Positions 1 through 64,000 of a DNA stretch of 64,000 nucleotides are shown in pieces. The notes beneath the pieces were generated by a model. It was not told where the DNA came from, did no database searches, and saw only the letters and a list, made by a program, of their open reading frames with translations. The stretch is from Candidatus Methanoplasma cognatum (GTDB taxonomy: Archaea > Thermoplasmatota > Thermoplasmata > Methanomassiliicoccales > Methanomethylophilaceae), in assembly GCA_009777615.1 (NCBI GenBank), contig WRLM01000001.1, forward strand, positions 248,001 through 312,000, written 5' to 3'. The translations under genes were made by a program, and so were the position numbers. Positions within the stretch are counted from its first letter, which is position 1, and each line of letters opens with the position of its first letter.

Positions 1-4
1 ACAT

Positions 5-90
5 GGCGGTATGCCTTCCGCCGCCCGTCCCGAGGAATGTCATCCGGAACACCATACCGCCCCATAGCGGTATCGATATATCCTTTTTTT
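5..90 (+). terminator. Competing inverted repeats with T-tract, terminator-like
   Basis: Three related elements occur: GGCGGTAT at 5-12, ATACCGCC at 54-61 and GCGGTAT at 67-73. The last two form a 7-bp hairpin with a 6-base loop, and a run of seven T follows at 84-90. This would fit a terminator for a plus-strand gene lying left of the window. No gene can be named from what is visible. Confidence 0.35.
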
Positions 91-117
91 CGAGACTTTG
101 CCGCTCCCCGCACCGGA

Positions 118-1410
118 TCACTGATGCTCCTGTCTTTGCCGCATCCTGTTCAGGTTGTATAATGCCATCTCATGCCCCTGTTCCGCGGCAAGCGCGTACA
201 GTCTCATAGCCTCCTCAGGATCCATAGGCACGCCTTCTCCGTCCTCGTACATCACACCCAGGTTGTTCTGTGCCGCCGCTATCCCTTGTTCGGCGGAAAG
301 CAGGTACCATCTCGCCGCCTCCTCATGGTCCTGAGGCACACCTTTCCCGCTGCTGTACATGCGGCCGATGTTGTACTGCGCCCACGGATTCCCTTTTTCA
401 GCGGCAAGTATGTACCGCTCCGCGGCCTCCTCAAGATCCATAGGCACGCCCTTCTCATTCTCATACAGCCAGCCAAGGTTGTTCTGCGCCCAGGAGTTCC
501 CCTGCTCAGCGGAAAGTCTGTACCATCTCGCCGCTTCTTCATAGTCCATAGGCATGCCGTCCCCGCTCTCATACAGCCAGCCCAGACCGTATTGCGCCTC
601 TTCGTTCCCTTGTTCGGCGGAAAGTCTGTACCATTTTGCCGTCTCCTCGTGGTCCTGAGGCACGCCTTCTCCTCTCCAGTACAACAGGCCTATGCTGTGC
701 TGGGCACGCGCATTCCCCTGTTCCGCGGAAAGTCTGTACCACTTCGCAGCCTCCTCCTTACCCATAGGCACGCCGGCCCCGTTCTCGTACATCCAGCCTA
801 AGTTGCTTTGCGCCTCCGCGTTACCCTGTTCCGCGGAAAGCCGATACCATTTTGCAGCCTCCTCAAGATTCTGAGGCACACCTTTTCCGGTCTGGCACAT
901 TGTACCGAGGTTATTCTGTCCCCATGAGTGCCCCTGTTCTGCGGAAAGCCGATACCATTTTGCAGCCTCCTCAAGATCCTGAGGCACGCCCTTCCCCCTG
1001 TGATACATCGTGCCGAGATTGTATTGTCCCCCCGGATGACCCTGTTCTGCAGAAAGCCGATACCACTTAGCAGCTTCCTCAAGATCCTGAGGCACGCCCT
1101 CTCCTTTACTGTAGGCCAAACCCAGATTGCTCTGCCCGCCGGGATGACCCTGTTCCGCGGAAAGCCGATACCACCTCACGGCCTCTTTATGATCAAGAGA
1201 CACTCCGTTTCCGGTTCCGTATAAAAAACCAAGACTGTTCTGTCCCCCGGGATGCCCCTGTTCTGCGGAAAGCCGATACCATTTCGCCGCTTCCTCATGA
1301 TCCGGAGGCGTTTCGTCACCGTACATCCGGCCGAGTGCGTATTGCGCTTCAGGATCCCCACTCTGCGCCAGTTCCTTGGTCTTCTCGGTTTCGAACATGC
1401 GTGTAATCAT
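118..1410 (-). CDS. Sel1-repeat (SLR/TPR-like) protein
   Basis: 430 residues made almost entirely of about eleven 36-residue Sel1-like repeats, each centred on variants of A-x-KWYRLSAEQG followed by NLGxMYxxGxGVPxD. Sel1 repeats form alpha-helical solenoids that scaffold protein-protein interactions; no enzyme domain, signal peptide or membrane segment is visible, so it is probably cytosolic. Repeats 1-8 are nearly identical while repeats 9-11 diverge, which suggests recent expansion by duplication inside the gene. The start ATG follows a GGAGG element, and an A/T-rich stretch further upstream can serve as promoter. It is divergent from the deaminase gene. The partner protein is unknown. Confidence 0.9.
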   Translation of the reverse strand: MITRMFETEKTKELAQSGDPEAQYALGRMYGDETPPDHEEAAKWYRLSAEQGHPGGQNSLGFLYGTGNGVSLDHKEAVRWYRLSAEQGHPGGQSNLGLAYSKGEGVPQDLEEAAKWYRLSAEQGHPGGQYNLGTMYHRGKGVPQDLEEAAKWYRLSAEQGHSWGQNNLGTMCQTGKGVPQNLEEAAKWYRLSAEQGNAEAQSNLGWMYENGAGVPMGKEEAAKWYRLSAEQGNARAQHSIGLLYWRGEGVPQDHEETAKWYRLSAEQGNEEAQYGLGWLYESGDGMPMDYEEAARWYRLSAEQGNSWAQNNLGWLYENEKGVPMDLEEAAERYILAAEKGNPWAQYNIGRMYSSGKGVPQDHEEAARWYLLSAEQGIAAAQNNLGVMYEDGEGVPMDPEEAMRLYALAAEQGHEMALYNLNRMRQRQEHQ

Positions 1411-1514
1411 CGGCGCCTCCGTATTTTATTCTTTTATTGTAAGGGGTTCCGCAGGGAACTTTTTTGGAGCATGGCCTGCGAAACGGTTATTACATCAAAT
1501 GAAAATCCTGAGGC

Positions 1515-2804
1515 ATGATCACCGCCGTAAGAGATGCATGGATCGTTACGCAGGACCAGCAGAGAAGGATCATCCGAGGCGACGTGGTCGTTGACGGGGA
1601 AAGGATAGTATCCGTTGGAAAAGAGTATAAGGGATCGGCGGACAAGGAGATCGACGCCTCCGGTGACATCGTCATGCCGGGGCTGATCAACACCCATACA
1701 CATGTTGCAATGGCCGTGATGAAGGGCGCCGTAGACGATATCCCTTTCCCGAAATTTTTAGAGAGGGTGTTCAGGATAGATTCCGAGAGGACCGACAGGG
1801 ACATAGACGTCGGCACGAAGATCGGATGCGCCGAGATGATCCGCAGCGGCACTACCACTTTCGTTGACCTGTATTATTCGGAGGACGTCATCGCAAAAGC
1901 GGTGGCGGAAGCGGGCATAAGAGGGGTGCTGTGCTGGTGCGTCCTCGACGAGGAACTGACGACCCAGAAAGGGAATCCCATGCAGAACTGCAAAAGATTC
2001 TACGACAATTTCAAGAAAAAAAGAAAAATAATACCCGGCGCAGGGCTGCAGGGAGTATATGTCTGCGGCGAAGAAACATGCAGAAAAGCGAAGGAGTTCT
2101 CTGACGAGAAGAACATCCCGCTGACCTTACATCTTTCGGAGACCAGAGGAGAGGTCAACGAACACAGGAAGAAGACCGGAAAAAGGCCGGCAGAGTGGCT
2201 GAACGATATCGGCGTTCTCGGAGGGAACACGATCGCGGCGCATTCCGCATGGCTTACAATGAACGAGGTAAAGATAATGGCCGATGCGGGAGCCTCGATC
2301 TCATCCTGCCCGGTATCCAACATGAAACTGGCTACCGGAGGCGTAGCTCCGATACCCGAATTCCAGAGATACGGTGTGAACGTCACCGTCGGAACGGACG
2401 GCAGCACCACTAACAACAGTCTCGATATGATGGCTGAAATGAAAACATTGGGGCTGCTTCAGAAGTCCAGCAGGTGGGACCCCACCGTCGCGTCCGCGCA
2501 GGAGCTCCTGGACTTCGCAACAGTGAATGCGGCGAAGGCGATAGGCATGCAGGATTCTCTGGGTTCCGTCGAGGAAGGAAAATATGCGGATATTGTTATC
2601 TTGAACGGCGGGTCCCCGAACATCAGGCCCCTGCTTCCGGAGAACATGATATCTAACATCATTTATTCCGCATCCTCGTCTAACGTGAAGACAGTGATGT
2701 GCCAGGGGGACATAGTTCTGGACGACGGCAGGATAACCACCATCGATGAGAAGGAAATACTATCTGCGTCGGAGGATGTGTGGCGTTCATTATGTCAGAG
2801 ATGA
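1515..2804 (+). CDS. dadD: 5'-deoxyadenosine / MTA / SAH deaminase (amidohydrolase)
   Basis: 429 residues, the usual length of the archaeal MtaD/DadD branch of the amidohydrolase superfamily. Metal-binding HTH is seen in GLINTHTHVA near residue 60, LHLSET near 205 supplies the third histidine, AAHSAW near 245 the fourth, and TDGSTTNN near 300 the catalytic aspartate. In methanogens this enzyme deaminates 5'-deoxyadenosine, methylthioadenosine and S-adenosylhomocysteine to inosyl products, recycling radical-SAM and methyltransferase by-products. The 3' end overlaps the following PHP gene by 25 bases, so the two are probably cotranscribed and translationally coupled. Exact substrate preference cannot be read from sequence. 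Confidence 0.88.
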   Translation: MITAVRDAWIVTQDQQRRIIRGDVVVDGERIVSVGKEYKGSADKEIDASGDIVMPGLINTHTHVAMAVMKGAVDDIPFPKFLERVFRIDSERTDRDIDVGTKIGCAEMIRSGTTTFVDLYYSEDVIAKAVAEAGIRGVLCWCVLDEELTTQKGNPMQNCKRFYDNFKKKRKIIPGAGLQGVYVCGEETCRKAKEFSDEKNIPLTLHLSETRGEVNEHRKKTGKRPAEWLNDIGVLGGNTIAAHSAWLTMNEVKIMADAGASISSCPVSNMKLATGGVAPIPEFQRYGVNVTVGTDGSTTNNSLDMMAEMKTLGLLQKSSRWDPTVASAQELLDFATVNAAKAIGMQDSLGSVEEGKYADIVILNGGSPNIRPLLPENMISNIIYSASSSNVKTVMCQGDIVLDDGRITTIDEKEILSASEDVWRSLCQR

Positions 2805-3694
2805 ACACCTCCTTTGACAAACCTAGGATAAAATTCGAGAACCCAGACTGGGAGCTCATCGCGGACTCAGGGTTCCTTTGCGCGGATATGCACATCCATA
2901 CCGACTGCTCGGACTCGTACAGCAGCATCAGCCGGTTGCTGAAGATAGCACGGTCGAGGAACGTGGGTATGGCGGTCACCGATCACAACCTGATAAGCTC
3001 GCTTGAAGCCGTAGATATTGAGAAAGAAGATGTGTTCATCATTCCGGGGATGGAAGTGAGCACATCGGACGGTCCGCACATACTCACGTACTTCTATGAG
3101 ATGAAAGAACTCAGAGATTTCTGGCAAGAGAACATCCGGCCGAGGCTACAGTCGTGCCCATGGCTCGCTCTCAAGGACTGCACCACGGAAAAACTCCTCG
3201 ATCTTCTGGAGGGATGGAACTGCGTGACATCCGGAGCGCACCCCATGGGGTACCTCGGTTCCAACAAAGGAGTGGAGATCTGCAATAGGAAAGGGTACAT
3301 CTCTGACGATGTGGTGAGAAGGCTGGACGCCTATGAGGTGATATGTGGAGGGATGACCCGACAAGACAATGTAGAGGCGATAAGGTCTTTCAAAAGATAC
3401 GGTCTTGGAATAACGGGCGGAAGCGACGGGCACATCGCGGAGGACCTGGGGTCGGTGGTGACGATCTCAAAAGCGGATGACACGGAAAGCTTCCTGAACA
3501 GCGTTCTGAAAAGAGAGAATGCAGTGAGAGGGTCTGAGAAAGATTTCCCCAGAAGGGCGCTCACCGGCTTAACTTCATTCTATAATTTTCTGGATTATAC
3601 TCCCGCCGTGATCAGGGTGCAGTCCCGCCAAATGGCTATGACCATAAGGCGCGGCACGAAGAGGAAGATGAATAAAGGGAACGATTTAGGTTGA
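2780..3694 (+). CDS. PHP-domain phosphoesterase
   Basis: About 304 residues with the PHP metal-binding motifs: DMHIHTDCSD near residue 36, VTDHN near 70, GMEVS near 90, SGAHP near 155 and GGSDGH near 215. PHP proteins are metal-dependent phosphoesterases related to histidinol phosphatase and polymerase exonuclease domains. The product is probably cytosolic and its substrate is unknown. Translation could begin at GTG 2780, which has GGAGG four bases before it, or at ATG 2792. It overlaps the end of the deaminase gene, which suggests joint expression and possibly a shared nucleotide-salvage role, but that is inference. Confidence 0.8.
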   Translation: MAFIMSEMNTSFDKPRIKFENPDWELIADSGFLCADMHIHTDCSDSYSSISRLLKIARSRNVGMAVTDHNLISSLEAVDIEKEDVFIIPGMEVSTSDGPHILTYFYEMKELRDFWQENIRPRLQSCPWLALKDCTTEKLLDLLEGWNCVTSGAHPMGYLGSNKGVEICNRKGYISDDVVRRLDAYEVICGGMTRQDNVEAIRSFKRYGLGITGGSDGHIAEDLGSVVTISKADDTESFLNSVLKRENAVRGSEKDFPRRALTGLTSFYNFLDYTPAVIRVQSRQMAMTIRRGTKRKMNKGNDLG

Positions 3695-3713
3695 CTTGTC
3701 AACTATCGACAGA

Positions 3714-3725
3714 TTTATATATAAA
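3714..3725 (+). promoter_or_regulatory. TATA box of the ABC transporter operon
   Basis: A TTTATATATAAA box lies about 25 bases before ATG 3744, the distance expected of an archaeal TATA box from the transcription start. This places the likely start at or next to the initiation codon and argues against the longer TTG start at 3696, which lies upstream of the box. Confidence 0.6.
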
Positions 3726-3743
3726 CTTTGGATGAGAGGAAGT

Positions 3744-4685
3744 ATGTCATCTGATAACCCTATCGAGATAGTGGGGCTACGGAAAGAATATGGGGACTTT
3801 GTTGCAGTGGACAACCTCAATCTTTCCGTGAAAAGGAACAGCTTCACCGGTTTCCTGGGACCCAACGGCGCCGGGAAAAGTACAACACTGAAGATATTGA
3901 CGCATCTGATAAACGCTACATCAGGGGAAGCGTACATCAACGGTGTCGATGTGACCAAGGACCCGAAGGTAGCGCTGACAGGTGTTGGGACAGTGGTCGA
4001 AACCCCGGAGTTCTATCCTTACCTCACGCCAAGGGAGACCTTTAGGTATGTGGGGCAGATAATTGGGATGAAAGCCGAGTCTATAAAGAGCGAGACCGAC
4101 AGGATCCTGGAAAAGGTGAAGATGACGGAATGGGAAGACAAAAGGATAGGGACGTTTTCCAAAGGGATGAGGCAGAGGATAGCACTCGGCCAGGCGCTCA
4201 TTAACGACCCGAGCGTCATTATATTGGATGAGCCTAACTCCGGGCTTGATCCCAGAGGCCAGGCCGAGATGAGAGAGATCCTGAAGAATCTCAGGAACGA
4301 GTCGAAGGATCTTACCGTTATCATGAGTTCCCACATACTCCGTGAAGTAAGCGATCTTTGCGACAGGGTTGCTCTAATCAACCACGGAAAGATGATCGTT
4401 CACGACGACATAAGTATAATCGGGAAGGATGACGACACCAAGAGGATGATCGTAAAGGTCGAGAGCATACCCAATGAGAACATGATATCTAAGATCGGAC
4501 AGCTGAACAACGTTGTCTCGGCCGAAAGGTACGGCAACGATATCGATGTGATTATAAAGGGCGATAATAACGTCCGTGTGAGGTTTTTCAACGATCTCGG
4601 CGCATTGAACATCGGCGCATATGGAGTGAACGAAGAGGATACACTTGAGACCACTTATCTCAAGCTGATAAAGGAGTCGAGATGA
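3744..4685 (+). CDS. ABC transporter ATP-binding protein
   Basis: 313 residues. Walker A GPNGAGKST is at about 39-47, the signature FSKGMRQ at about 138-144, Walker B VIILDEP at about 158-164 and the switch histidine in SSHILRE, giving a complete ABC ATPase of the DrrA/NatA type with a C-terminal DUF4162-like extension. It powers the membrane permease encoded next, with which it shares an ATGA overlap. I chose ATG 3744 because GAGAGGA precedes it and the TATA box lies just upstream; ATG 3732 is an alternative. Substrate unknown: exporters of this class move drugs, lipids, ions or peptides. Confidence 0.88.
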   Translation: MSSDNPIEIVGLRKEYGDFVAVDNLNLSVKRNSFTGFLGPNGAGKSTTLKILTHLINATSGEAYINGVDVTKDPKVALTGVGTVVETPEFYPYLTPRETFRYVGQIIGMKAESIKSETDRILEKVKMTEWEDKRIGTFSKGMRQRIALGQALINDPSVIILDEPNSGLDPRGQAEMREILKNLRNESKDLTVIMSSHILREVSDLCDRVALINHGKMIVHDDISIIGKDDDTKRMIVKVESIPNENMISKIGQLNNVVSAERYGNDIDVIIKGDNNVRVRFFNDLGALNIGAYGVNEEDTLETTYLKLIKESR

Positions 4686-5524
4686 TGTATATTGAGTTGG
4701 ATGATTTCAGACAATCCTACGTGGTGGCCAAGAACGAGATACGTAAATTCGTTCGGGGAAAAAGGTTTGCGATATATGTCGCGCTCATAATTTTTGTATT
4801 CGCAGTGATAACTCTCCTTCAACATTTTAATGGGGGAGGCCTCGGAGGGGAACCCGGGGCAGCAATAATGATTCATTTGTTCCTTGTTAGTTTCCTGATA
4901 ATACTGTCGGCAACCCTCTTCGCATCAGTCGTGACTGTATCGGAGTTTGAAGAGAGGACAGCATTGATACTGTTCACTAGGCCGATAAAGAAGACATCTA
5001 TTTTCTTAGGGAAGATGTTGGGATGCATCGCATTGGAGGTAGTGATGATAGTGCTGTTTTATGCAGGACTTGTGGCATTGTCACTGATTGGTACGGGGTC
5101 TGTACCAAGCGAACTCTTTGTATCGCTGGGAATAGCCTCCCTTTTAGTCGTGGCAATGTCCGGCATCGCGATGTTCATAAGTTCGATCATGAAAAAGGGA
5201 AGCACTTCTGCGATTCTGACATTCTTTTTACTAATATTCATGGTGTGGTTCTTACCCGATGTGGTGTCTATGACGACAGGAACTATGCCATGGTTCTTTA
5301 TCGATCAAGCGGCGACGGCAATATACACAGGCGTACCAGGAAGTCTTGCCGCCTTAAATGATTCAATGGCTCATATCGGGGAGATGGCGGGATTTACTCT
5401 CGAACAAATAGAGGAACTTCTGATACCAGCGCCGGATATGACCAAAGTGATTTTGTCTGTGGTAGGATGGAGTGTCGCTTCTACAGTATTGGCATGGATC
5501 GCATTCATAAGAAGGGAGTTCTGA
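4682..5524 (+). CDS. ABC-2 type transporter permease
   Basis: 280 residues with about six hydrophobic segments, the first at roughly 28-48 and others near 65-90, 115-140, 150-170, 178-195 and the C-terminus. The segment FEERTALILFTRPIKK before the third helix is typical of ABC-2 permeases of the NosY/YhaP group. Its start codon overlaps the stop of the ATPase gene (ATGA), so the two form one transporter in the cytoplasmic membrane. Its stop codon abuts that of the convergent acetyltransferase gene with no base between them. Substrate unknown. Confidence 0.85.
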   Translation: MMYIELDDFRQSYVVAKNEIRKFVRGKRFAIYVALIIFVFAVITLLQHFNGGGLGGEPGAAIMIHLFLVSFLIILSATLFASVVTVSEFEERTALILFTRPIKKTSIFLGKMLGCIALEVVMIVLFYAGLVALSLIGTGSVPSELFVSLGIASLLVVAMSGIAMFISSIMKKGSTSAILTFFLLIFMVWFLPDVVSMTTGTMPWFFIDQAATAIYTGVPGSLAALNDSMAHIGEMAGFTLEQIEELLIPAPDMTKVILSVVGWSVASTVLAWIAFIRREF

Positions 5525-6094
5525 TCAAAGGGACCTGACGATCCTGGCAGGATTACCTGCTGCGATGACATCAGGCGGAACATCCTTCGTGACGACGGAG
5601 CCCGCTCCTATGACGGAGCGGGCCCCGACCGTCACCCCGGGAAGCACGACGACCCCCGCACCCATCCAAACATCTTCTTCTATCCTTATCGGGGAACAGC
5701 TTACAGCCCAGTCCCTTCTTTTTTCAGCTTCAAGGGAATGTTTAGCCGTGACGAGTTTTGATCCGGGGCCGATGAGAACGTTATCTCCGATGGAGATCTC
5801 CCCCGTATCGAGGAATATGCAATCGTAGTTGATCAGCACGTTCTTTCCGAGTTTGATATTAAATCCCTGATCGCAGTGGAAGGGAGGGACAACCTTCGTG
5901 TGCTCGTCGACAGGGTAGCCAAGCAGGTCGGAGAGCGCGGCCCTTCTTTCCTCTGCAGTGAATGATAATGTGTTGTACCTGAGCCTTTTTTCTATGCATT
6001 CCGTCAACGCCCTGTCGTAATCATCATGACAGGGAGAGCCTCTTCCCACAGCTTTACCCGATCGAAGCACATCCCAAACATCCGGCTTCTCCAT
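5525..6094 (-). CDS. Maltose/galactoside O-acetyltransferase family protein
   Basis: 189 residues. An N-terminal maltose-acetyltransferase-type region (about 1-60) precedes hexapeptide repeats that build a left-handed beta helix (about 70-180), with IGDNVLIGPG and VWMGAGVVVLPGV visible and the histidine of TAKHS as probable catalytic base. The family transfers acetyl from acetyl-CoA to sugar hydroxyls in the cytosol. The gene is convergent to and abuts the ABC permease. A palindrome with TATA character sits about 25 bases before its ATG, so transcription may be leaderless. The natural acceptor is unknown. Confidence 0.85.
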   Translation of the reverse strand: MEKPDVWDVLRSGKAVGRGSPCHDDYDRALTECIEKRLRYNTLSFTAEERRAALSDLLGYPVDEHTKVVPPFHCDQGFNIKLGKNVLINYDCIFLDTGEISIGDNVLIGPGSKLVTAKHSLEAEKRRDWAVSCSPIRIEEDVWMGAGVVVLPGVTVGARSVIGAGSVVTKDVPPDVIAAGNPARIVRSL

Positions 6095-6112
6095 AAGATG
6101 TCATCGCACATG

Positions 6113-6126
6113 GGATTAATTAATCC
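6113..6126 (-). promoter_or_regulatory. Perfect palindrome / TATA element
   Basis: GGATTAATTAATCC is a perfect 14-bp palindrome centred about 26 bases upstream of ATG 6094. The position suits a TATA element for the acetyltransferase gene, and the symmetry also allows a repressor site. Confidence 0.4.
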
Positions 6127-6261
6127 TCACTTGCGACACTTAATCAAAAGAACTTACGATAAAAGAAGCGAACATCGTCAATGAAAATAGTAAAAAAGAA
6201 TCCAGGACCGTTCGATAGTATTTTGTGCACGTGTTGTTCTATATAGGCGAGGTCAGAGGAA

Positions 6262-6747
6262 ATGCAAAGGATGACGAGCAAAGAAACGATCATATCGAGA
6301 GGCGTATACGTGAAAGAAAGGGATACGTACAAAAGCGGCGCCCTGGGGCTGGTTTTTGGGGTGCTCTTTCTTTTTCTCACACTGTTCTTCTTTTTATTGA
6401 GGTTCAGCTCACCATACACCTCATCAGACGGCAGAGTCGTTTTAGAAATAGGATTTTTTGATTACCTGATCCTGATGGTGATCGTTATTTTCACAGTAGC
6501 CTTCCTGGCAATAATAGGTGTCTCGAACATGTACTACGGGAGAAGAGCAAAGGAAGCTGACTACTCGGCCGGGGAAGCGCGCACGTTCCTGACCCTAATA
6601 ACGGAAAACAAACAAATGCACCTAATGGGAGAGATAGAGGTCGAGTATCCCTGCCCCGAATGCAATGCGAATACGAGATCTCCGCTGGCAAAATATTGTC
6701 CTCAATGCGGACACGTGCTGTCATCAGAAGAAGACGGACCTGAATGA
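6262..6747 (+). CDS. Membrane protein with C-terminal zinc ribbon
   Basis: 161 residues: two hydrophobic segments at about 28-48 and 68-90, then a cytosolic tail ending in a zinc ribbon with CPEC at about 131-134 and CPQC at about 149-152. No known function. ATG 6262 has GAGGT eight bases upstream. ATG 6271 is an alternative, because a TATATAG element at 6239-6246 would put the transcript start close to it. It stands alone between a divergent acetyltransferase gene and a convergent tRNA gene. A similar arrangement of membrane anchor and zinc ribbons is seen in the protein at 28098-28625. Confidence 0.72.
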   Translation: MQRMTSKETIISRGVYVKERDTYKSGALGLVFGVLFLFLTLFFFLLRFSSPYTSSDGRVVLEIGFFDYLILMVIVIFTVAFLAIIGVSNMYYGRRAKEADYSAGEARTFLTLITENKQMHLMGEIEVEYPCPECNANTRSPLAKYCPQCGHVLSSEEDGPE

Positions 6748-6798
6748 TGCAGTAACTTGTTATGATGGTTTCTTCAGAATATCCAAGCTGGATGTGAA

Positions 6799-6910
6799 TG
6801 GTCCCCACCCCCAGATTTGAACCGGGGACCTGCTGATTTCAGCGGCTGTATCGGATTCTTCCGAGAACACTCTACAGTCAGCCGCTCTGGCCAGGCTGAG
6901 CTAGGCGGGG
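6799..6910 (-). tRNA. tRNA-Tyr (GUA) with anticodon-loop intron
   Basis: Read on the minus strand, acceptor CCCCGCC (6910-6904) pairs with GGTGGGG (6809-6803), followed by discriminator A and an encoded CCA (6801-6799). D stem GCTC/GAGC, anticodon stem GCTGA (6882-6878) with TCAGC (6836-6832) and T stem CCCGG/CTGGG are all present. The anticodon loop reads CTGTA, anticodon GTA, and is interrupted after position 37 by an intron of about 34 bases (about 6871-6838). C1-G72 is the archaeal tyrosine identity pair. A TTTAAATA box about 27 bases upstream (near 6937) can serve as promoter. Confidence 0.92.
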
Positions 6911-6958
6911 TAAAACAGGATAAAGGATAGTCTATTTAAATGTAACCACTTGGGAAAA

Positions 6959-7702
6959 TCATCCGATGTATCCCAAGTCCACGTTGTCGCGGCCTTCGAT
7001 CTCTTTCACCTTGGCGGTAAGTTCGTCGATCTGCTCGGATTTGTCCTGGAGCTCTTTGAGATCCAGCTCCACTCCCAGTTTCTTCATCAGCACATTGACC
7101 ATCGCCATCGCGCTCTTGTGGTCGACGAAGTACCCGGACGTTTCACCCATCAGACATATCGACGGGATATCATGCACCTTACCGAGCCCGACGAATACTC
7201 CGCTGGCGCCTATTATCCCGGCATTCGGGTCGCCGGAAGGGAACTCCACTCCGTAGCCCCCGAATTCCTTCTTTATCTTCAAGTCTGTCACCGCGCCGAA
7301 CACGCGGGGGGACTCGACCATGAGGCCGGTGCCGTATCCCCCGAGGGTGATTATCTCAGACACCCCGTACTCCATGAGTATGTTCAGTATCGATACGCAG
7401 AGTTCGAACTGCCCCTCTTGGGTCGAGCCCTGGAAGTCCCCCCTCAGGAATACTATGTCCCTGGAGTTGACGTCCTTCGCGAACCAAAGCTGGTTGTTCG
7501 CCATCTCGATAATGTTCTCGTCATCCAGAAGCACCTGGGGAGGGAAATGTTTGGAATATATTGTGGCGAACATCTCCGCATTAAGGGAATCCGCTATGAA
7601 ATCCCCGGCCGTTTTGCCTACGTTCCCTATTCCCGGCAGGCACTCAATGAAAAGAGGGCCTTTCAGAGAAGGCCTGCTCTTATAGACGACGATGTTTTCC
7701 AT
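6959..7702 (-). CDS. PAC2-family proteasome assembly chaperone homologue
   Basis: 247 residues of the PAC2/DUF75 family. FIECLPGIGNVGKTAG near residue 17 and ITLGGYGTG near 115 are family hallmarks, and the C-terminal 40 residues are charged and probably helical. Archaeal members (PbaA/PbaB) help assemble the proteasome core or act as ATP-independent chaperones in the cytosol. The start overlaps the end of nop10 by 23 bases, and it is the last gene of the rpl44e-rps27e-aif2a-nop10 operon, its usual archaeal position. The proteasome alpha subunit gene is also in this window, at 27.0-27.7 kb. Confidence 0.87.
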   Translation of the reverse strand: MENIVVYKSRPSLKGPLFIECLPGIGNVGKTAGDFIADSLNAEMFATIYSKHFPPQVLLDDENIIEMANNQLWFAKDVNSRDIVFLRGDFQGSTQEGQFELCVSILNILMEYGVSEIITLGGYGTGLMVESPRVFGAVTDLKIKKEFGGYGVEFPSGDPNAGIIGASGVFVGLGKVHDIPSICLMGETSGYFVDHKSAMAMVNVLMKKLGVELDLKELQDKSEQIDELTAKVKEIEGRDNVDLGYIG

Positions 7703-7868
7703 TCTCTCCGTACTCCTCGATTATTGCCTTTCTTCTGTAATCTCCGTAGCGGTCGTCGGGCGAGAACTTTGCCGGCGCCGGGTTACCTGCGGGGGACCCG
7801 CAGGACGGGCATTCGCTTTCCAATGAGTATTTTCCGCACGAGGCGCATTTTCTGAGGGATGAGCTCAT
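7680..7868 (-). CDS. nop10: Ribosome biogenesis / H/ACA RNP protein Nop10
   Basis: 62 residues with a zinc-binding N-terminal half, CASCGKYSL and CPSCGSP, and a basic C-terminus, as in archaeal Nop10. It is a structural subunit of H/ACA ribonucleoprotein particles, where it contacts Cbf5 and L7Ae in guide-RNA-directed pseudouridylation of rRNA. The gene begins one base after the aif2a stop and overlaps the PAC2 gene, an arrangement conserved in archaea. Confidence 0.93.
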   Translation of the reverse strand: MSSSLRKCASCGKYSLESECPSCGSPAGNPAPAKFSPDDRYGDYRRKAIIEEYGENGKHRRL

Positions 7869-7869
7869 C

Positions 7870-8652
7870 TCACTTGCTCTCGCGTTTAAGGGTGACTGCG
7901 CCGCCCGCAGCGGTGAATTCGCTCATGGCCTTGGCGGTCACTTTCTTCATGATGTCTTCCGCATCCTTGTATTCGCTGGCGGTCACGGTGACCCTGTACC
8001 TTGGCGAACCAATGGAAGTGATCACGGCACTCTCGCCGTCGGCCGCTTTAAGTCCGGCGGCAAGGGCCTTTTTGATAAGTTCGATGCCGTTGGGCGCCGA
8101 AGAGGTCATCTCCAAGATGCTGTCTATCTCAACGAACGGCGGTGTCACGTTCTCTTTAGCGACCTCAATGAACGTCCCTGTCCATTCTCCGAAGAACTCT
8201 TCGGTGAACTCGTCGGGATAAGCGACCGCGGATTCAAAGGCCCCGTAAAGTGTCTCGTAGACTTCGAGGAGGTCTTTGGCGAACAGGTCGTATGCATCAT
8301 CGATCGAAACGGACATGCGCTCCGCGATGATCTCCACAAGCTTCTCGGCCTTGTTCTCGTTCTTCCATTGCTGTATCTTTTCTCTTTTCTGATGATCGTT
8401 CACGGACTTGAGGGAAAGGTCTATGTGGCCTTTTGAAGAGTCTACGCCCAGAACCTTGCAGACTATCTTCTGTCCTTCCCTGATGAAATCCCTGATGTAC
8501 TTTACCCAGCCTGTGGCTACATCCCTGACGTGTACGAACCCTTCCTTTCCTTCATACTCGTCCAAAGTGACGAAGGCACCGAAATTCTTCACGTTGGTCA
8601 CTGTGCAGACGACGAGTTCTCCGTGCTCGGGAAAGCCTTTGGCCCTTGACAT
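7870..8652 (-). CDS. eif2a: Translation initiation factor aIF2 subunit alpha
   Basis: 260 residues from ATG 8652. An N-terminal S1 (OB-fold) domain (about 8-80, with GELVVCTVTNVKNFGAFV) is followed by the helical domain and an alpha-beta C-terminal domain that contacts aIF2 gamma. It forms the ternary complex delivering initiator tRNA to the small ribosomal subunit. The start is chosen because ATG overlaps the stop of rps27e by one base (TGATG); a longer frame upstream lies inside rps27e and encodes nothing recognisable. The beta subunit gene is far away at 55.4 kb. Confidence 0.94.
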   Translation of the reverse strand: MSRAKGFPEHGELVVCTVTNVKNFGAFVTLDEYEGKEGFVHVRDVATGWVKYIRDFIREGQKIVCKVLGVDSSKGHIDLSLKSVNDHQKREKIQQWKNENKAEKLVEIIAERMSVSIDDAYDLFAKDLLEVYETLYGAFESAVAYPDEFTEEFFGEWTGTFIEVAKENVTPPFVEIDSILEMTSSAPNGIELIKKALAAGLKAADGESAVITSIGSPRYRVTVTASEYKDAEDIMKKVTAKAMSEFTAAGGAVTLKRESK

Positions 8653-8819
8653 CAGCCTACTACCTCGATGATCTCGCCCTTGATGTCTCCGATGCCGCCT
8701 TTGGGCACGATAAGGGTGGATCCGCACACGTTGCAGTTTACTTTGGTGGCCGCTTTTCTGAATACGATCTGCTCATTCTCGCAGTCGGGGCATTTTACTT
8801 TTATGAAATCGCCGGTCAT
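8652..8819 (-). CDS. rps27e: Ribosomal protein S27e
   Basis: A 55-residue protein. It has the zinc finger pair CPDCEN and CNVCG and the typical family C-terminus with GGKG-like GGIGDIKGEI. It is a small-subunit ribosomal protein binding zinc. It sits between rpl44e (4 bases upstream) and aif2a (1-base overlap), the conserved archaeal order. Confidence 0.93.
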   Translation of the reverse strand: MTGDFIKVKCPDCENEQIVFRKAATKVNCNVCGSTLIVPKGGIGDIKGEIIEVVG

Positions 8820-8823
8820 GTGA

Positions 8824-9102
8824 TCACTCCGTAAGCTCGAACTTCTTCGCTCTTATGCAGGAGGTCAGGTGCGCTTTTTTGCAGGTCTCGCATCTGAATC
8901 TGATGTTCACCCTCTTGGTGGGCTTCTCCCTGTCCTTCGGCTTCGGCCTGGGGTATCCTCCGTAACCGGAGGTGGCCTCTCTGAATCTCCTCTGACCCCA
9001 TTTGAGCTCGCTGGCTTTCTTTTTCTTGACCCTTTCTACGTCGTGGACCCTATGGGTCTTGCAGAACGGGCAGTATGTTTTGATGGTTCTGGGCATTTTC
9101 AT
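8824..9102 (-). CDS. rpl44e: Ribosomal protein L44e
   Basis: 92 residues beginning MKMPRTIKTYCPFC, with zinc-binding pairs CPFC and CETC and a very basic middle. It is a large-subunit ribosomal protein near the E site. ATG 9102 is preferred because AGGTGAT sits six to nine bases before it; the GTG three codons upstream lies within that element. First gene of the L44e-S27e-aIF2 alpha-Nop10-PAC2 operon, with a TATA-like box near 9148. Confidence 0.94.
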   Translation of the reverse strand: MKMPRTIKTYCPFCKTHRVHDVERVKKKKASELKWGQRRFREATSGYGGYPRPKPKDREKPTKRVNIRFRCETCKKAHLTSCIRAKKFELTE

Positions 9103-9138
9103 GTTTATCACCTGAAATGAATCGGAACGTGCTATTAT

Positions 9139-9181
9139 CGAGGTTATATTAAAACCTCACTCTTTCTTTATAATAAAGAAA
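9139..9181 (-). promoter_or_regulatory. Promoter region of the rpl44e operon with two palindromes
   Basis: Two symmetrical elements lie between rpiA and rpl44e. GAGGTT and AACCTC (9139-9157) flank a TTTTAATATA-type TATA box, and TTTCTTTAT and ATAAAGAAA (9163-9181) flank one central base. The first fits promoter spacing for rpl44e. The second could be an end-of-transcript hairpin upstream of it or an upstream promoter element. Confidence 0.45.
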
Positions 9182-9188
9182 CGGGGAT

Positions 9189-9920
9189 TCAATCCATTCT
9201 CGTCACTGTACCGTCGGGATTTGACACAAGGACAACATCGGCGGTGTTGAGGAACAGTCCGTTCTCCACCGCGCCCGGTATGACGTTTATCCTGGATTCG
9301 AGAAAGAAGGGGCTTTCGATAGATTCGAACTTGCAGTCATAGATGTAATTGCCGGCGTCTGTTATGAAAGGCTCACTCCCGGACATCCTCAGTGTCGCTT
9401 TGCACCCCTGTTTCTCAAGAGCGTAAGCGGTCTTCCTGTGGCCGTAAGGAATGACCTCGACCGGCAGAGGCGTCCTCACGCCCAGTTTGTCCACTATCTT
9501 CGACCTGTCGACGATTATCACCTCCGTCATGCTGGCGGCGGCGACTATCTTCTCTCTCAAGAGAGCGCCGCCGAGGCCTTTGATCAGCTGTTTGCCCGGG
9601 TCCACTTCATCCGCCCCGTCAATGGTCACGTCGATGTGAGGCACTTCGTCGATATCATACAATTCTATTCCGAGGCTCTGTGCCAGATCCGCAGTGCGCA
9701 GGGACGTTGCGACGCACTTCAGCCTGAATCCGTCTCGGACCAGTTCTCCGACCCTCTTAACGGCATATTCGGATGTGCTTCCCGTCCCGAGTCCGACGGT
9801 CATCCCGTCCCTGACATGATCGTCTACAGCTTTCTCCGCGACGATCTTCTTTAAGTTGGGTTCGCTTGGCGTCATGGTCATCAGATCAGCGATTTCGACA
9901 ATAACGTGATTGTTTATCAT
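9189..9920 (-). CDS. rpiA: Ribose-5-phosphate isomerase A
   Basis: 243 residues, or about 230 if one of the ATGs at 9881 or 9875 is used. VGLGTGSTSEYAV near residue 42 binds the phosphate, DVTIDGADEVD near 96 and KGLGGALLREK near 114 hold the catalytic Asp, Glu and Lys residues. The enzyme interconverts ribulose 5-phosphate and ribose 5-phosphate, supplying PRPP and nucleotides in methanogens that lack the oxidative pentose pathway. It lies upstream of the rpl44e operon on the same strand but is separated from it by a promoter region. Confidence 0.93.
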   Translation of the reverse strand: MINNHVIVEIADLMTMTPSEPNLKKIVAEKAVDDHVRDGMTVGLGTGSTSEYAVKRVGELVRDGFRLKCVATSLRTADLAQSLGIELYDIDEVPHIDVTIDGADEVDPGKQLIKGLGGALLREKIVAAASMTEVIIVDRSKIVDKLGVRTPLPVEVIPYGHRKTAYALEKQGCKATLRMSGSEPFITDAGNYIYDCKFESIESPFFLESRINVIPGAVENGLFLNTADVVLVSNPDGTVTRMD

Positions 9921-10012
9921 CTTTCCCCGTACCGCAGCTGTTCGGGATCCCGCTTATCTGACGGCGCAGAGCAATGCAAAGTTAGATTATCCTGGTGTTC
10001 GTTGCTGTCAGC

Positions 10013-10684
10013 ATGCGCCTCGCCGCTCTGTACTCAGGAGGAAAGGATTCTACTTTCGCACTATATCTGGCACAGCAGATGGGACATGAGGTTCCGTATC
10101 TCGTGACCATAGTGCCGAAAGCCGGAGGGTCGTGGATATTCCATGTTCCTAACATAGACACGGTGCCGCTCATGGCCGAATCCCTCGGAATAGAGCTTGT
10201 AACGGCGGAGACATCCGGTTCCGAGGAAGCGGACATGCTCGGTCTCCGGGAAGCACTTTCCGGTCTTGACATCGAAGGGGTCGTAACAGGGGCGGTCTGG
10301 TCCGATTATCAATGGGACAGGATGAACAGGGTCTGCGGGGACCTCGGGTTAAAGGTCATATCCCCTCTTTGGAGGAAGGATCAGGACATGATCCTCAACG
10401 AGATCCTGGGAGCGGGGATCAGGGCGGTCATAGTGGGATGTTATGCGGAAGGTCTTGACGAAAGCTGGCTGGGCAGGGAACTCGACAGGGATGCTGCGGA
10501 GGATCTCAGACTCCTCAGGGACAGATACGGCATAAGCGTGACCGGCGAAGGCGGAGAATATGAGTCGATGACGCTGGACTCCCCTATGCACAGTAAAACT
10601 CTCACCATCATAGAGTATGAGAAGGAGTGGAAGAGGGGCAGCGGGACCCTCACCGTAAAGAAGGCCGAGCTGTCCGGAAGATGA
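10013..10684 (+). CDS. dph6: Dph6-type ATP-binding protein (diphthamide synthesis)
   Basis: About 223 residues from ATG 10013. The N-terminal PP-loop AALYSGGKDSTFAL binds ATP, and GEGGEYESMTLDSPM near the C-terminus is the signature of the diphthine-ammonia ligase family (DUF71). The enzyme completes diphthamide on the conserved histidine of elongation factor 2, whose gene is at 58.9 kb in this window. ATG 10013 is chosen over GTG 9995 because the protein then begins directly with the strand leading into the PP-loop. It is convergent with the large helicase gene, and their stops abut. Confidence 0.85.
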   Translation: MRLAALYSGGKDSTFALYLAQQMGHEVPYLVTIVPKAGGSWIFHVPNIDTVPLMAESLGIELVTAETSGSEEADMLGLREALSGLDIEGVVTGAVWSDYQWDRMNRVCGDLGLKVISPLWRKDQDMILNEILGAGIRAVIVGCYAEGLDESWLGRELDRDAAEDLRLLRDRYGISVTGEGGEYESMTLDSPMHSKTLTIIEYEKEWKRGSGTLTVKKAELSGR

Positions 10685-13600
10685 TCACTTGGATGTGCGT
10701 TCGATCGCCTTGACTATGTTGTTGATCTCCTTCTGAGGGTCCTTCCACATTCCGGGGGTCCATATCCTGTGGATGTGCCAGCCTCTTGATTCAAGATACT
10801 TTTGCCGGTGGTAGTCCCTTTCTCTCGTAGAGTCGGACATCTCGTAGATGTGGCTGTCGCACTCTATGCCGAGGATGTACTTGTTGTCCTGTTTGATCGC
10901 AAGATCGATCTGGTACCCTCCGATGCCGACGTCCTTCTCCACGCTGTACCCTTTCCTGACAAGCGCGTTGTAGACCTTCTCGGTGATCGGCGATTCTCCG
11001 GGTACCGGCGGCGCGGACCTCCACCTGTTGTCGCCGAAGGATTCCAGAATGCTTGCGGCCAGCTCTTTCTGGCCGTTGCTAACCGCCTCCGCGTACTGCA
11101 GATATTTCTTCAGTATCCGGGGGCCGTCGTTCTTCGCGGTCTCTACCTGCAGTTCCTCGGGATCGAAGGACGAGACGATGTGGATCTTCTTCTTCGCACG
11201 GCTGATGGCCACGTTCAGACGGTTCTCTCCTCCTTTGTTGTTGAGCCATCCGAACCTCTGCATGAGCTTGCCGTCCTTGTCCTTTGCGTATCCGATCGAG
11301 AAGATGATGACATCGCGTTCGTCCCCTTGGACGCTCTCGATGTTCTTCACGAAAAGACCCACGTCCTCTCCGTTGTCGAACCTTATCATCTCCTGGTTCA
11401 CGGCCTTCCCGAACTCCGGGTCCCTTGCGGACTCGTCATCGATAAGGTCGTTGATCAGGTCCCTCTGTGAAACGTTGAATGATATTATCCCGATGCTCTC
11501 GTTCTCTTTCCTTGTTTTGAAGAATTCCTTGAGGAGTTCCACTATCACTCTGGCCTCTTTGACGTTGGCTTTCTTTGCCCACTCTCCGCTGACCTTGTGG
11601 ACCTCTATCGGGGGCTTTTCCGGCTGGACCGAGTTGGGCGAGACGTAGAGCTTGCCGCCGTAGAATGCGTAGTTGGAGAAAGCGATCAGCTCCTCATATT
11701 TCGAGCGGTAATGGAAATTCAGCAGGATGTTGTCGTAGCGGGTCCTTGCGAGGTCCAGAAGGCTCTCTTCCTCAAGGACGGCCGAGACCTCATCCTCTTC
11801 TCCTTCGTAATCCTCGTCGCTGCCGTATTCAATGCGCCCGGCGCCGAGGTTGGAGGGGCGGAGCTGCTTGTGGTCTCCGGCGATCACAACCTTCTTTGCG
11901 CGGTAGATCGAGGGTATCCCCTTCTCCACGTACATCTGAGATGCCTCATCGAATATCACAAGGTCGAACAGCCCCATTTCGAGAGGCATTATGTCCGACA
12001 CCACCTCTGGAGTAAGCAACCATATCTTCACCCCTTTGAAAAGCTCGTAGCTGTAGCGGCTGATGAACTTGTTCAGGCTCCACTTGCGTTTGTTCTCTAT
12101 TATCCTGACTATGTCCCCGCGGCGTTTGGATTCCGTGATGAAGCGGAGGTGTTCCTGCACTATCTCCTCAACGCGGTCCTTTGTGAGTTTCTTCTTCTCG
12201 CCGATCTTGCGGTCCATGTCCGCCACTATGCTGTCGAAATCCTGTATATCCTGAAGGAGGGCCTTGTGGTCGGCGTCGAATTTCTGCAGGTGGTAATTCA
12301 GTATGTATTTGAGGATCATGCTGTTGCTTTCGGCGAACGACCAGCCCGATTCTTTTGAGAGAGTTATTATGTCCCTTCCGTAGATGCGCTCGCGCTCGTT
12401 CAGTCTGTCGTAGACCGTAGCGCGGGAGGAGTACAGATCATAATCGTTCAGTGCGTTTATTATCCCGGTCGGATCGTCGAGCACTGTCTGGACCGTCCTC
12501 TCGTTGTACGAGTTGAAGTATTTGCCGAGCATGGCGGTCGCTTCCCTGTTCACCTTGCCTTTGGAGAACATTCTCGACATGAACCCTTTGCTTCTCCATT
12601 CCACCATCTGGCGCTCGATGTCCATCAGGTCGGCTTTCATCTCCCCTATGTTGTACTCAGAAAGGTCCGGCTTCATCTGAGTGAACCACGGGGTCTTGTC
12701 GACGCATTTGCAGTACTCGTCGAAATTCGTCATCAGAACGGTGTCGCCGAACTTCCTGTTCAATTCCTTAATGTCATTGTATTTTATGTCCAGCAGTTTC
12801 ACGGACACCGCCGCTTTGATCATCTTGTATTTCTCATAATCGATCTTGTCTTCGAGGTCGAGCCACCTTTCCATCGAATAGAGTTTATACGGCTCTATGC
12901 CGAAGCTTCCGGGGCTGTACATCGTATCCGCTATGGCCGAAAGCACTCCCACATCCCGATCTATGCTGTCGGAAAGCGCCGCGAGGTCGGAGCCGGTCCT
13001 GGGCGGCACGGTCTCCAGCATGTTCGCCAGCTGCTGATAGAAAGCCTCCTTGTTACCGACGTCGTCGATCATGAGGCAGTATTTGGATAAGGTCCCGAGT
13101 CTGGAGTAGACGACGTCCAGCGCCGTTTTCTTCTCGGACACCATGAGAACGGTCTTCCCGTTATTCACCGCCGATGTTATCAGGCCCGTTATGACCTGGG
13201 ATTTGCCGGTCCCGGGGGGACCGTGTACGACCAGCTCATCTTCTTTGTTCACGGCGGTGATGACGTTCTCCTGGGCGCTGTTCAGCGTGTTGATGTACGT
13301 TATGTCCTTCTCGGAGGCCTCAAGCCCCTTCTCCCTCAGCGCGGGAAGCGAAAGGGGACTCGGCATGTCTGAATAGAAGTCGCCTTTGTTCAGATCCTTG
13401 ATCAGGTCCGACAGCACGGCGTTGATCTCCCTGCCGGCCAGGAGTTCGTCGAAGTCCCTCTGGATATAGCTTGAATATGACGGGAACTTTCCCATGATCA
13501 CATTGTGCACCATGTGCAGTTCGCCGGGCATGTATTTGGGGAATTCTCCCACCCTGTAATCGACGAAAGGAGCGGGCTGCCCGTATGATATCTTGATGGG

Positions 13601-14440
13601 GAATCCCTGTTCTTCGTAGAATGCGATAAGGTTGCTGATGAAGGTCTCGCCGCTGTAGTCCTCCACCACGTTGTTGGGGAGAGGACGGTTCTTTCCGCTG
13701 AATTTTATGAACGCCAGCAGAAGGGAATTGTTATAGATGACATCTCTTGAGTCGTCAAGCCTTACAGAGACGCTCTTTGAGTCCTTATCCAGTATGACGG
13801 GGAACAGAGCGAGCGGGGCGCGGATGTCGAAATCCTCTCCGGGAAGTCTCCCTTCGACGAATGGATATCCTATGTACAGGTCGTAGAGACCTTTGTCCCT
13901 CATATCCCTGCTGACCTCTCTTATCAGTTCGTTGAGGCTCTTGAAGATACGCAGATCCTCGGCGCTTTTTGTCGAGTCGCACAGCTTCAGGGATTTTTTC
14001 CTTCCGAACAACAGCCCCATCAGATCCAGATCGCGCACTGTCGTAAGGTCGAAGGCGGTCTTCCTGTAGATCTTCCCCATATAGAGGAGACGGTTGTTCC
14101 TGCTGATGTTGACAAGCTTCTTCTGCAGCTCGCGCAATGTCTGGGCGACATCCCTGTCCATATTGGACCCTCTCGCGGCGGTCACAGCATATTTCTTGGT
14201 CACCGAAAGGAACTCATCGCCGTACAATTCGACGAATCTCTGGCCGACGCCCGGGATAGCCGCAAAATCATCCGCTTTCGTAGGCACCCTTTGTGCCATC
14301 TCTCTGAGTGCTTCGTCGGTGCATACGGTCGGCGCCCTCCCGGTGGAGTGCGTACGGTCCTCTCTGATATGATCTCTGAGTTCCACAAGCTCGGAATAGA
14401 GATCGTTTTCTAGCCCCATGAAGCCCGAATCAATCTCCAT
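10685..14440 (-). CDS. HRDC-DUF4011-SF1 helicase-Vsr-like nuclease protein
   Basis: 1251 residues. An N-terminal HRDC-like module (about 12-85, with IPGVGQRF) precedes a DUF4011-like region (about 95-300). The SF1 helicase follows: Walker A GPPGTGKSQ near 408, DEASQM near 832, GDHKQLRPS near 850, FHYRSK near 912, SVQGDERDVI near 1035 and NVAISRAKKK near 1078. The last 100 residues form a Vsr/DUF559-type nuclease with the core IDLAI...GIECD. Related DUF4011-helicase-Vsr proteins have been linked to antiphage defence, so a DNA- or RNA-targeting immune role is plausible but inferred. It starts at ATG 14440 with GAGGT nine bases upstream and is a single gene without visible partners. Confidence 0.85.
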   Translation of the reverse strand: MEIDSGFMGLENDLYSELVELRDHIREDRTHSTGRAPTVCTDEALREMAQRVPTKADDFAAIPGVGQRFVELYGDEFLSVTKKYAVTAARGSNMDRDVAQTLRELQKKLVNISRNNRLLYMGKIYRKTAFDLTTVRDLDLMGLLFGRKKSLKLCDSTKSAEDLRIFKSLNELIREVSRDMRDKGLYDLYIGYPFVEGRLPGEDFDIRAPLALFPVILDKDSKSVSVRLDDSRDVIYNNSLLLAFIKFSGKNRPLPNNVVEDYSGETFISNLIAFYEEQGFPIKISYGQPAPFVDYRVGEFPKYMPGELHMVHNVIMGKFPSYSSYIQRDFDELLAGREINAVLSDLIKDLNKGDFYSDMPSPLSLPALREKGLEASEKDITYINTLNSAQENVITAVNKEDELVVHGPPGTGKSQVITGLITSAVNNGKTVLMVSEKKTALDVVYSRLGTLSKYCLMIDDVGNKEAFYQQLANMLETVPPRTGSDLAALSDSIDRDVGVLSAIADTMYSPGSFGIEPYKLYSMERWLDLEDKIDYEKYKMIKAAVSVKLLDIKYNDIKELNRKFGDTVLMTNFDEYCKCVDKTPWFTQMKPDLSEYNIGEMKADLMDIERQMVEWRSKGFMSRMFSKGKVNREATAMLGKYFNSYNERTVQTVLDDPTGIINALNDYDLYSSRATVYDRLNERERIYGRDIITLSKESGWSFAESNSMILKYILNYHLQKFDADHKALLQDIQDFDSIVADMDRKIGEKKKLTKDRVEEIVQEHLRFITESKRRGDIVRIIENKRKWSLNKFISRYSYELFKGVKIWLLTPEVVSDIMPLEMGLFDLVIFDEASQMYVEKGIPSIYRAKKVVIAGDHKQLRPSNLGAGRIEYGSDEDYEGEEDEVSAVLEEESLLDLARTRYDNILLNFHYRSKYEELIAFSNYAFYGGKLYVSPNSVQPEKPPIEVHKVSGEWAKKANVKEARVIVELLKEFFKTRKENESIGIISFNVSQRDLINDLIDDESARDPEFGKAVNQEMIRFDNGEDVGLFVKNIESVQGDERDVIIFSIGYAKDKDGKLMQRFGWLNNKGGENRLNVAISRAKKKIHIVSSFDPEELQVETAKNDGPRILKKYLQYAEAVSNGQKELAASILESFGDNRWRSAPPVPGESPITEKVYNALVRKGYSVEKDVGIGGYQIDLAIKQDNKYILGIECDSHIYEMSDSTRERDYHRQKYLESRGWHIHRIWTPGMWKDPQKEINNIVKAIERTSK

Positions 14441-14502
14441 TAATAATATACCTCGGTATGGAAACTCCCAAGTGATTAATACCTCCGAGGGGATGGAGCG
14501 GC

Positions 14503-14892
14503 ATGGTTTCCGAAGGAATGGTCAGAGAGGGAATGATGAAGGTCACGGAAGAGAACACGGCCTTGAACATGGGGAGCGGGACGCTCTCCGTATTCGCAAC
14601 GCCAGCAATGATCCTCCTGATCGAAAGGACGGCGTCAGAGTGCCTCATGCCCTCGCTTAAGGAGGGAGAGAGTACGGTGGGGACCTACTTGGACATCAAA
14701 CACTCCGCACCGTCGATCGCGGGCTCGGAGATATTCTGCAGAGTGGAGCTTGTCGAGACGGACAGATCGAGGATGGTCTTCGACGTCAAGGTCTGGGATT
14801 CGGCGGGAGAAGTGGGATCAGGAAGACACGAGAGGTTCGTCGTAAACAACTCGAAGTTCATGGCGAGGGCCGTGTCAAGGAAAGAGAGCTGA
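14503..14892 (+). CDS. Hotdog-fold thioesterase, FlK-like
   Basis: 129 residues resembling the fluoroacetyl-CoA thioesterase-like hotdog family: SVFATPAMILLIERTASECL supplies the helix and active-site acidic residue region, and GTYLDIKHSAPSIAG follows with the conserved histidine. The family hydrolyses small acyl-CoA thioesters in the cytosol; the substrate here is unknown. It is divergent from the helicase gene and shares a 62-base promoter region with it, so the two could be co-regulated. The 3' end converges on the MFS gene. Confidence 0.8.
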   Translation: MVSEGMVREGMMKVTEENTALNMGSGTLSVFATPAMILLIERTASECLMPSLKEGESTVGTYLDIKHSAPSIAGSEIFCRVELVETDRSRMVFDVKVWDSAGEVGSGRHERFVVNNSKFMARAVSRKES

Positions 14893-14902
14893 AATTGCCG
14901 AT

Positions 14903-16264
14903 TCAGGACCTTCTGGGTTCTTTGACGGCCAATGAAAGGATCACCGTGATCGCGGCCAGCACTGCGCCGGCTATCGCCGCGAACACGAAACCGTCAAGGA
15001 AGACATCCGGCGAAAGGTCCGAGAAACTAACGTTCCCGGACCCGGACCCGACGGTGAAAAGCATGGCGAAGAGCGCGGTTCCGAGGGTGCCGCCGAGATA
15101 AATGAATTCCGTCATGATCGAAGAGCCCATCTCCCGGCTCTCGTTCTTCACATTCTCGATGATGCGGCTCGCCATCGGCCCGCCGCCCAGCGCCCACATG
15201 AGCCCCATGCAGAAGAGGGTCGCCGCCAGAGGCAGGACCATGGATCCGGCGGCGAAAAACACCATGATCAGGCATCCGACCATCATGGCAAAGCACGACG
15301 CGACAGCAAATGCCCTCCGCTCCGTACGGTCAGACCACCTTGCTATCGGAATGCACAGAAGCAGTGTCAGCAGAGGAGAGATGAGGATATAGAGGCCGAT
15401 CGTGGAGAAAGAGAAGCCCATGCAAACGCTCATGTAGAACGGCAGCAGGTACAGCAGGCCCATGTAAACGAGGTTGGACTGCATGTATGCCACAAGCACG
15501 GAATCGAACTTCCAATGTTTGAATATGCGAAGGTTCAGCAGCGGGTCCTCCTTCCTGAGCTCGACTATAATGAAGGCCGCGAGGGACACCGTGCATCCGG
15601 CGGCGGCCAAAGCGACCAAGGTGGCGCTTTCGGAGTAAGGGGCGCGCTCGACCGCCGCTACGCCGCATATTATCGCAGAAAAGAGCAGGGCGGCGCCGGT
15701 GACGTCGAGGCTCCTGCCGCCATGCCCCTCGTCCGCCGGGACGGCGGTCAGAAGAAGCGGTACGATGATCAGCCCAAGCGGCACATTTATCAGGAATATC
15801 CAGTGCCAGGAGATCAGACCGGTTATCATTCCGCCCACCGCCGGCCCCAGGGCGAAACCTATCGAGGCCCCTAGAGTGATAATGCCCATTCCCAGTCCGA
15901 GATTCGACGCGGGGAGGTACTTCACGCATGCCATCGGCACCGCGGCACCCATCATCGCCGCGCCGATCCCCTGCGCCGCTCTGAAGATCATCAGCATTTC
16001 GAAACTGTTCGACACGCCGCAGAACAGTGAGCTTGCCGTGAACAGGATAAGGCCCGCCAGAAGAACCCTTTTGATCAGACCGTTCTTTGCGACCCTCGCA
16101 AATGCGATCAGGAGTCCGGCCAGCATGACGAAGTATATCACGGCCACCCAGGCAATGGTCCCGGTGTCCGTACCGAAGTCCGCAGCCATCGCCGGCAAGG
16201 CGACATTCACGATGCTGGCATCCAAACCGTCCATCAACGAAACGAAAGCGATCACCGCAAGCAT
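14903..16264 (-). CDS. MFS multidrug efflux protein, DHA2 (EmrB/QacA) type
   Basis: About 453 residues, almost wholly hydrophobic, with about 14 membrane segments. The N-terminus contains MDGLDASIVNVALPAMAADFG, the family D1 motif of 14-helix drug/H+ antiporters, and motif C-like GPAVGGMI near residue 145. It would export toxic compounds across the membrane using the proton gradient. GGAGG precedes the start; TTG 16267 directly before the ATG is also possible. The neighbouring thioesterase and TctA-like genes give no clear hint to the substrate. Confidence 0.87.
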   Translation of the reverse strand: MLAVIAFVSLMDGLDASIVNVALPAMAADFGTDTGTIAWVAVIYFVMLAGLLIAFARVAKNGLIKRVLLAGLILFTASSLFCGVSNSFEMLMIFRAAQGIGAAMMGAAVPMACVKYLPASNLGLGMGIITLGASIGFALGPAVGGMITGLISWHWIFLINVPLGLIIVPLLLTAVPADEGHGGRSLDVTGAALLFSAIICGVAAVERAPYSESATLVALAAAGCTVSLAAFIIVELRKEDPLLNLRIFKHWKFDSVLVAYMQSNLVYMGLLYLLPFYMSVCMGFSFSTIGLYILISPLLTLLLCIPIARWSDRTERRAFAVASCFAMMVGCLIMVFFAAGSMVLPLAATLFCMGLMWALGGGPMASRIIENVKNESREMGSSIMTEFIYLGGTLGTALFAMLFTVGSGSGNVSFSDLSPDVFLDGFVFAAIAGAVLAAITVILSLAVKEPRRS

Positions 16265-16354
16265 CAATGCGGTGCCCCTCCTTCTCTAGACGGCATCAGG
16301 CATGCTCATGAGAGCTGGTACAGGTATAAACCACTGTTGTCGGCATGATTGCGC

Positions 16355-17635
16355 TCAAAACAGCTGTCCGAAAAGATTGTGTATGACGACAGGGAGCATA
16401 AGGCATCCCGTCAAAGGGATCCTGCCCACATCCATATCCAGAGGGATCATCCCGACAAGTAGTGATATGATCAGTATCAGCAGGCCGAACGGCCCCGTGA
16501 GCAGCAGCACAAGCAGAACGATGAAGCCGACGACGGCTTTGTTAAGGGCCAAGGTATCGATCCTGTTGGCCATGCCGCTCATGACCTTTCCCGCTTTTGT
16601 TGTGATATGATAGCCAAGGAACGATGCGGCCGCCGTACTGAGCAGCAGCAGGAGGAACTCCGGTGAACAGAATCCCGATACGCTGTCCCCGATCATCTCT
16701 CTGATCACAAGCACGGTCCCCGACCTTCCGCTTCCCGATACCGATAACGTGACAAGGGAGAAGATCGACGTCACCGTGCCTATGGACGCGACGACAGAGA
16801 TGAACCTCTCCGGTTCATCCTCCGGCAGAAATACGGAAGAGAGCGACGCGCCGGCGGTCGCGGTGATGCCGGGATACCAACCCGCGATGGAGCCCATGAG
16901 CACCCCTTTGATCCCCGGCACGTGGTCCACCGGCTGGACGCCGTCGTCATGCTGTTTCGGGACGGAGGCATTTTTGAACGAGCTCAGCAGCACAGGCATT
17001 CCGAACAGCCCGGTGAGCAGCGGGAACAGAAGCGTCCCTTCTCCCGCGATTCCCGTTGAAGGTATCGGCAGGTCCATACAGATCAGCCCCAGCATTCCGG
17101 AGACAGCCACGAGCACAGCCGCCCAGATCTTGTTCGTGATGCTGCGTTCCTTCAGGATCATAGCCGAAAGCGTAAAGAGGAGGAAAGACACAGTAAATAC
17201 GTCGAGCCATCCCGCCAGTCCGTGCAGCATAAGGTATTGGACGGGGATGGCAAGCAGTACTGCAGCCGCTGCGCCGACGGCGCTTCCTATGGCTGCGGCG
17301 CGGACCGCGCGCATACCGTGCCCCTGCATCAGCAGCCTGTGTCCGGGCAAGGTCGTAAGCACCTCGTCTGGATCCGGCGCGCCGATGAAGACCGCCGGAA
17401 CATAATCGACGAACGAATGCACCACCGAGGCGGACATTATGCAGGATGATACGATGATCGGGACATACGAAGGGTCCGCAAAAGACGATATGAATGAGCT
17501 GATCGCCGGATAGGACACAAGCATTATTGAGGCCAGAGTATTGACATGTATCCCCGGGACCAATCCGGTGAATGTCCCTATCGCGGCGCCGGCAAGGCAT
17601 GCCCCCATTACTAATAATATCAGTTCCGGACCCAC
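16355..17635 (-). CDS. TctA/DUF112-family membrane protein
   Basis: 426 residues starting at GTG 17635, with about ten to twelve hydrophobic segments. GTFTGLVPGIHVNTLA near residue 20 and GWYPGITATAGASLSS near 250 are the paired glycine- and proline-rich re-entrant motifs of the tripartite tricarboxylate transporter large subunit family. Archaeal members of this branch occur without the TctB and TctC partners, as here, so its substrate and even its transport role are uncertain. It lies 49 bases downstream of hpt on the same strand. Confidence 0.75.
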   Translation of the reverse strand: MGPELILLVMGACLAGAAIGTFTGLVPGIHVNTLASIMLVSYPAISSFISSFADPSYVPIIVSSCIMSASVVHSFVDYVPAVFIGAPDPDEVLTTLPGHRLLMQGHGMRAVRAAAIGSAVGAAAAVLLAIPVQYLMLHGLAGWLDVFTVSFLLFTLSAMILKERSITNKIWAAVLVAVSGMLGLICMDLPIPSTGIAGEGTLLFPLLTGLFGMPVLLSSFKNASVPKQHDDGVQPVDHVPGIKGVLMGSIAGWYPGITATAGASLSSVFLPEDEPERFISVVASIGTVTSIFSLVTLSVSGSGRSGTVLVIREMIGDSVSGFCSPEFLLLLLSTAAASFLGYHITTKAGKVMSGMANRIDTLALNKAVVGFIVLLVLLLTGPFGLLILIISLLVGMIPLDMDVGRIPLTGCLMLPVVIHNLFGQLF

Positions 17636-17684
17636 GAACGAAGGACCGGCCCCCTCAGACTTAAAACCCCGAATTACAGTTATA

Positions 17685-18245
17685 CTAACGGTCCCGTATC
17701 CTGACGGCTCCGTCCTCCACCGTGATGTCCAGCATTCTTTTGATATCCACGCCTAAACGTTCGCCTAGCTCTTCTATTTCGGAACTTTTGTTGAATACCA
17801 CCAGTATATCGATAACCGATATCCCGTTCTCCCTCAGAGCGCCGACGACCGCCGATAACGTTCCGCCGGTGCTGAGTATATCGTCAACGATAATGACCCT
17901 GTCGCCTTTCCTGAGACCGTTGATGTACATTTCCCGGTCAGAATATCCGGTCTTGTATGGGACTTTGATCTCCCCTTCGATGCCGTACGATCGTTTTCTG
18001 ATCACTGTGTAGGGTATCCTCAGTCTGAGGGACAAGGGGACGGCGAGAGGTATCCCCATAGATTCAGGCGCGGCGATGCGGTCGCAATCGAAGCCGCAGG
18101 CAGAGACCATCCACTCGATGATCTCGTCAAGCACGGCAGGGTCCATCAGAGGCACGCCGTCTGTGACAGGGTGGACCATGTACGGATATCCGTTCATGTC
18201 GATAACCTGACTGCGCATCACGCTGGCCCTCAGTCTCTCATGCAT
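17685..18245 (-). CDS. hpt: Hypoxanthine/guanine phosphoribosyltransferase, archaeal type
   Basis: 186 residues matching the archaeal Hpt family from MHERLRAS through VHPVTDGVPL and ESMGIPLAVPLSLR to the PRPP-binding loop VIIVDDILSTGGTL near residue 118. It salvages hypoxanthine and guanine to IMP and GMP in the cytosol. This is the only gene in the window whose stop codon is TAG; an in-frame TAA follows seven codons later (17661-17663). If TAG is decoded as pyrrolysine, the protein would gain an eight-residue tail. The TctA-like gene follows on the same strand. Confidence 0.9.
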   Translation of the reverse strand: MHERLRASVMRSQVIDMNGYPYMVHPVTDGVPLMDPAVLDEIIEWMVSACGFDCDRIAAPESMGIPLAVPLSLRLRIPYTVIRKRSYGIEGEIKVPYKTGYSDREMYINGLRKGDRVIIVDDILSTGGTLSAVVGALRENGISVIDILVVFNKSSEIEELGERLGVDIKRMLDITVEDGAVRIRDR

Positions 18246-18291
18246 ATGGGCGAAATGCGGTGTCGGTTTTTAATTCTACCACCGAGTGACC

Positions 18292-18302
18292 TTTTTATAA
18301 AA
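18292..18302 (+). promoter_or_regulatory. TATA box of tyrS
   Basis: TTTTTATAAAA is centred about 31 bases before ATG 18328, putting the transcript start within a few bases of the initiation codon. A very short or absent leader is implied. Confidence 0.6.
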
Positions 18303-18327
18303 CCCCGATGATAAAGGCTCGATTCGA

Positions 18328-19395
18328 ATGGACGTCGGACAGAGATTGGCTATGGTAACCAGGAATGCTGAGGAGATCGTTACAGAGGAGGAGCTGAAGG
18401 AGCTCCTCTCAAAGAAAGAGATGCCAAGAGCATATATCGGGTTCGAGCCTTCCGGCCTTGTCCATCTGGGATGGGCTTTGGTCACGTCCAAGATCAAGGA
18501 CCTTGCGGAAGCGGGGTTCGACGTCATAGTTTTCTGGGCGGACTGGCACGCTTACATCAACGACAAACTGGGAGGCGACCTCGATAACATAAGGACATGT
18601 GCCAGATACATGGAGGATTGCTTCAAGGCACTCGGAGTGCCCGACAACGGAGTAAGATTCGTCTACGCGAGCGAGATACTCAGCGACATAGCATACTGGG
18701 AAAAGGTGATAAAGGTCGCAAAAGCGACAACCCTGTCCAGAGTGAAGAGGGCGATGACCATCATGGGCAGATCCGAGGACGAGGCCGAGGTGGATTTCTC
18801 TAAGCTCATCTATCCGATTCTGCAGGCGACCGATATTTTCTGCATGGACATAGATCTTGCCTATGCGGGAATAGATCAGAGAAGAGCACACATGCTTGCC
18901 AGGGATGCGGCGGAGAAGCTCGGGTGGAAGAAGCCAGTCGCACTTCACACTCCGCTCCTTCCCGGGCTGAAAGGCGGGGACAGGATGGATCCGGCCGCTT
19001 TCAAGATGTCCAAGAGCGATCCCGGCAGCAGCATAAACATCCACGATGAGGATGAAGCGATAAGGAGCAAAATGAAAAAGGCGTTCTGCCCCCCTGAGAA
19101 AGAGAAGGAAGGCGAGAACCCTGTCATGATGCTTTGCAAGTACGTCATCTTCCCCCGCCTCGGAAGGATGGACATATCGAGGCCGGAAAAGTTCGGCGGC
19201 GACGTATCCTTCTCCTCATATGAGGAAATGGCCGGATTATATTACTCGGGCTCCCTCTTCCCCCTCGATCTTAAGAACGGCGCCGCTGAATCTCTAATAA
19301 AGGTGCTGGGTCCTGTCAGGGAATACTTCGGGAAGCACCCGGATAACTATTCCGCTATGAGGCAGATATTCGGCGGGATGGAAAAGCTCAGATGA
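18328..19395 (+). CDS. tyrS: Tyrosyl-tRNA synthetase
   Basis: 355 residues, the length of the compact archaeal enzyme. GLVHLGW at about 43-49 is the HIGH motif and KMSKS at about 226-230 the second class I signature; DIDLAYAGIDQRRAHMLARD contributes to tyrosine binding. It charges tRNA-Tyr, whose intron-containing gene is at 6.8-6.9 kb. The last eight bases overlap the 3' end of the convergent DHH phosphoesterase gene. Confidence 0.95.
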   Translation: MDVGQRLAMVTRNAEEIVTEEELKELLSKKEMPRAYIGFEPSGLVHLGWALVTSKIKDLAEAGFDVIVFWADWHAYINDKLGGDLDNIRTCARYMEDCFKALGVPDNGVRFVYASEILSDIAYWEKVIKVAKATTLSRVKRAMTIMGRSEDEAEVDFSKLIYPILQATDIFCMDIDLAYAGIDQRRAHMLARDAAEKLGWKKPVALHTPLLPGLKGGDRMDPAAFKMSKSDPGSSINIHDEDEAIRSKMKKAFCPPEKEKEGENPVMMLCKYVIFPRLGRMDISRPEKFGGDVSFSSYEEMAGLYYSGSLFPLDLKNGAAESLIKVLGPVREYFGKHPDNYSAMRQIFGGMEKLR

Positions 19396-20359
19396 TCTCG
19401 CTCTGCTGAGCCCTTTTGATCGTTCTGAACTCGTCCATGGTCCTCTGCATGCATATGTGGAGCATGGCCTCCACATCCCCTGTTCCGGATATTCCGGCGG
19501 CGCCTCCGTGGCCTCCTCCGTCGGTCTGCGTCTCCCCGCCTATCCCGTTGATGATGTTGCCCAGATGGATCCCCTTTCTGACGATATCCTGGGTCGCTCT
19601 GGCGCTTATTCTGAACTCCTCATCCCTCTGAGACCCGACGAAGACAACGTCCGCGCCAGCCATCATGAGCGCTCTGCAGGACGAGGCTTCAAAGCTCCCT
19701 CCGTACGAGACCGAAACGATCATATCTCCGATGACATCGAACTTTACTCTTCCGATAGCTTTCATGACGGCTATCCTTTCGGACATTGTCATCTGCGCTC
19801 TGGTGAGGTTGAACACCTCGTCCATGTGCGTGCCGCTGCTTTGGAGCAGATCCGCAAAGGATCTCATCATTCCGGGGTTGGCATATTGGAAGTGGCCGCT
19901 GTCCGTCAGCATCCCTCCCAGCAGGGCCTTGGCCGCTTCACTGGGGACCTCGGACCCGGTGGAATCGATGATATCCTTGATGATCTCGCAGCAAGACACC
20001 CTTGTGCTGTCGCAGAGGAAGTGCATCCCTTCCCATTTGCCGGTGGGCATATGATGGTCGATCACCACACTGCCTTCGGGTATCGACAGGGCCGCAGATC
20101 CGAGCTGTTCGGGGGAGGAGGTGTCCACGACGACCACCAGATCGTACGCGCCGATGTCGCATTCGTCGAGGACCCTGATCCCCAGCTTCTCGGAAACCAG
20201 GCCGGCCACTCTGTCTACGCCTTCGGGGGCGAATATGTCTCCTCTAGGGAAACAGACGGAGAGCGCGAAGGCCGATCCGATCGCATCCATGTCCGCATTC
20301 CCGTGGACAAGGATCACTTTGTTCTCTGCTTTCAGCAGCTCCGCTGTTTCTTTGATCAT
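19388..20359 (-). CDS. DHH-family phosphoesterase
   Basis: 323 residues with DHH motifs HGNADMDAIG near residue 19, VVVDTSS near 75 and VIDHHMP near 99, and a DHHA1 domain ending in GGGHGGAAG near 285. Family members include NrnA-like oligoribonucleases, pAp phosphatases and archaeal RecJ-like exonucleases, all metal dependent; which applies here is undecided. Its ATG overlaps the stop of the upstream ABC permease gene (ATGA), making it the distal gene of the DUF2178/XRE/ABC operon, although its function need not be related. Confidence 0.85.
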   Translation of the reverse strand: MIKETAELLKAENKVILVHGNADMDAIGSAFALSVCFPRGDIFAPEGVDRVAGLVSEKLGIRVLDECDIGAYDLVVVVDTSSPEQLGSAALSIPEGSVVIDHHMPTGKWEGMHFLCDSTRVSCCEIIKDIIDSTGSEVPSEAAKALLGGMLTDSGHFQYANPGMMRSFADLLQSSGTHMDEVFNLTRAQMTMSERIAVMKAIGRVKFDVIGDMIVSVSYGGSFEASSCRALMMAGADVVFVGSQRDEEFRISARATQDIVRKGIHLGNIINGIGGETQTDGGGHGGAAGISGTGDVEAMLHICMQRTMDEFRTIKRAQQSEII

Positions 20360-21702
20360 TTTCTACCTTTATACACGAACTTCTTTGTCATCTTTGCGGC
20401 CTTTGTCGCACCCAGACCTGTCAGCAGGATGTCTGACTTGTACAACTTGACTGTGATGAATACCACTACCAAAGTGAACGCAAGCAGATATATCAGGCCG
20501 GCCAGGATTATGGTCATGTCTCCGAACATGAGATTGTTCATTGCCATCATCGGATGTGAGAACGGTATCGCGAATATGATCCCCTGCACTACAGTAGGCA
20601 GGCTCCCCCAGGTGGTGAACATAGTGACGAACATAGGTATCATGGCAAGGACCATGATCGGCAGGATCATCGTCTGCGATGCCTTGTAGTTCTTTGTGAA
20701 AGCGCCAAGGATCATACAGATGCCTAGGGCACAGAATATGGCCAGGAATATCATGACCGCCATTATCGCCCACTCTGTTATCCCAAGGCTGAGGCCGTAA
20801 TCCTGAAGGTTCACCCCTCCCATGGGACTTGTGACCCCTCCGACATAGAATGACATTCCCACCATGTAGGCCATGCCGTAAACGAGCCCTACAATCGCCG
20901 CGGCAAGCAGTTTGCCACTTACGATGGTGGTACGCTTCATGGGCATCGTAAGGAGCGTCTCAAGCGTCTTGTTCTCCTTTTCGCTTCCCATCGAAGATAT
21001 GACCATGCCTCCTATGACCATGATGATCATCATGATCACTATCGGCACCATCATGGTCTGGCTCATGATCGTTGTGGCGATATCTGTGGGAGTCACGCCT
21101 TCGTGGATCTGTCCGTTGATGTATGTCTGCGGTGAGCTTGCAAGGACGGGGCTAAGAAGGAATTCCGCAGGCGTACTCGGATCCGTAATATCCGAGACCA
21201 GCTCATACGAGATGCTGCTGGATATCCAAGGGATCAGCATTGACGACACAAGGGAAGATGTGGTCCCGAAGACCCCTTCGTTCCTGAAAACATAGTACTG
21301 GTCGATCTTTGTCCGCTCTTTGCTGTTTATCTTTTCAGTGAAATCACTTGGGATCATGAAGACGGTGACCAACCCTTTTTCAGCCATCTCTTTATTTATC
21401 TGCTCGAAGTCCCCGTATGGGCTGTCAAGCATGATGATGTATTCCAATGCTTCTTCATGGGTGGTTTCATACTGATATATGTAGAAGTCAGGCATAGAAT
21501 CGATGGCGAACTCAGACCAGTATCCCCCCTCATCATCATTTATGATGCCGATCTTAGACGGGGTGGATAAGCTTTCTGTTTCGCTGCTGATCATCGTTCC
21601 GACCCCCATGAATATGAAAACCATTACCAGAACGGACACTATTGCCCCCGGCGTCAGAAGCTCCTTGAGCTCTTTCTTCGTGAGATTCAAGAGGTGATTC
21701 AT
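20356..21702 (-). CDS. ABC-2 permease, NatB-like
   Basis: 448 residues. One membrane segment near residues 20-40 is followed by a large extracytoplasmic region (about 45-215) and five segments in the C-terminal half, the layout of NatB/YhaP-type permeases. SSMGSEKENKTLETLLTMPM near 245 is the family motif. It is coupled by 4-base overlaps to the ATPase gene upstream and the DHH gene downstream. It probably extrudes a toxic ion or compound, in partnership with the ATPase. Confidence 0.87.
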   Translation of the reverse strand: MNHLLNLTKKELKELLTPGAIVSVLVMVFIFMGVGTMISSETESLSTPSKIGIINDDEGGYWSEFAIDSMPDFYIYQYETTHEEALEYIIMLDSPYGDFEQINKEMAEKGLVTVFMIPSDFTEKINSKERTKIDQYYVFRNEGVFGTTSSLVSSMLIPWISSSISYELVSDITDPSTPAEFLLSPVLASSPQTYINGQIHEGVTPTDIATTIMSQTMMVPIVIMMIIMVIGGMVISSMGSEKENKTLETLLTMPMKRTTIVSGKLLAAAIVGLVYGMAYMVGMSFYVGGVTSPMGGVNLQDYGLSLGITEWAIMAVMIFLAIFCALGICMILGAFTKNYKASQTMILPIMVLAMIPMFVTMFTTWGSLPTVVQGIIFAIPFSHPMMAMNNLMFGDMTIILAGLIYLLAFTLVVVFITVKLYKSDILLTGLGATKAAKMTKKFVYKGRK

Positions 21703-22418
21703 CCTTTCACCGCCTTAACGAACACTTCTTCCAGGTTGGCGGCGTTATACTTTTCCTTAAGCTCCGCCGGGGTCCCTGTCAGAACGAGATTTCCTTCGTT
21801 GATCATTGCGATCCGGTCGCAGAGCATGTCCACTTCGAACATATTGTGCGATGAGAGCAGAACCGTCACCCCTTTCTTAGCGATGCCCCTGATGATCTCC
21901 CTTATCTCAAATGCGTTGATGACGTCAAGGCCGGACGTGACCTCGTCCATTATCGCTATCTTGGGGGAGGGCATGACCGCTCTCGCTATCAGGAGCCTTC
22001 TCGCCATGCCTTTGCTGTAGGTATCTACCTTTGAATCTATCCTGTCTCCGAGGTCGGCGAGCTTTATCCCTTCATCGACCATTCTCTCGAAATCTTCGCC
22101 GTCGGCGAAGAAACCGGCCATGAATCTTAGGTATGCCCTCCCGGTGAGCGTTTTGTACGCTCCTGCGTCCTCAGGAAGGTAGCTTATGACCTCCCTGACG
22201 TCGTCCGGCCTTTCCGTAACATCATGGCCGCACACTTTGATGCTCCCCGATGTCAGTCTGAGAAGCGTGGATATCATGCGGAGGGTCGTGGTCTTGCCGG
22301 AACCGTTCGGGCCGATCAGGCCGAATACCTCTCCTTCTTCCACTGAGAAACTGACGCCTTTTACCGCCTCGAACTCCCCGTATGCTTTTTTCACGTCCTT
22401 TACGATAAGTGATTCCAA
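21699..22418 (-). CDS. ABC transporter ATP-binding protein, NatA-like
   Basis: 239 residues with Walker A GPNGSGKTT near 36-44, signature YSKGMARRL near 130, Walker B KIAIMDEV near 150 and switch histidine SSHNMFE near 188. It energises the NatB-like permease with which it overlaps by four bases. It starts two bases downstream of the XRE regulator gene, so the whole set is presumably one transcript. Confidence 0.9.
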   Translation of the reverse strand: MESLIVKDVKKAYGEFEAVKGVSFSVEEGEVFGLIGPNGSGKTTTLRMISTLLRLTSGSIKVCGHDVTERPDDVREVISYLPEDAGAYKTLTGRAYLRFMAGFFADGEDFERMVDEGIKLADLGDRIDSKVDTYSKGMARRLLIARAVMPSPKIAIMDEVTSGLDVINAFEIREIIRGIAKKGVTVLLSSHNMFEVDMLCDRIAMINEGNLVLTGTPAELKEKYNAANLEEVFVKAVKG

Positions 22419-22420
22419 CT

Positions 22421-22618
22421 TTATTCCTCCTTTTCGCTGAATATCTCCTCTATGCTCTTTCCGAAAAAGTTTGATATTTTAAAGGCAAGTTTCAGAGAAG
22501 GGTCGTACTTTCCGTTCTCTATGGCGATCACCGTCTGCCGGGACACGTCAAGAGCCTCCGCCAATTCTTCTTGGGTGATGTTCATCATTGCCCGCATGAC
22601 CCTGATGCTGTTATCCAT
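22421..22618 (-). CDS. XRE-family transcriptional regulator
   Basis: 65 residues, a single Cro/CI-type helix-turn-helix: ITQEELAEALDVSRQTVIAIENG spans about 14-36, and the tail IEEIFSEKEE is typical of this compact subfamily. It probably binds the palindrome at 23031-23046 at the head of its own operon. The start overlaps the end of the DUF2178 gene by eight bases. Confidence 0.9.
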   Translation of the reverse strand: MDNSIRVMRAMMNITQEELAEALDVSRQTVIAIENGKYDPSLKLAFKISNFFGKSIEEIFSEKEE

Positions 22619-23030
22619 CTTTCTGCATTCTCCTGTTAAGGATTAGGAAGGATATAGAGTATGTCATCAGCAATAATGCGGTGACCAGTTGCATCAGCAT
22701 TTTCGCAAACCCCGCCACGTCTATATCCGTGTCTCTTTCGACGATCTCGATCAGGAACCATGCGGCGATAATCTGAGGCAAAGTGACCGCGAATGCATAA
22801 TAGGCGGATTTGTATTGAATGTCGCGGGACATCTCGTCCTCCTTTACAGGGTATCCCCCCTTATGTCTTATGTGATAACCTAACGCTAACCCGAAGGCAG
22901 CCGCCACGGCAGTGATGGCCCCCATGAACAATACGGTTATCAACGGCATCGCAAAAAGAAAGAAGAACATGAGGGCGGCCATCTCTACTGCGGCGGCCCA
23001 GGAGTAGATTAAGAGGAGTTGCTTTTTCAT
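22611..23030 (-). CDS. DUF2178-like four-helix membrane protein
   Basis: 139 residues with four hydrophobic segments at about 8-28, 30-50, 75-97 and 108-130, and a charged stretch KEDEMSRDIQYKSA between helices two and three, as in DUF2178 proteins. The family often travels with a small XRE regulator, as here. No Shine-Dalgarno is possible, because the operator palindrome abuts the ATG; the gene is probably leaderless. Function unknown; it may sense or modulate the adjoining ABC transporter. Confidence 0.78.
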   Translation of the reverse strand: MKKQLLLIYSWAAAVEMAALMFFFLFAMPLITVLFMGAITAVAAAFGLALGYHIRHKGGYPVKEDEMSRDIQYKSAYYAFAVTLPQIIAAWFLIEIVERDTDIDVAGFAKMLMQLVTALLLMTYSISFLILNRRMQKDG

Positions 23031-23067
23031 GTAAAGTATACTTTACTATATGTTAATAAAACTTTAC
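23031..23067 (-). promoter_or_regulatory. Operator palindrome and promoter of the XRE/ABC operon
   Basis: GTAAAGTATACTTTAC at 23031-23046 is a perfect 16-bp palindrome lying directly against the initiation codon of the DUF2178 gene. A further half site ACTTTAC occurs at 23061-23067, and a T/A-rich TATA-like stretch near 23050-23060 lies between. The expected transcript start falls inside the palindrome, which is the geometry of a repressor site; the XRE protein of the operon is the natural candidate. Confidence 0.6.
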
Positions 23068-23102
23068 ATCAAGGATGGTTTGGGAATGGGTTTGGAAAAG
23101 TT

Positions 23103-23444
23103 TTACTCTTGTCCTATAGCCTTGTTGATCGTTTCCTGGAGGGACTCGTATCTCTCGCGGAGCGTCTTTTCCTGGCGCTCGAGGCCTTTGATCCTTATGT
23201 CAAGGGTCTCGATCGATTCTTCGATGTCGGCTTTGATCCTTTCTTTGTCGTCCACTTTGATCAGGAGCGAGCCGGAGCTCTTGTAGACGTCGCCAGTGGC
23301 CTTAGAGAGCTCCTCCGACGTCCTCATCATCTCCTTGCGCTGAGCCTCCATCTGCAGTTTCTGGGCGGATACCGTCTGCAGCTGCTGCTGCGTCTGCTGG
23401 AACTGGACTATCTGGTTCTGTAACTGCGGGCTGATATTGTTCAT
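23103..23444 (-). CDS. pfdB: Prefoldin subunit beta
   Basis: 113 residues: two long coiled-coil helices (about 5-45 and 70-110) joined by the short beta hairpin around VYKSSGSLLIKV, the prefoldin beta pattern with LQNQIVQFQQTQQQLQ. Four beta and two alpha subunits form the jellyfish-shaped cytosolic chaperone that passes unfolded proteins to the thermosome. It ends the rpl37ae-rpoP-pcc1-pfdB gene string, its standard archaeal location. Confidence 0.93.
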   Translation of the reverse strand: MNNISPQLQNQIVQFQQTQQQLQTVSAQKLQMEAQRKEMMRTSEELSKATGDVYKSSGSLLIKVDDKERIKADIEESIETLDIRIKGLERQEKTLRERYESLQETINKAIGQE

Positions 23445-23448
23445 CTGT

Positions 23449-23679
23449 TCACCTTGTTATTCTGCCTATGTCTTCGGTTATCTTTATGCATTCCAGGTAT
23501 GCGTTCAGCGCCGCCCTCATCGCCGAAGCGTCGGCGGCGGTTATCTCGACCACGCCCGCGCCCTCCTCGCACCGCACGCAGGACCTGGTGCGGGGGAGTT
23601 CCCTCCCCGCTTCCGGGCCCAGCGCGGATATGATGTCCGGCGCGTCGTCCGATATTATCCTGATCTCAGCGGCGAACAT
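23449..23679 (-). CDS. pcc1: KEOPS complex subunit Pcc1
   Basis: 76 residues. The fold and the closing AADASAMRAALNAYLECIKI match Pcc1, the small dimer-forming subunit of KEOPS that makes threonylcarbamoyladenosine at tRNA position 37. It lies one base after rpoP and four before pfdB. The tRNA methylthiotransferase at 54.2 kb acts on the same modified base, although at a distant locus. Confidence 0.85.
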   Translation of the reverse strand: MFAAEIRIISDDAPDIISALGPEAGRELPRTRSCVRCEEGAGVVEITAADASAMRAALNAYLECIKITEDIGRITR

Positions 23680-23680
23680 A

Positions 23681-23812
23681 TCAGTCGGACTTCAGGACCT
23701 TCTTCACGTTCGGTCTTTCCTTGAAGAAGATCTTCGATCCGCATTTCTCGCACTGGAGCCCAAGGGCGTTCACGTTCCTGATGGGTTCGTTGCACTTAGC
23801 GCATCTGTACAT
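23681..23812 (-). CDS. rpoP: DNA-directed RNA polymerase subunit P (Rpo12)
   Basis: A 43-residue protein: YRCAKCNEPI and LQCEKCGSKIFFKERP, the zinc ribbon and basic tail of archaeal RpoP, homologous to eukaryotic Rpb12. It is a small assembly subunit of RNA polymerase. It sits between rpl37ae and pcc1, separated from pcc1 by a single base. Confidence 0.93.
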   Translation of the reverse strand: MYRCAKCNEPIRNVNALGLQCEKCGSKIFFKERPNVKKVLKSD

Positions 23813-23817
23813 TTATA

Positions 23818-24066
23818 TCATTCCGGTACCTGAGACAGGTCTTTTTTCGTTTTGGGGCTGTATGCCTCCGCCGCGAATTTCGTGTCGCAGTGTCTGCATT
23901 CCCAGATCCCGGAGCTCACTCTTTTCACGGACATGTGGTGGCAGACGGGGCACTCGTGCTTTGCTTTCTGGTGGGCCTCGATGTTCTTGACCCTGTTGCG
24001 GACGACCACGCCGTATCTGGCGCCGAACCTTCCGGCCGTACCCGCTTTTCTTGTTCTTTTTGCCAT
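23818..24066 (-). CDS. rpl37ae: Ribosomal protein L37Ae
   Basis: 82 residues with the zinc ribbon CPVCHHMSV and WECRHCDTKFAA and the N-terminal KRTRKAGTAGRFGARYG, matching archaeal L37Ae. Large-subunit ribosomal protein. Starts four bases after the rrp42 stop and precedes rpoP by five bases. Confidence 0.95.
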   Translation of the reverse strand: MAKRTRKAGTAGRFGARYGVVVRNRVKNIEAHQKAKHECPVCHHMSVKRVSSGIWECRHCDTKFAAEAYSPKTKKDLSQVPE

Positions 24067-24070
24067 TGTA

Positions 24071-24844
24071 TCACCCGATGATCTTTCTGATGGCCTTGCC
24101 CTTCTCCACGGCCCGGTCCAGACACAGGTTGAGTTCGTCGCGTGTGATCGAACCCCTTCCTCCTTTCTGCATGGCCCTGAAGTTCCCCTTGTCGTCGGTT
24201 GTGACGGTCAGGCGGGCGGACGAGATCATCTCTTCGTCGAAATTTGGGTCAAGTATTAAATCATTTCCTATTTTGACCGACGTGACCGATATGGGGGTGC
24301 AGGTGACCGGCAGAGGTTTGTTCTCTCCTTTCCCGTACTGCTCCCCCGGAATGACCGCCGATTTCAGGGCGAGCACCGCCGCGATATTGGAAGCGTCGAA
24401 GAGGTTGCCGTCGTAGTCCAGCGCATATATGTCGACGAAGCACATCCATACTTCCTCTCCGGGGACCATGCACAGCTGCTTGACGTCTATCATCTTGGAC
24501 TCGCGGATGCCGCGGTCCACCACCCTCGCCAGTTCGATCGCGTCCTCGCCGGGCGGACCGGACTCGAAGGAGGGGTGCGCCATGGGGATTAGCTCGGCGC
24601 CCATCGTCAGGACCCCGCTGTCGGGAGTGTCGGGGAACGGGGTCCCGGGTATGATCTTCACTCCCGCGATGACCTCGGTCTTTCCCAGTTTGACCCTGGC
24701 GGAGCCGTCCGCGCTTTCTATGCAGCCGACGTCCGTGATTATTTCTCTTATATCGTCAACGCCTCTGCCGTCCTCTCTCCTGCCCTCTTTCAGGAGGTTC
24801 GTTATGTGGTTCTTCTTTATCTCGGAGATAACGTGCTCACTCAT
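24071..24844 (-). CDS. rrp42: Exosome complex subunit Rrp42
   Basis: 257 residues from ATG 24844, an RNase PH-fold protein. It is the non-catalytic partner of Rrp41 in the hexameric ring of the archaeal exosome, which degrades and tails RNA 3' ends. [14 protein letters not shown] is the usual family start, and this ATG overlaps the end of rrp41 by eight bases. The RNase PH loop [32 protein letters not shown] is recognisable in pieces near residues 80-110. Confidence 0.94.
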
Positions 24845-25580
24845 CTTCCTCATCCTCCTTTGACAGGGCGTAGCGCTTTTTCAGAGCGGCCTTCTGTATT
24901 TCGTATATCTCGTGGCAAGCGCCGAAAGCCAGGTCCAAGGCTTTATCGAACTCCTTCCGGGTCATGTTCCCGTCCATCTGAAGGAGGACTATCTCGTCCG
25001 TCGACGGAACGATAGCCATCGGAACATCGGCCTCCCCGAAGTTGTCCTCTTCTTTGTTAAGGTCGAGAAGGACATGCCCGTCGGCCTTACCGGCGGCGAC
25101 CGCCGGAACTATGTCGCGCATAGGTATGCCGGCGTCGGCGAGCGCTACGGAGGCGGCCGTAAGACCGGCGCATCTCGTCCCCGCATTTGCCTGCAGTATC
25201 TCGATGTAAACGTCTATGGATGCGCGGGGGTAGAGTTCGGTGAGGACCACTTTCTCCAAAGCCTCGGCGATTATCTTCGAGATCTCTATCGATCTCCTGT
25301 CCGGGCCGGGTCTCTTCCTGTCGCTGACCGAGAACGCCTGCATGTTGTATTTGCACTGGATTATCGCTTTTGTAGGGTCCTGAAGGTGCCTGGGGTGGCA
25401 CTCCCTCGGCCCATACACCGCGGCCAGCACTTTGTTCTTTCCAATCTCCAAGTATGCGGAGCCGTCAGCGTTGCTGAGCACCCCCGCTTCAATATGTACG
25501 GGCCTGTGTTCGTCGGCTTTCCTTCCGTCGATCCTCATGCCTTTTTTATCAACTAATACCATATCGGTTTGTCCGCTCAT
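24837..25580 (-). CDS. rrp41: Exosome complex catalytic subunit Rrp41
   Basis: 247 residues. Arginines in [12 protein letters not shown] near residue 88 bind RNA and phosphate, and VDLNKEEDN-like [17 protein letters not shown] near 174 holds the catalytic Asp, as in archaeal Rrp41. It performs phosphorolytic 3'-5' RNA decay and the reverse tailing reaction inside the exosome ring. It starts at ATG 25580, which overlaps the rrp4 stop (TGATG), and ends in an acidic run EDEEDE. Confidence 0.95.
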
Positions 25581-26281
25581 CAATATTCCTCCCCGTCATC
25601 TTCCTTCGGGAGTTTGCTTTTAATAAATTTCTCCACCCTTTCCGTGAGGTTGCTGCTCTGGGCCTCTCTTTCTATCATCCTTATGGCCTCCACCGCAATC
25701 TCTGTATTCTCATCGCCGTCTATCCAGATCCTCCCGTTCTGCCCCACGAATATGCGGCAGTCGGTGAGGTTCTTCAGCATCTGTATCATGGAACCGCTCT
25801 TCCCGATGACCCTGGAGACCTTCGAATGGGGCATCTCTATGAGCTGACCTCCCTCGATCCTCCTGAGCCCGGAATCCTTCATGGTGACCTGTATCTTCCT
25901 GCTCTCGTCCACCATCAGAATTTTCAGCAGAACGACGTTCCCCACGTTGAGGTACTTCGACGTGTCCCCGAACTCCACTTTCCACGGGACCTCGTTCACG
26001 TGAAGCGGCGCCGGGTAGGGGGCGTTTATATCCACAAGCCAGTTCGAAGGACCTATGTCCTCGATAACACCTATGACCGTCTCCCCAGTGCTGGGCATGT
26101 AGCGCCCCCCTAGAGGGATGACGCCGACGGTGTCATGATACACATTTTTAACGCCTAAGACTCCGGCGTATACTTTGCCGTCACGCATATAGGCATTGCT
26201 TCCGGCATCCATCCCGCTGTCGTCCAGCAGGTCTCCCGGAACCACAATCTCCCGTGCGGGTCTGGCGTTTCTTCTTTCCAT
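25580..26281 (-). CDS. rrp4: Exosome RNA-binding subunit Rrp4
   Basis: 233 residues from ATG 26281: an N-terminal domain with VVPGDLLDD, an S1 domain near 70-140 ([16 protein letters not shown]) and a KH domain with [12 protein letters not shown] near 158-170. It caps the exosome ring and threads RNA into the catalytic chamber. A longer open frame extends into sdo1 but its extra residues are out-of-frame shadow of that gene. Rrp4 is followed by rrp41 and rrp42, the canonical order. Confidence 0.95.
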
Positions 26282-26301
26282 TTTATCACTTCTCTTGAAT
26301 G

Positions 26302-26994
26302 TTAAATAAGTTTTATCGACGCAGATCCCTTTGTCTTGTGCTTTAGTTTCTCCGTCAGTTCCGGCACCATGCCGGCGGGCAGCTCCATAAGCCCTATCCA
26401 CGAGCCGTCGGCCGTCCATTCCTCTCTCTCGATGATCCCGTAATGTACCATATCGTCGAAACATCTTCCGTAATCGTCGCCTTTCAGTTTGATGGCGATC
26501 TTACTCTTCTCGAAACGTATCGGGAGGAGCGGGCGGAGGAGTTTCATCGCTTCGTCTATCTCTTTATCCAAAGGCCTGAACGGGTCAACGTGGAACTTCG
26601 CCTCTTCCAAGGCAAGCTCTATCCTTACGTACGGGTGCGGAAGTTTGGTCTGAGGGTTTATGGCGTTGGCGGCGATGTAGCTGATCACTTGGTTCCTTTT
26701 CGCCTCCAGCATCTCCTTCCGCTGTTCTGCGGTCATCTGGACCTCGCCCTTCTCGACGATCTTCTTTGCTATCTCCGATATGTCGTCGGTGCCGAATACC
26801 TCTTTGACCTTTCCCTCGGCGGGCCTGGTACCCTTCCCGGAGTTCTTGAAAACGTCCTCTACTGCCAGGTAGTCGACGAGATCGACCTTCTTCCCCTGTT
26901 TGATGAAGGTCATCACAGCCGGGTCTAAAAGTATCTCAAAGGTCTCCCCGTGACTTTCCAGTCTTGCGATTATGGCGTCGTCCAGATTGACCAT
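26302..26994 (-). CDS. sdo1: Ribosome maturation protein SDO1 (SBDS family)
   Basis: 230 residues. The N-terminal Shwachman-Bodian-Diamond domain (MVNLDDAIIARLE through KGTRPAEGKVKEVFGT) is followed by a helical domain with QRKEMLEAKRNQVISYIAANAINP-type sequence and a ferredoxin-like C-terminal domain. It works with EF-2-like factors in maturation of the large ribosomal subunit. It is placed between psmA and rrp4, as in most archaea. Confidence 0.95.
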   Translation of the reverse strand: MVNLDDAIIARLESHGETFEILLDPAVMTFIKQGKKVDLVDYLAVEDVFKNSGKGTRPAEGKVKEVFGTDDISEIAKKIVEKGEVQMTAEQRKEMLEAKRNQVISYIAANAINPQTKLPHPYVRIELALEEAKFHVDPFRPLDKEIDEAMKLLRPLLPIRFEKSKIAIKLKGDDYGRCFDDMVHYGIIEREEWTADGSWIGLMELPAGMVPELTEKLKHKTKGSASIKLI

Positions 26995-27005
26995 GGGACC
27001 GCCGC

Positions 27006-27716
27006 TCAGCCCTTGCCGATCAGTTTTACGATCTCTGATTCGGCAAGTCTCCTGAATTTCTTTCCTCTCTCCACCACCCCGATCTCAACGGATCCGGCTG
27101 AAAGAGTGTCCTCGATCGCCGCGCCGAGGGCCTTCAGCCCGAGCTTGGCGGCGGCTTCGAATGTCATTCCGTCCTCGAACTCCTTCTCGAAGAGGTCCAT
27201 AACCACCGGCCTTCCGGAACCGATGCTGGTCGCCTTGTATGCGACAAGGGCTCCCGAAGGGTCGGTCTCGAACAGGTGTATGCCGAGGTCGTCGACGCCG
27301 GCCACCAGCAGGGCCACTCCGAAGGGGCGGCCTCCGCCGTATTGGGTGTAGTTCTGTTTGTAGTCGCAGACGTTCTTGACAAGGAGTTCCACCGCAATGT
27401 TCTCTCCATAGGTGACCTTGTGCCTCTGCGCGTTCCTCCTGGCCTCGTCGATGAGGACCCTGGCATCGGCCACGAGACCGGATGTGGCGCACCCGATGTA
27501 ATCGTCAATGTCATAGATCTTTTCTATCGAATCCGGTTCCACGAGCCTGCTGGACAGCCTCTTGTCCACCATGAGTATGATCCCATTTTTGAATTTCAGT
27601 CCGATCGTGGTCGTGCCTTTCTTTACCGCCTCGCGGGCATACTCCACCTGGAACAATCTTCCGTCAGGGGAGAATACCGTGATCCCCCTGTCATACGCCA
27701 TTTGTCCTGGTTGCAT
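27006..27716 (-). CDS. psmA: Proteasome subunit alpha
   Basis: 236 residues. The N-terminal YDRGITVFSPDGRLFQVEYA is the alpha-subunit H0 helix that forms the gate and docking surface, followed by the Ntn-hydrolase fold. Seven copies form each outer ring of the 20S proteasome. GGAG precedes the start by about ten bases. The beta subunit gene is not in this window; a PAC2 assembly chaperone homologue is at 7.0 kb. Confidence 0.96.
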   Translation of the reverse strand: MQPGQMAYDRGITVFSPDGRLFQVEYAREAVKKGTTTIGLKFKNGIILMVDKRLSSRLVEPDSIEKIYDIDDYIGCATSGLVADARVLIDEARRNAQRHKVTYGENIAVELLVKNVCDYKQNYTQYGGGRPFGVALLVAGVDDLGIHLFETDPSGALVAYKATSIGSGRPVVMDLFEKEFEDGMTFEAAAKLGLKALGAAIEDTLSAGSVEIGVVERGKKFRRLAESEIVKLIGKG

Positions 27717-27788
27717 TTATCAATTTCTCCTTTCTTCAAACCTCTATCGCACCCCACTATTTATTGCTTTATGAACGCGCGTTAAGGA

Positions 27789-28082
27789 TTAACGCTTTTT
27801 TGCGGTCTTCAGTTCGGGATATCTGCGTCTGATCCCGCGGAGGGTCCCGGACGTCAGAAGGGAGGATGACGAGGGGTCGATCCGCGACATCATTCGGACC
27901 GTTTCTTCCTTTTTTTCCGGAGAGCACCTGAGTACAGCTTTTCCAGAGACGCATTGTATGACATAAGGCGGATCGGTCTGGCTGATGGATCTTAATCCTC
28001 TGATCATGGTGTCCTTCGTCATATCCTCCGATACGCTGAATGCCACGTATCTCTTTCTTCCGCTTTTGCTTTTAACGACCAT
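27789..28082 (-). CDS. rnp2: RNase P protein component 2 (Pop5)
   Basis: 97 residues with KRYVAFSVSED at the start, a central GKAVLRCSPEKKEETVRMM and SGTLRGIRRRYPEL near the end, matching archaeal Pop5. It binds the RNase P RNA catalytic domain, normally with Rpp30, for 5' maturation of tRNAs. In many archaea rpp30 lies next to it; here the upstream neighbour is instead a zinc-ribbon membrane protein, so rpp30 must lie elsewhere. Confidence 0.88.
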   Translation of the reverse strand: MVVKSKSGRKRYVAFSVSEDMTKDTMIRGLRSISQTDPPYVIQCVSGKAVLRCSPEKKEETVRMMSRIDPSSSSLLTSGTLRGIRRRYPELKTAKKR

Positions 28083-28097
28083 CAGGAACTCCCTGTG

Positions 28098-28625
28098 TCA
28101 CTCTTCGTCCTCTTTTTCTCTAAGGACAGGCATGAACGCCATTTCGTAAACGGCACCGCATTTTTTACAGACAGGTTTGTTCACATCCACCGTATTGCCG
28201 CATCTGCACACGAAGGTTTCGTCCTTCCTCGGTATCACCGCACCGCATGAGCAGATGTTGCCCTTCAGGAACTTTCCGCAGCGGGGGCATCTGAACCTTT
28301 CCGGCTCCCGAACCTCCATCTTCTCGTAGGAGGCACCGCAGTAAGGGCAGGAACCCGTCGGTCTTGCGCACGCGTCGTGGAAGACCCTGCCGCAGGAGCA
28401 TTTGGCGATCGGGTCCTCGTCGATCTTTCCGTAGCAGATCTCGCATTTTTTATCGCTTTCCGTTTCATCCAAAAAAATTGTAGATTTCTTTCTCGATTTC
28501 CCCGTTATCTTATCCTGGAGGTTGTATTTTGCCCCCATGTAGCCTTGGAGAAGAACGACCATGGCTATTACTACAACCAACACGATAATTATACCCAGAC
28601 GAAAAGCGGTGTCTCCGAAGTCCAT
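28098..28625 (-). CDS. Membrane-anchored protein with RING-like and zinc-ribbon modules
   Basis: 175 residues from ATG 28625. One N-terminal membrane helix (about 8-30) is followed by a RING/TFIIH-like finger, CEICYGKI ... CSCGRVFHDACA ... CPYCG (about 65-105), and then zinc ribbons CPRCGKF, CSCGAV, CRCGNT and CKKCGAVY. Cys/His spacing CxxC-CxC-HxxC-CxxC suggests a cross-brace finger. Similar short archaeal proteins are uncharacterised; ubiquitin-like ligase activity is only a speculation. It precedes pop5 by 15 bases and probably leads the proteasome-exosome transcript. A TTTTATTAA box lies shortly before the start. Confidence 0.75.
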   Translation of the reverse strand: MDFGDTAFRLGIIIVLVVVIAMVVLLQGYMGAKYNLQDKITGKSRKKSTIFLDETESDKKCEICYGKIDEDPIAKCSCGRVFHDACARPTGSCPYCGASYEKMEVREPERFRCPRCGKFLKGNICSCGAVIPRKDETFVCRCGNTVDVNKPVCKKCGAVYEMAFMPVLREKEDEE

Positions 28626-28964
28626 GATAGGGTTAATAAAATTTCTCTTTTTAATACTTCTTGGTGTAAGCACGGGATGGTTTTTGTTTCTACATACGAA
28701 TTTATTTTTCTTATGCATAACTACTACTATTTATAAGGTAGAATTACCGTTTAATGAAATATCAATTTACTTAAGTCAAAATCATATCTGGGTATTCTAA
28801 AAAAAAGCTAATCTCAAAATTGTATTAAGAATTTTTGATAGAGAAAAGAAACGTCATCAAAAAACGATTTACAGTATTTAAAATATTACGTAGTAAGTGC
28901 TTTAAGACAAAAGATTATACACCAACCTGTTCCAATTACCAATTGGCATAACGGAGGCAAGGAT
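28626..28964 (+). other. AT-rich divergent intergenic region upstream of hdrA
   Basis: About 340 bases without a gene, much richer in A+T than the flanks. It holds promoters for both directions. TATTTAAAATA near 28875-28885 suits hdrA, implying a leader of about 60 bases that includes the inverted repeat at 28932-28946 and the GGAGG at 28953-28957. I see no structured RNA here. Confidence 0.5.
28932..28946 (+). promoter_or_regulatory. Inverted repeat in the hdrA leader
   Basis: CCAATT and AATTGG flank ACC just before the ribosome-binding GGAGG of hdrA. The position, downstream of the promoter and beside the ribosome site, would suit a repressor or a translational control protein. Confidence 0.4.
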
Positions 28965-31900
28965 TTGACAAAATCAGCATTAGTTATCGGCGGAGGCATC
29001 GCTGGTATACAGGCGTCGTTGGATCTTGCGGACAGGGACATACACGTTTATCTTGTGGAAAAACTCCCCACGATAGGCGGTACGATGTCCCGTCTTGACA
29101 AGACGTTCCCGACGAACGACTGTTCGGCATGTATCCTCTCGCCAAAAATGGCGGACTGTATCGGACACCCGAACATAACCACCCTGACATTCCACGAAGT
29201 GATGAAAGTGGACGGCAAAGCAGGGGATTTCAAGGTCACTCTCAAGAAGAAGGCGAGATATGTCGATCCTTCGTCTTGTACCGCATGCGGCGACTGTCTC
29301 GGAAAATGTCCGTCCAAAGGGATACCCGACGAGTTCGAGTACGGTCTGACCACCAGAAGGGCCATATACATACCCCATGCGCAGGCGGTGCCGAGGGTCG
29401 CCATCATAGACGCGGCCAACTGCAGGATGATACAGAACGGCAAGTGCGGCGTGTGCGCAAAAACATGTCAAAAGAAAGCGATAAACTACGAGGACAAGGA
29501 CGAAGAGCTCCAGATCGAGGTCGGCTCCATCATAGCCGCGCCCGGACTGAAGGTATGGGACGCCGCTCTCGCGACGGAATATGGCTACGGCAGGTTCAAG
29601 AACGTGGTCACCGCCCTTGAGTTTGAGAGGATAATGTGCGCGTCCGGCCCGGCAAGGGGACACATAACGGTCCCGTCGTCTGGCGAGGAGCCCAAGAAGA
29701 TCGCATTCATACAGTGCTGCGGTTCAAGGTCTGAGAAGTCCGGCTGGAAGAAGTACTGTTCGTCGGTGTGCTGCATGTACGCCACAAAGGAGGCCATAAT
29801 CACAAAAGAGCACCTCGACGTCCAAGAGGACATATTCTTCATGGACATAAGGTCCTACGGCAAGGAGTTCGAGGCATATATCGAGAGGGCTCAGAAGGAG
29901 TACGGGATAGGGATGCACAGATCCGCCCGCGTTTCGAATGTTGACGAGGACCCGGAGACAAAGAAGCTCACGGTCAGCTACACTGACCCCAAAGGCGACG
30001 GCGCGTCGGAAGAGTATGACATGGTCGTGCTTTCCATCGGACTCAACCCGCCGGACGGCGCGGTCGACCTCGCAAAGATCCTCGGTATAGATCTCAACGA
30101 GTACGGCTTCTGCAAAACATCGGTGTTCAACCCCCTCGAGACCACGAGAGAGGGAGTGTTCGTGACGGGCGCGTTCGCCGCACCCAAGGACATCCCCACC
30201 TCGGTGGCCGAGGCGAGCGGATCGGCGGCAAAGGCCGGCGCTTACATAGTGGACGACAAGTTCATACCCCGCGCACCGAAAGAGTATCCCGCCGAGAAGG
30301 ATGTCGAAGGCAAAGAGCCCCGCATCGGAGTATGGGTATGCCACTGCGGCATTAACATAGGATCCGTGGTAGACGTCCCGGCAGTAGCGGAATATGCAAA
30401 GACGCTTCCCAACGTGGTTCTCTCGAAGCAGTCGCAGTACGCCTGCGCCCAGGACTGCCTGGAAGAGATATCCACCGCCATCAAAGAGATGGACCTCAAC
30501 AGGGTTGTGGTCGCATCATGCACCCCCAGAACTCACGAACCGCTCTTCAGAGAGGCTTGCAGGGACGGCGGACTGAACAAATACCTGTTCAACATGGCGA
30601 ACATCCGCGACCAGTGCTCGTGGATCCACATGCACGCGGCGGAGGCCGCCACCGTGAAATCGAAGGACCTTTTAAGAATGGCGATCGCTAAGGTCGCGCT
30701 CCTAGAGCCGCTGGTCGGTTCCGAGATAGAGGTCACCAGGTCGGCGGCGGTCATCGGCGGCGGCATAACCGGAATGACGGCGGCCCTCGACATAGCCGCA
30801 CAGGGAATACCCGTGCACCTTATCGAAAAGGAGAAAGAGCTCGGAGGGTTCGCGCTCAACTTCCGCCACAAAGAGGACGGCAAGGACGTTGCCGCATTCA
30901 TAAAAGAGCTGGTAGGGAAGATCGAGAGCAACAAGAAGATCACTGTGTACAAAGGAGCGACAGTCGTCGACATCCCCGGCTTCGTAGGTAACTTCAAAGT
31001 CATCCTGAACGGAGGTAAGGAGATACCCGTCGGCGCGGTGCTGTTCGCGACAGGAGCCGCTCAGTACAAACCTACAGAGTACAAATACGGCTCGGACAAG
31101 AAGGTCATGACGACCCTGGAGGTCGAGAACGCTCTGGCGAGCGACAAGTTCAGCGGAAAGGACGTAGCCTTCGTGCAGTGTGTGGGATCAAGGAACAGCG
31201 CCGTGAAATATTGTTCACGTGTGTGCTGCGCCGGAGCCCTGCGCAACGCCATCCAGATAAAGATGAAGGACCCCACGGCGAATGTCGCGATAATTCACAA
31301 AGATATCAGAACATACGGGTTCCGCGAGGAGCTCTACAACAAGGCGTCCAGTCTCGGCGTCAAGTTCCTGAGGTACTGCGCCGACGACGCGCTGCCGGAC
31401 TTTGACGGAAAGACGGTGAAAGCCCACGACTCGATACTCGGAAGGGATGTGGAGATACCGGTGGACACGCTGGTTCTCGCAGCCGGATTGGCGCCCCTCC
31501 GCGAAGAGAAGGAAGAGCTCGCAAAGATGGTGAAGATCCCGATCAGCAAGGACGGGTTCTTCTTCGAGGCGCACCAGAAACTCAGGCCGGTGGACTTCGC
31601 CACCGAAGGAGTGTATGTCGCCGGTTCCGCACACTGGCCGAAGTTCATGGACGAGTGCATCGCCCAGGGCTCGGGCGCGGCGGCGAGGATGCTCACCACC
31701 ATATCCAAGGACAAACTGATCTCTGAAGGCATAGTCGCCGTGTCCAACTCGGACCTGTGCGACGGATGCGGCGTGTGCGTGGGCTGCTGCGACTATAACG
31801 CAATAACCATCGTATGCGGGGACGACGGATCGCTCAGAAGCAACGTGAACCCCGGCCTCTGCAAAGGATGCGGCTCATGCGTGGCGTCCTGCCCGGCGGC

Positions 31901-31979
31901 GGCCATGGAGCAGAGAGGATTCAGGAACAAGCAGATAATCGCAGAGATAGACGCGTTGTTCGACAAGGCGGGAGTGTGA
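28965..31979 (+). CDS. hdrA: Heterodisulfide reductase subunit A, double-module form
   Basis: 1004 residues against about 650 for ordinary HdrA. Module one (1-440): FAD-binding VIGGGIAG at 7-14, DCSACILSPKM at 52-62, and two iron-sulfur motifs with cysteines at 105, 108, 111, 115 and at 153, 161, 164, 168. Module two begins with the HdrA-type GVWVCHCGINIG near 457, then a second FAD site VIGGGITG near 593-600, and ends with two ferredoxin clusters, CDGCGVCVGCC near 930 and CKGCGSCVASCP near 963. HdrA bifurcates electrons from hydrogenase to ferredoxin and CoM-S-S-CoB. It starts at TTG 28965 behind GGAGG and heads the hdrA-mvhDGA operon; hdrB and hdrC are not here. Confidence 0.92.
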   Translation: MTKSALVIGGGIAGIQASLDLADRDIHVYLVEKLPTIGGTMSRLDKTFPTNDCSACILSPKMADCIGHPNITTLTFHEVMKVDGKAGDFKVTLKKKARYVDPSSCTACGDCLGKCPSKGIPDEFEYGLTTRRAIYIPHAQAVPRVAIIDAANCRMIQNGKCGVCAKTCQKKAINYEDKDEELQIEVGSIIAAPGLKVWDAALATEYGYGRFKNVVTALEFERIMCASGPARGHITVPSSGEEPKKIAFIQCCGSRSEKSGWKKYCSSVCCMYATKEAIITKEHLDVQEDIFFMDIRSYGKEFEAYIERAQKEYGIGMHRSARVSNVDEDPETKKLTVSYTDPKGDGASEEYDMVVLSIGLNPPDGAVDLAKILGIDLNEYGFCKTSVFNPLETTREGVFVTGAFAAPKDIPTSVAEASGSAAKAGAYIVDDKFIPRAPKEYPAEKDVEGKEPRIGVWVCHCGINIGSVVDVPAVAEYAKTLPNVVLSKQSQYACAQDCLEEISTAIKEMDLNRVVVASCTPRTHEPLFREACRDGGLNKYLFNMANIRDQCSWIHMHAAEAATVKSKDLLRMAIAKVALLEPLVGSEIEVTRSAAVIGGGITGMTAALDIAAQGIPVHLIEKEKELGGFALNFRHKEDGKDVAAFIKELVGKIESNKKITVYKGATVVDIPGFVGNFKVILNGGKEIPVGAVLFATGAAQYKPTEYKYGSDKKVMTTLEVENALASDKFSGKDVAFVQCVGSRNSAVKYCSRVCCAGALRNAIQIKMKDPTANVAIIHKDIRTYGFREELYNKASSLGVKFLRYCADDALPDFDGKTVKAHDSILGRDVEIPVDTLVLAAGLAPLREEKEELAKMVKIPISKDGFFFEAHQKLRPVDFATEGVYVAGSAHWPKFMDECIAQGSGAAARMLTTISKDKLISEGIVAVSNSDLCDGCGVCVGCCDYNAITIVCGDDGSLRSNVNPGLCKGCGSCVASCPAAAMEQRGFRNKQIIAEIDALFDKAGV

Positions 31980-31983
31980 AGAA

Positions 31984-32397
31984 ATGTCAGACTTTGAACC
32001 AAAGATCGTAGCATTCTGCTGCAACTGGTGCTCCTATGCCGGAGCGGACGGAGCAGGCGTGGCAAGACTGCAGATGCCCCCCAACTTCCGTATAATAAGG
32101 ACGATGTGCTCGGCAAGGGTAGATCCGGAATTTATATTAAGGTCCCTCGCGAAAGGGGCGGACGGGGTCATAATACTGGGCTGCCACCCGGCGGACTGCC
32201 ACTACATAGGCGGCAACTACAGAGCAAGAAGAAGAATAGCACTGATAAGAATGGTGCTTGAACAGTACGGGTTCGACCCGAGGAGACTGAAGCTCGAATG
32301 GGTCTCAGCTTCCGAGGGAGAGAAGTTCCAAAAGACCCTGACGGATTTCGTCGGCACGATCAAGGAACTCGGACCCACCCCATTGAAGGAGGAATAA
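31984..32397 (+). CDS. mvhD: F420-non-reducing hydrogenase iron-sulfur subunit MvhD
   Basis: 137 residues with FCCNWCSYAGAD near residue 11 and CxxxR/ILGCHPADCHY near 42-75, the cysteines that bind the [2Fe-2S] cluster linking hydrogenase to HdrA. It begins four bases after hdrA, and its stop is one base before mvhG. It acts in the soluble MvhADG-HdrABC complex in the cytoplasm. Confidence 0.94.
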   Translation: MSDFEPKIVAFCCNWCSYAGADGAGVARLQMPPNFRIIRTMCSARVDPEFILRSLAKGADGVIILGCHPADCHYIGGNYRARRRIALIRMVLEQYGFDPRRLKLEWVSASEGEKFQKTLTDFVGTIKELGPTPLKEE

Positions 32398-32398
32398 G

Positions 32399-33622
32399 AT
32401 GTCATTCTTTGACAGATTCAAGAAAAAGGACAAGGCGGCGGCGCCAAAACAGAGCGCGGCGAAGCCGGCCAAGAAAGAGAGCAAGCCCCCTGCGCAGGGA
32501 GCGGTGTGCTACCAGAAGACCCCTGAGTCGATAGAAGCGGCGCAGCTCAAGCCGGCGGACCTAGGAGATCTCCTCCCCGGAGCACCCCCCAACGGCAAGC
32601 TCAACCTGGCGATATACTGGGCGGCCGCCTGCGGAGGCTGCGACGTCTCCATCCTTGACATAAACGAGAGGATACTCACCGTCGGCGACATAGCGAACGT
32701 CGTCATGTGGCCGATTGCGGCTGACGGAAAGGAACATGACATCGCCGAGATGGAGGACGGCTCGATAACCGTATCCATAATATCCGGCGCCGTCAGGAAC
32801 ACCGAGAACGAACACATGGTAAAACTGCTGAGGAAGAAGTCGCTTCTGGTGGTATCGTACGGAGCGTGCGCATGCTTCGGAGGATCCCCTGCGCTTGCGA
32901 ACCTCGTTCCGGGCGGGAAAGATGAGATCATCGAGTACGCGTACAACAAGGTGCCCACCACGGCGAACTTCCAGGCCGACTATCACAAGGGCGAGCCGGT
33001 GCTCCCCCAGGTAGAATACAGCGCCCCGGAGGGCGTTCTGACGCTTCCGGTCCTGTACGACACGGTCAAAACGCTTGACCAGGTCATCGACGTTGATTAC
33101 TACGTTCCAGGATGCCCCCCGCTGCAGGAATCCATTTCTTACATGCTTAAAGCGGTCGCGGACTTCGCGTACAAAGGCGTAGCTCTTCCGCCCAAGGGAA
33201 CCAACATCGGAGTTGTCACTAAGACGCTCTGCGAACAGTGCCCGAGGCGCAAGGAATCCAGAAGGATAACGAAGATAGTGGAGCCGCACGAGATAGACGT
33301 CGACCCCGAGCTGTGTCTGATGGACCAGGGCATACTCTGCCTCGGACCGGCCACGGTCGGAGGGTGCAACGCAAAGTGCACAAGGGTCGGGCAGCCCTGC
33401 CGCGGATGCTACGGACCAACCGTAGCGGTCCAGGAACAGGGCGCAAGCGCCCTCACCGCGATAGCGTCGCTGTTCCCCGTACTGGATGACGACGCGACGA
33501 TGGGCGAGGATAAGATCATAGACATCATGTCGACGGTAAAGGACCCGCTGGGATACTTCTATGCATTCACAATGGGCAAATCTCTGATAAAGAGGTCCGT
33601 CGTAGAAAAAGGAGGTAAGTAA
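32399..33622 (+). CDS. mvhG: F420-non-reducing hydrogenase small subunit MvhG
   Basis: 407 residues. A lysine/alanine-rich, probably disordered N-terminal extension of about 50 residues (RFKKKDKAAAPKQ) precedes the hydrogenase small-subunit core, with CGGCDVSILD near 78 for the proximal cluster and YGACACFGG near 155. The C-terminal cysteine-rich part near 280-345 (CEQCPRRK, CLGPATVGGCNAKC, CRGCYG) binds further clusters. There is no twin-arginine signal, so it is cytosolic. It passes electrons from MvhA to MvhD. The extension is longer than usual for the family. Confidence 0.93.
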   Translation: MSFFDRFKKKDKAAAPKQSAAKPAKKESKPPAQGAVCYQKTPESIEAAQLKPADLGDLLPGAPPNGKLNLAIYWAAACGGCDVSILDINERILTVGDIANVVMWPIAADGKEHDIAEMEDGSITVSIISGAVRNTENEHMVKLLRKKSLLVVSYGACACFGGSPALANLVPGGKDEIIEYAYNKVPTTANFQADYHKGEPVLPQVEYSAPEGVLTLPVLYDTVKTLDQVIDVDYYVPGCPPLQESISYMLKAVADFAYKGVALPPKGTNIGVVTKTLCEQCPRRKESRRITKIVEPHEIDVDPELCLMDQGILCLGPATVGGCNAKCTRVGQPCRGCYGPTVAVQEQGASALTAIASLFPVLDDDATMGEDKIIDIMSTVKDPLGYFYAFTMGKSLIKRSVVEKGGK

Positions 33623-33623
33623 A

Positions 33624-35144
33624 ATGACAGGCCCCGTAATTTGGGACGATAAAAAGAAGGCCACATCCAACAGGGTGACCATTGACCCCATAACACGTCT
33701 CGAGGGTCACGGAAAGATAGAGATCTTCCTGGACGATTCCGGTAACGTGAGCAACGCATACTGGCAGGTCCCGGAGGTCAGAGGATTCGAAAGGTTCTGC
33801 GTCGGAAGGAAGGTAGTGGAGCTCAATCAGATAACGGCAAGGCTCTGCGGCGTCTGCCCGGGAGCACACCACCTGGCCTCAACGAAAGCGATAGACGGCT
33901 GCTACAACACGAAACCTACGGAGTCGGCATTCCGCATAAGGGATCTGTTCTACCATGCGCACTTTGTGCACAGCCATATAGCGCACTTCTATGCTCTGGC
34001 TGGTCCGGACTTCGTCTGCGGACCGGCAGCGCCGGCCGCCGAGAGGAACGTTCTGGGCGTAGTGGCGCGCGTCGGACTGGAATTGGGATCGGCCGTGCTG
34101 AAAGCCCGCGCCGAGGCGCAGAAGATCCAAGGTATAATCGGAGGAAAGCCCACTCACCCCGTGATGGGTGTTCCGGGCGGAGTGAGCAAGGCCATAAGCA
34201 AAGAGGAGGCCAAGGAGATCCAGGGATACGCCGACAACCTCGTAGCGTTCGCGGAAACGTCGCTGGGAGTGTTCAAGAGCGTAGTTCTTGAGAACAAGGA
34301 TTACCTGGACATAATCAAGAACCCGGACCTGTATTACAGCGAGTTATACAGCATGGGACTGGTCAACTCCAAGAACCAGCTCGAATTCCATGACGGACAG
34401 GTGAGGGTCGTCGACCCGAACGGTAAAGAGACGGACAAGTACGACCCGTACGACTACCTCGACCATATCGGAGAGGCGGTGGAACCCTGGTCATACGAGA
34501 AGTTCCCGTACCTCAGGAATCCCGGATACAAGGGACTGGTGGACGGAGTGGGAAGCGGAATGTACCGCGCAACCCCCCTCGGAAGGCTGAATGTCTCCGA
34601 CAGCATCTCCACCCCGAAGGCGCAGGCCGCGTTCGAGGAGTTCAGGGCGATATTCAAGAGCCTCGGCGTGGAGGGACCGGTACACTTCAACCTGGCGACC
34701 CACTGGGCAAGGATCATCGAGATGATCTACGCTGCCGAGAAGGTCCACCAGAATGCGTACGACCCGGACATCACCGACCCGAACATAAAGCAGAAGGACA
34801 TCGTCCCCGGAGGACGCGGAGTGGGATGTGTGGAGGCGCCGAGAGGAACGCTCACCCACGAGTACCACAGCGATGAGAACGGCATAGTCACAGCATGCAA
34901 CCTTGTTGTCGGAACGACCAACAACAACGGCCCCATGAACATCGACACCGTGAAGATCGCTAAAGCGCTGATCAAGGACCACATGATCTCCCCAGGTCTG
35001 CTGAACATGATCGAGATGGCGTTCAGGGTATATGATCCGTGCAACTCCTGCGCGACCCACAGCCTTCCGGGCCAGATGCCCATCAAGGCGGTCATCAGGA
35101 ACGCCGACGGCTCTGTGTACGATACCGTGACAAAGAACCTTTAA
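33624..35144 (+). CDS. mvhA: F420-non-reducing [NiFe] hydrogenase large subunit MvhA
   Basis: 506 residues, group 3c type. LEGHGKIEIF near residue 27, the N-terminal nickel ligand motif RLCGVCPGAHH at about 72-82 and the C-terminal DPCNSCATH near 471-479 are all present, so the active site is complete. About 27 residues follow the last histidine; the family is normally cleaved there by a maturation peptidase. It oxidises H2 for heterodisulfide and ferredoxin reduction. GGAGGT precedes the start, overlapping the end of mvhG. A hairpin terminator follows the stop. Confidence 0.95.
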   Translation: MTGPVIWDDKKKATSNRVTIDPITRLEGHGKIEIFLDDSGNVSNAYWQVPEVRGFERFCVGRKVVELNQITARLCGVCPGAHHLASTKAIDGCYNTKPTESAFRIRDLFYHAHFVHSHIAHFYALAGPDFVCGPAAPAAERNVLGVVARVGLELGSAVLKARAEAQKIQGIIGGKPTHPVMGVPGGVSKAISKEEAKEIQGYADNLVAFAETSLGVFKSVVLENKDYLDIIKNPDLYYSELYSMGLVNSKNQLEFHDGQVRVVDPNGKETDKYDPYDYLDHIGEAVEPWSYEKFPYLRNPGYKGLVDGVGSGMYRATPLGRLNVSDSISTPKAQAAFEEFRAIFKSLGVEGPVHFNLATHWARIIEMIYAAEKVHQNAYDPDITDPNIKQKDIVPGGRGVGCVEAPRGTLTHEYHSDENGIVTACNLVVGTTNNNGPMNIDTVKIAKALIKDHMISPGLLNMIEMAFRVYDPCNSCATHSLPGQMPIKAVIRNADGSVYDTVTKNL

Positions 35145-35154
35145 AAACAAACAT

Positions 35155-35178
35155 GAGGGGGAGACCCCTCTTTATTCA
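35155..35178 (+). terminator. Terminator of the hdrA-mvhDGA operon
   Basis: GAGGGG and CCCCTC pair around a GAGA loop (35155-35170), followed by a T-rich stretch, starting eleven bases after the mvhA stop codon. Confidence 0.6.
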
Positions 35179-35490
35179 ATTTTTTAAATTTCATCCCGCT
35201 GAGTGTTTTATTGATCGATCTGTACTTCTCCGTGCCTCAATGCCGAAGCCGTCTCGGACGATATCGTTTGCGCATATCTTCCGCACTTAGTTCGTTTATG
35301 TCTGCCGTATGCATTTGATACTGGATGTATGGCATTTAGTATTTTTTACAATAATTTTTATGGTTTTTGATAGGACTTTGTATATGTCATCAGCTTGACT
35401 TCGAATCTTTTGCAATGCCTGGCGATAAGGATGGTGTCAAAGCTGTAATTTTACGGTGGCCGCCGATTAAATTCGGAAGTTCCGAATTTA
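35171..35490. other. Intergenic region ending in a perfect 23-base palindrome
   Basis: No gene is visible in about 315 bases between the converging mvhA and phosphoesterase genes. At 35468-35490 two 11-base arms, TAAATTCGGAA and TTCCGAATTTA, flank a single G; the right arm includes the phosphoesterase stop codon. It may be a hairpin ending the minus-strand transcript, although no T-run follows, or a protein-binding site. The rest is A/T-rich and featureless to me. Confidence 0.45.
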
Positions 35491-36285
35491 GTCATATTCA
35501 GGCGTTTTTACTCTTATCCTCCGGCCCCATCCCCGGCGTTCGCTTCCTGCCACCATGAGACCGGAAAGCCTCCCGAGGTCCAGCCCATCGAGGAGATGCA
35601 CCGTGGCATTCTCCAGATCGAGGAGATCTCCACCCATTATCGGGCCGAGGAGCGGCTCTCCTCTTATGTTCACGGGGGATCCCCCCAGCATCCTGTTGAA
35701 TGCGGGCACGATGATGAAGTTCTTGGGAAGCGACCCGTACCTTTCCGAAGGGGCGTCTCTGAACCTCCCCCTGACCCAGCACGGCTCGTTCGTCTGTTTC
35801 CCGACGCCGTCCCTGAACATCACCGCAGGATGATCGTGGGCCATCACCAGCGTCTCAGACGTCATCACCTCTTCAGAGGGCCACGTATGCCCGTGCACAA
35901 ACCCAGTGTCTTCGATCTTCACGCCGGATGCCGGCCGGATCCTGACATGGCCGGGAAGGAACTCCTCTATGTTCGTGTCATGGTTGCCTCTCACAACTTC
36001 AACGGAATCAAAGCGTTCAAGCAGCCTTTCGAAGAACACAGGTATCTCCCGGTACTCTTGTTTTGTGGACCCGGGTACCGAGTCCTTTACGTCTCCGAGG
36101 ACCATCAGCCTGCCGGCGGAATCGTCGGCGGCTTTGATGATGGAATCGAACATGTCATCCGTGCGCGACGTAAGATGGAAACCCTTCGATCTCAAATGTG
36201 ATTCAATCCCTATGTGGAGGTCCCCTATCACAAGGTACTCGTCCGCTCTGAGAGCGGGTATGCCGTGGACGGGCTGGAGGTCCAT
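35488..36285 (-). CDS. Metallophosphoesterase
   Basis: 265 residues with the calcineurin-like motifs in order: VIGDLHIG near 19, VLGDVKD near 63, RGNHD near 99, GHTW near 130 and AHDHP near 150, which bind two metal ions. The pattern resembles the archaeal branch related to SbcD-like and ligase-associated phosphoesterases. Substrate unknown; nucleotides or nucleic acids are likely. It lies four bases downstream of nnr and belongs to the srp19-nnr operon. Confidence 0.85.
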   Translation of the reverse strand: MDLQPVHGIPALRADEYLVIGDLHIGIESHLRSKGFHLTSRTDDMFDSIIKAADDSAGRLMVLGDVKDSVPGSTKQEYREIPVFFERLLERFDSVEVVRGNHDTNIEEFLPGHVRIRPASGVKIEDTGFVHGHTWPSEEVMTSETLVMAHDHPAVMFRDGVGKQTNEPCWVRGRFRDAPSERYGSLPKNFIIVPAFNRMLGGSPVNIRGEPLLGPIMGGDLLDLENATVHLLDGLDLGRLSGLMVAGSERRGWGRRIRVKTPEYD

Positions 36286-36289
36286 ATCG

Positions 36290-37687
36290 TCACCTCAGGT
36301 ATTCTTTGAGCACTTTCGGTATCGTTTCTATGACATCCGTTGCGGTCATCCCGTAAGACCTTTCCTCGAACGCATGCTCCCCCGCTCTCCCTGAAATGAA
36401 GGCGCCCAGCGCCGCGGCGTCGAAGCATGTCATGCCTTTTGACAGAAGTCCTGCGACGATGCCGGCCAAGACATCTCCGGTGCCCGCGCCGGTCATGCCG
36501 GGGCTGCCCGTGATGTTGCGCCTGATCCTTTCTCCGTCAGAGATCAGGTCCGTCTTCCCCTTGAGCAGAATGACGGAGTCCATCTTCTCTGCCAGCATCC
36601 CGATGGAATCGTCCGCTTTGTGCGGATCCCCGCCGAGTTTCTCGAATTCCCTGATGTGGGGGGTAAGGATGGTCCTCCCGTTAGACACAAAATCCTTTCC
36701 GAGCGCGGTAAGTCCGTCCGCATCTATGACAGCGGGAACACCGCATTTTCTGACGAATTCTCTCACGGCGTCGGCCGTATCGCCCGAAACGCCCAGACCG
36801 GGTCCGATAAGCACGGCTTCATGCTTTAGAGACAGATCCAAAAGATGTTCAAGATGTTCCCTTCTCAGCGAGTCGCCCGAAAGCTCCGAGATCATAAGCA
36901 CCGGGGAGAATGAAGCGATGACGGATGAACAATTCTTTGGGACAGCCAGCCTGACGATGTCCGTTCCGACCCTCATGGCGGCGAGCGCGGACATGGCTGG
37001 TGCGCCGTAATACGGTCCGCCGCCTATTATCAGCAGTCTCCCGTTGGAGCCCTTATGGCTGTCGTCCTTAGGTATGGGGTACCTAAGCATGTCGCCCGGA
37101 CCTACGTTGTCGTACGCTTCTTTCGGAATACCGATGTCCTTCACGATGATCTCTCCCGAGTTCTCAGGGTTCATCCCCTCTTTGACGTCATGGAATGTTA
37201 TTGTCATGTCAGGCCTCAGGGGCAAAGAGGTCCCCAGGCCGGAAGGCACATCCACAGACACCACGTTTCCCTTGAAAGCGTTAGCAGTTTTAATAAATAC
37301 GTCATAAGGAGACCTGACCTCTCCGGACATCCCCGTGCCCAGCGCACAGTCGATGATAACGTCACATCCCTTCTCATCGAACTTGGAAAAATCCTTTATC
37401 TGGCACATCAGTTCTGAGAGCATCCCTTTGATAAAGTCGGATCGTATCGTCCCCCTTGGTCTGAGAAGATAGACAGAAACATCTTCAGGACCCATCACCT
37501 TGGCGGCCGCTATCCCGTCGCCTCCGTTGTTGCCGCCGCCGCACACGAAAGCTATCCTTTTTCCCGGGAACCTTTCCGACAGCACGGAGGCGACCGCCTT
37601 GCCGGCGTTCGTCATCAGGACGGGCACGCCGATCCCCATGGCCTCGGAATTGGCGTCTATGACCGAAGAATCAAGGGAAGTGATCAT
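36290..37687 (-). CDS. nnr: Bifunctional NAD(P)H-hydrate repair enzyme
   Basis: 465 residues, a natural fusion. The N-terminal YjeF_N epimerase (about 1-205; CGGGNNGGDGIAAA binds the hydrate and ribose) converts R to S hydrates. The C-terminal YjeF_C dehydratase (about 220-465; GGGPYYGAPAMSALAA and TGAGTGDVLAGI) dehydrates them with ADP or ATP. Together they restore damaged NADH and NADPH in the cytosol. Its start overlaps the srp19 stop by four bases. Confidence 0.93.
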   Translation of the reverse strand: MITSLDSSVIDANSEAMGIGVPVLMTNAGKAVASVLSERFPGKRIAFVCGGGNNGGDGIAAAKVMGPEDVSVYLLRPRGTIRSDFIKGMLSELMCQIKDFSKFDEKGCDVIIDCALGTGMSGEVRSPYDVFIKTANAFKGNVVSVDVPSGLGTSLPLRPDMTITFHDVKEGMNPENSGEIIVKDIGIPKEAYDNVGPGDMLRYPIPKDDSHKGSNGRLLIIGGGPYYGAPAMSALAAMRVGTDIVRLAVPKNCSSVIASFSPVLMISELSGDSLRREHLEHLLDLSLKHEAVLIGPGLGVSGDTADAVREFVRKCGVPAVIDADGLTALGKDFVSNGRTILTPHIREFEKLGGDPHKADDSIGMLAEKMDSVILLKGKTDLISDGERIRRNITGSPGMTGAGTGDVLAGIVAGLLSKGMTCFDAAALGAFISGRAGEHAFEERSYGMTATDVIETIPKVLKEYLR

Positions 37688-37980
37688 TTCTTCTGGTTTT
37701 TGATCAGGATCTCTGCGATCTTCGGCAAGAGCTTGGTCTTAGGGATCTTGCCTCTTTCGACCTTTACGCAGCCGCGTTTGGCGGCCCAGTTAGAAGGATA
37801 TGCCATGTTCTCGTATATTTCGTATTCAAGATCCAATATCAGCGCGCCTTTCGCTATTATATCTATGCTGGGGTCTTTCACGCAGAGGTTCTTCGGGAGT
37901 CTTCTGCCCATCGCTCTGGTCCTGCTGACGTCGAAATATTCGGGCCATATCGTGATGGCGGTATCCTTGTCATATGCCAT
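37684..37980 (-). CDS. srp19: Signal recognition particle 19 kDa protein
   Basis: 98 residues matching archaeal SRP19: IWPEYFDVSRTRAMGRRLP near the start and WAAKRGCVKVERGKIPKTKLL near the end. It binds the tips of SRP RNA helices 6 and 8 and primes binding of SRP54, for cotranslational targeting to the membrane. First gene of the srp19-nnr-phosphoesterase operon. Confidence 0.93.
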   Translation of the reverse strand: MAYDKDTAITIWPEYFDVSRTRAMGRRLPKNLCVKDPSIDIIAKGALILDLEYEIYENMAYPSNWAAKRGCVKVERGKIPKTKLLPKIAEILIKNQKK

Positions 37981-38045
37981 GTTATCACGGGATTAATGGA
38001 GAAATGGGTTAAAGAGGTTGCTGGAGAAAAGATGCGGCGAACGCA

Positions 38046-38429
38046 TCAGCTCTCTATGAGGACCGCGTTGACGGCGCCGTCCTGCCCCGGTCTCGAAGTG
38101 ACGATCGCGTCCCCCATCTCGGTCTTGATCCTGGCGCCTTTGTTAACGATGTTACGCTGAACGTAGTTGGGGTCTGCAGGGTTGACCGCAACGCTGATGA
38201 TCTTCGCTTTCTGGATCGTGTTGGTCTTCTTGTCTACGACATTGGCGTATTCCGCAAGGAGCATGCATGTCTTGATCCTCGCTCCGCGCCTGCGGTAATG
38301 CTTAAGGGATTGTTTGCCCACCTTCGTGAACTGCTTCTCCCTGCTGATCTCGAATTTCCTTTTACCCCTGCTGAGGACGAGCCTTCCGCCCGAGGGCTTC
38401 TTCTTTGATTTTCCCTGCCAAAGAGCCAT
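38046..38429 (-). CDS. rps8e: Ribosomal protein S8e
   Basis: 127 residues, very basic; MALWQGKSKKKPSGGRLVLSR and IVNKGARIKTEMGDAIVTSRPGQDG-type segments are those of archaeal S8e. Small-subunit ribosomal protein. Divergent from the membrane protein gene at 38489, with which it shares a 59-base promoter region. Confidence 0.95.
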   Translation of the reverse strand: MALWQGKSKKKPSGGRLVLSRGKRKFEISREKQFTKVGKQSLKHYRRRGARIKTCMLLAEYANVVDKKTNTIQKAKIISVAVNPADPNYVQRNIVNKGARIKTEMGDAIVTSRPGQDGAVNAVLIES

Positions 38430-38457
38430 TGTTATCGGCTTGCCAATTACGGTTCCG

Positions 38458-38465
38458 TATATAAA
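38458..38465 (+). promoter_or_regulatory. TATA box for the membrane protein at 38489
   Basis: TATATAAA is centred about 27 bases before TTG 38489, pointing to a leaderless transcript and supporting that unusual start. Confidence 0.5.
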
Positions 38466-38488
38466 CCTTTTTTTCAGTTATCCTGACT

Positions 38489-39253
38489 TTGTCAAAATCA
38501 AGGGACTCCGTGAACAGTGATGATGGGACCGAGGGAATCAAAGACGAAGAATGTTTAATCATTATATTGGAGAACGGTGCTATAAGCCAACTTCTTTTAA
38601 GTGCGCATCTGATGAGGGACCTCATGTCCGGAAAGAGCGACGAGAGGACAGATCGACTTTTTAAGGTGATCAGAAAGAGAAAGAGAAAGGTCGGCAAGCT
38701 GATGAACTCTGTGGACCGCGCCTTGTACATGGGGGTATCTTTAGCCTTTGCGGCGGTCCTTGCGTTCATATTCGATATGAACCTTCGGAAACTCTTCGAT
38801 GCGGGCGGCGACCTTACCGGAGCCATGGACGGCATGTTCGCTCTTCTGATACCGCTTGTCTTTGCGATAATCGGGGTGTATCTCATCATTCTCGTCCTGC
38901 ACCCTCACTTTAAGAAAAGGGCTATTCCGGACTCCATCAAGAGGATCGGACAGGACATAGATGCGGGGAACATGACCAGAGAGAAACTCGAAGAGTACGT
39001 TTCCGGCCTGAGAGCGGATGATGAAGAGGTCAGGGAATATATCAACACATTCGGCGTGAAGGCCGACATAGCGATGACGCTGGCAATTTCGCTGGTCGCG
39101 TTCTTTCTCGGGGCGTACGGCTACATAAGATCGTTCACGATAGGGTACGAGAGCGACCCCAACATCCTGCCGGTGTCCCTGTGCTTCATGTTCATCATAT
39201 TCGCGATAGTTTACACCATACTGAAAACGATGAAGGTCATATGGGACGTCTGA
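38489..39253 (+). CDS. Uncharacterised four-helix membrane protein
   Basis: Up to 254 residues. After a hydrophilic N-terminal 70 residues come four hydrophobic segments in two pairs, near 78-95 with 112-135 and near 186-205 with 222-247, separated by a charged cytosolic stretch rich in Glu and Lys (about 140-180). No family is recognised. The start is either TTG 38489, supported by the TATA box spacing, or GTG 38510; there is no clear ribosome-binding site for either. Confidence 0.65.
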   Translation: MSKSRDSVNSDDGTEGIKDEECLIIILENGAISQLLLSAHLMRDLMSGKSDERTDRLFKVIRKRKRKVGKLMNSVDRALYMGVSLAFAAVLAFIFDMNLRKLFDAGGDLTGAMDGMFALLIPLVFAIIGVYLIILVLHPHFKKRAIPDSIKRIGQDIDAGNMTREKLEEYVSGLRADDEEVREYINTFGVKADIAMTLAISLVAFFLGAYGYIRSFTIGYESDPNILPVSLCFMFIIFAIVYTILKTMKVIWDV

Positions 39254-39289
39254 TAGAAATAAAAGTAAGAAGTTTCAAGGAGTTTGTGT

Positions 39290-39688
39290 TCACTTTCCTT
39301 TCTTTTTATCCTTCAAGTATGAGAACGCGCCGAGTATGGCGACTATTATCACCGGTATTATCCATCCCAGATAGAAGGACTCGTCTACAAAGTAGCCGAG
39401 CAGGACGTAAGCAAGGATCAGTCCGGCCACTCCGATGATGCCGTATTTCCTTAAGATCGCGCCGCCGCCAAGGAGCAGCATGAACAATATCAGTATGACG
39501 AACATCACGATAGCGCCTATTGCCCCGGACGTCAGCCCCATGAGTGACGTATCGCCAATGAAATCTTCCACGATCGGCTGTATGAGCCAGCTTACTACTA
39601 TCGGCACTATCACGACCAGCAGGATGGTCATTACTATCCCGCCCACCAATGATGAACCTATACTCTTTTTTTCTGTTTTCTCTGTCAT
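39290..39688 (-). CDS. Small multi-pass membrane protein
   Basis: About 132 residues with four hydrophobic segments at about 12-33, 50-72, 78-97 and 103-122, and short Lys-rich ends. No family is recognised. ATG 39688 is preferred to ATG 39694, because GAGGA stands six bases before the former and touches the latter. Convergent to the preceding membrane protein gene with a 36-base gap. Confidence 0.65.
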   Translation of the reverse strand: MTEKTEKKSIGSSLVGGIVMTILLVVIVPIVVSWLIQPIVEDFIGDTSLMGLTSGAIGAIVMFVILILFMLLLGGGAILRKYGIIGVAGLILAYVLLGYFVDESFYLGWIIPVIIVAILGAFSYLKDKKKGK

Positions 39689-39694
39689 AATCAT

Positions 39695-40013
39695 TCCTCA
39701 GTATTCTTTTTCCTGATTTATCCCATCCTTTTTATGATAGGTGCAATTTTGAACTTGGTTTCCGGTCATCTCCTCTGCCCTCAGCATGGTCTCCTTTGTT
39801 TTCCTATTCATGTGTTTCCGGATTGCCCCGCCTTTACCTGCCTCTACTATGGCGTGATATGCTTATCTTTGCCACTTTTGCAGCGGATGCGGGCTTCGAT
39901 GCCGCATAACGGATTACAATCTGAGTATTTATTAAAATGCCGTTCATACAGGGAGCGGCGATGCTGGGACAAATCCCCGTATGCGGCTGATCGCCGGGCG
40001 CAAACACTCGATC
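39695..40013. other. Intergenic region without recognisable gene
   Basis: About 320 bases between two minus-strand genes. An open frame on the plus strand (39734-40030) lacks a ribosome site and resembles no protein. A TATTTATTAAA box near 39926 on the plus strand has no obvious gene behind it. A small TGCGG/CCGCA hairpin occurs near 39888-39906. Nothing firm can be assigned. Confidence 0.4.
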
Positions 40014-40655
40014 TCAGGGCGACACTCTGAACAGTCTCGCCGTGACCGCACCTTCGTCCATCTCTATCAGAGCGTACATGCCGTCCTTCGCCGGCCCCGG
40101 GTTCACGAACGTCGTTCCCTCCGCGTATTTGATGCCGAAATCCTCATGGATGTGGCCGCTCAGAACAAGGATGGGCCTGAACTCCTTCACTATTTTCAGG
40201 ACGGAGGTGCTGCCGACGTTCAGCCCCGAAGGGATCATATCGTTGATACCGAAAGGCGGGGCATGGACCATCAGGATCATTCCCTCTTCGGATATGGGCC
40301 TGAGCATGTTGTAGATGACCTCCTCTCCCAGTTCAAAGGGCGTGTTGAAGATCGTGGGGTTAGACCCCCCCAACCCCGCAAGATGGAACCCGTTGAGCCT
40401 GGCGGTCTTTCCGTGCATGTCCGTCGCAAAATTTGATACGGTCTCCGGAAGATCGAGGGGATCGCAGTTACCGGGTATCGCATAGACGTCCCTTCCGATA
40501 GGGCCGAGGATCCTCTCGGCTACCTCATTCGGGCCGAAGTCGGTTATATCGCCCAGCGCCAGTACGCAGTCGACGTCCTCCTCTTCGGCCGCGGCGTTGA
40601 CCCAGTCTGTTACGGCCGTGTTGCCGTGTATGTCAGAAATGACAAGGAATTTCAT
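40014..40655 (-). CDS. YfcE/MJ0936-type metallophosphoesterase
   Basis: 213 residues from ATG 40655. The motifs FLVISDIHGN at the start, LALGDITDFG near 33, AIPGNCDP near 58 with a Cys in place of the usual His, HAPPFG near 118 and LSGHIHED near 157 mark the small phosphodiesterase family. It probably hydrolyses cyclic or nucleotide phosphodiesters with two metal ions. It stands alone; a TATA-like run lies just upstream. Confidence 0.85.
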   Translation of the reverse strand: MKFLVISDIHGNTAVTDWVNAAAEEEDVDCVLALGDITDFGPNEVAERILGPIGRDVYAIPGNCDPLDLPETVSNFATDMHGKTARLNGFHLAGLGGSNPTIFNTPFELGEEVIYNMLRPISEEGMILMVHAPPFGINDMIPSGLNVGSTSVLKIVKEFRPILVLSGHIHEDFGIKYAEGTTFVNPGPAKDGMYALIEMDEGAVTARLFRVSP

Positions 40656-40737
40656 CACTATTCTAATGTTATAAAGGATACATTAATGTTTCATTGACAG
40701 GGCCGTGATGCCGCAGATATCCTCTTTCAAATTTCCG

Positions 40738-41352
40738 TCAGTCTGTTTTCTTATAGACGAAACAATACGCATCTCCGTTAAGGAAGGGCACCGCATCCAC
40801 CTCAAATCCCGCGTTCACGCCCGCATCGGTCAATTGTTCCTTTGTATATTTTCTGTATCCGAACTGTGTGTGAGAAAAACGCGCTAATGCCTCGTTTGAA
40901 TAGAGAGTATTTACAAAGATCCCCTTTGGCTCCAGTATGCGTCCGATCTCAACCATTGTATTTTCGAGGTCTTCCCAAAAATACACAGTGTTGACGGTAT
41001 ACGCTTTGCTGAACGAACCGTCCGCAAAAGACACGGAGTTCATGTTCTGACAGGAAAGCGACATTTTTCCGTCTTTCATGAATCTGCGGTTGCGCCGGGA
41101 AGCCGCGCGTATCGCGCTTGCGGAGATATCGATGCCGGCGGACGCGCACTCATACCGCCTTGCCAGCACGTTAAGCATATAACCGTTCCCGCATCCCATG
41201 TCTAAAATACGGTCGGAATCGGACGGAGACAGCATACGGATGGTCTCCTCATACATGGGACGGTTCTGACGGTTCATGATAAAGCTGACCGCTCTGCCGC
41301 CGAAACCGGTCGGGTTGCTGAACTGTCTCGCGATATAGCCGTTCAAGCTCAT
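40738..41352 (-). CDS. Class I SAM-dependent methyltransferase
   Basis: 204 residues. VLDMGCGNGYMLNVLA-like ILDMGCGNGYML near residue 48 is the SAM-binding motif I, followed by GIDIS as the acidic loop and SFADGSFSKAYTVNTVYFW as motif IV/post-motif region. The overall plan resembles UbiE/menaquinone-type or small-molecule methyltransferases. The substrate cannot be told. Single gene between a phosphoesterase and the DUF1638 gene. Confidence 0.8.
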   Translation of the reverse strand: MSLNGYIARQFSNPTGFGGRAVSFIMNRQNRPMYEETIRMLSPSDSDRILDMGCGNGYMLNVLARRYECASAGIDISASAIRAASRRNRRFMKDGKMSLSCQNMNSVSFADGSFSKAYTVNTVYFWEDLENTMVEIGRILEPKGIFVNTLYSNEALARFSHTQFGYRKYTKEQLTDAGVNAGFEVDAVPFLNGDAYCFVYKKTD

Positions 41353-41416
41353 GGGACGCCTCGGCGTTGTTATTTCTTCACCGGCAGATAAGCATGCCCC
41401 TTATGAAAACAGGCCC

Positions 41417-42226
41417 TTATCCCAGAGCATTCTTCGCGTCTCTGTAGATCCTCTCGGTCGGATATATGCGTACGGTCCCAGGCGCGACCGTTATGAACTC
41501 GAGTCCCGTTGTCTCCGAGAGGCGCTTGCACCCTCTGTCAAGTTCCTCGCCCTGGATTCCTATGCCGGTGTCGATCTTCACAGCATTTTTGTAACCGTAG
41601 AATTCGAAGACGCCCTTGAGGTCGTGGATGTCCATGATCTCAAAACCCTTTGTGATGTCCAGCTCGCCGGAGAATTCGCTCCAGTTCTCGGCTATCGCAG
41701 GGGTGACGAACAGCATTCCCGTATGTTTTCTGACGAGATCGCAGTATCTGGAATGCCCCCCGACGGCGACGCCGATGCAGTCGTCGCAGACATCCTCCTT
41801 CTCGTCGCGGAAGACGAAGACAGGGACGCTGAGGGTCTCGGAGGCCCATTTGGAAACATCCCAGCCTCCGTTGCCGCACATCCCGTAATATAGGGCGATC
41901 GCGTCGAAACGGTTCTGATAAAATCTCAGTTGGTCCTCTATGGTCTGGCGGAGGACCTTCGGCTCCGCGTGGAGACCGAGCTTATTCATGAATATGACTA
42001 TATTGAAGCCGTTGTCGCGGTCGATCCCGTCGTAGCCGTTGTTGAAGTCCCACTCGTCAATGACGGAGAAAGGGATGCCTTTCCGCTCCAGTTTCTTCTT
42101 CAGGGTGCGCGCCGGCAGCGTATCGACAATGAACACGTTCTTCTCCTCTTTCTCATTGAGCAGGGCATATGTTATCTCGTCCTCGAGGATAGGACAGCCG
42201 ATGATGCCGATGGTCCCTCTGGTCAT
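41417..42226 (-). CDS. DUF1638 protein
   Basis: 269 residues of the DUF1638 family: IGIIGCPILEDEI at the start, ALYYGMCGNGG near 115, DDCIGVAVGGHSRY near 150 and TPAIAENWSEF near 178. Conserved cysteines in these motifs suggest metal or cluster binding. The family is frequent in methanogens that use methylated amines, often near corrinoid methyltransferases, but no such gene is adjacent here. A GATATAAA box (42249-42256, minus strand TTTATATC) sits about 26 bases upstream of the ATG, so the transcript is probably leaderless. Confidence 0.8.
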   Translation of the reverse strand: MTRGTIGIIGCPILEDEITYALLNEKEEKNVFIVDTLPARTLKKKLERKGIPFSVIDEWDFNNGYDGIDRDNGFNIVIFMNKLGLHAEPKVLRQTIEDQLRFYQNRFDAIALYYGMCGNGGWDVSKWASETLSVPVFVFRDEKEDVCDDCIGVAVGGHSRYCDLVRKHTGMLFVTPAIAENWSEFSGELDITKGFEIMDIHDLKGVFEFYGYKNAVKIDTGIGIQGEELDRGCKRLSETTGLEFITVAPGTVRIYPTERIYRDAKNALG

Positions 42227-42497
42227 AGGATAGAGAACGCGTTGTAGCGATATAAAGGAAGGCGAGAAGGGGGATCAGGATGCCGGCCCCTACGGACAAC
42301 GGATAGGCATTCTGTTTTGAAATGTCAAGAAAAACTTTTTTATTATAATTTAGTAATTGTTTATATAATGTTCTAATAGTCACGAACCTAATTTTTTAGA
42401 ATAATACTCCCTTTAAAGGTCAGGTTTTTACGGTTTGGGCGGCTCTCTATGACAACTACGATCTCTGAAAAATTATCTGCTGGCTTGGTTGAAGAGG

Positions 42498-42581
42498 CGT
42501 GGAGGGGGGGATTCGAACCCCCGAGTCCTTACGAACAATAGATTAGCAGTCTATCGCCTTACCAGGCTGGGCCACCTCCAC
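42498..42581 (-). tRNA. tRNA-Ser (GCU)
   Basis: Class II tRNA of 84 bases on the minus strand. Acceptor GTGGAGG pairs with CCTCCAC, discriminator is G, anticodon stem ATAGA/TCTAT encloses loop CTGCTAA with anticodon GCT. A long variable arm (TGTTCGTAAGGAC) and T arm GGGGG-TTCGAAT-CCCCC follow. CCA is not encoded. It lies upstream of and divergent from the 16S rRNA gene. Confidence 0.95.
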
Positions 42582-43029
42582 CCACTGCCACCGAAGACAA
42601 GTATCTGTATTAAGCTTTCCTATAAGCGGCGCCGGTGCCCGGCACCCGGCACCTGGCAGGAGCCCTTAAGCAATGTTTATATACCAGTCATGTATGAGAG
42701 GATTCTGCGGGAATCAACCATTGCGCCCGGTCCCCGGGTGGTTTTTGACACTGCATCCCGTTGTCTGGGAAGGCCGACTTCCTAGGTAAAAAAGCTTAAA
42801 TATTCCCCCGAAGTACGGGGAGTACGCGGCCCGAAATGGGCTTGCAATGATGGAGAATCAAGATCTCCGCCGCAAGGCGTGAACTCTTGAATTCTGACGT
42901 TCGATGCTACGAATGTTCCGTTAGACGGACATTCGATTGAGTGAGCCGTCCGACGGAGCAGCGGTGAAACATGGTAAACTGCCAGTTTCTTTCATCCATC
43001 CAGAGACGTGATAATGTCACAAGGATTTG
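42582..43029 (+). other. 16S rRNA promoter and leader region
   Basis: Two TATA candidates occur: TTTATATAC at 42676-42684 and CTTAAATAT at 42795-42803, the latter after an A-rich element and giving a leader of about 205 bases. Between them a hairpin (CCCGG/CCGGG at 42726-42738, with ACCA/TGGT below it) ends in five T, which could terminate the distal transcript. The leader proper contains a bulged hairpin CGAATGT/ACATTCG around 42908-42934, a possible processing structure. Confidence 0.5.
42795..42803 (+). promoter_or_regulatory. Proximal TATA box of the 16S rRNA gene
   Basis: CTTAAATAT preceded by AAAAAAG, a plausible TATA box plus TFB-recognition element, about 230 bases before the mature 16S 5' end. 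Confidence 0.5.
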
Positions 43030-44499
<1,470 letters not shown>

Positions 44500-44503
44500 A
44501 CGC

Positions 44504-44526
44504 AGGGTGGGGCTCAGCCCCACCCT
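44504..44526 (+). terminator. Hairpin directly after 16S rRNA
   Basis: AGGGTGGGGC and GCCCCACCCT form a perfect 10-bp stem with a TCA loop, starting five bases after the anti-Shine-Dalgarno. It may end the transcript or guide 3' processing. An A-rich, not T-rich, sequence follows. Confidence 0.55.
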
Positions 44527-44548
44527 CAAACAAAAATAAGCGTAAAAT

Positions 44549-44587
44549 ATTGCAAGGAAAATCAGTTAAGAGTGATTTTCCCGCAAT
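44549..44587 (+). other. Second long hairpin downstream of 16S rRNA
   Basis: GGAAAATCA (44556-44564) pairs perfectly with TGATTTTCC (44573-44581) around an 8-base loop, and ATTGC/GCAAT extends the stem below a small internal loop, giving 14 base pairs. Its role (processing, termination, or an independent RNA) is unknown. The remaining intergenic bases to 44781 hold nothing I can assign. Confidence 0.4.
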
Positions 44588-44781
44588 TCCGAAGGCAGCT
44601 TACCATGCACTAAACGTAGCATCGAACGTCCATCCGATTTTTTTCATATTTCTCAGGTGGGCAGGGCCATGCGAAGCGCCGGCTTTTCAGGCGGCAGAGG
44701 ACCGGATGCCATATGATAGAATGAGGGGCGTACCGCTGTCATAACTCTTGCAGATATGCGGCCGGCTATATTCTCGAGCGT

Positions 44782-45837
44782 TCACACGCGGCTTTTGCTC
44801 AAATATTCTTTTCCTTTTTTCATTAGCTTGATGAATTTTTCAGGATTTTCCGAGAGCGAAGCCTCTCTCACTTCCCTCACAGCCCCTTCGTAGATGTTCC
44901 ACATGCTCTCCGCATTACCGTTCAGGTTCTGTATCTCGTGATAGAGGGAAGCGTTCTCTTTTGACAAAGGAACGCAAGCGTCCAAACATCTTTTGAATGT
45001 GGTCGAGGCTACGCCCTTCAATTCGTTGAAGGGTATGCCGCTCTCTCTGAGTGTGGTGAAGAACACAACATTGGACGCATGCGCGAGCGCCAATACGTAA
45101 GCCATAAGTTCATCGTGCCTCTCGACAGTTGTGACTATTATGTTGGATCCCTCGTCGTTAAAGAGTTCCGCTGCCTCATCCGCGGCGTTACTGCATCCGC
45201 AGTCGCAGATGACCACGCTCCGATCGAACATCGATGCGGCGGAGGGGCCGAACATCGGATGGACCGAGCAGACCTTCCTGTGCTCGGCCATCTTCCTGAG
45301 ATCATCAGTGAATGAGGATTTTACGGACGCTATATCGAAGATCAGAGCATCCTTTTTACAAATGGCATCCGCCGCTTTCAGGACAGACTCTACGGATGAT
45401 ATCGGGACCGATATGACGACGACATCCGAATCCGCCGCATCCTCCATACTGCCCTCGGAGACGTCGACGATGTTCACAACCGCCCCCCGTCTCCTGAAGT
45501 ATCTTCTCATCCATCGCCCCATCTGCCCGTTGCCGCCGATGATGGTCACTCTCTTCTGGCACCATTTTATTATCGCAGTGGACTGGAGCTCAGCGGAGCT
45601 GGCCGTCAGCACGTTGCAGATGGATTCGGAGGCGCCTTGCGGCAGCGATGAGTTCTTGGACATCGTGCGGCACCTCTCGATCTCTTTCTTCTCTGCATCC
45701 TCATCCCTGAGCGGGATTCCGAGCTCGTTTTTCATAACGCCGATCCTTTTGGCGATGTCGCTGCGCTGGATCATCAGCTTGACGATCATGGAGTCTATCA
45801 CCTCGATCTCTTCCTTCATGGACTCTATGTCTTTCAT
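44782..45837 (-). CDS. tyrA: Chorismate mutase-prephenate dehydrogenase fusion
   Basis: 351 residues from ATG 45837. The AroQ-type chorismate mutase helix bundle (about 1-85: IEVIDSMIVKLMIQRSDIAKRIG, split here for reading) is fused to a NAD-binding prephenate dehydrogenase with VTIIGGNGQMGRWM near 95 and VHPMFGP near 190. It converts chorismate to 4-hydroxyphenylpyruvate, the tyrosine branch. GAGGGGGG eight bases before this ATG decides against the upstream ATG at 45879. It is the third gene of an aromatic operon, 44 bases after the dehydroquinate synthase stop. Confidence 0.92.
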   Translation of the reverse strand: MKDIESMKEEIEVIDSMIVKLMIQRSDIAKRIGVMKNELGIPLRDEDAEKKEIERCRTMSKNSSLPQGASESICNVLTASSAELQSTAIIKWCQKRVTIIGGNGQMGRWMRRYFRRRGAVVNIVDVSEGSMEDAADSDVVVISVPISSVESVLKAADAICKKDALIFDIASVKSSFTDDLRKMAEHRKVCSVHPMFGPSAASMFDRSVVICDCGCSNAADEAAELFNDEGSNIIVTTVERHDELMAYVLALAHASNVVFFTTLRESGIPFNELKGVASTTFKRCLDACVPLSKENASLYHEIQNLNGNAESMWNIYEGAVREVREASLSENPEKFIKLMKKGKEYLSKSRV

Positions 45838-45881
45838 CCGGTACCCCCCCTCTTCCGGCGCTTCGTTGATGATGGGCATGT

Positions 45882-46895
45882 TCAGATTTCCTTTATTTTT
45901 TCATCGACTGCCATTCCGAAGTGCCTTCCGCCGTTTGTTAGGTAGGCAAGTACTTCATCCCCTTTCTTTATTTCGCTGACAGCCGTGGAACCTCCACGCG
46001 TAACCAGCCTAACGGTCTCGGCGTTCTGAAGTATCGTGGTGTACTCTTTGCCGTCGTGCGATGCCGTTATGATAAGCATAGGCCTGACCTCCTCCTTGCA
46101 GCGTCCTATCGATGCCGCTTTTGTGTTCCCGTCCCTGCCGACTATGAGAACATCGTCTCCCGCGCGCAGTTCCGAGAGGTACCTCGTCTTGCCGTCCGGC
46201 ACCATGATATAAGCGTGCACGGCGCCAGCGTTCACCCTGAACGGGCGCGCCGCCACGTATCCGTTCTCTTCGCTCTCCGATTGGACCAGGAATAAGCATG
46301 AGGACTGCGACCCGATAAGCATTCCTTCTCCGGGGACCATCTTTGAGCAGGTATCGATGCAGACGCGGTCCCCCGTCAGTATGTTCTTCACGCTCATAAC
46401 TTCAATAGCGGTTAGCCCCAGGTCCGATGCGGTACTCACTTCCTTCAATATGTTCTTCATTGCATCCGTGTCGTCCGTATCCACGACAACGCCGTCGGTG
46501 CCTTTCTCAAGGATGTTCCGGCACAGTTCCGCATCCTCGGAGGATGAGACGCAGGCCATTATCTTCGTCCTTCCGGACGATGCGGCGATGAGGTTCTCGA
46601 AGGGGATGACCGACCAGTCGCCCGTCGAGACCACAAGCACATCTTCCCTGCCGCAGAGGTCCATGGCGTCCGCCTGATCTTCCGGGGATGCTATGCCGAC
46701 CATCCTTCCCTGGATATCGCCGGACAGTATGCCGTCTTTGCTGAATATGAGTCTGACCTTCCCCAGCGATGAGAAGCTCTCGTCGCCCGGACGTACTATG
46801 AACGTACCTATCCCGCTCTCTAATCCGGATATCAGCATCCTCTTTCTTTCGTTAGCATCGTCAGGCGCATCCGCCCTCATCCATATCTCTTTCAT
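45882..46895 (-). CDS. aroB': 3-dehydroquinate synthase II (archaeal AroB')
   Basis: About 337 residues. MKEIWMRAD at the start and the C-terminal part with [13 protein letters not shown]-like [20 protein letters not shown] and [13 protein letters not shown] identify the archaeal NAD-dependent enzyme unrelated to bacterial AroB. It oxidatively deaminates 2-amino-3,7-dideoxy-D-threo-hept-6-ulosonate and cyclises it to 3-dehydroquinate. ATG 46895 is chosen from three close starts; ATG 46901 overlaps the upstream stop. It follows the ADH synthase gene, its immediate upstream enzyme. Confidence 0.93.
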
Positions 46896-46900
46896 GAGCA

Positions 46901-47692
46901 TCACTTAAGGAGCTTTGACGCTTCTTCCACGCTCATCCCTTTCAGGACGATCCCGGATATCGCTTCGGTCATTCCGCGGGGGTTTTTGTGCTGGAATATG
47001 TTCCTTCCTATGGAAACTCCTCTTCCTCCCGCCTCCATGGAATCGTGCACCATGTTCAGTATGTCCATGTCCGAACTCATCTTCGGGCCGCCTGCGATGA
47101 GCACTGGGGCCAGCGCGCCTTTTGTAACGTCCCTGAATGAGTCAACGTCCCCTGTGTAGTTGACCTTTATCAGATCCGCGCCCAATTCCGTGGCCACCCT
47201 TGCGCAGTGGGCTACCTTCTCCGAATCGAACGGATCTTTGATGGAAGGCCCGCGTGCGTATGCCATCACCAGAAGCGGCATTCCCCATTCGGCGCAGTCC
47301 TTCGACACCTTACCTAGGTCGGACAGCATCTGAGGCTCGCTGTCCGCGCCGAGGTTCACATGCATGGACACTGCGTCCGCCCCGAGCTTCAGAGCTTCTT
47401 CCACGTTTGACACCAGCACTTTGAAGTCGGACGTGGAACCCATGATCGTGGACGCGGAAAGGTGGAGTATGAGCCCCACATCGTTCCCGGCGGTCCTGTG
47501 CCCGTATGGTATGAGGCCCTTCTGCATAAGGACGGCGGTTGCGCCGCCTGTGCTCACGGCGTTCACCGTGGTCTTCATATCTATTATGCCGCTGATAGGA
47601 CCTATGGATATCCCGTGATCCATCGGCACTATGACCGCGTTCCCCGACTCTCTGTCAATTATCCTTTCCAAACGTATGTTCTTTCCAAACAT
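46901..47692 (-). CDS. aroA': 2-amino-3,7-dideoxy-D-threo-hept-6-ulosonate synthase (AroA')
   Basis: 263 residues, a fructose-bisphosphate aldolase-like barrel. VPMDHGISIGPI near residue 25, the catalytic lysine in LIKVNYTGD near 175, and GGRGVSIGRNIFQH near 225 identify ADH synthase. It condenses L-aspartate semialdehyde with 6-deoxy-5-ketofructose 1-phosphate, the first step of archaeal aromatic synthesis. ATG 47692 is preferred because GGTGA precedes it; the in-frame start at 47719 falls inside the operator palindrome. It heads the aromatic operon. Confidence 0.93.
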   Translation of the reverse strand: MFGKNIRLERIIDRESGNAVIVPMDHGISIGPISGIIDMKTTVNAVSTGGATAVLMQKGLIPYGHRTAGNDVGLILHLSASTIMGSTSDFKVLVSNVEEALKLGADAVSMHVNLGADSEPQMLSDLGKVSKDCAEWGMPLLVMAYARGPSIKDPFDSEKVAHCARVATELGADLIKVNYTGDVDSFRDVTKGALAPVLIAGGPKMSSDMDILNMVHDSMEAGGRGVSIGRNIFQHKNPRGMTEAISGIVLKGMSVEEASKLLK

Positions 47693-47703
47693 CGGTATCA
47701 CCG

Positions 47704-47725
47704 TGCTACGTGCTAACACGTAGCA
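47704..47725 (-). promoter_or_regulatory. Operator-like inverted repeat of the aromatic operon
   Basis: Perfect 9-base arms TGCTACGTG and CACGTAGCA flank CTAA. An A/T-rich TATA-like stretch (ATAGATATACT on the minus strand, near 47727-47740) lies just upstream, so the expected transcript start falls inside the repeat. A repressor responding to aromatic amino acids is the natural inference; no candidate regulator is adjacent in the operon. Confidence 0.6.
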
Positions 47726-47835
47726 TAGTATATCTATTTTTCTGTCGGCGGATCACGCCGCACGTTCCCGCATCCTTTACGGGAATTCAGTGCCCAGAGG
47801 CCGTTGAATGTAGAGCATTATGGGGGTAAATAAAA

Positions 47836-47906
47836 CACTGTTACGTTATTTTCAGAAATATTTATATATACGTACACTAATCATACAGTTAGTGTAACAG
47901 TGTTAC
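47836..47906 (+). promoter_or_regulatory. Promoter with multiple inverted repeats upstream of the YhbD-like gene
   Basis: TTTATATATA at 47861-47870 is a good TATA box. Around it are TACACTAA (47873-47880) and TTAGTGTA (47889-47896), a GTAACA-G-TGTTAC palindrome (47894-47906), and CACTGTTAC (47836-47844), the exact reverse complement of GTAACAGTG (47894-47902). Sites on both sides of the TATA box suggest tight repression, perhaps by looping; the HTH protein encoded next is a candidate for autoregulation. Confidence 0.55.
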
Positions 47907-47928
47907 ATTACAAAGCGGAGATAAACAC

Positions 47929-48573
47929 ATGGATGAGAACCTCATATCCAAAAAAGAGCTGCTGGAGCTCAAGGGGATATCATACGGTACGCTTTACCGC
48001 TGGAAACGGAAGCGTCTGATACCTGACGAGTGGTTCATCAGAAGATCCACTTTCACGGGGCAGGAGACGTTCTTCCCGCGGGACCTGATCCTGGAAAGGG
48101 TAGACAGCATACTGAACAGCAAGGAAGAGACGTCCCTCGACGACCTGGCGAAGATCCTGTCAGGGGTCCCCGCGGAGATCAACATCACTATGGATGAGAT
48201 GAAGCGGAGAGGTCTGATATCGGAGGCCGCGGCGGTTGCGGCGGAACAGTTCTTTCCCGGGACGATGGACTTCGACGGAGCGCTGATTGTATTTTCTCTC
48301 GACGGACCGATTGAGGATGGAGACCTCTCCATGGAAGATGCCAAGACCATGATGCATAACATGGCGGCCGTCGATGACAGGGAAGCTTTGCGGCAGAGCA
48401 CGGTCAGGCTCTATAGGAAACAGGGGGTCGCCTTCTGCGCAATACTGCCAGACGTTTCAAAAGCGTATATGGACACATCGTCCAAACTTATTTTCGAGGT
48501 CAGCATGCCGCAGATGGTCGCGGCATTCAAAGCACAGATATTGTTGAAGAAAGGAGCGGAAGATCATGAATGA
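47929..48573 (+). CDS. YhbD-like (DUF4004) helix-turn-helix protein
   Basis: 214 residues. The N-terminal ISKKELLELKGISYGTLYRW (about 7-26) and STFTGQETFFPR near 40 match Bacillus YhbD/DUF4004, a MerR-like DNA-binding module of the cytoplasm. The C-terminal 130 residues are uncharacterised. GGAG lies eight bases before the ATG. It overlaps the bactofilin-like gene by eight bases, the same pairing as yhbD-yhbE/F in Firmicutes, which suggests acquisition from bacteria. It probably regulates its own operon via the repeats upstream. Confidence 0.82.
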   Translation: MDENLISKKELLELKGISYGTLYRWKRKRLIPDEWFIRRSTFTGQETFFPRDLILERVDSILNSKEETSLDDLAKILSGVPAEINITMDEMKRRGLISEAAAVAAEQFFPGTMDFDGALIVFSLDGPIEDGDLSMEDAKTMMHNMAAVDDREALRQSTVRLYRKQGVAFCAILPDVSKAYMDTSSKLIFEVSMPQMVAAFKAQILLKKGAEDHE

Positions 48574-49153
48574 TTTGATCATAAACGGAAAGAGCAAGGT
48601 GTCCGGAGGGACCTTCGGAGAAGTGAGAATGGACGGCATATCGTCGGTCGAAGGCGATCTCGTATGCGATACGATGGAATTGAACGGAACATGCCGTTTC
48701 AAAGGCAATGTGCGCATCAGCGGGAGGGCGGAGATAGACGGTGTCTGCAAAGTATCAGGCGATATGGACACGGAGGACCTGGACCTGGACGGCTGCCTGA
48801 CGGTAGCAGGAGGACTGACGGCGGAGAACGCAAGACTGAACGGCGCCCTGACAGTGAACGGAACGTTCAACGTCGGAACGCTGGACATGAAGTTCCACGG
48901 TTCGTCAAAGGTCAAAGAGGTAGTGGGAGGCAGGATCCGCATTTACCACGGCAAAAGCACGAGGTACTTCCGTGCGGAACTGATAGAGGGCGACGATATC
49001 GACATAGAGCGGTCCAAGATAAAGGTCGTAATAGGCGATAACGTTACGATCGGGGCGGGCTGCACTGTGGAAAGGGTCGAATACAGCGGCGGTCTGGAGA
49101 TCCACCCGAAGGCAAGCGTAAAAGAGAAGATAAAGGCCGATCAGGGCAAATGA
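48566..49153 (+). CDS. Bactofilin-like (YhbE/YhbF-type) polymer-forming protein
   Basis: 195 residues made of short repeating beta strands with alternating small and hydrophobic residues (for example VSGGTFGEVRMDGISSVEGD and KGNVRISGRAEIDG), the right-handed beta helix pattern of bactofilins and YhbE/F. Such proteins self-assemble into cytoskeletal filaments, often at membranes. A lysine-rich C-terminus follows the helix. It is translationally coupled to the DUF4004 gene. A strong hairpin follows the stop. Confidence 0.8.
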   Translation: MNDLIINGKSKVSGGTFGEVRMDGISSVEGDLVCDTMELNGTCRFKGNVRISGRAEIDGVCKVSGDMDTEDLDLDGCLTVAGGLTAENARLNGALTVNGTFNVGTLDMKFHGSSKVKEVVGGRIRIYHGKSTRYFRAELIEGDDIDIERSKIKVVIGDNVTIGAGCTVERVEYSGGLEIHPKASVKEKIKADQGK

Positions 49154-49177
49154 GGATCGCCCGACCAGCCATTTTTT

Positions 49178-49219
49178 CTCCGGAGGTGCGGCGCCGAAAG
49201 GCGCGGCACACCTCCGGAG
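49178..49219. terminator. Large hairpin between convergent genes
   Basis: CTCCGGAGGTG (49178-49188) pairs perfectly with CACCTCCGGAG (49209-49219); inside, GCGCC and GGCGC enclose a GAAA tetraloop. On the minus strand the stem is followed by GAAAAAATGG, that is, T-run on the other side of it for minus-strand reading is absent, while plus-strand reading ends in AGTTGTTTC. It probably serves as a bidirectional barrier between the bactofilin and hcp transcripts. Confidence 0.55.
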
Positions 49220-49241
49220 GAGTTGTTTCATTTTATGCCGG

Positions 49242-50852
49242 TCACTCGATCTTCAGGATCCTCATATCCTCCGCCACGGCGGAGTTGCCCTTAAGACCGA
49301 AGGTCCCGACGAGCACGTTCAGTATGTTGGGCGAGACGAATTCCGGAAGGGTCGGACCGATCATGATGTCCTTCACGCCAAGATGCAGCAGCGACAGAAG
49401 CACCAGGCAGGCCTTCTGCTCATACCAGGAGATGTTGAACGACAGCGGAAGATCATTCACCGACAGGCCGGTGGCCTCGGCGAGCTTGAGCGCGACCACC
49501 ACCAGGGAGTAGCAGTCGTTGCACTGGCCGGCGTCCAGCACCCTGGGTATGCCGCCGATGTCCCCCAATCCGAGTTTGTTGTACCTGTATTTGGCGCATC
49601 CCGCAGTTAAGATTATCGTGTCCTTCGGAAGCGCCTCCGAGAACTCGGCGTAATACTTCCTTTCCGGTCTCCTTCCGTCGCATCCGGCCATCACCACAAG
49701 CCTCTTCACCGCCCCGGAAGATATGGCGCCGAGCACTTTATCGGCCAGGCTGAGGACGGTACCGTGCGCGAATCCTATCGGGATGCTGATGTCATCTATG
49801 GACTTAGGCGGCGAACAGGTCTTCGCCAGCTTTATTATCTCGGAGAAATCCTTGCGGCCGTTCTTCTGAGGGATATGCGTTATGCCGCCGAAGCCGGCGG
49901 GTCCGGTCGTGAACAGCCTCTTTGAATATGATCCAGGGGGAGGAACCAGGCAGTTCGTGGTGACGAGTATCGGTCCGTTGAAGGAATCGAACTCTTCTTT
50001 CTGCATGTGCCATGCGTTGCCGTAATTCCCGACCAGATTGTCGTACTTCTTGAACCGCGGATATGCGTTCGCGGGAAGCATCTCTCCGTGGGTGTACACG
50101 TCCACGCCGCTGCCCTTTGTCTGCTCGAGCAGTTCCTCCAGGTCCTTCAGGTCATGGCCGGTGATGAGTATCCCCGGATTGTTCCGGACCCTGAGGCTCA
50201 CTTCCGTTATCTCCGGAACGCCGTAGGTCTCGGTATTCGCCTTATCCAGAAGCGCCATGCACTTCACTCCGGCGGCTCCGCATTCCAGAACGATCGGCAG
50301 CAGCTCTTCCGAAGACAGATCCTCGGACAGAGAGATGAGGCCTTTGATCATGAAGTCCTCTACTTCCGCATCCTTGTACCCCAGGACCCTGGCGTGATAG
50401 TAATAAGCGCCCAGCCCCTTCAGTCCGTAGAGCAGCAGTTCTTTCAGAGAGCGGAGGTCCTCGTTCGGCGAAAGCTGATCGATGCCGACGGTCTTCGCCT
50501 TGAGCGCCTTTTCCGAATAGTCGTAGTCGGCGCAGTCCGCGCCGTACTTTGTCTTCTTGATCCATCCTCTTGTATCGTCGATGAGCTCTTTGGAACGGTC
50601 GATCATCTTTACGAAGTATCCGCTGTCAAAGTTAACGTTCGTAAGCGTCGAGAACAATGAGACCGTGATGTGCTCTATCTGCTTGTCCACTTTCTTTCCG
50701 TCGTCTTTCGCCTTCTTCGCCGCGATCGCGAGACCTTCCAGCGAATAGATCAGGAGGTCCTGCAGATCCGCGGTCTCCGGGGTCTTGCCGCAGACGCCCT
50801 TTTTGGTGCACCCGGCGGCCTTTATTGTTTCTTCACATTGTCTGCAATTCAT
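49242..50852 (-). CDS. hcp: Hybrid cluster protein / hydroxylamine reductase
   Basis: 536 residues. The N-terminal cysteines C3, C6, C15 and C21 bind the [4Fe-4S] cluster. Ligands of the hybrid Fe-S-O cluster appear in TGHDLKDLE, YTHGEMLPANAYP, TTNCLVPP, AGCAKYRYNKLG and GQCNDCYSL, the standard order. The protein reduces nitric oxide or hydroxylamine and protects anaerobes against nitrosative stress in the cytosol. GGTGAT precedes the start. It is divergent from an HxlR regulator and shares repeated ATACT/AGTAT sites with it. Confidence 0.96.
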   Translation of the reverse strand: MNCRQCEETIKAAGCTKKGVCGKTPETADLQDLLIYSLEGLAIAAKKAKDDGKKVDKQIEHITVSLFSTLTNVNFDSGYFVKMIDRSKELIDDTRGWIKKTKYGADCADYDYSEKALKAKTVGIDQLSPNEDLRSLKELLLYGLKGLGAYYYHARVLGYKDAEVEDFMIKGLISLSEDLSSEELLPIVLECGAAGVKCMALLDKANTETYGVPEITEVSLRVRNNPGILITGHDLKDLEELLEQTKGSGVDVYTHGEMLPANAYPRFKKYDNLVGNYGNAWHMQKEEFDSFNGPILVTTNCLVPPPGSYSKRLFTTGPAGFGGITHIPQKNGRKDFSEIIKLAKTCSPPKSIDDISIPIGFAHGTVLSLADKVLGAISSGAVKRLVVMAGCDGRRPERKYYAEFSEALPKDTIILTAGCAKYRYNKLGLGDIGGIPRVLDAGQCNDCYSLVVVALKLAEATGLSVNDLPLSFNISWYEQKACLVLLSLLHLGVKDIMIGPTLPEFVSPNILNVLVGTFGLKGNSAVAEDMRILKIE

Positions 50853-50873
50853 TGTATCACCATTATTTACTTT

Positions 50874-50911
50874 TGATACTAAGTATGAATATGATACTAA
50901 ATTATAAATAG
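50874..50911. promoter_or_regulatory. Shared hcp/HxlR control region
   Basis: TGATACTAA occurs twice, at 50874-50882 and 50892-50900, exactly 18 bases apart, and the first copy forms the palindrome ATACT-A-AGTAT (50876-50886). A TTATAAATAG-type TATA box at 50902-50911 can drive the leaderless HxlR gene, and its reverse complement CTATTTATAA can drive hcp, whose start would fall on the repeats. HxlR dimers are the probable ligand. Confidence 0.55.
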
Positions 50912-50934
50912 CGGAGAGTTTCTAAAAGTATATC

Positions 50935-51294
50935 ATGAACCATGACTGCACACTGTACAAAACGATGGATTATCTGGCCAAGAGATGGACCATTCTGATA
51001 CTTCTTGAACTGCGCAAAGGGGAGCAGGAATGGAAAAGGTTCTCGGCGATACGCGAATCCATGAAGGACATCACCCCCAAAGTATTATCGGAGCGGCTGA
51101 AGGATCTTGAGGCGGAGGGGCTCGTCTCCAAGAGGGTCGATGCTTCGGCGTTCCCGATAAAAAGCGAGTACAGGCTGACCGAGGCGGGGGAAGAGCTGGT
51201 GGAAGCGGTCAAGCAGATAAAATATTGGGCTCTTAAATGGAAGATACGCAACGAGATCTGCCTGCGGCAGGACTGCCGCAGCTGCGGCCTCTGA
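50935..51294 (+). CDS. HxlR-family winged-helix regulator
   Basis: 119 residues. CTLYKTMDYLAKRWTILIL at the start and ITPKVLSERLKDLEAEGLV near 45-63 are the MarR/HxlR winged helix; the C-terminal CLRQDCRSCGL adds a cysteine cluster, beyond C5, that could sense redox or nitrosative stress. It lies divergent to hcp and probably regulates it and itself. The TATA box places its transcript start at or near the ATG, so it is likely leaderless. Confidence 0.9.
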   Translation: MNHDCTLYKTMDYLAKRWTILILLELRKGEQEWKRFSAIRESMKDITPKVLSERLKDLEAEGLVSKRVDASAFPIKSEYRLTEAGEELVEAVKQIKYWALKWKIRNEICLRQDCRSCGL

Positions 51295-51376
51295 CCCGGA
51301 CGCGGCCTCGCTCTGACTGCGGTGATGCAGGGTTTTGTCCGAATAAGATATATTACAGAAACACGTATCTCACCCT

Positions 51377-51937
51377 ATGGAGAAGATATACAAACCGAAC
51401 ATAGGATGGATATTCTGGGCACATCTGATCCTGATTATATTGATAGTGGCGATATTCGCGATATGGACGCTGGTGGTCGGGTCCACAGGAGGACTGCTTA
51501 TCCCGATACTGGCGGTGTTCCTGCTGATAGTGTTAGTTTCCCTGCTTGTCGTGGCAAAGACGGTGTACACACTGGACGATGAAAGGATATTGATCCGCGG
51601 AGCCCTCAAAACGTATGACATACCGTACGGGTCGGTAAAGAAGATAATCAGTACCAACAAAGGCCTGATAAGCGAGGGCATGTTCGTCCTTTCTACGGAC
51701 AGGATATGCATTTTCTACGGCGAGGAAGGCAAGGTCTCGATATCCCCAATAGATAAACCGGATGCCCTGAGTGTTCTCAGGTCGAACTGCCCCGGCGCGG
51801 AGTACGAAGAGGATCTCAAGGTCAAAGCGGAGAAAGAACAGAAGGCCGAAGAGCAGACTTTCCAGATGGAACAGGCAACCGAAGGGCCGCCCGAGGAAAA
51901 GGAATACGTATACAACAGATACAGGCTGCAGCAATAA
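51377..51937 (+). CDS. Membrane protein with bacterial PH-like domain
   Basis: 186 residues. Two hydrophobic segments at about 10-35 and 40-62 are followed by a small beta domain (about 65-145: YTLDDERILIRGALKTYDIPYGSV) resembling bacterial PH/YyaB-like domains, and a charged, Glu-rich tail. Such proteins are membrane associated and of unknown function. An AAGATATATTA box near 51343-51353 sits about 28 bases before the ATG, so translation is probably leaderless. A clear terminator follows. Confidence 0.72.
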   Translation: MEKIYKPNIGWIFWAHLILIILIVAIFAIWTLVVGSTGGLLIPILAVFLLIVLVSLLVVAKTVYTLDDERILIRGALKTYDIPYGSVKKIISTNKGLISEGMFVLSTDRICIFYGEEGKVSISPIDKPDALSVLRSNCPGAEYEEDLKVKAEKEQKAEEQTFQMEQATEGPPEEKEYVYNRYRLQQ

Positions 51938-51970
51938 CGCAAAGGCCCGAAACAAGAAATAAGGATTTGG

Positions 51971-52008
51971 AGGTCAGCGGGGCGGGTATGCCCCCATGAC
52001 CTTTTTTT
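51971..52008 (+). terminator. Terminator of the PH-domain gene
   Basis: AGGTCA and TGACCT form the base and GGGGC/GCCCC the upper part of a hairpin, followed by seven T at 52002-52008. This is a textbook hairpin plus T-tract 34 bases after the stop. Confidence 0.65.
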
Positions 52009-52289
52009 ATGAAGAGGCAGCTTCTGCAGTTATTAGCTGTATCTCGCGGGCGTTCAACTCCGTTTCTATTTTTGTAGCGGATCAAAGCACTTCCATTTTT
52101 ATAGCAAACCTGCCGTGTTTCTCAGTTGAAAAGTAAGGCGTAATCCGTTGCTTTGACGATACGGACGCTATGCGTTCCTGCGTCGATGCCGGCTGGATCA
52201 CTTTCGCGGCCCGCGCGCCGTTTTTTCTTTTGCTGGATATGCAGAGGAAGGTTTATGGTGCTCAATCCTATCAGGTGTTTGTTCTTAAA

Positions 52290-52446
52290 AACTATTTCAA
52301 AACTTGGAACAAATATAAATCGTCTCAAAACTTGGAACAAATATGCTCTTTTTTCAAAGTCCGGCTTCACTGACAGATCGACCGACTTAGCGGAGGTCGA
52401 AGAAGTGGCACTTATCACATTGGATAAAATGTATGAGGGCGTCTGA
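52290..52446 (+). pseudogene. Remnant of a DUF234-type AAA ATPase, frameshifted by a 28-bp duplication
   Basis: The last 40 codons (52327-52446) read KYALFSKSGFTDR...VALITLDKMYEGV, which resembles the C-terminus of archaeal AAA-type ATPases with a DUF234 nuclease-like tail. Just before it, a 20-base unit TCAAAACTTGGAACAAATAT is repeated at 52297 and 52325, a 28-base tandem duplication. Removing one copy joins the upstream frame (FKTWNKY) with the downstream one, so the duplication broke the frame. The rest of the gene, including any Walker motifs, is absent. Family assignment rests on a short match and is tentative. Confidence 0.45.
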
Positions 52447-52482
52447 ACGATAGGTGAACGTTGCACGTCAAGCGGGAACAGG

Positions 52483-52555
52483 TAGTCCCGGGCGGATTCG
52501 AACCACCGTCGCGGGCTCCAAAGGCCTGCATGATTGACCACTACACTACGGGACT
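52483..52555 (-). tRNA. tRNA-Gln (UUG)
   Basis: 73 bases on the minus strand. Acceptor AGTCCCG pairs with CGGGACT, discriminator A, anticodon loop CTTTGGA with anticodon TTG, anticodon stem CAGGC/GCCCG with one mismatch, T arm with GTTCGAATC. CCA is not encoded. It stands beside the ATPase remnant, and tRNA genes are common integration points for mobile DNA. Confidence 0.93.
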
Positions 52556-52779
52556 GCGTTCCTCTCTAAATTATTTCAATTATATAACATTCATCTTATG
52601 GAAGGGACATTGTTGTTTCTCCCCGTAGTGAACGCACAGAGTATGGCAGCAGACAATTGTAGCTTTCGATTAAGGAAGGAAGTACATAGGGAAAGTGTAA
52701 CTTTCAATGAACTTGTATCACCAATAATGCCGCAGACTGTCTCCGAAAAGAATTAATCGCCCCGAACTGTTCGAGGCAC

Positions 52780-53163
52780 ATGGAACAGTTCAATGTCGAA
52801 GTCCTCAAGGATATCCACCGCAAGGTGATCGACAAGGGTTCCGCCGAAGAACAATCTCTCAGAGACAATGTGAGGGACGAGGGCACTCTGCACCATATTG
52901 CGGCCTCGTCTTGGAACATATCTGACCCAGTAGCAAGGGCTGCGTTCCTTCTTCACAGAGTTGCCACACAGCATCCTTTTATGGAAGGGAATAAAAGAAC
53001 TGCGTGGACGGCCGCGATGAGCATACTCAGAGCAGAGGGATATTATATAGAGGAAAACAGCAGGGGCATAGACGTTTTCGTCCGCAGGGTGGCGAGCGGG
53101 GACATTGAAGAGCAAGACATAGTGAAGTGGTTCAAAGAAAGAATGAGATCACTTGCTGAGTAA
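52780..53163 (+). CDS. Fic/Doc-family protein
   Basis: 127 residues with the Fic signature HPFMEGNKR at 65-73, including the catalytic histidine and the acidic residue that binds magnesium. Its short length and C-terminal layout are those of death-on-curing (Doc) proteins, which phosphorylate or AMPylate translation targets such as elongation factor Tu/1A. GAGG stands a few bases before the ATG. No Phd-type antitoxin precedes it; a small convergent gene overlaps its 3' end by 15 bases. It could be a solitary toxin or a housekeeping nucleotidyltransferase. Confidence 0.87.
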   Translation: MEQFNVEVLKDIHRKVIDKGSAEEQSLRDNVRDEGTLHHIAASSWNISDPVARAAFLLHRVATQHPFMEGNKRTAWTAAMSILRAEGYYIEENSRGIDVFVRRVASGDIEEQDIVKWFKERMRSLAE

Positions 53164-53343
53164 TCTGAGTGCCTCGTCATACTGCTCAATGACACAGTCT
53201 GCTACCTCAGACCAATCGTCACAAATTTCACCACGGTGCGGCGGTTCATCGGAAGCTCTTTTTGCATCGCCGCGATATATGCGTTCTGTCGCCGCATCGC
53301 CGTTTGCGGAACTGCATGAAACCACCGGAGTATTTTTGCGCAT
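53149..53343 (-). CDS. Small hypothetical protein convergent to Fic/Doc
   Basis: 64 residues from ATG 53343, beginning MRKNTPVVSCSSA and ending QYDEALRLLSK, acidic in its C-terminal half. AAAGGTGG six to eight bases before the start is one of the better ribosome sites in the region, and a TATA-like AAAATATTAA with flanking GGATT/AATCC lies upstream, which supports real expression. No family is recognised. Its overlap with the Fic gene makes an antitoxin role conceivable but unproven. Confidence 0.5.
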   Translation of the reverse strand: MRKNTPVVSCSSANGDAATERIYRGDAKRASDEPPHRGEICDDWSEVADCVIEQYDEALRLLSK

Positions 53344-53550
53344 TCCTGCCACCTTTTACCTTTGGATTAATATTTTCAATCCAATAGTGCGATGTTGATA
53401 CGGATATATTAAAGTGTCATCTAATGCGCGCAAGGCCTCTCCCCGCACCTGTCTTCGTTGCATAGAGAGAAAAAGCCGATGATTGAGGCCGATGCCAACT
53501 CAGTCGGTTTCACCACAAAAAGTTGAAAAATTTCATCTGTTTAAGTGGGA

Positions 53551-54084
53551 TCATAACTTCATCTTCGTTGCGACTTTCGCTATCGTATCTATGTTTCGGC
53601 TGGTGAATTTATCCCTCATGTCCTTCCGCCCGAGGATCTTTGAAAATCCCGAATCAAGCGTGGCCCCTTTACGGCACCGCCAATAGAAGATGCCGTCTCC
53701 GATCTCTGCGGCTTCGCCCTCGGATGGTGTGATCCTGTCGAATTCCTGGAGTAAAACTTCCTCAAATCCGGATTCACACACGAAGACATACGTGTGCATC
53801 TCGGAATCCTCTTCGAACGGGACCGCCGCCAGCATAGCGGACACCTCGTCCGAACTCTTGACAAATAATCTGACGTCATCGCCATAGCGGTCCGATAATG
53901 TACGCTCCAGAAAACCTCTCAGATCTTTATGGGGCTTATCGGACTGAAAGATCAAATTTCCCGACGCCAGCACGGAAACAACGCCCGTAAGGCCCGCCGA
54001 TCTGAGCACATCGCAGGCTTCGGCCATTTTCATCGTTTTTCCGTTTACGTTCACTCCTCGTAAAAACGCACAGTACGTCCTCAT
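53551..54084 (-). CDS. DUF1697 protein
   Basis: 177 residues. YCAFLRGVNVNGKTMKMAE at the start, VVSVLASGNLIFQSD near 35 and the C-terminal TSRNIDTIAKVATKM (W/R-N-xxT-xxK) are the DUF1697 hallmarks. The family is more common in bacteria than in archaea and has no assigned function. It stands alone between the Fic locus and the methylthiotransferase gene. Confidence 0.85.
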   Translation of the reverse strand: MRTYCAFLRGVNVNGKTMKMAEACDVLRSAGLTGVVSVLASGNLIFQSDKPHKDLRGFLERTLSDRYGDDVRLFVKSSDEVSAMLAAVPFEEDSEMHTYVFVCESGFEEVLLQEFDRITPSEGEAAEIGDGIFYWRCRKGATLDSGFSKILGRKDMRDKFTSRNIDTIAKVATKMKL

Positions 54085-54194
54085 AATCGATCCTTCTATC
54101 CCGAAGGTTTTGCTTTTCGGGTGCCTTATGCCAGATAAGCGTCATCATACATGTTATTTTTCACATTCGCTGCTGCGGAACGTGTGCGCCGGCC

Positions 54195-55427
54195 TCACTC
54201 GTTGCGCACTTTCCCGACGAGGTAGGCGGAACTACATCCGGTTATCTCAACTTTGACGAAGGAGCCGACAGGGAGGTCCGAAGTAATGACCACCGGGCGA
54301 TAGTTATCCGTCCTTCCGATCATCGTCCCGGCTTTGCCGATCTCGGTGATAAGCACCCCCTCCGTCCCTCCGATCATCCCGCTGTTGTTCTCATACTCGA
54401 CCCTGTTCCTGGTCTCGGTCAGCTCCGTCGATCTGTCTTTGGAGATGCGCCCGTGGACCTGTTCCATGGATGCCGCTTCGGTCCCGGGCCTCGAGGAGAA
54501 TCTTGTTATGTTCACTGTGTCCGCCATAAGGATCCCAATAAGTTCGAGACTCTTACGGTGGTCCTCATCGGTCTCGCCCGGGAAACCGGAAATGAGATCG
54601 GTGGATATGCTGACATCCGGAAATCTTGATCGGACCATTTCAACAAGGTTTAGGAATCCTTCAACGGAATACGACCTGTTCATTCTTTTCAGGACGGTGT
54701 CGCTGCCGCTCTGCACGGGGATATGGAGGAACCTGTAGATCCTGGGGTCGTCCATGACGTCAAGCAGATCGCCGATTATGGGCATGAGGCTGTTGGGGTT
54801 CATCATCCCTATCCTCAGCCGGAAGTCGTTCCCGTTCTTCAGCATCCTCCTGAGAAGGGAGGGAAGATCGGTCCCGATGTCTCTTCCGTAGCATCCGGTG
54901 TCCTGCGCGGTGATCAATATCTCTTTGACGCCGCTTTCGACGATAGAGTCGAATCTTGAAACAAGATCATCCGGATCATAGCTGGACAGCCTGCCCCTTG
55001 CGAACTTTGTGATGCAGTATGAGCAGTTCCCCAGACAGCCTTGGGCGATCGGGAGTATGTTGGAATTGTTCCTTTTCTCCGCATGGGGGCCGCCGCCGTA
55101 TCTCCCAATGACCTCGGACGAGAATTCCGAATAGCGGTCAGGAGGGATGATGAGCGGATCGGGCAGCCGTATCAGCGCGCGGTCCGCCTGGACCTTCGCC
55201 ATGCAGCCGGTGACGATAACTTCTTTCCCGGCCTTTCTGAGCTCGGACATGCGGCGGATCATCTTTTTTTCAGTGATGTCCACCACCGTGCAGGTGTTGA
55301 GGATGACTATATCTGCCGATTCGGCGGAGGGGGCTTCCGTATGCCCCATGGCGGACATCTTCTCCGAGAGCTGCCCGCCCTCCCCGTAGTTCATTGTGCA
55401 ACCGTATGATTCCACAAAGTATCTCAT
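54195..55427 (-). CDS. tRNA t6A37 methylthiotransferase (archaeal CDKAL1/MtaB type)
   Basis: 410 residues. The N-terminal UPF0004 domain holds three cysteines (ESYGCTMNYGE, ILNTCTVVD, VTGCMAK), the radical-SAM domain has GCLGNCSYCITKFARG with the CxxxCxxC cluster near residue 132, and a TRAM domain closes the protein. It converts t6A to ms2t6A at tRNA position 37 using SAM and a sulfur donor. It follows aif2b on the same strand with a 12-base gap. KEOPS subunit Pcc1, which makes the t6A substrate, is encoded at 23.4 kb. Confidence 0.92.
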   Translation of the reverse strand: MRYFVESYGCTMNYGEGGQLSEKMSAMGHTEAPSAESADIVILNTCTVVDITEKKMIRRMSELRKAGKEVIVTGCMAKVQADRALIRLPDPLIIPPDRYSEFSSEVIGRYGGGPHAEKRNNSNILPIAQGCLGNCSYCITKFARGRLSSYDPDDLVSRFDSIVESGVKEILITAQDTGCYGRDIGTDLPSLLRRMLKNGNDFRLRIGMMNPNSLMPIIGDLLDVMDDPRIYRFLHIPVQSGSDTVLKRMNRSYSVEGFLNLVEMVRSRFPDVSISTDLISGFPGETDEDHRKSLELIGILMADTVNITRFSSRPGTEAASMEQVHGRISKDRSTELTETRNRVEYENNSGMIGGTEGVLITEIGKAGTMIGRTDNYRPVVITSDLPVGSFVKVEITGCSSAYLVGKVRNE

Positions 55428-55439
55428 GTCAGCAGCCGA

Positions 55440-56072
55440 TCACTGACCGGATTTTTCCAAGGTGATCGTTCCGAAGGCGGTCTTCCCGGAAATGTTGGTT
55501 ATCTTTACGTGCACCGTGTTACCCTTCGAGGTCCCCGGCACCACCACGATATAATCCAGATGCTTTCCCACGCCGTCTCCCTTCTTTCCTATGTCTGAGA
55601 TGAGGATGTCGATGGTGTCTCCCACCCTGAGGATGTTATGGGCCTCCGATTTCGACGCCTTCCTGACGTTGATGGACCTTCTCGCGCCGCATGCTTCGCA
55701 TTCCAGTACCAGGGTGCGGTCCTCTTTGATCACCTTCGTGTCGGGAAGCCCGCACTCGGAGCAGATGACATATGTTTCTGTGTACGATTGTATCTTCTCG
55801 TTGATGGAGGCCGTAGATATCTTTGCTTTGAACACCGCCCTTCTTCCCTCTACATTGCCGGGGGTGCCCAGCTCTCTCAAAAGAAACTGTAAAAGATGCT
55901 GGGGGTCCCTTCTGAGTTTGTCCGTCACGTCGATAAAGTTCCTGAACACAGTGGTCTTCCCTTCCTGCAATATCTCCAATTCCGGGAGTTCGAACCTCTC
56001 GTGGTTCTCTATCGTTTCGGGAAGGACCTGCTTCGCCCGGTCCAGCAAAGCCAAGTAATCGTCATCCGCCAT
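55440..56072 (-). CDS. eif2b: Translation initiation factor aIF2 subunit beta with TRAM domain
   Basis: 210 residues from ATG 56072. The aIF2 beta core (about 1-135), with GRRAVFKAKISTASINEKIQ-type helix and the zinc ribbon CSECGLPD ... CEACGARRS, is followed by a TRAM domain (about 148-210: LRVGDTIDILISDIGKKGDGVGK). aIF2 beta completes the initiator-tRNA complex; the TRAM fold adds RNA binding and occurs in some euryarchaeal lineages. GGTG six bases before ATG 56072 favours this start over GTG 56081. It forms an operon with the methylthiotransferase, itself TRAM-bearing. Confidence 0.93.
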   Translation of the reverse strand: MADDDYLALLDRAKQVLPETIENHERFELPELEILQEGKTTVFRNFIDVTDKLRRDPQHLLQFLLRELGTPGNVEGRRAVFKAKISTASINEKIQSYTETYVICSECGLPDTKVIKEDRTLVLECEACGARRSINVRKASKSEAHNILRVGDTIDILISDIGKKGDGVGKHLDYIVVVPGTSKGNTVHVKITNISGKTAFGTITLEKSGQ

Positions 56073-56204
56073 ATTGTTCACCTTATTCGAGCTAAACGTG
56101 ACTTGTTTATAAAGGTTTGTCAGGTTCGCACTGTGTTCGGTAAGTGCTGACCTTTTCTTTCAGACACGCTGCGGAGGGGGCAGGGGTCTCATGCTCTTGC
56201 TTTC

Positions 56205-57446
56205 TTAAGGCGTTCTGAAGCGGAAGAACCATAATGCCGCGCATGCCGCACCGAGCAGCATGACTGCGATCGCCCCGTAAACAGCCAGCGAAATGCCGTC
56301 GCCGCCGGGTTCATCTTCATTGCCTTCGGGGGCGAGAGCCGTTTTGAACGATGCGGTCAGTTCGACATCTGAGTTCACAGTGATCATACGTTCCTGAGAT
56401 GTGTTGTTGTCTGACCATTTAACGAAGACATACCCCTCATCCGCAACAGCGCGTATCGTTATCTGAGCGGACTTATCATACGTTCCGGCACCCTCTGCTT
56501 TACCGCCGTCTTCGGCGTGCAGGACGACGTTGAATCGTTCTTGAATTTCTGTCACTCCCGTGACCGTGAATGTGACATCCGATGTAACCCTGAACCCTGT
56601 TCCTGCCGTGTATGGAATGCTGTTAGCTCTTAACAAAGGCGTTCCCTTGTATCCGGGTTCAACGTCTGCGGATACATGTATCACGGTTCCGTATTCGACC
56701 TTCTCAGACGTTCCGCGACCCATATTGATGCCGTCACGGATCCATGTCAAGCCTTGGGTATTCGCATATGTGACATCGCACAGGACAGGCTGTTCCTGGA
56801 CCTTACTCACCCCCGTGACCGTGAATGTGACATCGGACGTAACTCTGAACCCTGTTCCCGCTGTGTATGGAATGCCGTTAACTTTTAACAAAGGCGTTCC
56901 CTCGTATCCGGGAACAACCTCTACGGACACACGTATCTCAGTCTCGTATCCGATTTTCTGGGATGCTCCCCCACCCAGATCGATGCCGTTGCAGATCCAT
57001 GACAGGCCCTGGGCATACGCATATGTGACATCTAACACGGTGTACTGGAAGAATAGCTCCATATGCAGGGATGCCGTGATATCGGTGAAACTTACTATCT
57101 CTGTGGTATAAATTACCGGGTCCCCCCATCCATAGAAATAATAGCCGTAATCCGCGACCGCCCTTATCAAAACATCCGCATGGTCAGGGAGCTGGACAAC
57201 AGAGGCATATTCTAAAAAGGGAGAACCGTTCACACTGTATTCCGCATGTCCTTTCCCACTCGCCACATATATTGTCAGAGTTATTTGGGGCACATCGAGC
57301 TCTTTGCTGATCACATCGTCCGTATGGGTGGCGGGAACGCCGCCATCCGCACTGTCGCCGTTCTAAACCGCGATGCCGATGACTGATAAGGCCATAAGAG
57401 CGCAGACAACGGCAAGTACAGGGACCAAATTGTTTTTCTTTTTCAT
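56205..57446 (-). CDS. Secreted, membrane-anchored repeat protein with in-frame TAG
   Basis: 413 codons if TAG is read through. MKKKNNLVPVLAVVCALMA starts an N-terminal signal peptide at ATG 57446; codon 28 is TAG (57363-57365), and the same frame then continues for 385 codons. The exported part has an AEYSVNGSPF domain, two near-identical units (GYEGTPLL/GYKGTPLL, IPYTAGTGFRVTSDV), and a YVFVKWSDN Listeria-Bacteroides-like repeat, then a C-terminal membrane helix (about 385-405) and a short FRFR tail. It is an adhesin-like surface protein. A TATA box near 57490 lies upstream. Without readthrough, translation could restart at ATG 57314 lacking the signal. Confidence 0.8.
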
Positions 57447-57861
57447 TTCGAAACCACTCTGATTTCAAATGGTTATGTTTTTAGTCGGTTATATATTTTG
57501 ACTCTTGATTTACCGTGTCGCCGGAATATAATATATGATGCTTAGTGAATACTTCGGTCTCCGAAATTCTAATATGTGATGTTAGAATTTATGTCCCTAC
57601 GGCACCATAGTCCCTCCCCGGTCATAATACAAGACACGGGGCCCTGAGTGTCAGAATGTGGGCCGACATGTGTATGCGGGACGCTTTTAACATATTTCGG
57701 CCCGTATTGATACCAACTCCGTTGAGGACAGGGCCCTCTATAAAAGGTGTTATATATCTAATCGAGTTAGCCAACCTCAGAACTAAGCTCCGCTCAGTGC
57801 ATGAGCTTTAAATACGATAAGAATAATCGCAAAAAATACTTCAAATAATGAGGTGAAACGT
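57447..57861. other. Divergent intergenic region with hairpin and promoters
   Basis: About 415 bases. Minus-strand TATA near 57488-57500 suits the surface protein. A 9-bp perfect stem AAATTCTAA/TTAGAATTT (57564-57590) with 9-base loop has no assigned role. On the plus strand TATAAAAG at 57739-57746 and TTTAAATA at 57807-57814 are two promoter candidates for rps12. GGGCCCT occurs twice (near 57640 and 57731). No additional gene is visible. Confidence 0.45.
57807..57814 (+). promoter_or_regulatory. Proximal TATA box of the rps12 operon
   Basis: TTTAAATA lies about 50 bases before the TTG start of rps12, leaving a leader of roughly 25 bases that contains the GAGGTGA ribosome site. Confidence 0.5.
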
Positions 57862-58290
57862 TTGGGTAGAGGTCTATACACTGCAAGAAAAACGAGAGAG
57901 GACAGGCAGAAGTTCCGCTGGCTGGACCGTGGATACAAGAAAAGAGTATTGAAACTTAGGGAGAAGTCCGACCCTCTGGAGGGATCGGCCCAGGCTCGCG
58001 GCATAGTGCTTGAGAAGGTCGGAGTGGAGGCGAAGCAGCCCAACTCCGCCATCCGCAAATGCGTGAAGGTCCAGCTCATAAAGAACGGACGTCAGATCAC
58101 AGCTTTCGCAGTGGGGGACGGAGCCATCAACTTCATCGACGAGCACGACGAGGTGCTTGTCGAAGGCATCGGCGGAAGGATGGGCCGTTCTTACGGCGAT
58201 ATCCCCGGGGTCCGTTACAAGGTCATCAAAGTGAACAACGTCTCATTGAATGAAATGGTCCGCGGAAGGACCGAGAAACCGGTAAGGTGA
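57862..58290 (+). CDS. rps12: Ribosomal protein S12
   Basis: 142 residues. [19 protein letters not shown] and [14 protein letters not shown] are the archaeal S12 signatures; the protein lies at the decoding centre. The start is TTG 57862, which gives the usual MGRG beginning, with GAGGTGA eight bases upstream; the GTG at 57853 belongs to that element. First gene of the rps12-rps7-EF2 transcript. The RNA polymerase genes and L30e that often precede it are absent. Confidence 0.95.
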
Positions 58291-58295
58291 ATCAA

Positions 58296-58877
58296 ATGTC
58301 GGAGAACGTTGCACAGAAAGCGCTCATATTCGGAAAGTACGACACGTCCGAGGTCGTCATCAACGACGGCGGGTTGGCAAAATACATAGACCTAACACCC
58401 ACAAACGTGCCTCACTCGGGCGGAAAGCATGCCAACAAGTGGTTCGGCAAATCCAAACTGAGCATAGTAGAGAGATTGATAAACAACATAATGAGGACCG
58501 AAAAGTACACCGGGAAAAAGATGAAGGCGTACAAGACGGTCTCTCAGGCATTCGACATAGTTGCGCAAAAGACCAAGAAGAACCCCCTCCAGATACTGGT
58601 GGAGGGATTGGAGAACACGGCGCCCCGCGAAGAGGTGACCAGACTCCAGTTCGGAGGCATATCGGTGCCCAAAGCGGTGGACATCTCCCCTCAGAGGAGG
58701 CTTGACATCGCAATAAGGAACATCTCCACAGGCGTCGTCAGGGCCTCTTCCAAGAGCAAGAAGCCCATACACGAGTGTCTGGCCGACGAGATAATGCTGG
58801 CGGCAAAGGGCGACATGACATCGTTCGCGGTCGCCAAGAAGGAAGAGATCGAGAGGGTCGCGCAGTCGGCCAGGTGA
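58296..58877 (+). CDS. rps7: Ribosomal protein S7
   Basis: 193 residues with KLSIVERLINNIMR, NPLQILVEGLENTAPREE and IDISPQRRLDIAIRNI-like segments of archaeal S7, the primary binder of the 16S 3' major domain. ATG 58296 follows GGTGA, which includes the S12 stop. Sixteen bases separate it from the EF-2 gene. Confidence 0.95.
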   Translation: MSENVAQKALIFGKYDTSEVVINDGGLAKYIDLTPTNVPHSGGKHANKWFGKSKLSIVERLINNIMRTEKYTGKKMKAYKTVSQAFDIVAQKTKKNPLQILVEGLENTAPREEVTRLQFGGISVPKAVDISPQRRLDIAIRNISTGVVRASSKSKKPIHECLADEIMLAAKGDMTSFAVAKKEEIERVAQSAR

Positions 58878-58893
58878 TCCTAGGTGAGTTGAA

Positions 58894-61101
58894 ATGGGAC
58901 GTAAAGAAGACAACATCAAAAGAGCGACGGAACTGATGGTGGATCCGGCAAACATAAGGAACATCGGTACCGCGGCGCACATAGATCACGGTAAGACGAC
59001 ATTCTCGGACAACCTCATAGCGGGGGCAGGCATGATGTCCGCCGAGCTGGCGGGGAAGCAGTGCGTTCTCGACTTCGACGAGCAGGAGGCGGCCAGAGGT
59101 ATAACCATCAACGCCGCGAGCGCGTCAATGGTCCACAACTTTGAGGGCAAGGATTATCTGATAAACCTTATCGACACCCCCGGTCACGTTGACTTCGGAG
59201 GGGACGTCACAAGGGCGATGAGAGCGCTGGACGGAGTGTTCATACTCTGCTGCGCAGTAGAAGGCATAATGCCTCAGACGGAAACTGTCATAAGGCAGGC
59301 CATGAAAGAGAGGGTAAGGCCGCTTCTGTTCATCAACAAGGTAGACAGGATGATAGTCGAGCAGCAGGTCACGAAGGAGATGATGATAGATAAGTTCTCC
59401 AAGATCGTCGCTGAGTTCAACCAGAAGATAAAGGACACCCTCCCCGCGCCGCTCAACAAGCAGTGGCAGGTGAGCATACAGGACGGTACGGTGGCATTCG
59501 GGTCAGCGTACAACAACTGGGCCATATCCGCAACGTTCATGCAGAGATCGAAGATATCATTCAGCGATATATTCGACTTCTGCGCAAGAGAGGGCGGCCA
59601 GAAAGAGCTGGCCAAGAAATCACCGCTTCATGAGGTGGTCCTTGAGATGGCCATCAAGCACATACAGAACCCCAAGGACGCGCAGAAGATCCGCATACCC
59701 ACGATCTGGAAAGGAGATCTAGGCTCGGATATAGGCAAGCAGATGCTGGCCTGCGATCACAACGGCGACGTATCATTCATGATAAACAAGATCATAATGG
59801 ACCCCCATGCGGGAGAGGTAGCGATCGGAAGGCTGTTCTCAGGCACAGTGAAGAAAGGGGACGTCCTCTACATATCCGGTATGCCAAATGCACAGAGGGT
59901 GCAGACGGTCGCGCTGATGGTAGGCGCGGACAGGATAATGATCGACGATGTGGTCGCAGGCAACATAGCGGCGGTCACAGGCCTCAAGGACGCCATCGCA
60001 GGCTCGACGGTGTCCTCGCTGAAAGAGATGGATCCGTTCGAGAAAATGGCCCACTATTCGGAGCCGGTGGTCACGAAAGCGATCGAGGCAAAGAATATGA
60101 AGGACCTCCCCAAACTGGTCGAAGTTCTGAGGACAATCGCCAAGGCAGATCCGTCACTCAACATTGAGATCAACAACGAGACAGGGGAGCACCTCATGTC
60201 AGGTATGGGCGAGCTGCACCTTGAGATAACAGAATACCGCATCGTGAAGGAGCAGGGCGTGGAGATCGTTTCCTCGGCGCCCATCGTGGTCTATCAGGAG
60301 TGCATAAAAGGAAAGAACACCAACCCCTTCGAAGGCAAGTCGCCGAACAAGCACAACAAGTTCTACTTCCTGGTGGAGCCTCTGGAGGAGGCGGTCGTCG
60401 AAGCCATTCATAAAGGCGAGATAGACCCCGACGCAAAGATAAAAGATCAGAAGGCGATGGCAAAACAGCTTGAGGAGCTCGGCCTTGAAAAGGAAGAGGC
60501 CAAAGGCATAGTGATGTTCAAGAACAGCAACATGCTGCTGGACAACACAAAAGGTATCCAGTATCTCCATGAGACGATGGAGCTGGTGAAGCAGGCCTTC
60601 GAAGAGGCGATGATGAGAGGCCCTCTCGCAGGCGAGAAGTCCGCCGGAGTGAAGGTAAAACTGATGGATGCGAAACTCCATGAGGATACCATCCACAGAG
60701 GGCCGGCGCAGGTCATCCCGGCGGTCAGGGACGGAATATACGGTTCGATGTGCGAGGCCGGAAGGACCCTCCTCGAACCGGTACAGAAAGTATTCATCAA
60801 TGTTCCGCCTGACTATATGGGCGGGGCGGTGAACCTCATCAACCAGCGCCGCGGAACCATATTGGAAATGGGGCAGGACGGGACGTACTCCATAGTATCC
60901 GCCGAATGCCCCGTGGCAGACATGTTCGGATTCGCGTCGGATATACGCGGGTCTACACAGGGCCGCGCTCTCTGGTCCACAGAGAACGCGGGTTTCAAAC
61001 AGTTGCCGCCTGAGTTACAGAAGAAGGTCGTCACGGAGATCAGGACCCGCAAGGGAATGAGCCCCGAGCCATATGACGCCCGCTACTACTCAAGCCTGTA
61101 A
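58894..61101 (+). CDS. fusA: Elongation factor 2
   Basis: 735 residues. G1 AHIDHGKTT at about 29-37, G3 [12 protein letters not shown] near 92, G4 NKVD near 147, and domain IV with the histidine loop [15 protein letters not shown] near 590-605, the site of diphthamide. It translocates the ribosome with GTP. A Dph6-type gene for diphthamide synthesis is at 10.0 kb. The EF-1 alpha gene follows but has its own promoter in the 54-base gap. Confidence 0.97.
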
Positions 61102-61103
61102 AC

Positions 61104-61115
61104 TTTAAATATAAA
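61104..61115 (+). promoter_or_regulatory. TATA box of the EF-1 alpha gene
   Basis: TTTAAATATAAA begins three bases after the EF-2 stop. The expected transcript start near 61135 leaves a 25-base leader with the GGAGGT at 61149-61154. Confidence 0.6.
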
Positions 61116-61160
61116 CATCTTATCGCAGAAAAACAGACCTATAAAGTAGGAGGTATGAAA

Positions 61161-62429
61161 ATGGCAGAGAAAGAGCACATGAACCTGGTCATCATCGGTC
61201 ACGTCGACCACGGAAAGTCCACCCTCACGGGAAGGATCCTTCTGGAAACCGGCGCTATCGAGCCCCACCTGGTAGAGAAATATAGGAAAGAGGCGGAGGA
61301 GAAAGGAAAAGGGTCCTTCTACTTCGCATGGGTCATGGACGGCCTGAAGGAAGAGAGGGAGAGAGGAGTCACCATTGATGTGGCACACAAGAAATTCTAC
61401 ACCGACAAGTATTATTTCACAGTCATCGACGCCCCCGGCCACCGCGACTTCGTTAAGAACATGATCACCGGAACCTCGCAGGCGGACGCAGCGGTCATAA
61501 CCTGCTCCGCGATAGAGGGACCTCAGGCACAGACCAAAGAACACGTCTTCCTCGCGACCACCCTCGGCGTGAGACAGATCATCGTTGCCATCAACAAGAT
61601 GGATGCGGTGAAGTACGAGGAGGCAAAATACAAAGAGGCCGTCGACGCGATGAGCAAGCTCATGCAGATGGTCGGCATCAAGACCGACACAGTGTCCTTC
61701 GTCCCCGTATCGGCAATGGCGGGAGACAATGTCAAGACAAAATCGGCCAACACCCCGTGGTACAAGGGACCCACCCTTATCGAGGCCCTCAATACACTCA
61801 AAGTTCCCGAGAAGCAGACGGACAAGCCCCTCAGGATGCCGATCCAGGATGTCTACACCATCACAGGTATCGGAACCGTTCCCGTAGGAAGGATCGAGAC
61901 CGGCGTACTGAAGCCGAACATGAAGATCATGTTCGAGCCCTCTCATGTGCCGGGTGAGGTCAAATCCATCGAGATGCACCACGAACAGCTGCCCTCCGCA
62001 GGCCCCGGCGACAATGTCGGGTTCAATGTGCGCGGCGTAGCTAAGAACGATGTCAGGAGAGGAGACGTAGCCGGCCCGGTGGACAACCCCCCGACCGTCG
62101 CAAAGCAGTTCACGGCGCAGATCGTCGTCCTGAACCACCCCTCCGCCATAACCGTCGGATACACCCCCGTGTTCCACTGCCACACCACTCAGACGGCCTG
62201 CAGGTTCGTTGAGCTGGTGAAGACCATTGACCCCAAGAGCGGTCAGGTCAAAGCGGAGAACCCGCCCTTCCTTAAGACAGGCGACATCGCCGTCGTCAAG
62301 GTAGAGCCGACGAAGCCGATGGTAATCGAGACTGCAAAAGAATTCCCGCCGCTCGGAAGGTTCGCCATCCGTGACATGGGTCAGACCGTCGCTGCCGGTA
62401 TGTGCATCGAGGTCCAGAAGGCCAACTGA
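61161..62429 (+). CDS. tuf: Elongation factor 1-alpha
   Basis: 422 residues from ATG 61161. [10 protein letters not shown] near 12-21, DAPGHRDF near 92, NKMD near 147 and the domain II/III segments [19 protein letters not shown] identify aEF-1 alpha, which brings aminoacyl-tRNA to the ribosome. GGAGGT ends six bases before this ATG and two before the ATG at 61155, so the internal one is chosen. S10 follows after 30 bases, the conserved order. EF-1A-type factors are targets of Doc proteins such as that at 52.8 kb. Confidence 0.97.
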
Positions 62430-62459
62430 GGCCTTCGTCCTTTATTTAAGGGATAAAAC

Positions 62460-62774
62460 ATGTCACAGCGAGCAAGGATCTCACTCAGCGGCACTGACCC
62501 GGCAAAGGTTGACAGCGTATGCGCCCAGATCAAGGGGATATCCCAGAGGACCGGCGTGGACATACGCGGACCCGTCCCTCTTCCTACGAAGAAGCTCAGG
62601 GTTCCCTGCAGGAAGAGCCCTGATGGAGAAGGAAGCGAGACCTGGGACCGCTGGGAGATGCGCATCCACAAGAGACTGATCGACCTGGATGCCGACGAAC
62701 GCGCCCTCAGGCAGCTCATGAGGATCCAAGTGCCCGACGGCGTGAACATCGAGATCGTTCTTCGCAGCACCTAA
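62460..62774 (+). CDS. rps10: Ribosomal protein S10
   Basis: 104 residues; [36 protein letters not shown] and [21 protein letters not shown] match archaeal S10 (listed in pieces). Small-subunit protein of the head domain. It directly follows EF-1 alpha, as in most Euryarchaeota, and ends the operon. Confidence 0.96.
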
Positions 62775-62796
62775 ACACCTTACCAACAACCTTTCT

Positions 62797-63005
62797 TTTA
62801 TTATATATATCAAACAAGCGGCGCTTTACCGTTACGGGTGTTCATATCGGGCGTGCTTTTCATATGCCATCCGAAGCGGAAGTTCATTACACCCCCAGGT
62901 CCGGATCCAGCCTCAATATGAGGCAGGGAGGCACACATCCCGGACCATCGGCGCGACAGGCGCGCCTCCCCGCAGAGGAAAATCGGTTTTTAACGATTTT
63001 TCTAT
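62797..63005 (+). ncRNA. Candidate structured RNA with potential pseudoknot and terminator
   Basis: A TATA-like TTTTATTATATATAT (62797-62811) is followed by about 180 bases ending in AAAATCG/CGATTTT (62979-63000) plus T. Between them GGGTGT pairs with ACACCC, GGTCCGG (62898-62904) with CCGGACC (62940-62946), CCTC with GAGG, and GGCGCG (62950-62955) with CGCGCC (62961-62966). GGGAGGC (62926-62932) can also pair with GCCTCCC (62964-62970), which crosses the GGTCCGG stem. There is no open frame of note. It could be a free small RNA or a leader element; I recognise no known family. Confidence 0.4.
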
Positions 63006-63290
63006 ATTTTACATAATACCGCTCTTATAGATATATTAGGCACATAGTAACTATATACAAACTATTGTATCACTGGAGATTTTATATATTATTATGTGTT
63101 ATTTATCTTTGTCGAAAATCAATTCGATAACAAAACCGTTCAATGTCGTGAATAAGGGACGAAACGCGAGGTCTTGTGCTCAATATTTTTGGCATGAGCA
63201 AAAACTCCTTCAGGACATTCCCGTTCCTTCCCTATTCCCCCATTCACGGCATTGTAACGGCCCCTATCAAAGACGAGGCGGCGGATCGAA
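63006..63290 (+). other. AT-rich region upstream of the right-end surface protein
   Basis: About 285 bases. TTTATATATT at 63081-63090 is the best promoter candidate, giving a leader of roughly 180 bases before ATG 63291. A 69-codon plus-strand frame from 63094 has no ribosome site and no recognisable product. Confidence 0.4.
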
Positions 63291-64000
63291 ATGTCAGCGG
63301 TGAAAACAGCATCTGAGAAACGGGTACTGACGGCAATAGCGGCGGCCGTATTGATGATCATACTTATGCCCGCATTAAGCCAAATGGCAGAACCGGCGGC
63401 CGGTATCGGTAATGCTGATGGGAACAACATCTCACAGGGTCAGGAGACCGCCTCGGAGCCGACAGGCAGCGGATCCCTCATCGAATGGAGAGGGGACGCA
63501 AGCGGAGAGTCCGCAGCATATTGTCTTACGAAAGATCCGGGCAATTCTGTGCCGGAGGTATCTGACGGATTACCGCCTGTGAACAAGGAATACTACATCA
63601 CCGCAACCTCCGATCCCCTGACCTCCATATCTCCGGAGGGGAAGGCGGCCGTACAGAAAGGGAACAGCATAACATTCACCTTCTCCGCCGACGCAGGATC
63701 CTACATCGATGCGGTAATAGTCGACGGCATGCACCTTTCGCAGGCGGAGATAGACCGCGGGTCATATACATTCCGTAATGTGGGCATGAACCACACCATC
63801 TGGGTGAAGGGCGCTGAGTCAGAGGTGACCCTCACCATCGCTATGGTGGAAGGCAGCGGTTACGCCGAATACAGCGTGGACTACGGACCGTTCACGAAGT
63901 ACACAACGATCGTCAGTCTGCCGGACCGGGCGGACGTGACCGTCAGAGCATATGCGGACGACGGATACCAATTTGAGAGATGGCGTGTGGGAGCGACCCC
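63291..64000 (+). CDS. Secreted surface protein, partial (runs off the window)
   Basis: The first 236 codons of a gene that continues past the right edge. An N-terminal hydrophobic segment (about 12-32) is a signal peptide or signal anchor, followed by a Ser/Gly/Glu-rich linker and beta-rich extracellular modules. The segment GYAEYSVDYGPF ... SLPDRADVTVRAYADDGY parallels GHAEYSVNGSPF ... QLPDHADVLIRAVADYGY in the TAG-containing protein at 56205-57446, so both belong to one surface-protein family. ATG 63291 has only weak ribosome-site similarity upstream. Adhesion or host/partner contact is the likely role. Confidence 0.75.
   Translation, partial: MSAVKTASEKRVLTAIAAAVLMIILMPALSQMAEPAAGIGNADGNNISQGQETASEPTGSGSLIEWRGDASGESAAYCLTKDPGNSVPEVSDGLPPVNKEYYITATSDPLTSISPEGKAAVQKGNSITFTFSADAGSYIDAVIVDGMHLSQAEIDRGSYTFRNVGMNHTIWVKGAESEVTLTIAMVEGSGYAEYSVDYGPFTKYTTIVSLPDRADVTVRAYADDGYQFERWRVGAT

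Follow-up and report, generated by a model that had tools for sequence, protein, structure and literature searches.

Type I HdrA, known from the structures 5ODC, 8RVU and 7BKB, is a chain of ~650 aa that forms a symmetric dimer and carries one FAD and six 4Fe-4S clusters (PMC5861303), and longer relatives are already in print. In the passages on HdrA, Borrel et al. 2014 (PMC4153887) reported from three Methanomassiliicoccales a long HdrA with two FAD sites, encoded next to mvhDGA and apart from hdrBC, and proposed bifurcation by an HdrABC-MvhADG complex. Lyu et al. 2025 (PMC12054007), as cited here for type II HdrA, distinguish it by its extra thioredoxin reductase domain, infer that two different HdrA classes (A6 and A12) fused once, suggest that both flavins may bifurcate and state that no biochemistry exists for the type. 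In the section concerned with ANME, Chadwick et al. 2022 (PMC9012536) proposed that a fused HdrA is its own heterodimeric partner, given a complementary N-terminal domain and Cys197; fused double HdrAs are also listed in the relevant part of a survey of archaeal fusions (PMC11237513). The pair E356 and K409 of Methanothermococcus HdrA is described as the mark of a bifurcating flavin in the passages that treat it (PMC9430772, PMC12054007).

The window analysed here, a stretch of 64,000 nucleotides from Candidatus Methanoplasma cognatum, encodes an HdrA of this long kind in a single open frame (Table 1). Its TTG start is credible, because the flanking residues, like the Gly-Gly encoded by the ribosome-binding site, are similar in relatives. 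A phmmer comparison with the HdrA of 5odc gave three blocks (query residues 2-376 on 143-511, 450-595 on 1-148, and 862-1000 on 514-654), and alignment of both modules with type I HdrAs gave the domain order: core 1 with an inserted ferredoxin, CHCG domain, core 2, and C-terminal ferredoxin, with only a short linker (residues ~433-449) between the halves. All domains are homologous to those of type I HdrA. The initial annotation had described a first module with a DCSACIL insertion and two iron-sulfur motifs, and a second that begins with a CHCG domain, has its own FAD site and ends in two ferredoxin clusters; this description is correct, with DCSACIL at residues 52-58, the CHCG domain at 450-592 and the two C-terminal 4Fe-4S motifs between C932 and C976.

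Table 1. Features of the hdrA locus, in window coordinates
Feature	Position	Strand	Remarks
ribosome-binding site GGAGG	28953..28957	+	7 bases 5' of TTG; alike in relatives
hdrA type II, two FAD modules	28965..31979	+	1004 aa, TTG start
module 1, residues 1-440	28965..30284	+	FAD core corresponds to type I HdrA ~143-576
Cys56 codon	29130..29132	+	equivalent of Methanothermococcus HdrA Cys197
inserted ferredoxin domain, residues 96-185	29250..29519	+	eight Cys, two 4Fe-4S (predicted)
E221 and K275 (E356/K409 equivalents, bifurcating-flavin signature)	29625..29789	+	cluster Cys 251, 265, 269, 270 in between
HdrA N-terminal domain, residues 450-592	30312..30740	+	Cys 459, 461, 494, 519
module 2, residues 593-915	30741..31709	+	second FAD core; lacks the inserted ferredoxin and a Cys197 equivalent
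E721 and R760 (module-2 E356/K409 positions)	31125..31244	+	Lys to Arg; cluster Cys 739, 750, 754, 755 in between
C-terminal ferredoxin domain, residues 925-1000	31737..31964	+	two 4Fe-4S (predicted)
mvhD	31984..32397	+	FlpD match, 183 bits
mvhG-like hydrogenase small subunit	32399..33622	+	407 aa; longer than VhuG at both ends
mvhA, hydrogenase large subunit	33624..35144	+	third of the mvh genes

Both FAD modules were matched by Pfam Pyr_redox_2 and other models, and each contains a predicted FAD site with GxGxxG, a ribose-binding Glu and GG. A second domain lacking FAD-binding residues, which the initial annotation had named as a refuting case, is not what the sequence shows: module 2 keeps the FAD-binding glycines and the ribose-binding Glu. 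Module 1 lacks the N-terminal domain and the C-terminal ferredoxin, and module 2 lacks the inserted ferredoxin and the DCSxC motif. Judged from the aligned sequences, the protein is two complementary parts and not two whole HdrAs; the earlier description of two complete FAD modules in one chain is therefore correct for FAD binding only, since neither module is an entire HdrA. From ligand homology with type I we predict two FAD and seven 4Fe-4S clusters (two in the inserted ferredoxin, one in core 1, one in the N-terminal domain, one in core 2 and two in the C-terminal ferredoxin). The HdrA described by Borrel et al. 2014 (PMC4153887) shares the longer chain, the two FAD sites and the proposed bifurcation, although three 4Fe-4S centres instead of four are given in the passage cited. 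An AlphaFold2 model built with 93 sequences had a mean pLDDT of 91.4 and a pTM of 0.91. In VIA-align 2 comparisons, residues 1-432 superposed on the type I core 8rvu_a 150-576 (Z 53.7, rmsd 1.3, 423 aligned), and residues 450-1002 superposed on the whole HdrA chain 5odh_A 2-653 (Z 41.5, rmsd 3.4, 547 aligned) and on 7bkb_A (Z 40.5, rmsd 2.1, 544 aligned).

With two FAD domains the protein falls outside type I, which has a single FAD. MvhD is a separate open reading frame, not fused to the HdrA C-terminus as in type Ia, and residues 96-185 are a plain two-cluster domain with no GltD insert of the kind found in type III. It has the features of type II: two thioredoxin-reductase-like FAD domains, with the N-terminal domain and C-terminal ferredoxin on the C half only. 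Among the described relatives, ANME HdrA3/HdrA4 (PMC9012536) are likewise two-HdrA fusions with a complementary N-terminal domain and Cys197, for which pairing in cis has been proposed; in the text of that paper, however, the half with the N-terminal domain comes first and the half with Cys197 follows, the reverse of the order in the window HdrA. The order of the window HdrA also occurs in copies from ANME-2 (L096), Methanoperedens (L123, L139) and Methanosarcina (L152). The HdrA of Sporomusa ovata (PMC9430772) similarly has an extra N-terminal TrxR-like domain before an HdrA without inserted ferredoxin, and the E/K pair in one of two flavin domains; its partner is MetVF, the passage cited names no mvhAG in the cluster, and five 4Fe-4S clusters are predicted there.

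As the initial annotation had stated, hdrA adjoins mvhDGA and not hdrBC: mvhD, mvhG and mvhA follow directly on its 3' side with gaps of a few bases each, and the hdrCB pairs of this genome lie away from it on contigs C4 and C6. The gene set for an H2-dependent bifurcating HdrABC-MvhADG is complete, with mvhD, mvhG and mvhA beside hdrA and with hdrB and hdrC elsewhere in the genome, which contains only one full HdrA match and two ferredoxin-like fragments. Across families f1 (that of the window) and f4, mvhD stands immediately 3' of hdrA in all 32 loci with enough flank. The MvhG-like protein has ~65 extra N-terminal residues and additional C-terminal ones, its residues 67-357 matching positions 4-256 of the 286 of the VhuG model. 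We considered whether two HdrBC pairs are matched to the two HdrA cores; this genome does have two hdrCB pairs, but in eight of nine single-contig genomes of the order a single HdrB exceeds the TIGR03288 cut-off, so one HdrBC type suffices, and the idea was rejected. The ninth single-contig genome (G071) has two HdrB above the cut-off, one of them adjoining cooS.

A similar arrangement was seen in the genome of the window, where the second HdrCB pair lies in an apparent operon hdrC-hdrB-cooS (L059:5822-9136; about 115.8-119.1 kb on contig C4), the gene directly 3' of the pair encoding the carbon monoxide dehydrogenase catalytic subunit (TIGR01702, 750 bits). Of the order's nine best-scoring CooS loci (L162-L170, genera g1 and g8), eight have hdrCB directly beside cooS and the ninth has hdrC at the contig end; none of the next 11 (L171-L181) has hdrCB beside cooS. 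The arrangement suggests heterodisulfide reduction driven by CO without HdrA.

The architecture, which the initial annotation had set against an ordinary HdrA of one FAD domain and about 650 residues, proved to be already described as standard for the order, an outcome that the annotation had itself named as refuting its observation; this is clear both from the relevant text of Borrel et al. 2014 and from the genomes themselves. Matches to the window HdrA (E <= 1e-20) were found in 133 of 147 genomes of the order, including 74 of 74 high-quality ones (>=90% completeness, <=5% contamination); the 14 genomes without a match are incomplete. Each of the nine single-contig genomes of the order (G031, G034, G035, G037, G071, G072, G075, G077 and G135) has a match that is essentially full-length. 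At the level of the phylum, a match (E <= 1e-60) was found in 132 of 292 sampled genomes. Among named genomes, a collinear full-length frame is present in 78 of 80 loci (the best 80 of at least 584), the two others being split (L142) or bearing a large insertion (L145). Full-length named relatives among these best 80 come from Methanomethylophilaceae, Methanosarcina, ANME-2, Methanoperedens, Archaeoglobi, Lokiarchaeota, Chloroflexota, Thermodesulfobacteriota and others, and the close ones include a Candidatus Methanomethylophilaceae archaeon (L085, 78% identity) and a Methanomassiliicoccales archaeon (L117); we infer that f1 is the Methanomethylophilaceae. The window HdrA is thus an ordinary, already published type II architecture and the normal HdrA of its order.

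Two-gene forms, in which module 1 and the second half are adjacent genes, occur within the order beside fused copies (L044-L047) and in another family of the phylum (L062-L067), and they fit the earlier suggestion that the chain fuses two half-complexes, here a bare core joined to an arm-carrying core. In a quick tree of the cores, with support given by SH-aLRT only, 58 rows of type II N modules and split N genes group together (SH-aLRT 99), as do 57 rows of type II C modules and split C genes (SH-aLRT 99). Module 1 of the window groups with the former and module 2 with the latter. Split N rows fall with type II N modules, and split C rows with type II C modules in 10 of 11 cases; the eleventh (L046_17629) is a divergent HdrA that groups with type I. 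A recent tandem duplication was rejected, as in this quick tree the N and C modules lie in separate groups, each with its own split-gene relatives; the tree agrees with the separate clades and the single fusion inferred in the cited part of Lyu et al. (PMC12054007).

In the clusters at L044, L045, L046 and L047, two fused double HdrAs lie next to a copy that is split into two genes, most with their own mvhD. Two very long type II frames of 1520 and 1422 aa (L076:9441-14000, minus strand, and L145:4178-8443) have several hundred extra residues within the inserted ferredoxin domain, which may represent a GltD-like domain added to a type II backbone. An HdrA of 1130 aa (L068:522-3911) has a second module that can likewise be aligned with module 1 (over 3-434), so both modules may carry an inserted ferredoxin.

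Residue conservation was assessed in 148 sequences, namely the window copy and 147 relatives (50 from the order, 17 from the phylum and 80 named), which were picked for one collinear match over 900 residues and therefore cannot show the frequency of other domain orders; they include at least three duplicate pairs with the same gene or an identical core (L022/L058, L026/L057 and L071/L137). The E/K signature of module 1 is present in 148 of 148, counting the window copy and the duplicates. The Cys56 position holds Cys in 50/50 sequences of the order, 17/17 of the phylum and 47/80 named ones (the best 80 of at least 584), and the remaining 33 of these 80 have a UGA codon exactly there (DCxx-UGA), presumably encoding selenocysteine. 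Type II frames with an in-frame UGA (e.g., L129, L144 and L113) belong mostly to sulfate-reducer relatives. None of the 148 has a CxxC at the corresponding site of module 2, and Cys 459, 461, 494 and 519 of the N-terminal domain are kept in all 147 relatives.

At the module-2 signature positions, E and R occur in all 34 f1 and f4 loci, which are 32 distinct genes. The mvhDGA-linked copies in other families of the order have E/K in six of seven sequences and A/N in one, and E/K is complete in 48 of the 80 named relatives (the best 80 of at least 584). Lyu et al. (PMC12054007), in the passage cited, give E/K in both flavin domains for 75% of type II sequences, a common but not defining trait, whereas module 2 of the window HdrA has E721/R760. 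This family-specific change from K to R, which we did not find in print in the open-licence literature searched, is one small refinement to the published picture. The glycines that bind FAD, the ribose Glu and the four cluster Cys are all retained in module 2, and this speaks against a dead scaffold. A decayed module 2 was rejected on these residues and on its identity to the window HdrA, which averages 0.77 for the module-2 core versus 0.83 for the module-1 core across 33 f1 and f4 loci, and 0.44 versus 0.49 across the 80 named relatives (the best 80 of at least 584).

We consider it reasonably probable that the window protein is the ordinary type II HdrA of an H2-dependent HdrABC-MvhADG, a single-chain, desymmetrised pair that bifurcates at the module-1 FAD, with module 2 as scaffold or relay. 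Such a complex would couple heterodisulfide and ferredoxin reduction to H2. In an ordinary HdrA dimer, the mobile arm of one protomer (N-terminal domain, C-terminal ferredoxin and MvhD) feeds the FAD of the other, and an electron path from arm to other protomer is described for Elp-Hdr and Fdh-Hdr in the passage cited (PMC12350162). In the fused chain the arm domains lie on the second half, and the first half has the Cys197 equivalent, the E/K pair and the inserted ferredoxin as outlet, which fits the proposal of Chadwick et al. that such a chain pairs with itself. Given this division, the module-1 FAD would be the point at which electrons arriving from MvhD and the arm bifurcate, with the high-potential electron passing by way of the module-1 cluster (C251, 265, 269, 270) to HdrCB and the low-potential one leaving through the inserted ferredoxin. 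What the data show directly is the architecture, the conservation of ligands and signature residues, the gene context and the fold; the electron path, the pairing in cis and the role of module 2 are deduced from these. In the window's family, module 2, its bound FAD and cluster kept, would then serve as a scaffold or relay rather than bifurcate as well. As to the earlier idea that two flavins could change how electrons are split, the residues point to a single bifurcating flavin in this family, that of module 1; since six of seven mvhDGA-linked copies outside f1 and f4 have the module-2 E/K pair, this would be a trait of the family and not of type II. A point against this reading is that Arg is a conservative replacement for Lys and could still act on flavin N5.

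That both modules bifurcate, giving two events per chain, is what Lyu et al. suggest for type II in general and accords with the complete module-2 pair in those 48 named relatives and, in the window, with the retained E721, FAD-binding residues and cluster Cys; we nevertheless consider it unlikely for this protein, as the Lys is replaced by Arg in all 32 distinct f1 and f4 genes, and module 2 has neither an inserted ferredoxin outlet nor a partner arm, because module 1 lacks the arm domains. It is about equally improbable that long HdrAs homodimerise by trans pairing between module 1 of one chain and the other chain's second half, in a larger complex of four cores. In type I HdrA the dimer is obligate and Cys197 is a ligand in trans, and the natural split pairs indicate that the covalent link is dispensable, but the linker is short, one chain already has one arm and one full core, and the single-chain model reached the pTM of 0.91 given above.

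A role for the module-2 FAD as a second entry or exit point for another carrier is less probable still. The HdrA of the NADH-dependent Moorella complex has two flavins (PMC5861303), and only one of the two sites of the Sporomusa HdrA carries E/K, according to the passage cited (PMC9430772); the Moorella protein, however, has an extra GltD domain for NAD(P)H, no long insertion was found in the module-1 inserted-ferredoxin region of the 148 sequences, chosen for collinearity as they were, and the glycine motif in the second Rossmann fold of module 2 appears to be replaced by cluster Cys. An assembly or annotation artefact fusing two genes, for which the split forms elsewhere might speak, is refuted by the full-length frames in 9/9 single-contig genomes of the order and in relatives from other phyla.

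Since the architecture is already in print, what this analysis adds is a map of domains, ligands and residues, together with the family-specific K to R change. At somewhat less than an even chance, we propose that the fused HdrA of f1 is a one-site bifurcator, active in module 1 only, with the arm in cis on module 2, the module-2 lysine lost, FAD and cluster kept, and a single heterohexamer in place of a dimer of hexamers. Most methanogens have HdrA as their energy-coupling subunit, and members of this order are common in animal guts. A natural single-chain pair with two unlike flavins would let one test which flavin bifurcates and whether a dimer is needed, a test that is impossible with the symmetric HdrA.

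Follow-up and report, generated by a model that had tools for sequence, protein, structure and literature searches.

A TAG codon directly behind the export segment of a repeat surface-protein gene in Candidatus Methanoplasma cognatum, probably read as pyrrolysine

The window, i.e. the whole 64,000-nucleotide stretch of DNA that was analysed, carries on its minus strand a gene for a putative surface protein whose reading frame contains a TAG at codon 28. This raises the question of how the codon is read. An earlier note had offered pyrrolysine (Pyl), a readthrough switch or a nonsense mutation. The features of the locus are as follows.

56205–57446, minus strand: whole gene, 413 codons if TAG is counted as Pyl; stop codon TAA at 56205–56207
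57489–57499, minus strand: TATA-like box AAAATATATAA, read directly from the sequence; its role is putative
57366–57428, minus strand: hydrophobic core of a signal peptide or signal anchor, residues 7–27 (Kyte-Doolittle)
57363–57365, minus strand: in-frame TAG at codon 28, where the two closest homologues carry CAG (Gln)
56802–57035, minus strand: internal repeat 1, residues 138–215 (repeat comparison)
56547–56780, minus strand: internal repeat 2, residues 223–300 (repeat comparison)
56340–56528, minus strand: divergent InlB B-repeat domain (Flg_new_2), residues 307–369 (Pfam PF18998, E 1.2e-12)
56217–56297, minus strand: C-terminal transmembrane anchor and short basic tail, residues 384–410 (Kyte-Doolittle)

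The frame starts at ATG 57444–57446, encodes MKKKNNLVPVLAVVCALMALSVIGIAV (27 codons), and continues through the TAG and 385 further codons to the terminal TAA at 56205–56207. It contains no frameshift and zero stops other than the TAG at codon 28. The earlier description of a signal peptide, the TAG and 385 codons joined in one minus-strand frame is therefore borne out. The N-terminal segment is basic and hydrophobic, with a best 19-residue Kyte-Doolittle mean of 2.75. Among 200,000 random 81-mers drawn at the base composition of the upstream region, 37,404 were open and only three of these were signal-like (∼8 per 100,000 open); thus the segment is not a chance frame. The AT-rich TATA-like box is found 42–52 bases upstream of ATG 57446, and the signal segment is therefore probably part of the transcribed gene. 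GTG 57314, the first in-frame start past the TAG, was rejected as the main start, as the product would be without the signal segment, though it would keep the C-terminal anchor. The TAG had also been placed at the signal-peptidase region. This is approximately correct as to position, but the segment could equally be a membrane anchor that stays uncleaved.

The C-terminal hydrophobic segment has a best 19-residue Kyte-Doolittle mean of 2.26. Between the two hydrophobic segments are two repeat copies of ∼78 residues each, which differ from one another with dN 0.17 and dS 0.40 (dN/dS ∼0.43). The PF18998 match is above the Pfam cut-off. The protein does not belong to the methyltransferase families MtmB, MtbB or MttB; only InlB/Listeria-type repeat domains matched, and a comparison with NCBIfam gave no matches. 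The predicted gene product is a two-anchor repeat surface protein, and its layout fits retention by the C-terminal anchor.

The genome of the host, a methane-producing archaeon of gut type, is a 1.62 Mb draft in seven contigs. A gene for pylS (289.5 bits against a curated cut-off of 178) and a gene for pylB, also above its curated cut-off, are found at the end of contig C1. Genes for pylC and pylD, both above curated cut-offs, are at the end of contig C7. Immediately before pylS there is a 70-base candidate tRNA-Pyl (locus L016, 6357–6426), which has the CUA anticodon in a 7-base loop, adjoining acceptor and D stems, a CAG variable loop, an encoded CCA and a broken anticodon stem. Matching features have been described for the tRNA-Pyl of Methanomassiliicoccales (Borrel et al.; PMC3941956). 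The candidate was assigned by eye from the sequence; neither the ARAGORN nor the RF00005 matches include it, and its minimum-energy fold is not a cloverleaf. If the first ATG of pylS is the correct start, pylT and pylS share a single base, the last base of CCA being the A of the ATG (L016, 6357–6427). The solved synthetases closest to the host PylS are short PylRS forms that have no N-terminal domain. Within the genus, pylS is above cut-off in 14 of 17 genomes.

Two adjacent genes near pylS contain an in-frame TAG in the canonical context GRPGMGI-O-GPETPLS. With the TAG read through, both match Pfam PF05369 (759 and 772 bits). They were also considered as mtbB, which was rejected, since Pfam gives mtmB. 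On the strength of pylT-S-B-C-D together with the Pyl-type mtmB genes, the host genome is taken to decode pyrrolysine. Pyl appears the best reading of codon 28 in the surface-protein gene. The search of the genome for pyl genes, which the earlier note had proposed, thus found pylS, pylB, pylC and pylD over their cut-offs and a tRNA with the CUA anticodon, and the objection that pyl genes might be lacking falls away.

The pylB gene is cut by both contig ends, that of C1 (L016) and that of C7 (L017). The two ends overlap by ∼60 codons and differ slightly, with ISAG in one and VSAG in the other, read antisense. Contigs C1 and C7 probably join inside pylSBCD.

The use of TAG as a stop codon was assessed over ∼421 kb, approximately one-quarter of the genome. 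The 265 non-overlapping open reading frames of at least 150 codons end in TGA (194), TAA (63) or TAG (8); the mtmB genes account for two of these TAG ends. When shorter frames are included, TAG ends 10 of 306 open reading frames; overall, the proportion is ∼2–3% of long open reading frames. In ‘Ca. M. alvus’, TAG stops amount to 1.6% (PMC4153887). The host genome largely avoids TAG stops, and its usage is near that of ‘Ca. M. alvus’. In a strict census of the same ∼421 kb, TAG was found to bridge coding-like sequence, with no competing frame, only at the two mtmB genes and at the surface-protein gene. Coding-like sequence flanks the TAG of the latter on both sides in one open frame, as expected of a neutral Pyl codon, with an N-terminal codon score of 0.16 that is barely over the census threshold of 0.15. 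The strict census gave eight cases for TAA and TGA, mostly adjacent genes with a start right past the stop. A looser TAG census gave 19 matches, and the additions are mostly short frames upstream of genes that have their own start.

A few genes appear to end at TAG. A phosphoribosyltransferase-like gene (17685–18245, minus strand) is an example, and UAG may therefore be read ambiguously, with some chains of the surface protein stopping at residue 27. Two homologues of the phosphoribosyltransferase-like gene have TAA (78% identical) and TAG (77% identical), respectively, at the aligned end; readthrough would add just eight residues (Pyl and seven others) before the next in-frame stop. A 503-residue open reading frame in locus L095 (18103–19614; G000:C1:38103–39614) also ends in TAG. 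Its congeners mostly have stops within the alignment or match the first 440–460 residues only, and the gene boundaries vary between species.

The two nearest homologues with the full architecture lie next to each other in a single congeneric genome (G006). The N-termini of both align without gaps over codons 1–28, and codon 28 is CAG (Gln) in each. The context of codons 27–29 is GTG CAG AGC and TCG CAG AGC in the two homologues vs GTT TAG AAC here. The homologues are only 36–39% identical to the surface protein and are located at a different genomic place. At the aligned position both thus have a sense codon that is one change from TAG, which is again in keeping with a neutral Pyl codon, and the TAG is most simply explained by a C-to-T transition from Gln. 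Its tolerance would follow from the reading of UAG as Pyl in this host. The earlier note had held that a sense codon in related strains, with this copy a lone mutation from which no protein is made, would speak against its reading. The first half of this applies, as the relatives carry CAG and this copy is the exception.

In the six genus genomes where aIF2-beta and rps12 are found together on the recovered stretch, the surface-protein gene is absent between them. The gene therefore appears to belong to a variable complement of surface proteins, and the homologues were taken from elsewhere in G006 because these six genomes have no syntenic orthologue. A search of genome contigs gave mostly distant bacterial InlB-type repeats and no archaeal orthologue. 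When a G006 protein was compared with 102 genomes of the family, only domain-level matches were found beyond G006 and the present gene. Another surface-protein start with a signal segment is located at 63290–64000 (plus strand) and runs past the end of the window. It has a domain ∼54% identical to residues 54–107 of the TAG-bearing protein, and this domain recurs in many very large open reading frames of this genome and of the genus.

These observations together make it quite probable that the product is a repeat surface protein with two anchors, made by a pyrrolysine-decoding methanogen, in which an ancestral CAG for Gln-28 became TAG and is now read as Pyl, with a full-length product. The ancestor would have carried Gln at this residue, immediately past the N-terminal hydrophobic segment. 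After a C-to-T transition, Pyl-tRNA(CUA) would read the codon as pyrrolysine, and the full-length protein would still be made. The Pyl residue may then sit in a tolerant juxtamembrane position, or leave with the signal peptide, and the protein would be exported as before the change. Incorporation of Pyl at codon 28, its efficiency and the neutrality of the substitution are presumed from the sequence. Partial termination at codon 28, which would yield the 27-residue peptide only, is possible.

The same CAG codons in the relatives would also suit a recent nonsense mutation. UAG would then terminate translation, leaving a hydrophobic peptide of 27 residues. The surface protein would be dispensable, and its gene an early pseudogene or a phase-off allele. 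The lack of the gene between aIF2-beta and rps12 in six genus genomes points to dispensability, and the apparent TAG termini of some host genes also favour termination. However, the complete Pyl machinery, the rarity of TAG stops and the absence of a second lesion across 385 codons argue against it, and the nonsense mutation is considered unlikely. Still less probable, indeed hardly to be expected, is a sequencing or assembly error where the true codon is CAG. The two codons differ by a single base and the genome is a seven-contig draft, but the contig is long (648 kb), the gene has no other error, and such TAGs have been reported from Pyl-encoding relatives (PMC4153887, PMC4824259).

A readthrough switch was also proposed in the earlier note. 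In an evolved switch, the efficiency of UAG suppression would follow methylamine supply and Pyl level and would set the amount of surface protein exported. In favour of such a switch, the TAG is right behind the export segment, such that termination would abolish export of the product altogether; pylBCD are needed for the supply of Pyl; and a review describes how Pyl-tRNA in general competes with the release factor (PMC9499178). However, the TAG is not conserved, with a sense codon in both G006 relatives. The RNA around it shows no unusual structure: no stable structure of the PYLIS type was found directly downstream of the UAG, where folds compared with shuffles gave z values of 0.44 and 0.34. 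In addition, the low use of TAG as a stop suggests constitutive decoding. A dedicated switch thus finds no support, and we regard it as very improbable. The related proposal that pyrrolysine supply, and hence methylamine metabolism, decides whether the surface protein is exported is similarly far from likely. If true, display on the surface of this gut archaeon would be metabolite-gated, as termination at codon 28 would leave the signal segment only. Most likely, judging from the sequence comparisons, the TAG arose as a harmless one-letter change and not as a switch.

With the TAG read as Pyl, the gene would follow the pattern already seen in ‘neutral’ Pyl proteins of Methanomassiliicoccales. 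Borrel et al. (2014; PMC4153887) predicted 16 Pyl proteins that are not methyltransferases in ‘Ca. Methanomethylophilus alvus’; these include Cas1, MtxX and digeranylgeranylglyceryl phosphate synthase, and several are termed merely ‘hypothetical protein’. The authors argue that a host of this kind would stably retain a TAG newly arisen in a gene (PMC4153887). Like the members of this set, the surface-protein gene contains just one in-frame TAG, is otherwise intact and lies in a Methanomassiliicoccales genome where TAG stops are rare, but the set names no repeat surface protein with a TAG directly past an export segment. ISO4-G1, of the same order and with similarly scattered TAG-containing genes, is reported to have 25 Pyl genes, nine of which are methylamine methyltransferases, leaving 16 (PMC4824259). 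It differs in that, of the non-methyltransferase set, the paper names a nonribosomal peptide synthetase only (PMC4824259).

The methyltransferase genes mtmB, mtbB and mttB use this codon too and depend on the same machinery to decode it. Their Pyl, however, is catalytic and conserved, whereas in the surface protein the relatives have Gln and there is no catalytic context. In work of 2009 attributed to Heinemann, the Pyl of the tRNA-His guanylyltransferase of Methanosarcina acetivorans is said to have arisen by neutral evolution. There, too, a TAG arose and was tolerated in a protein that has no need of Pyl. That protein is a cytosolic enzyme from a different order and was studied experimentally, whereas here the comparison is one of sequence. 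A 2025 study on archaea that use TAG throughout as Pyl reportedly backs many such proteins with peptide evidence.

Under table 11, automatic annotation would yield either a pseudogene or a shortened protein of 369 residues that lacks its export signal. If read as proposed, the gene is a clear example of Gln replaced by Pyl in a repeat protein that is exported; the change can be traced to one base, and the ancestral codon can be named. It would be a further non-catalytic instance bearing on the extent to which UAG has become a plain sense codon in this order, and leaves the general picture of Pyl use unchanged.

Elsewhere in the window, a search of 42300–44900 gave no match for 23S or 5S rRNA; the same stretch has a complete archaeal 16S rRNA gene at 43030–44499.
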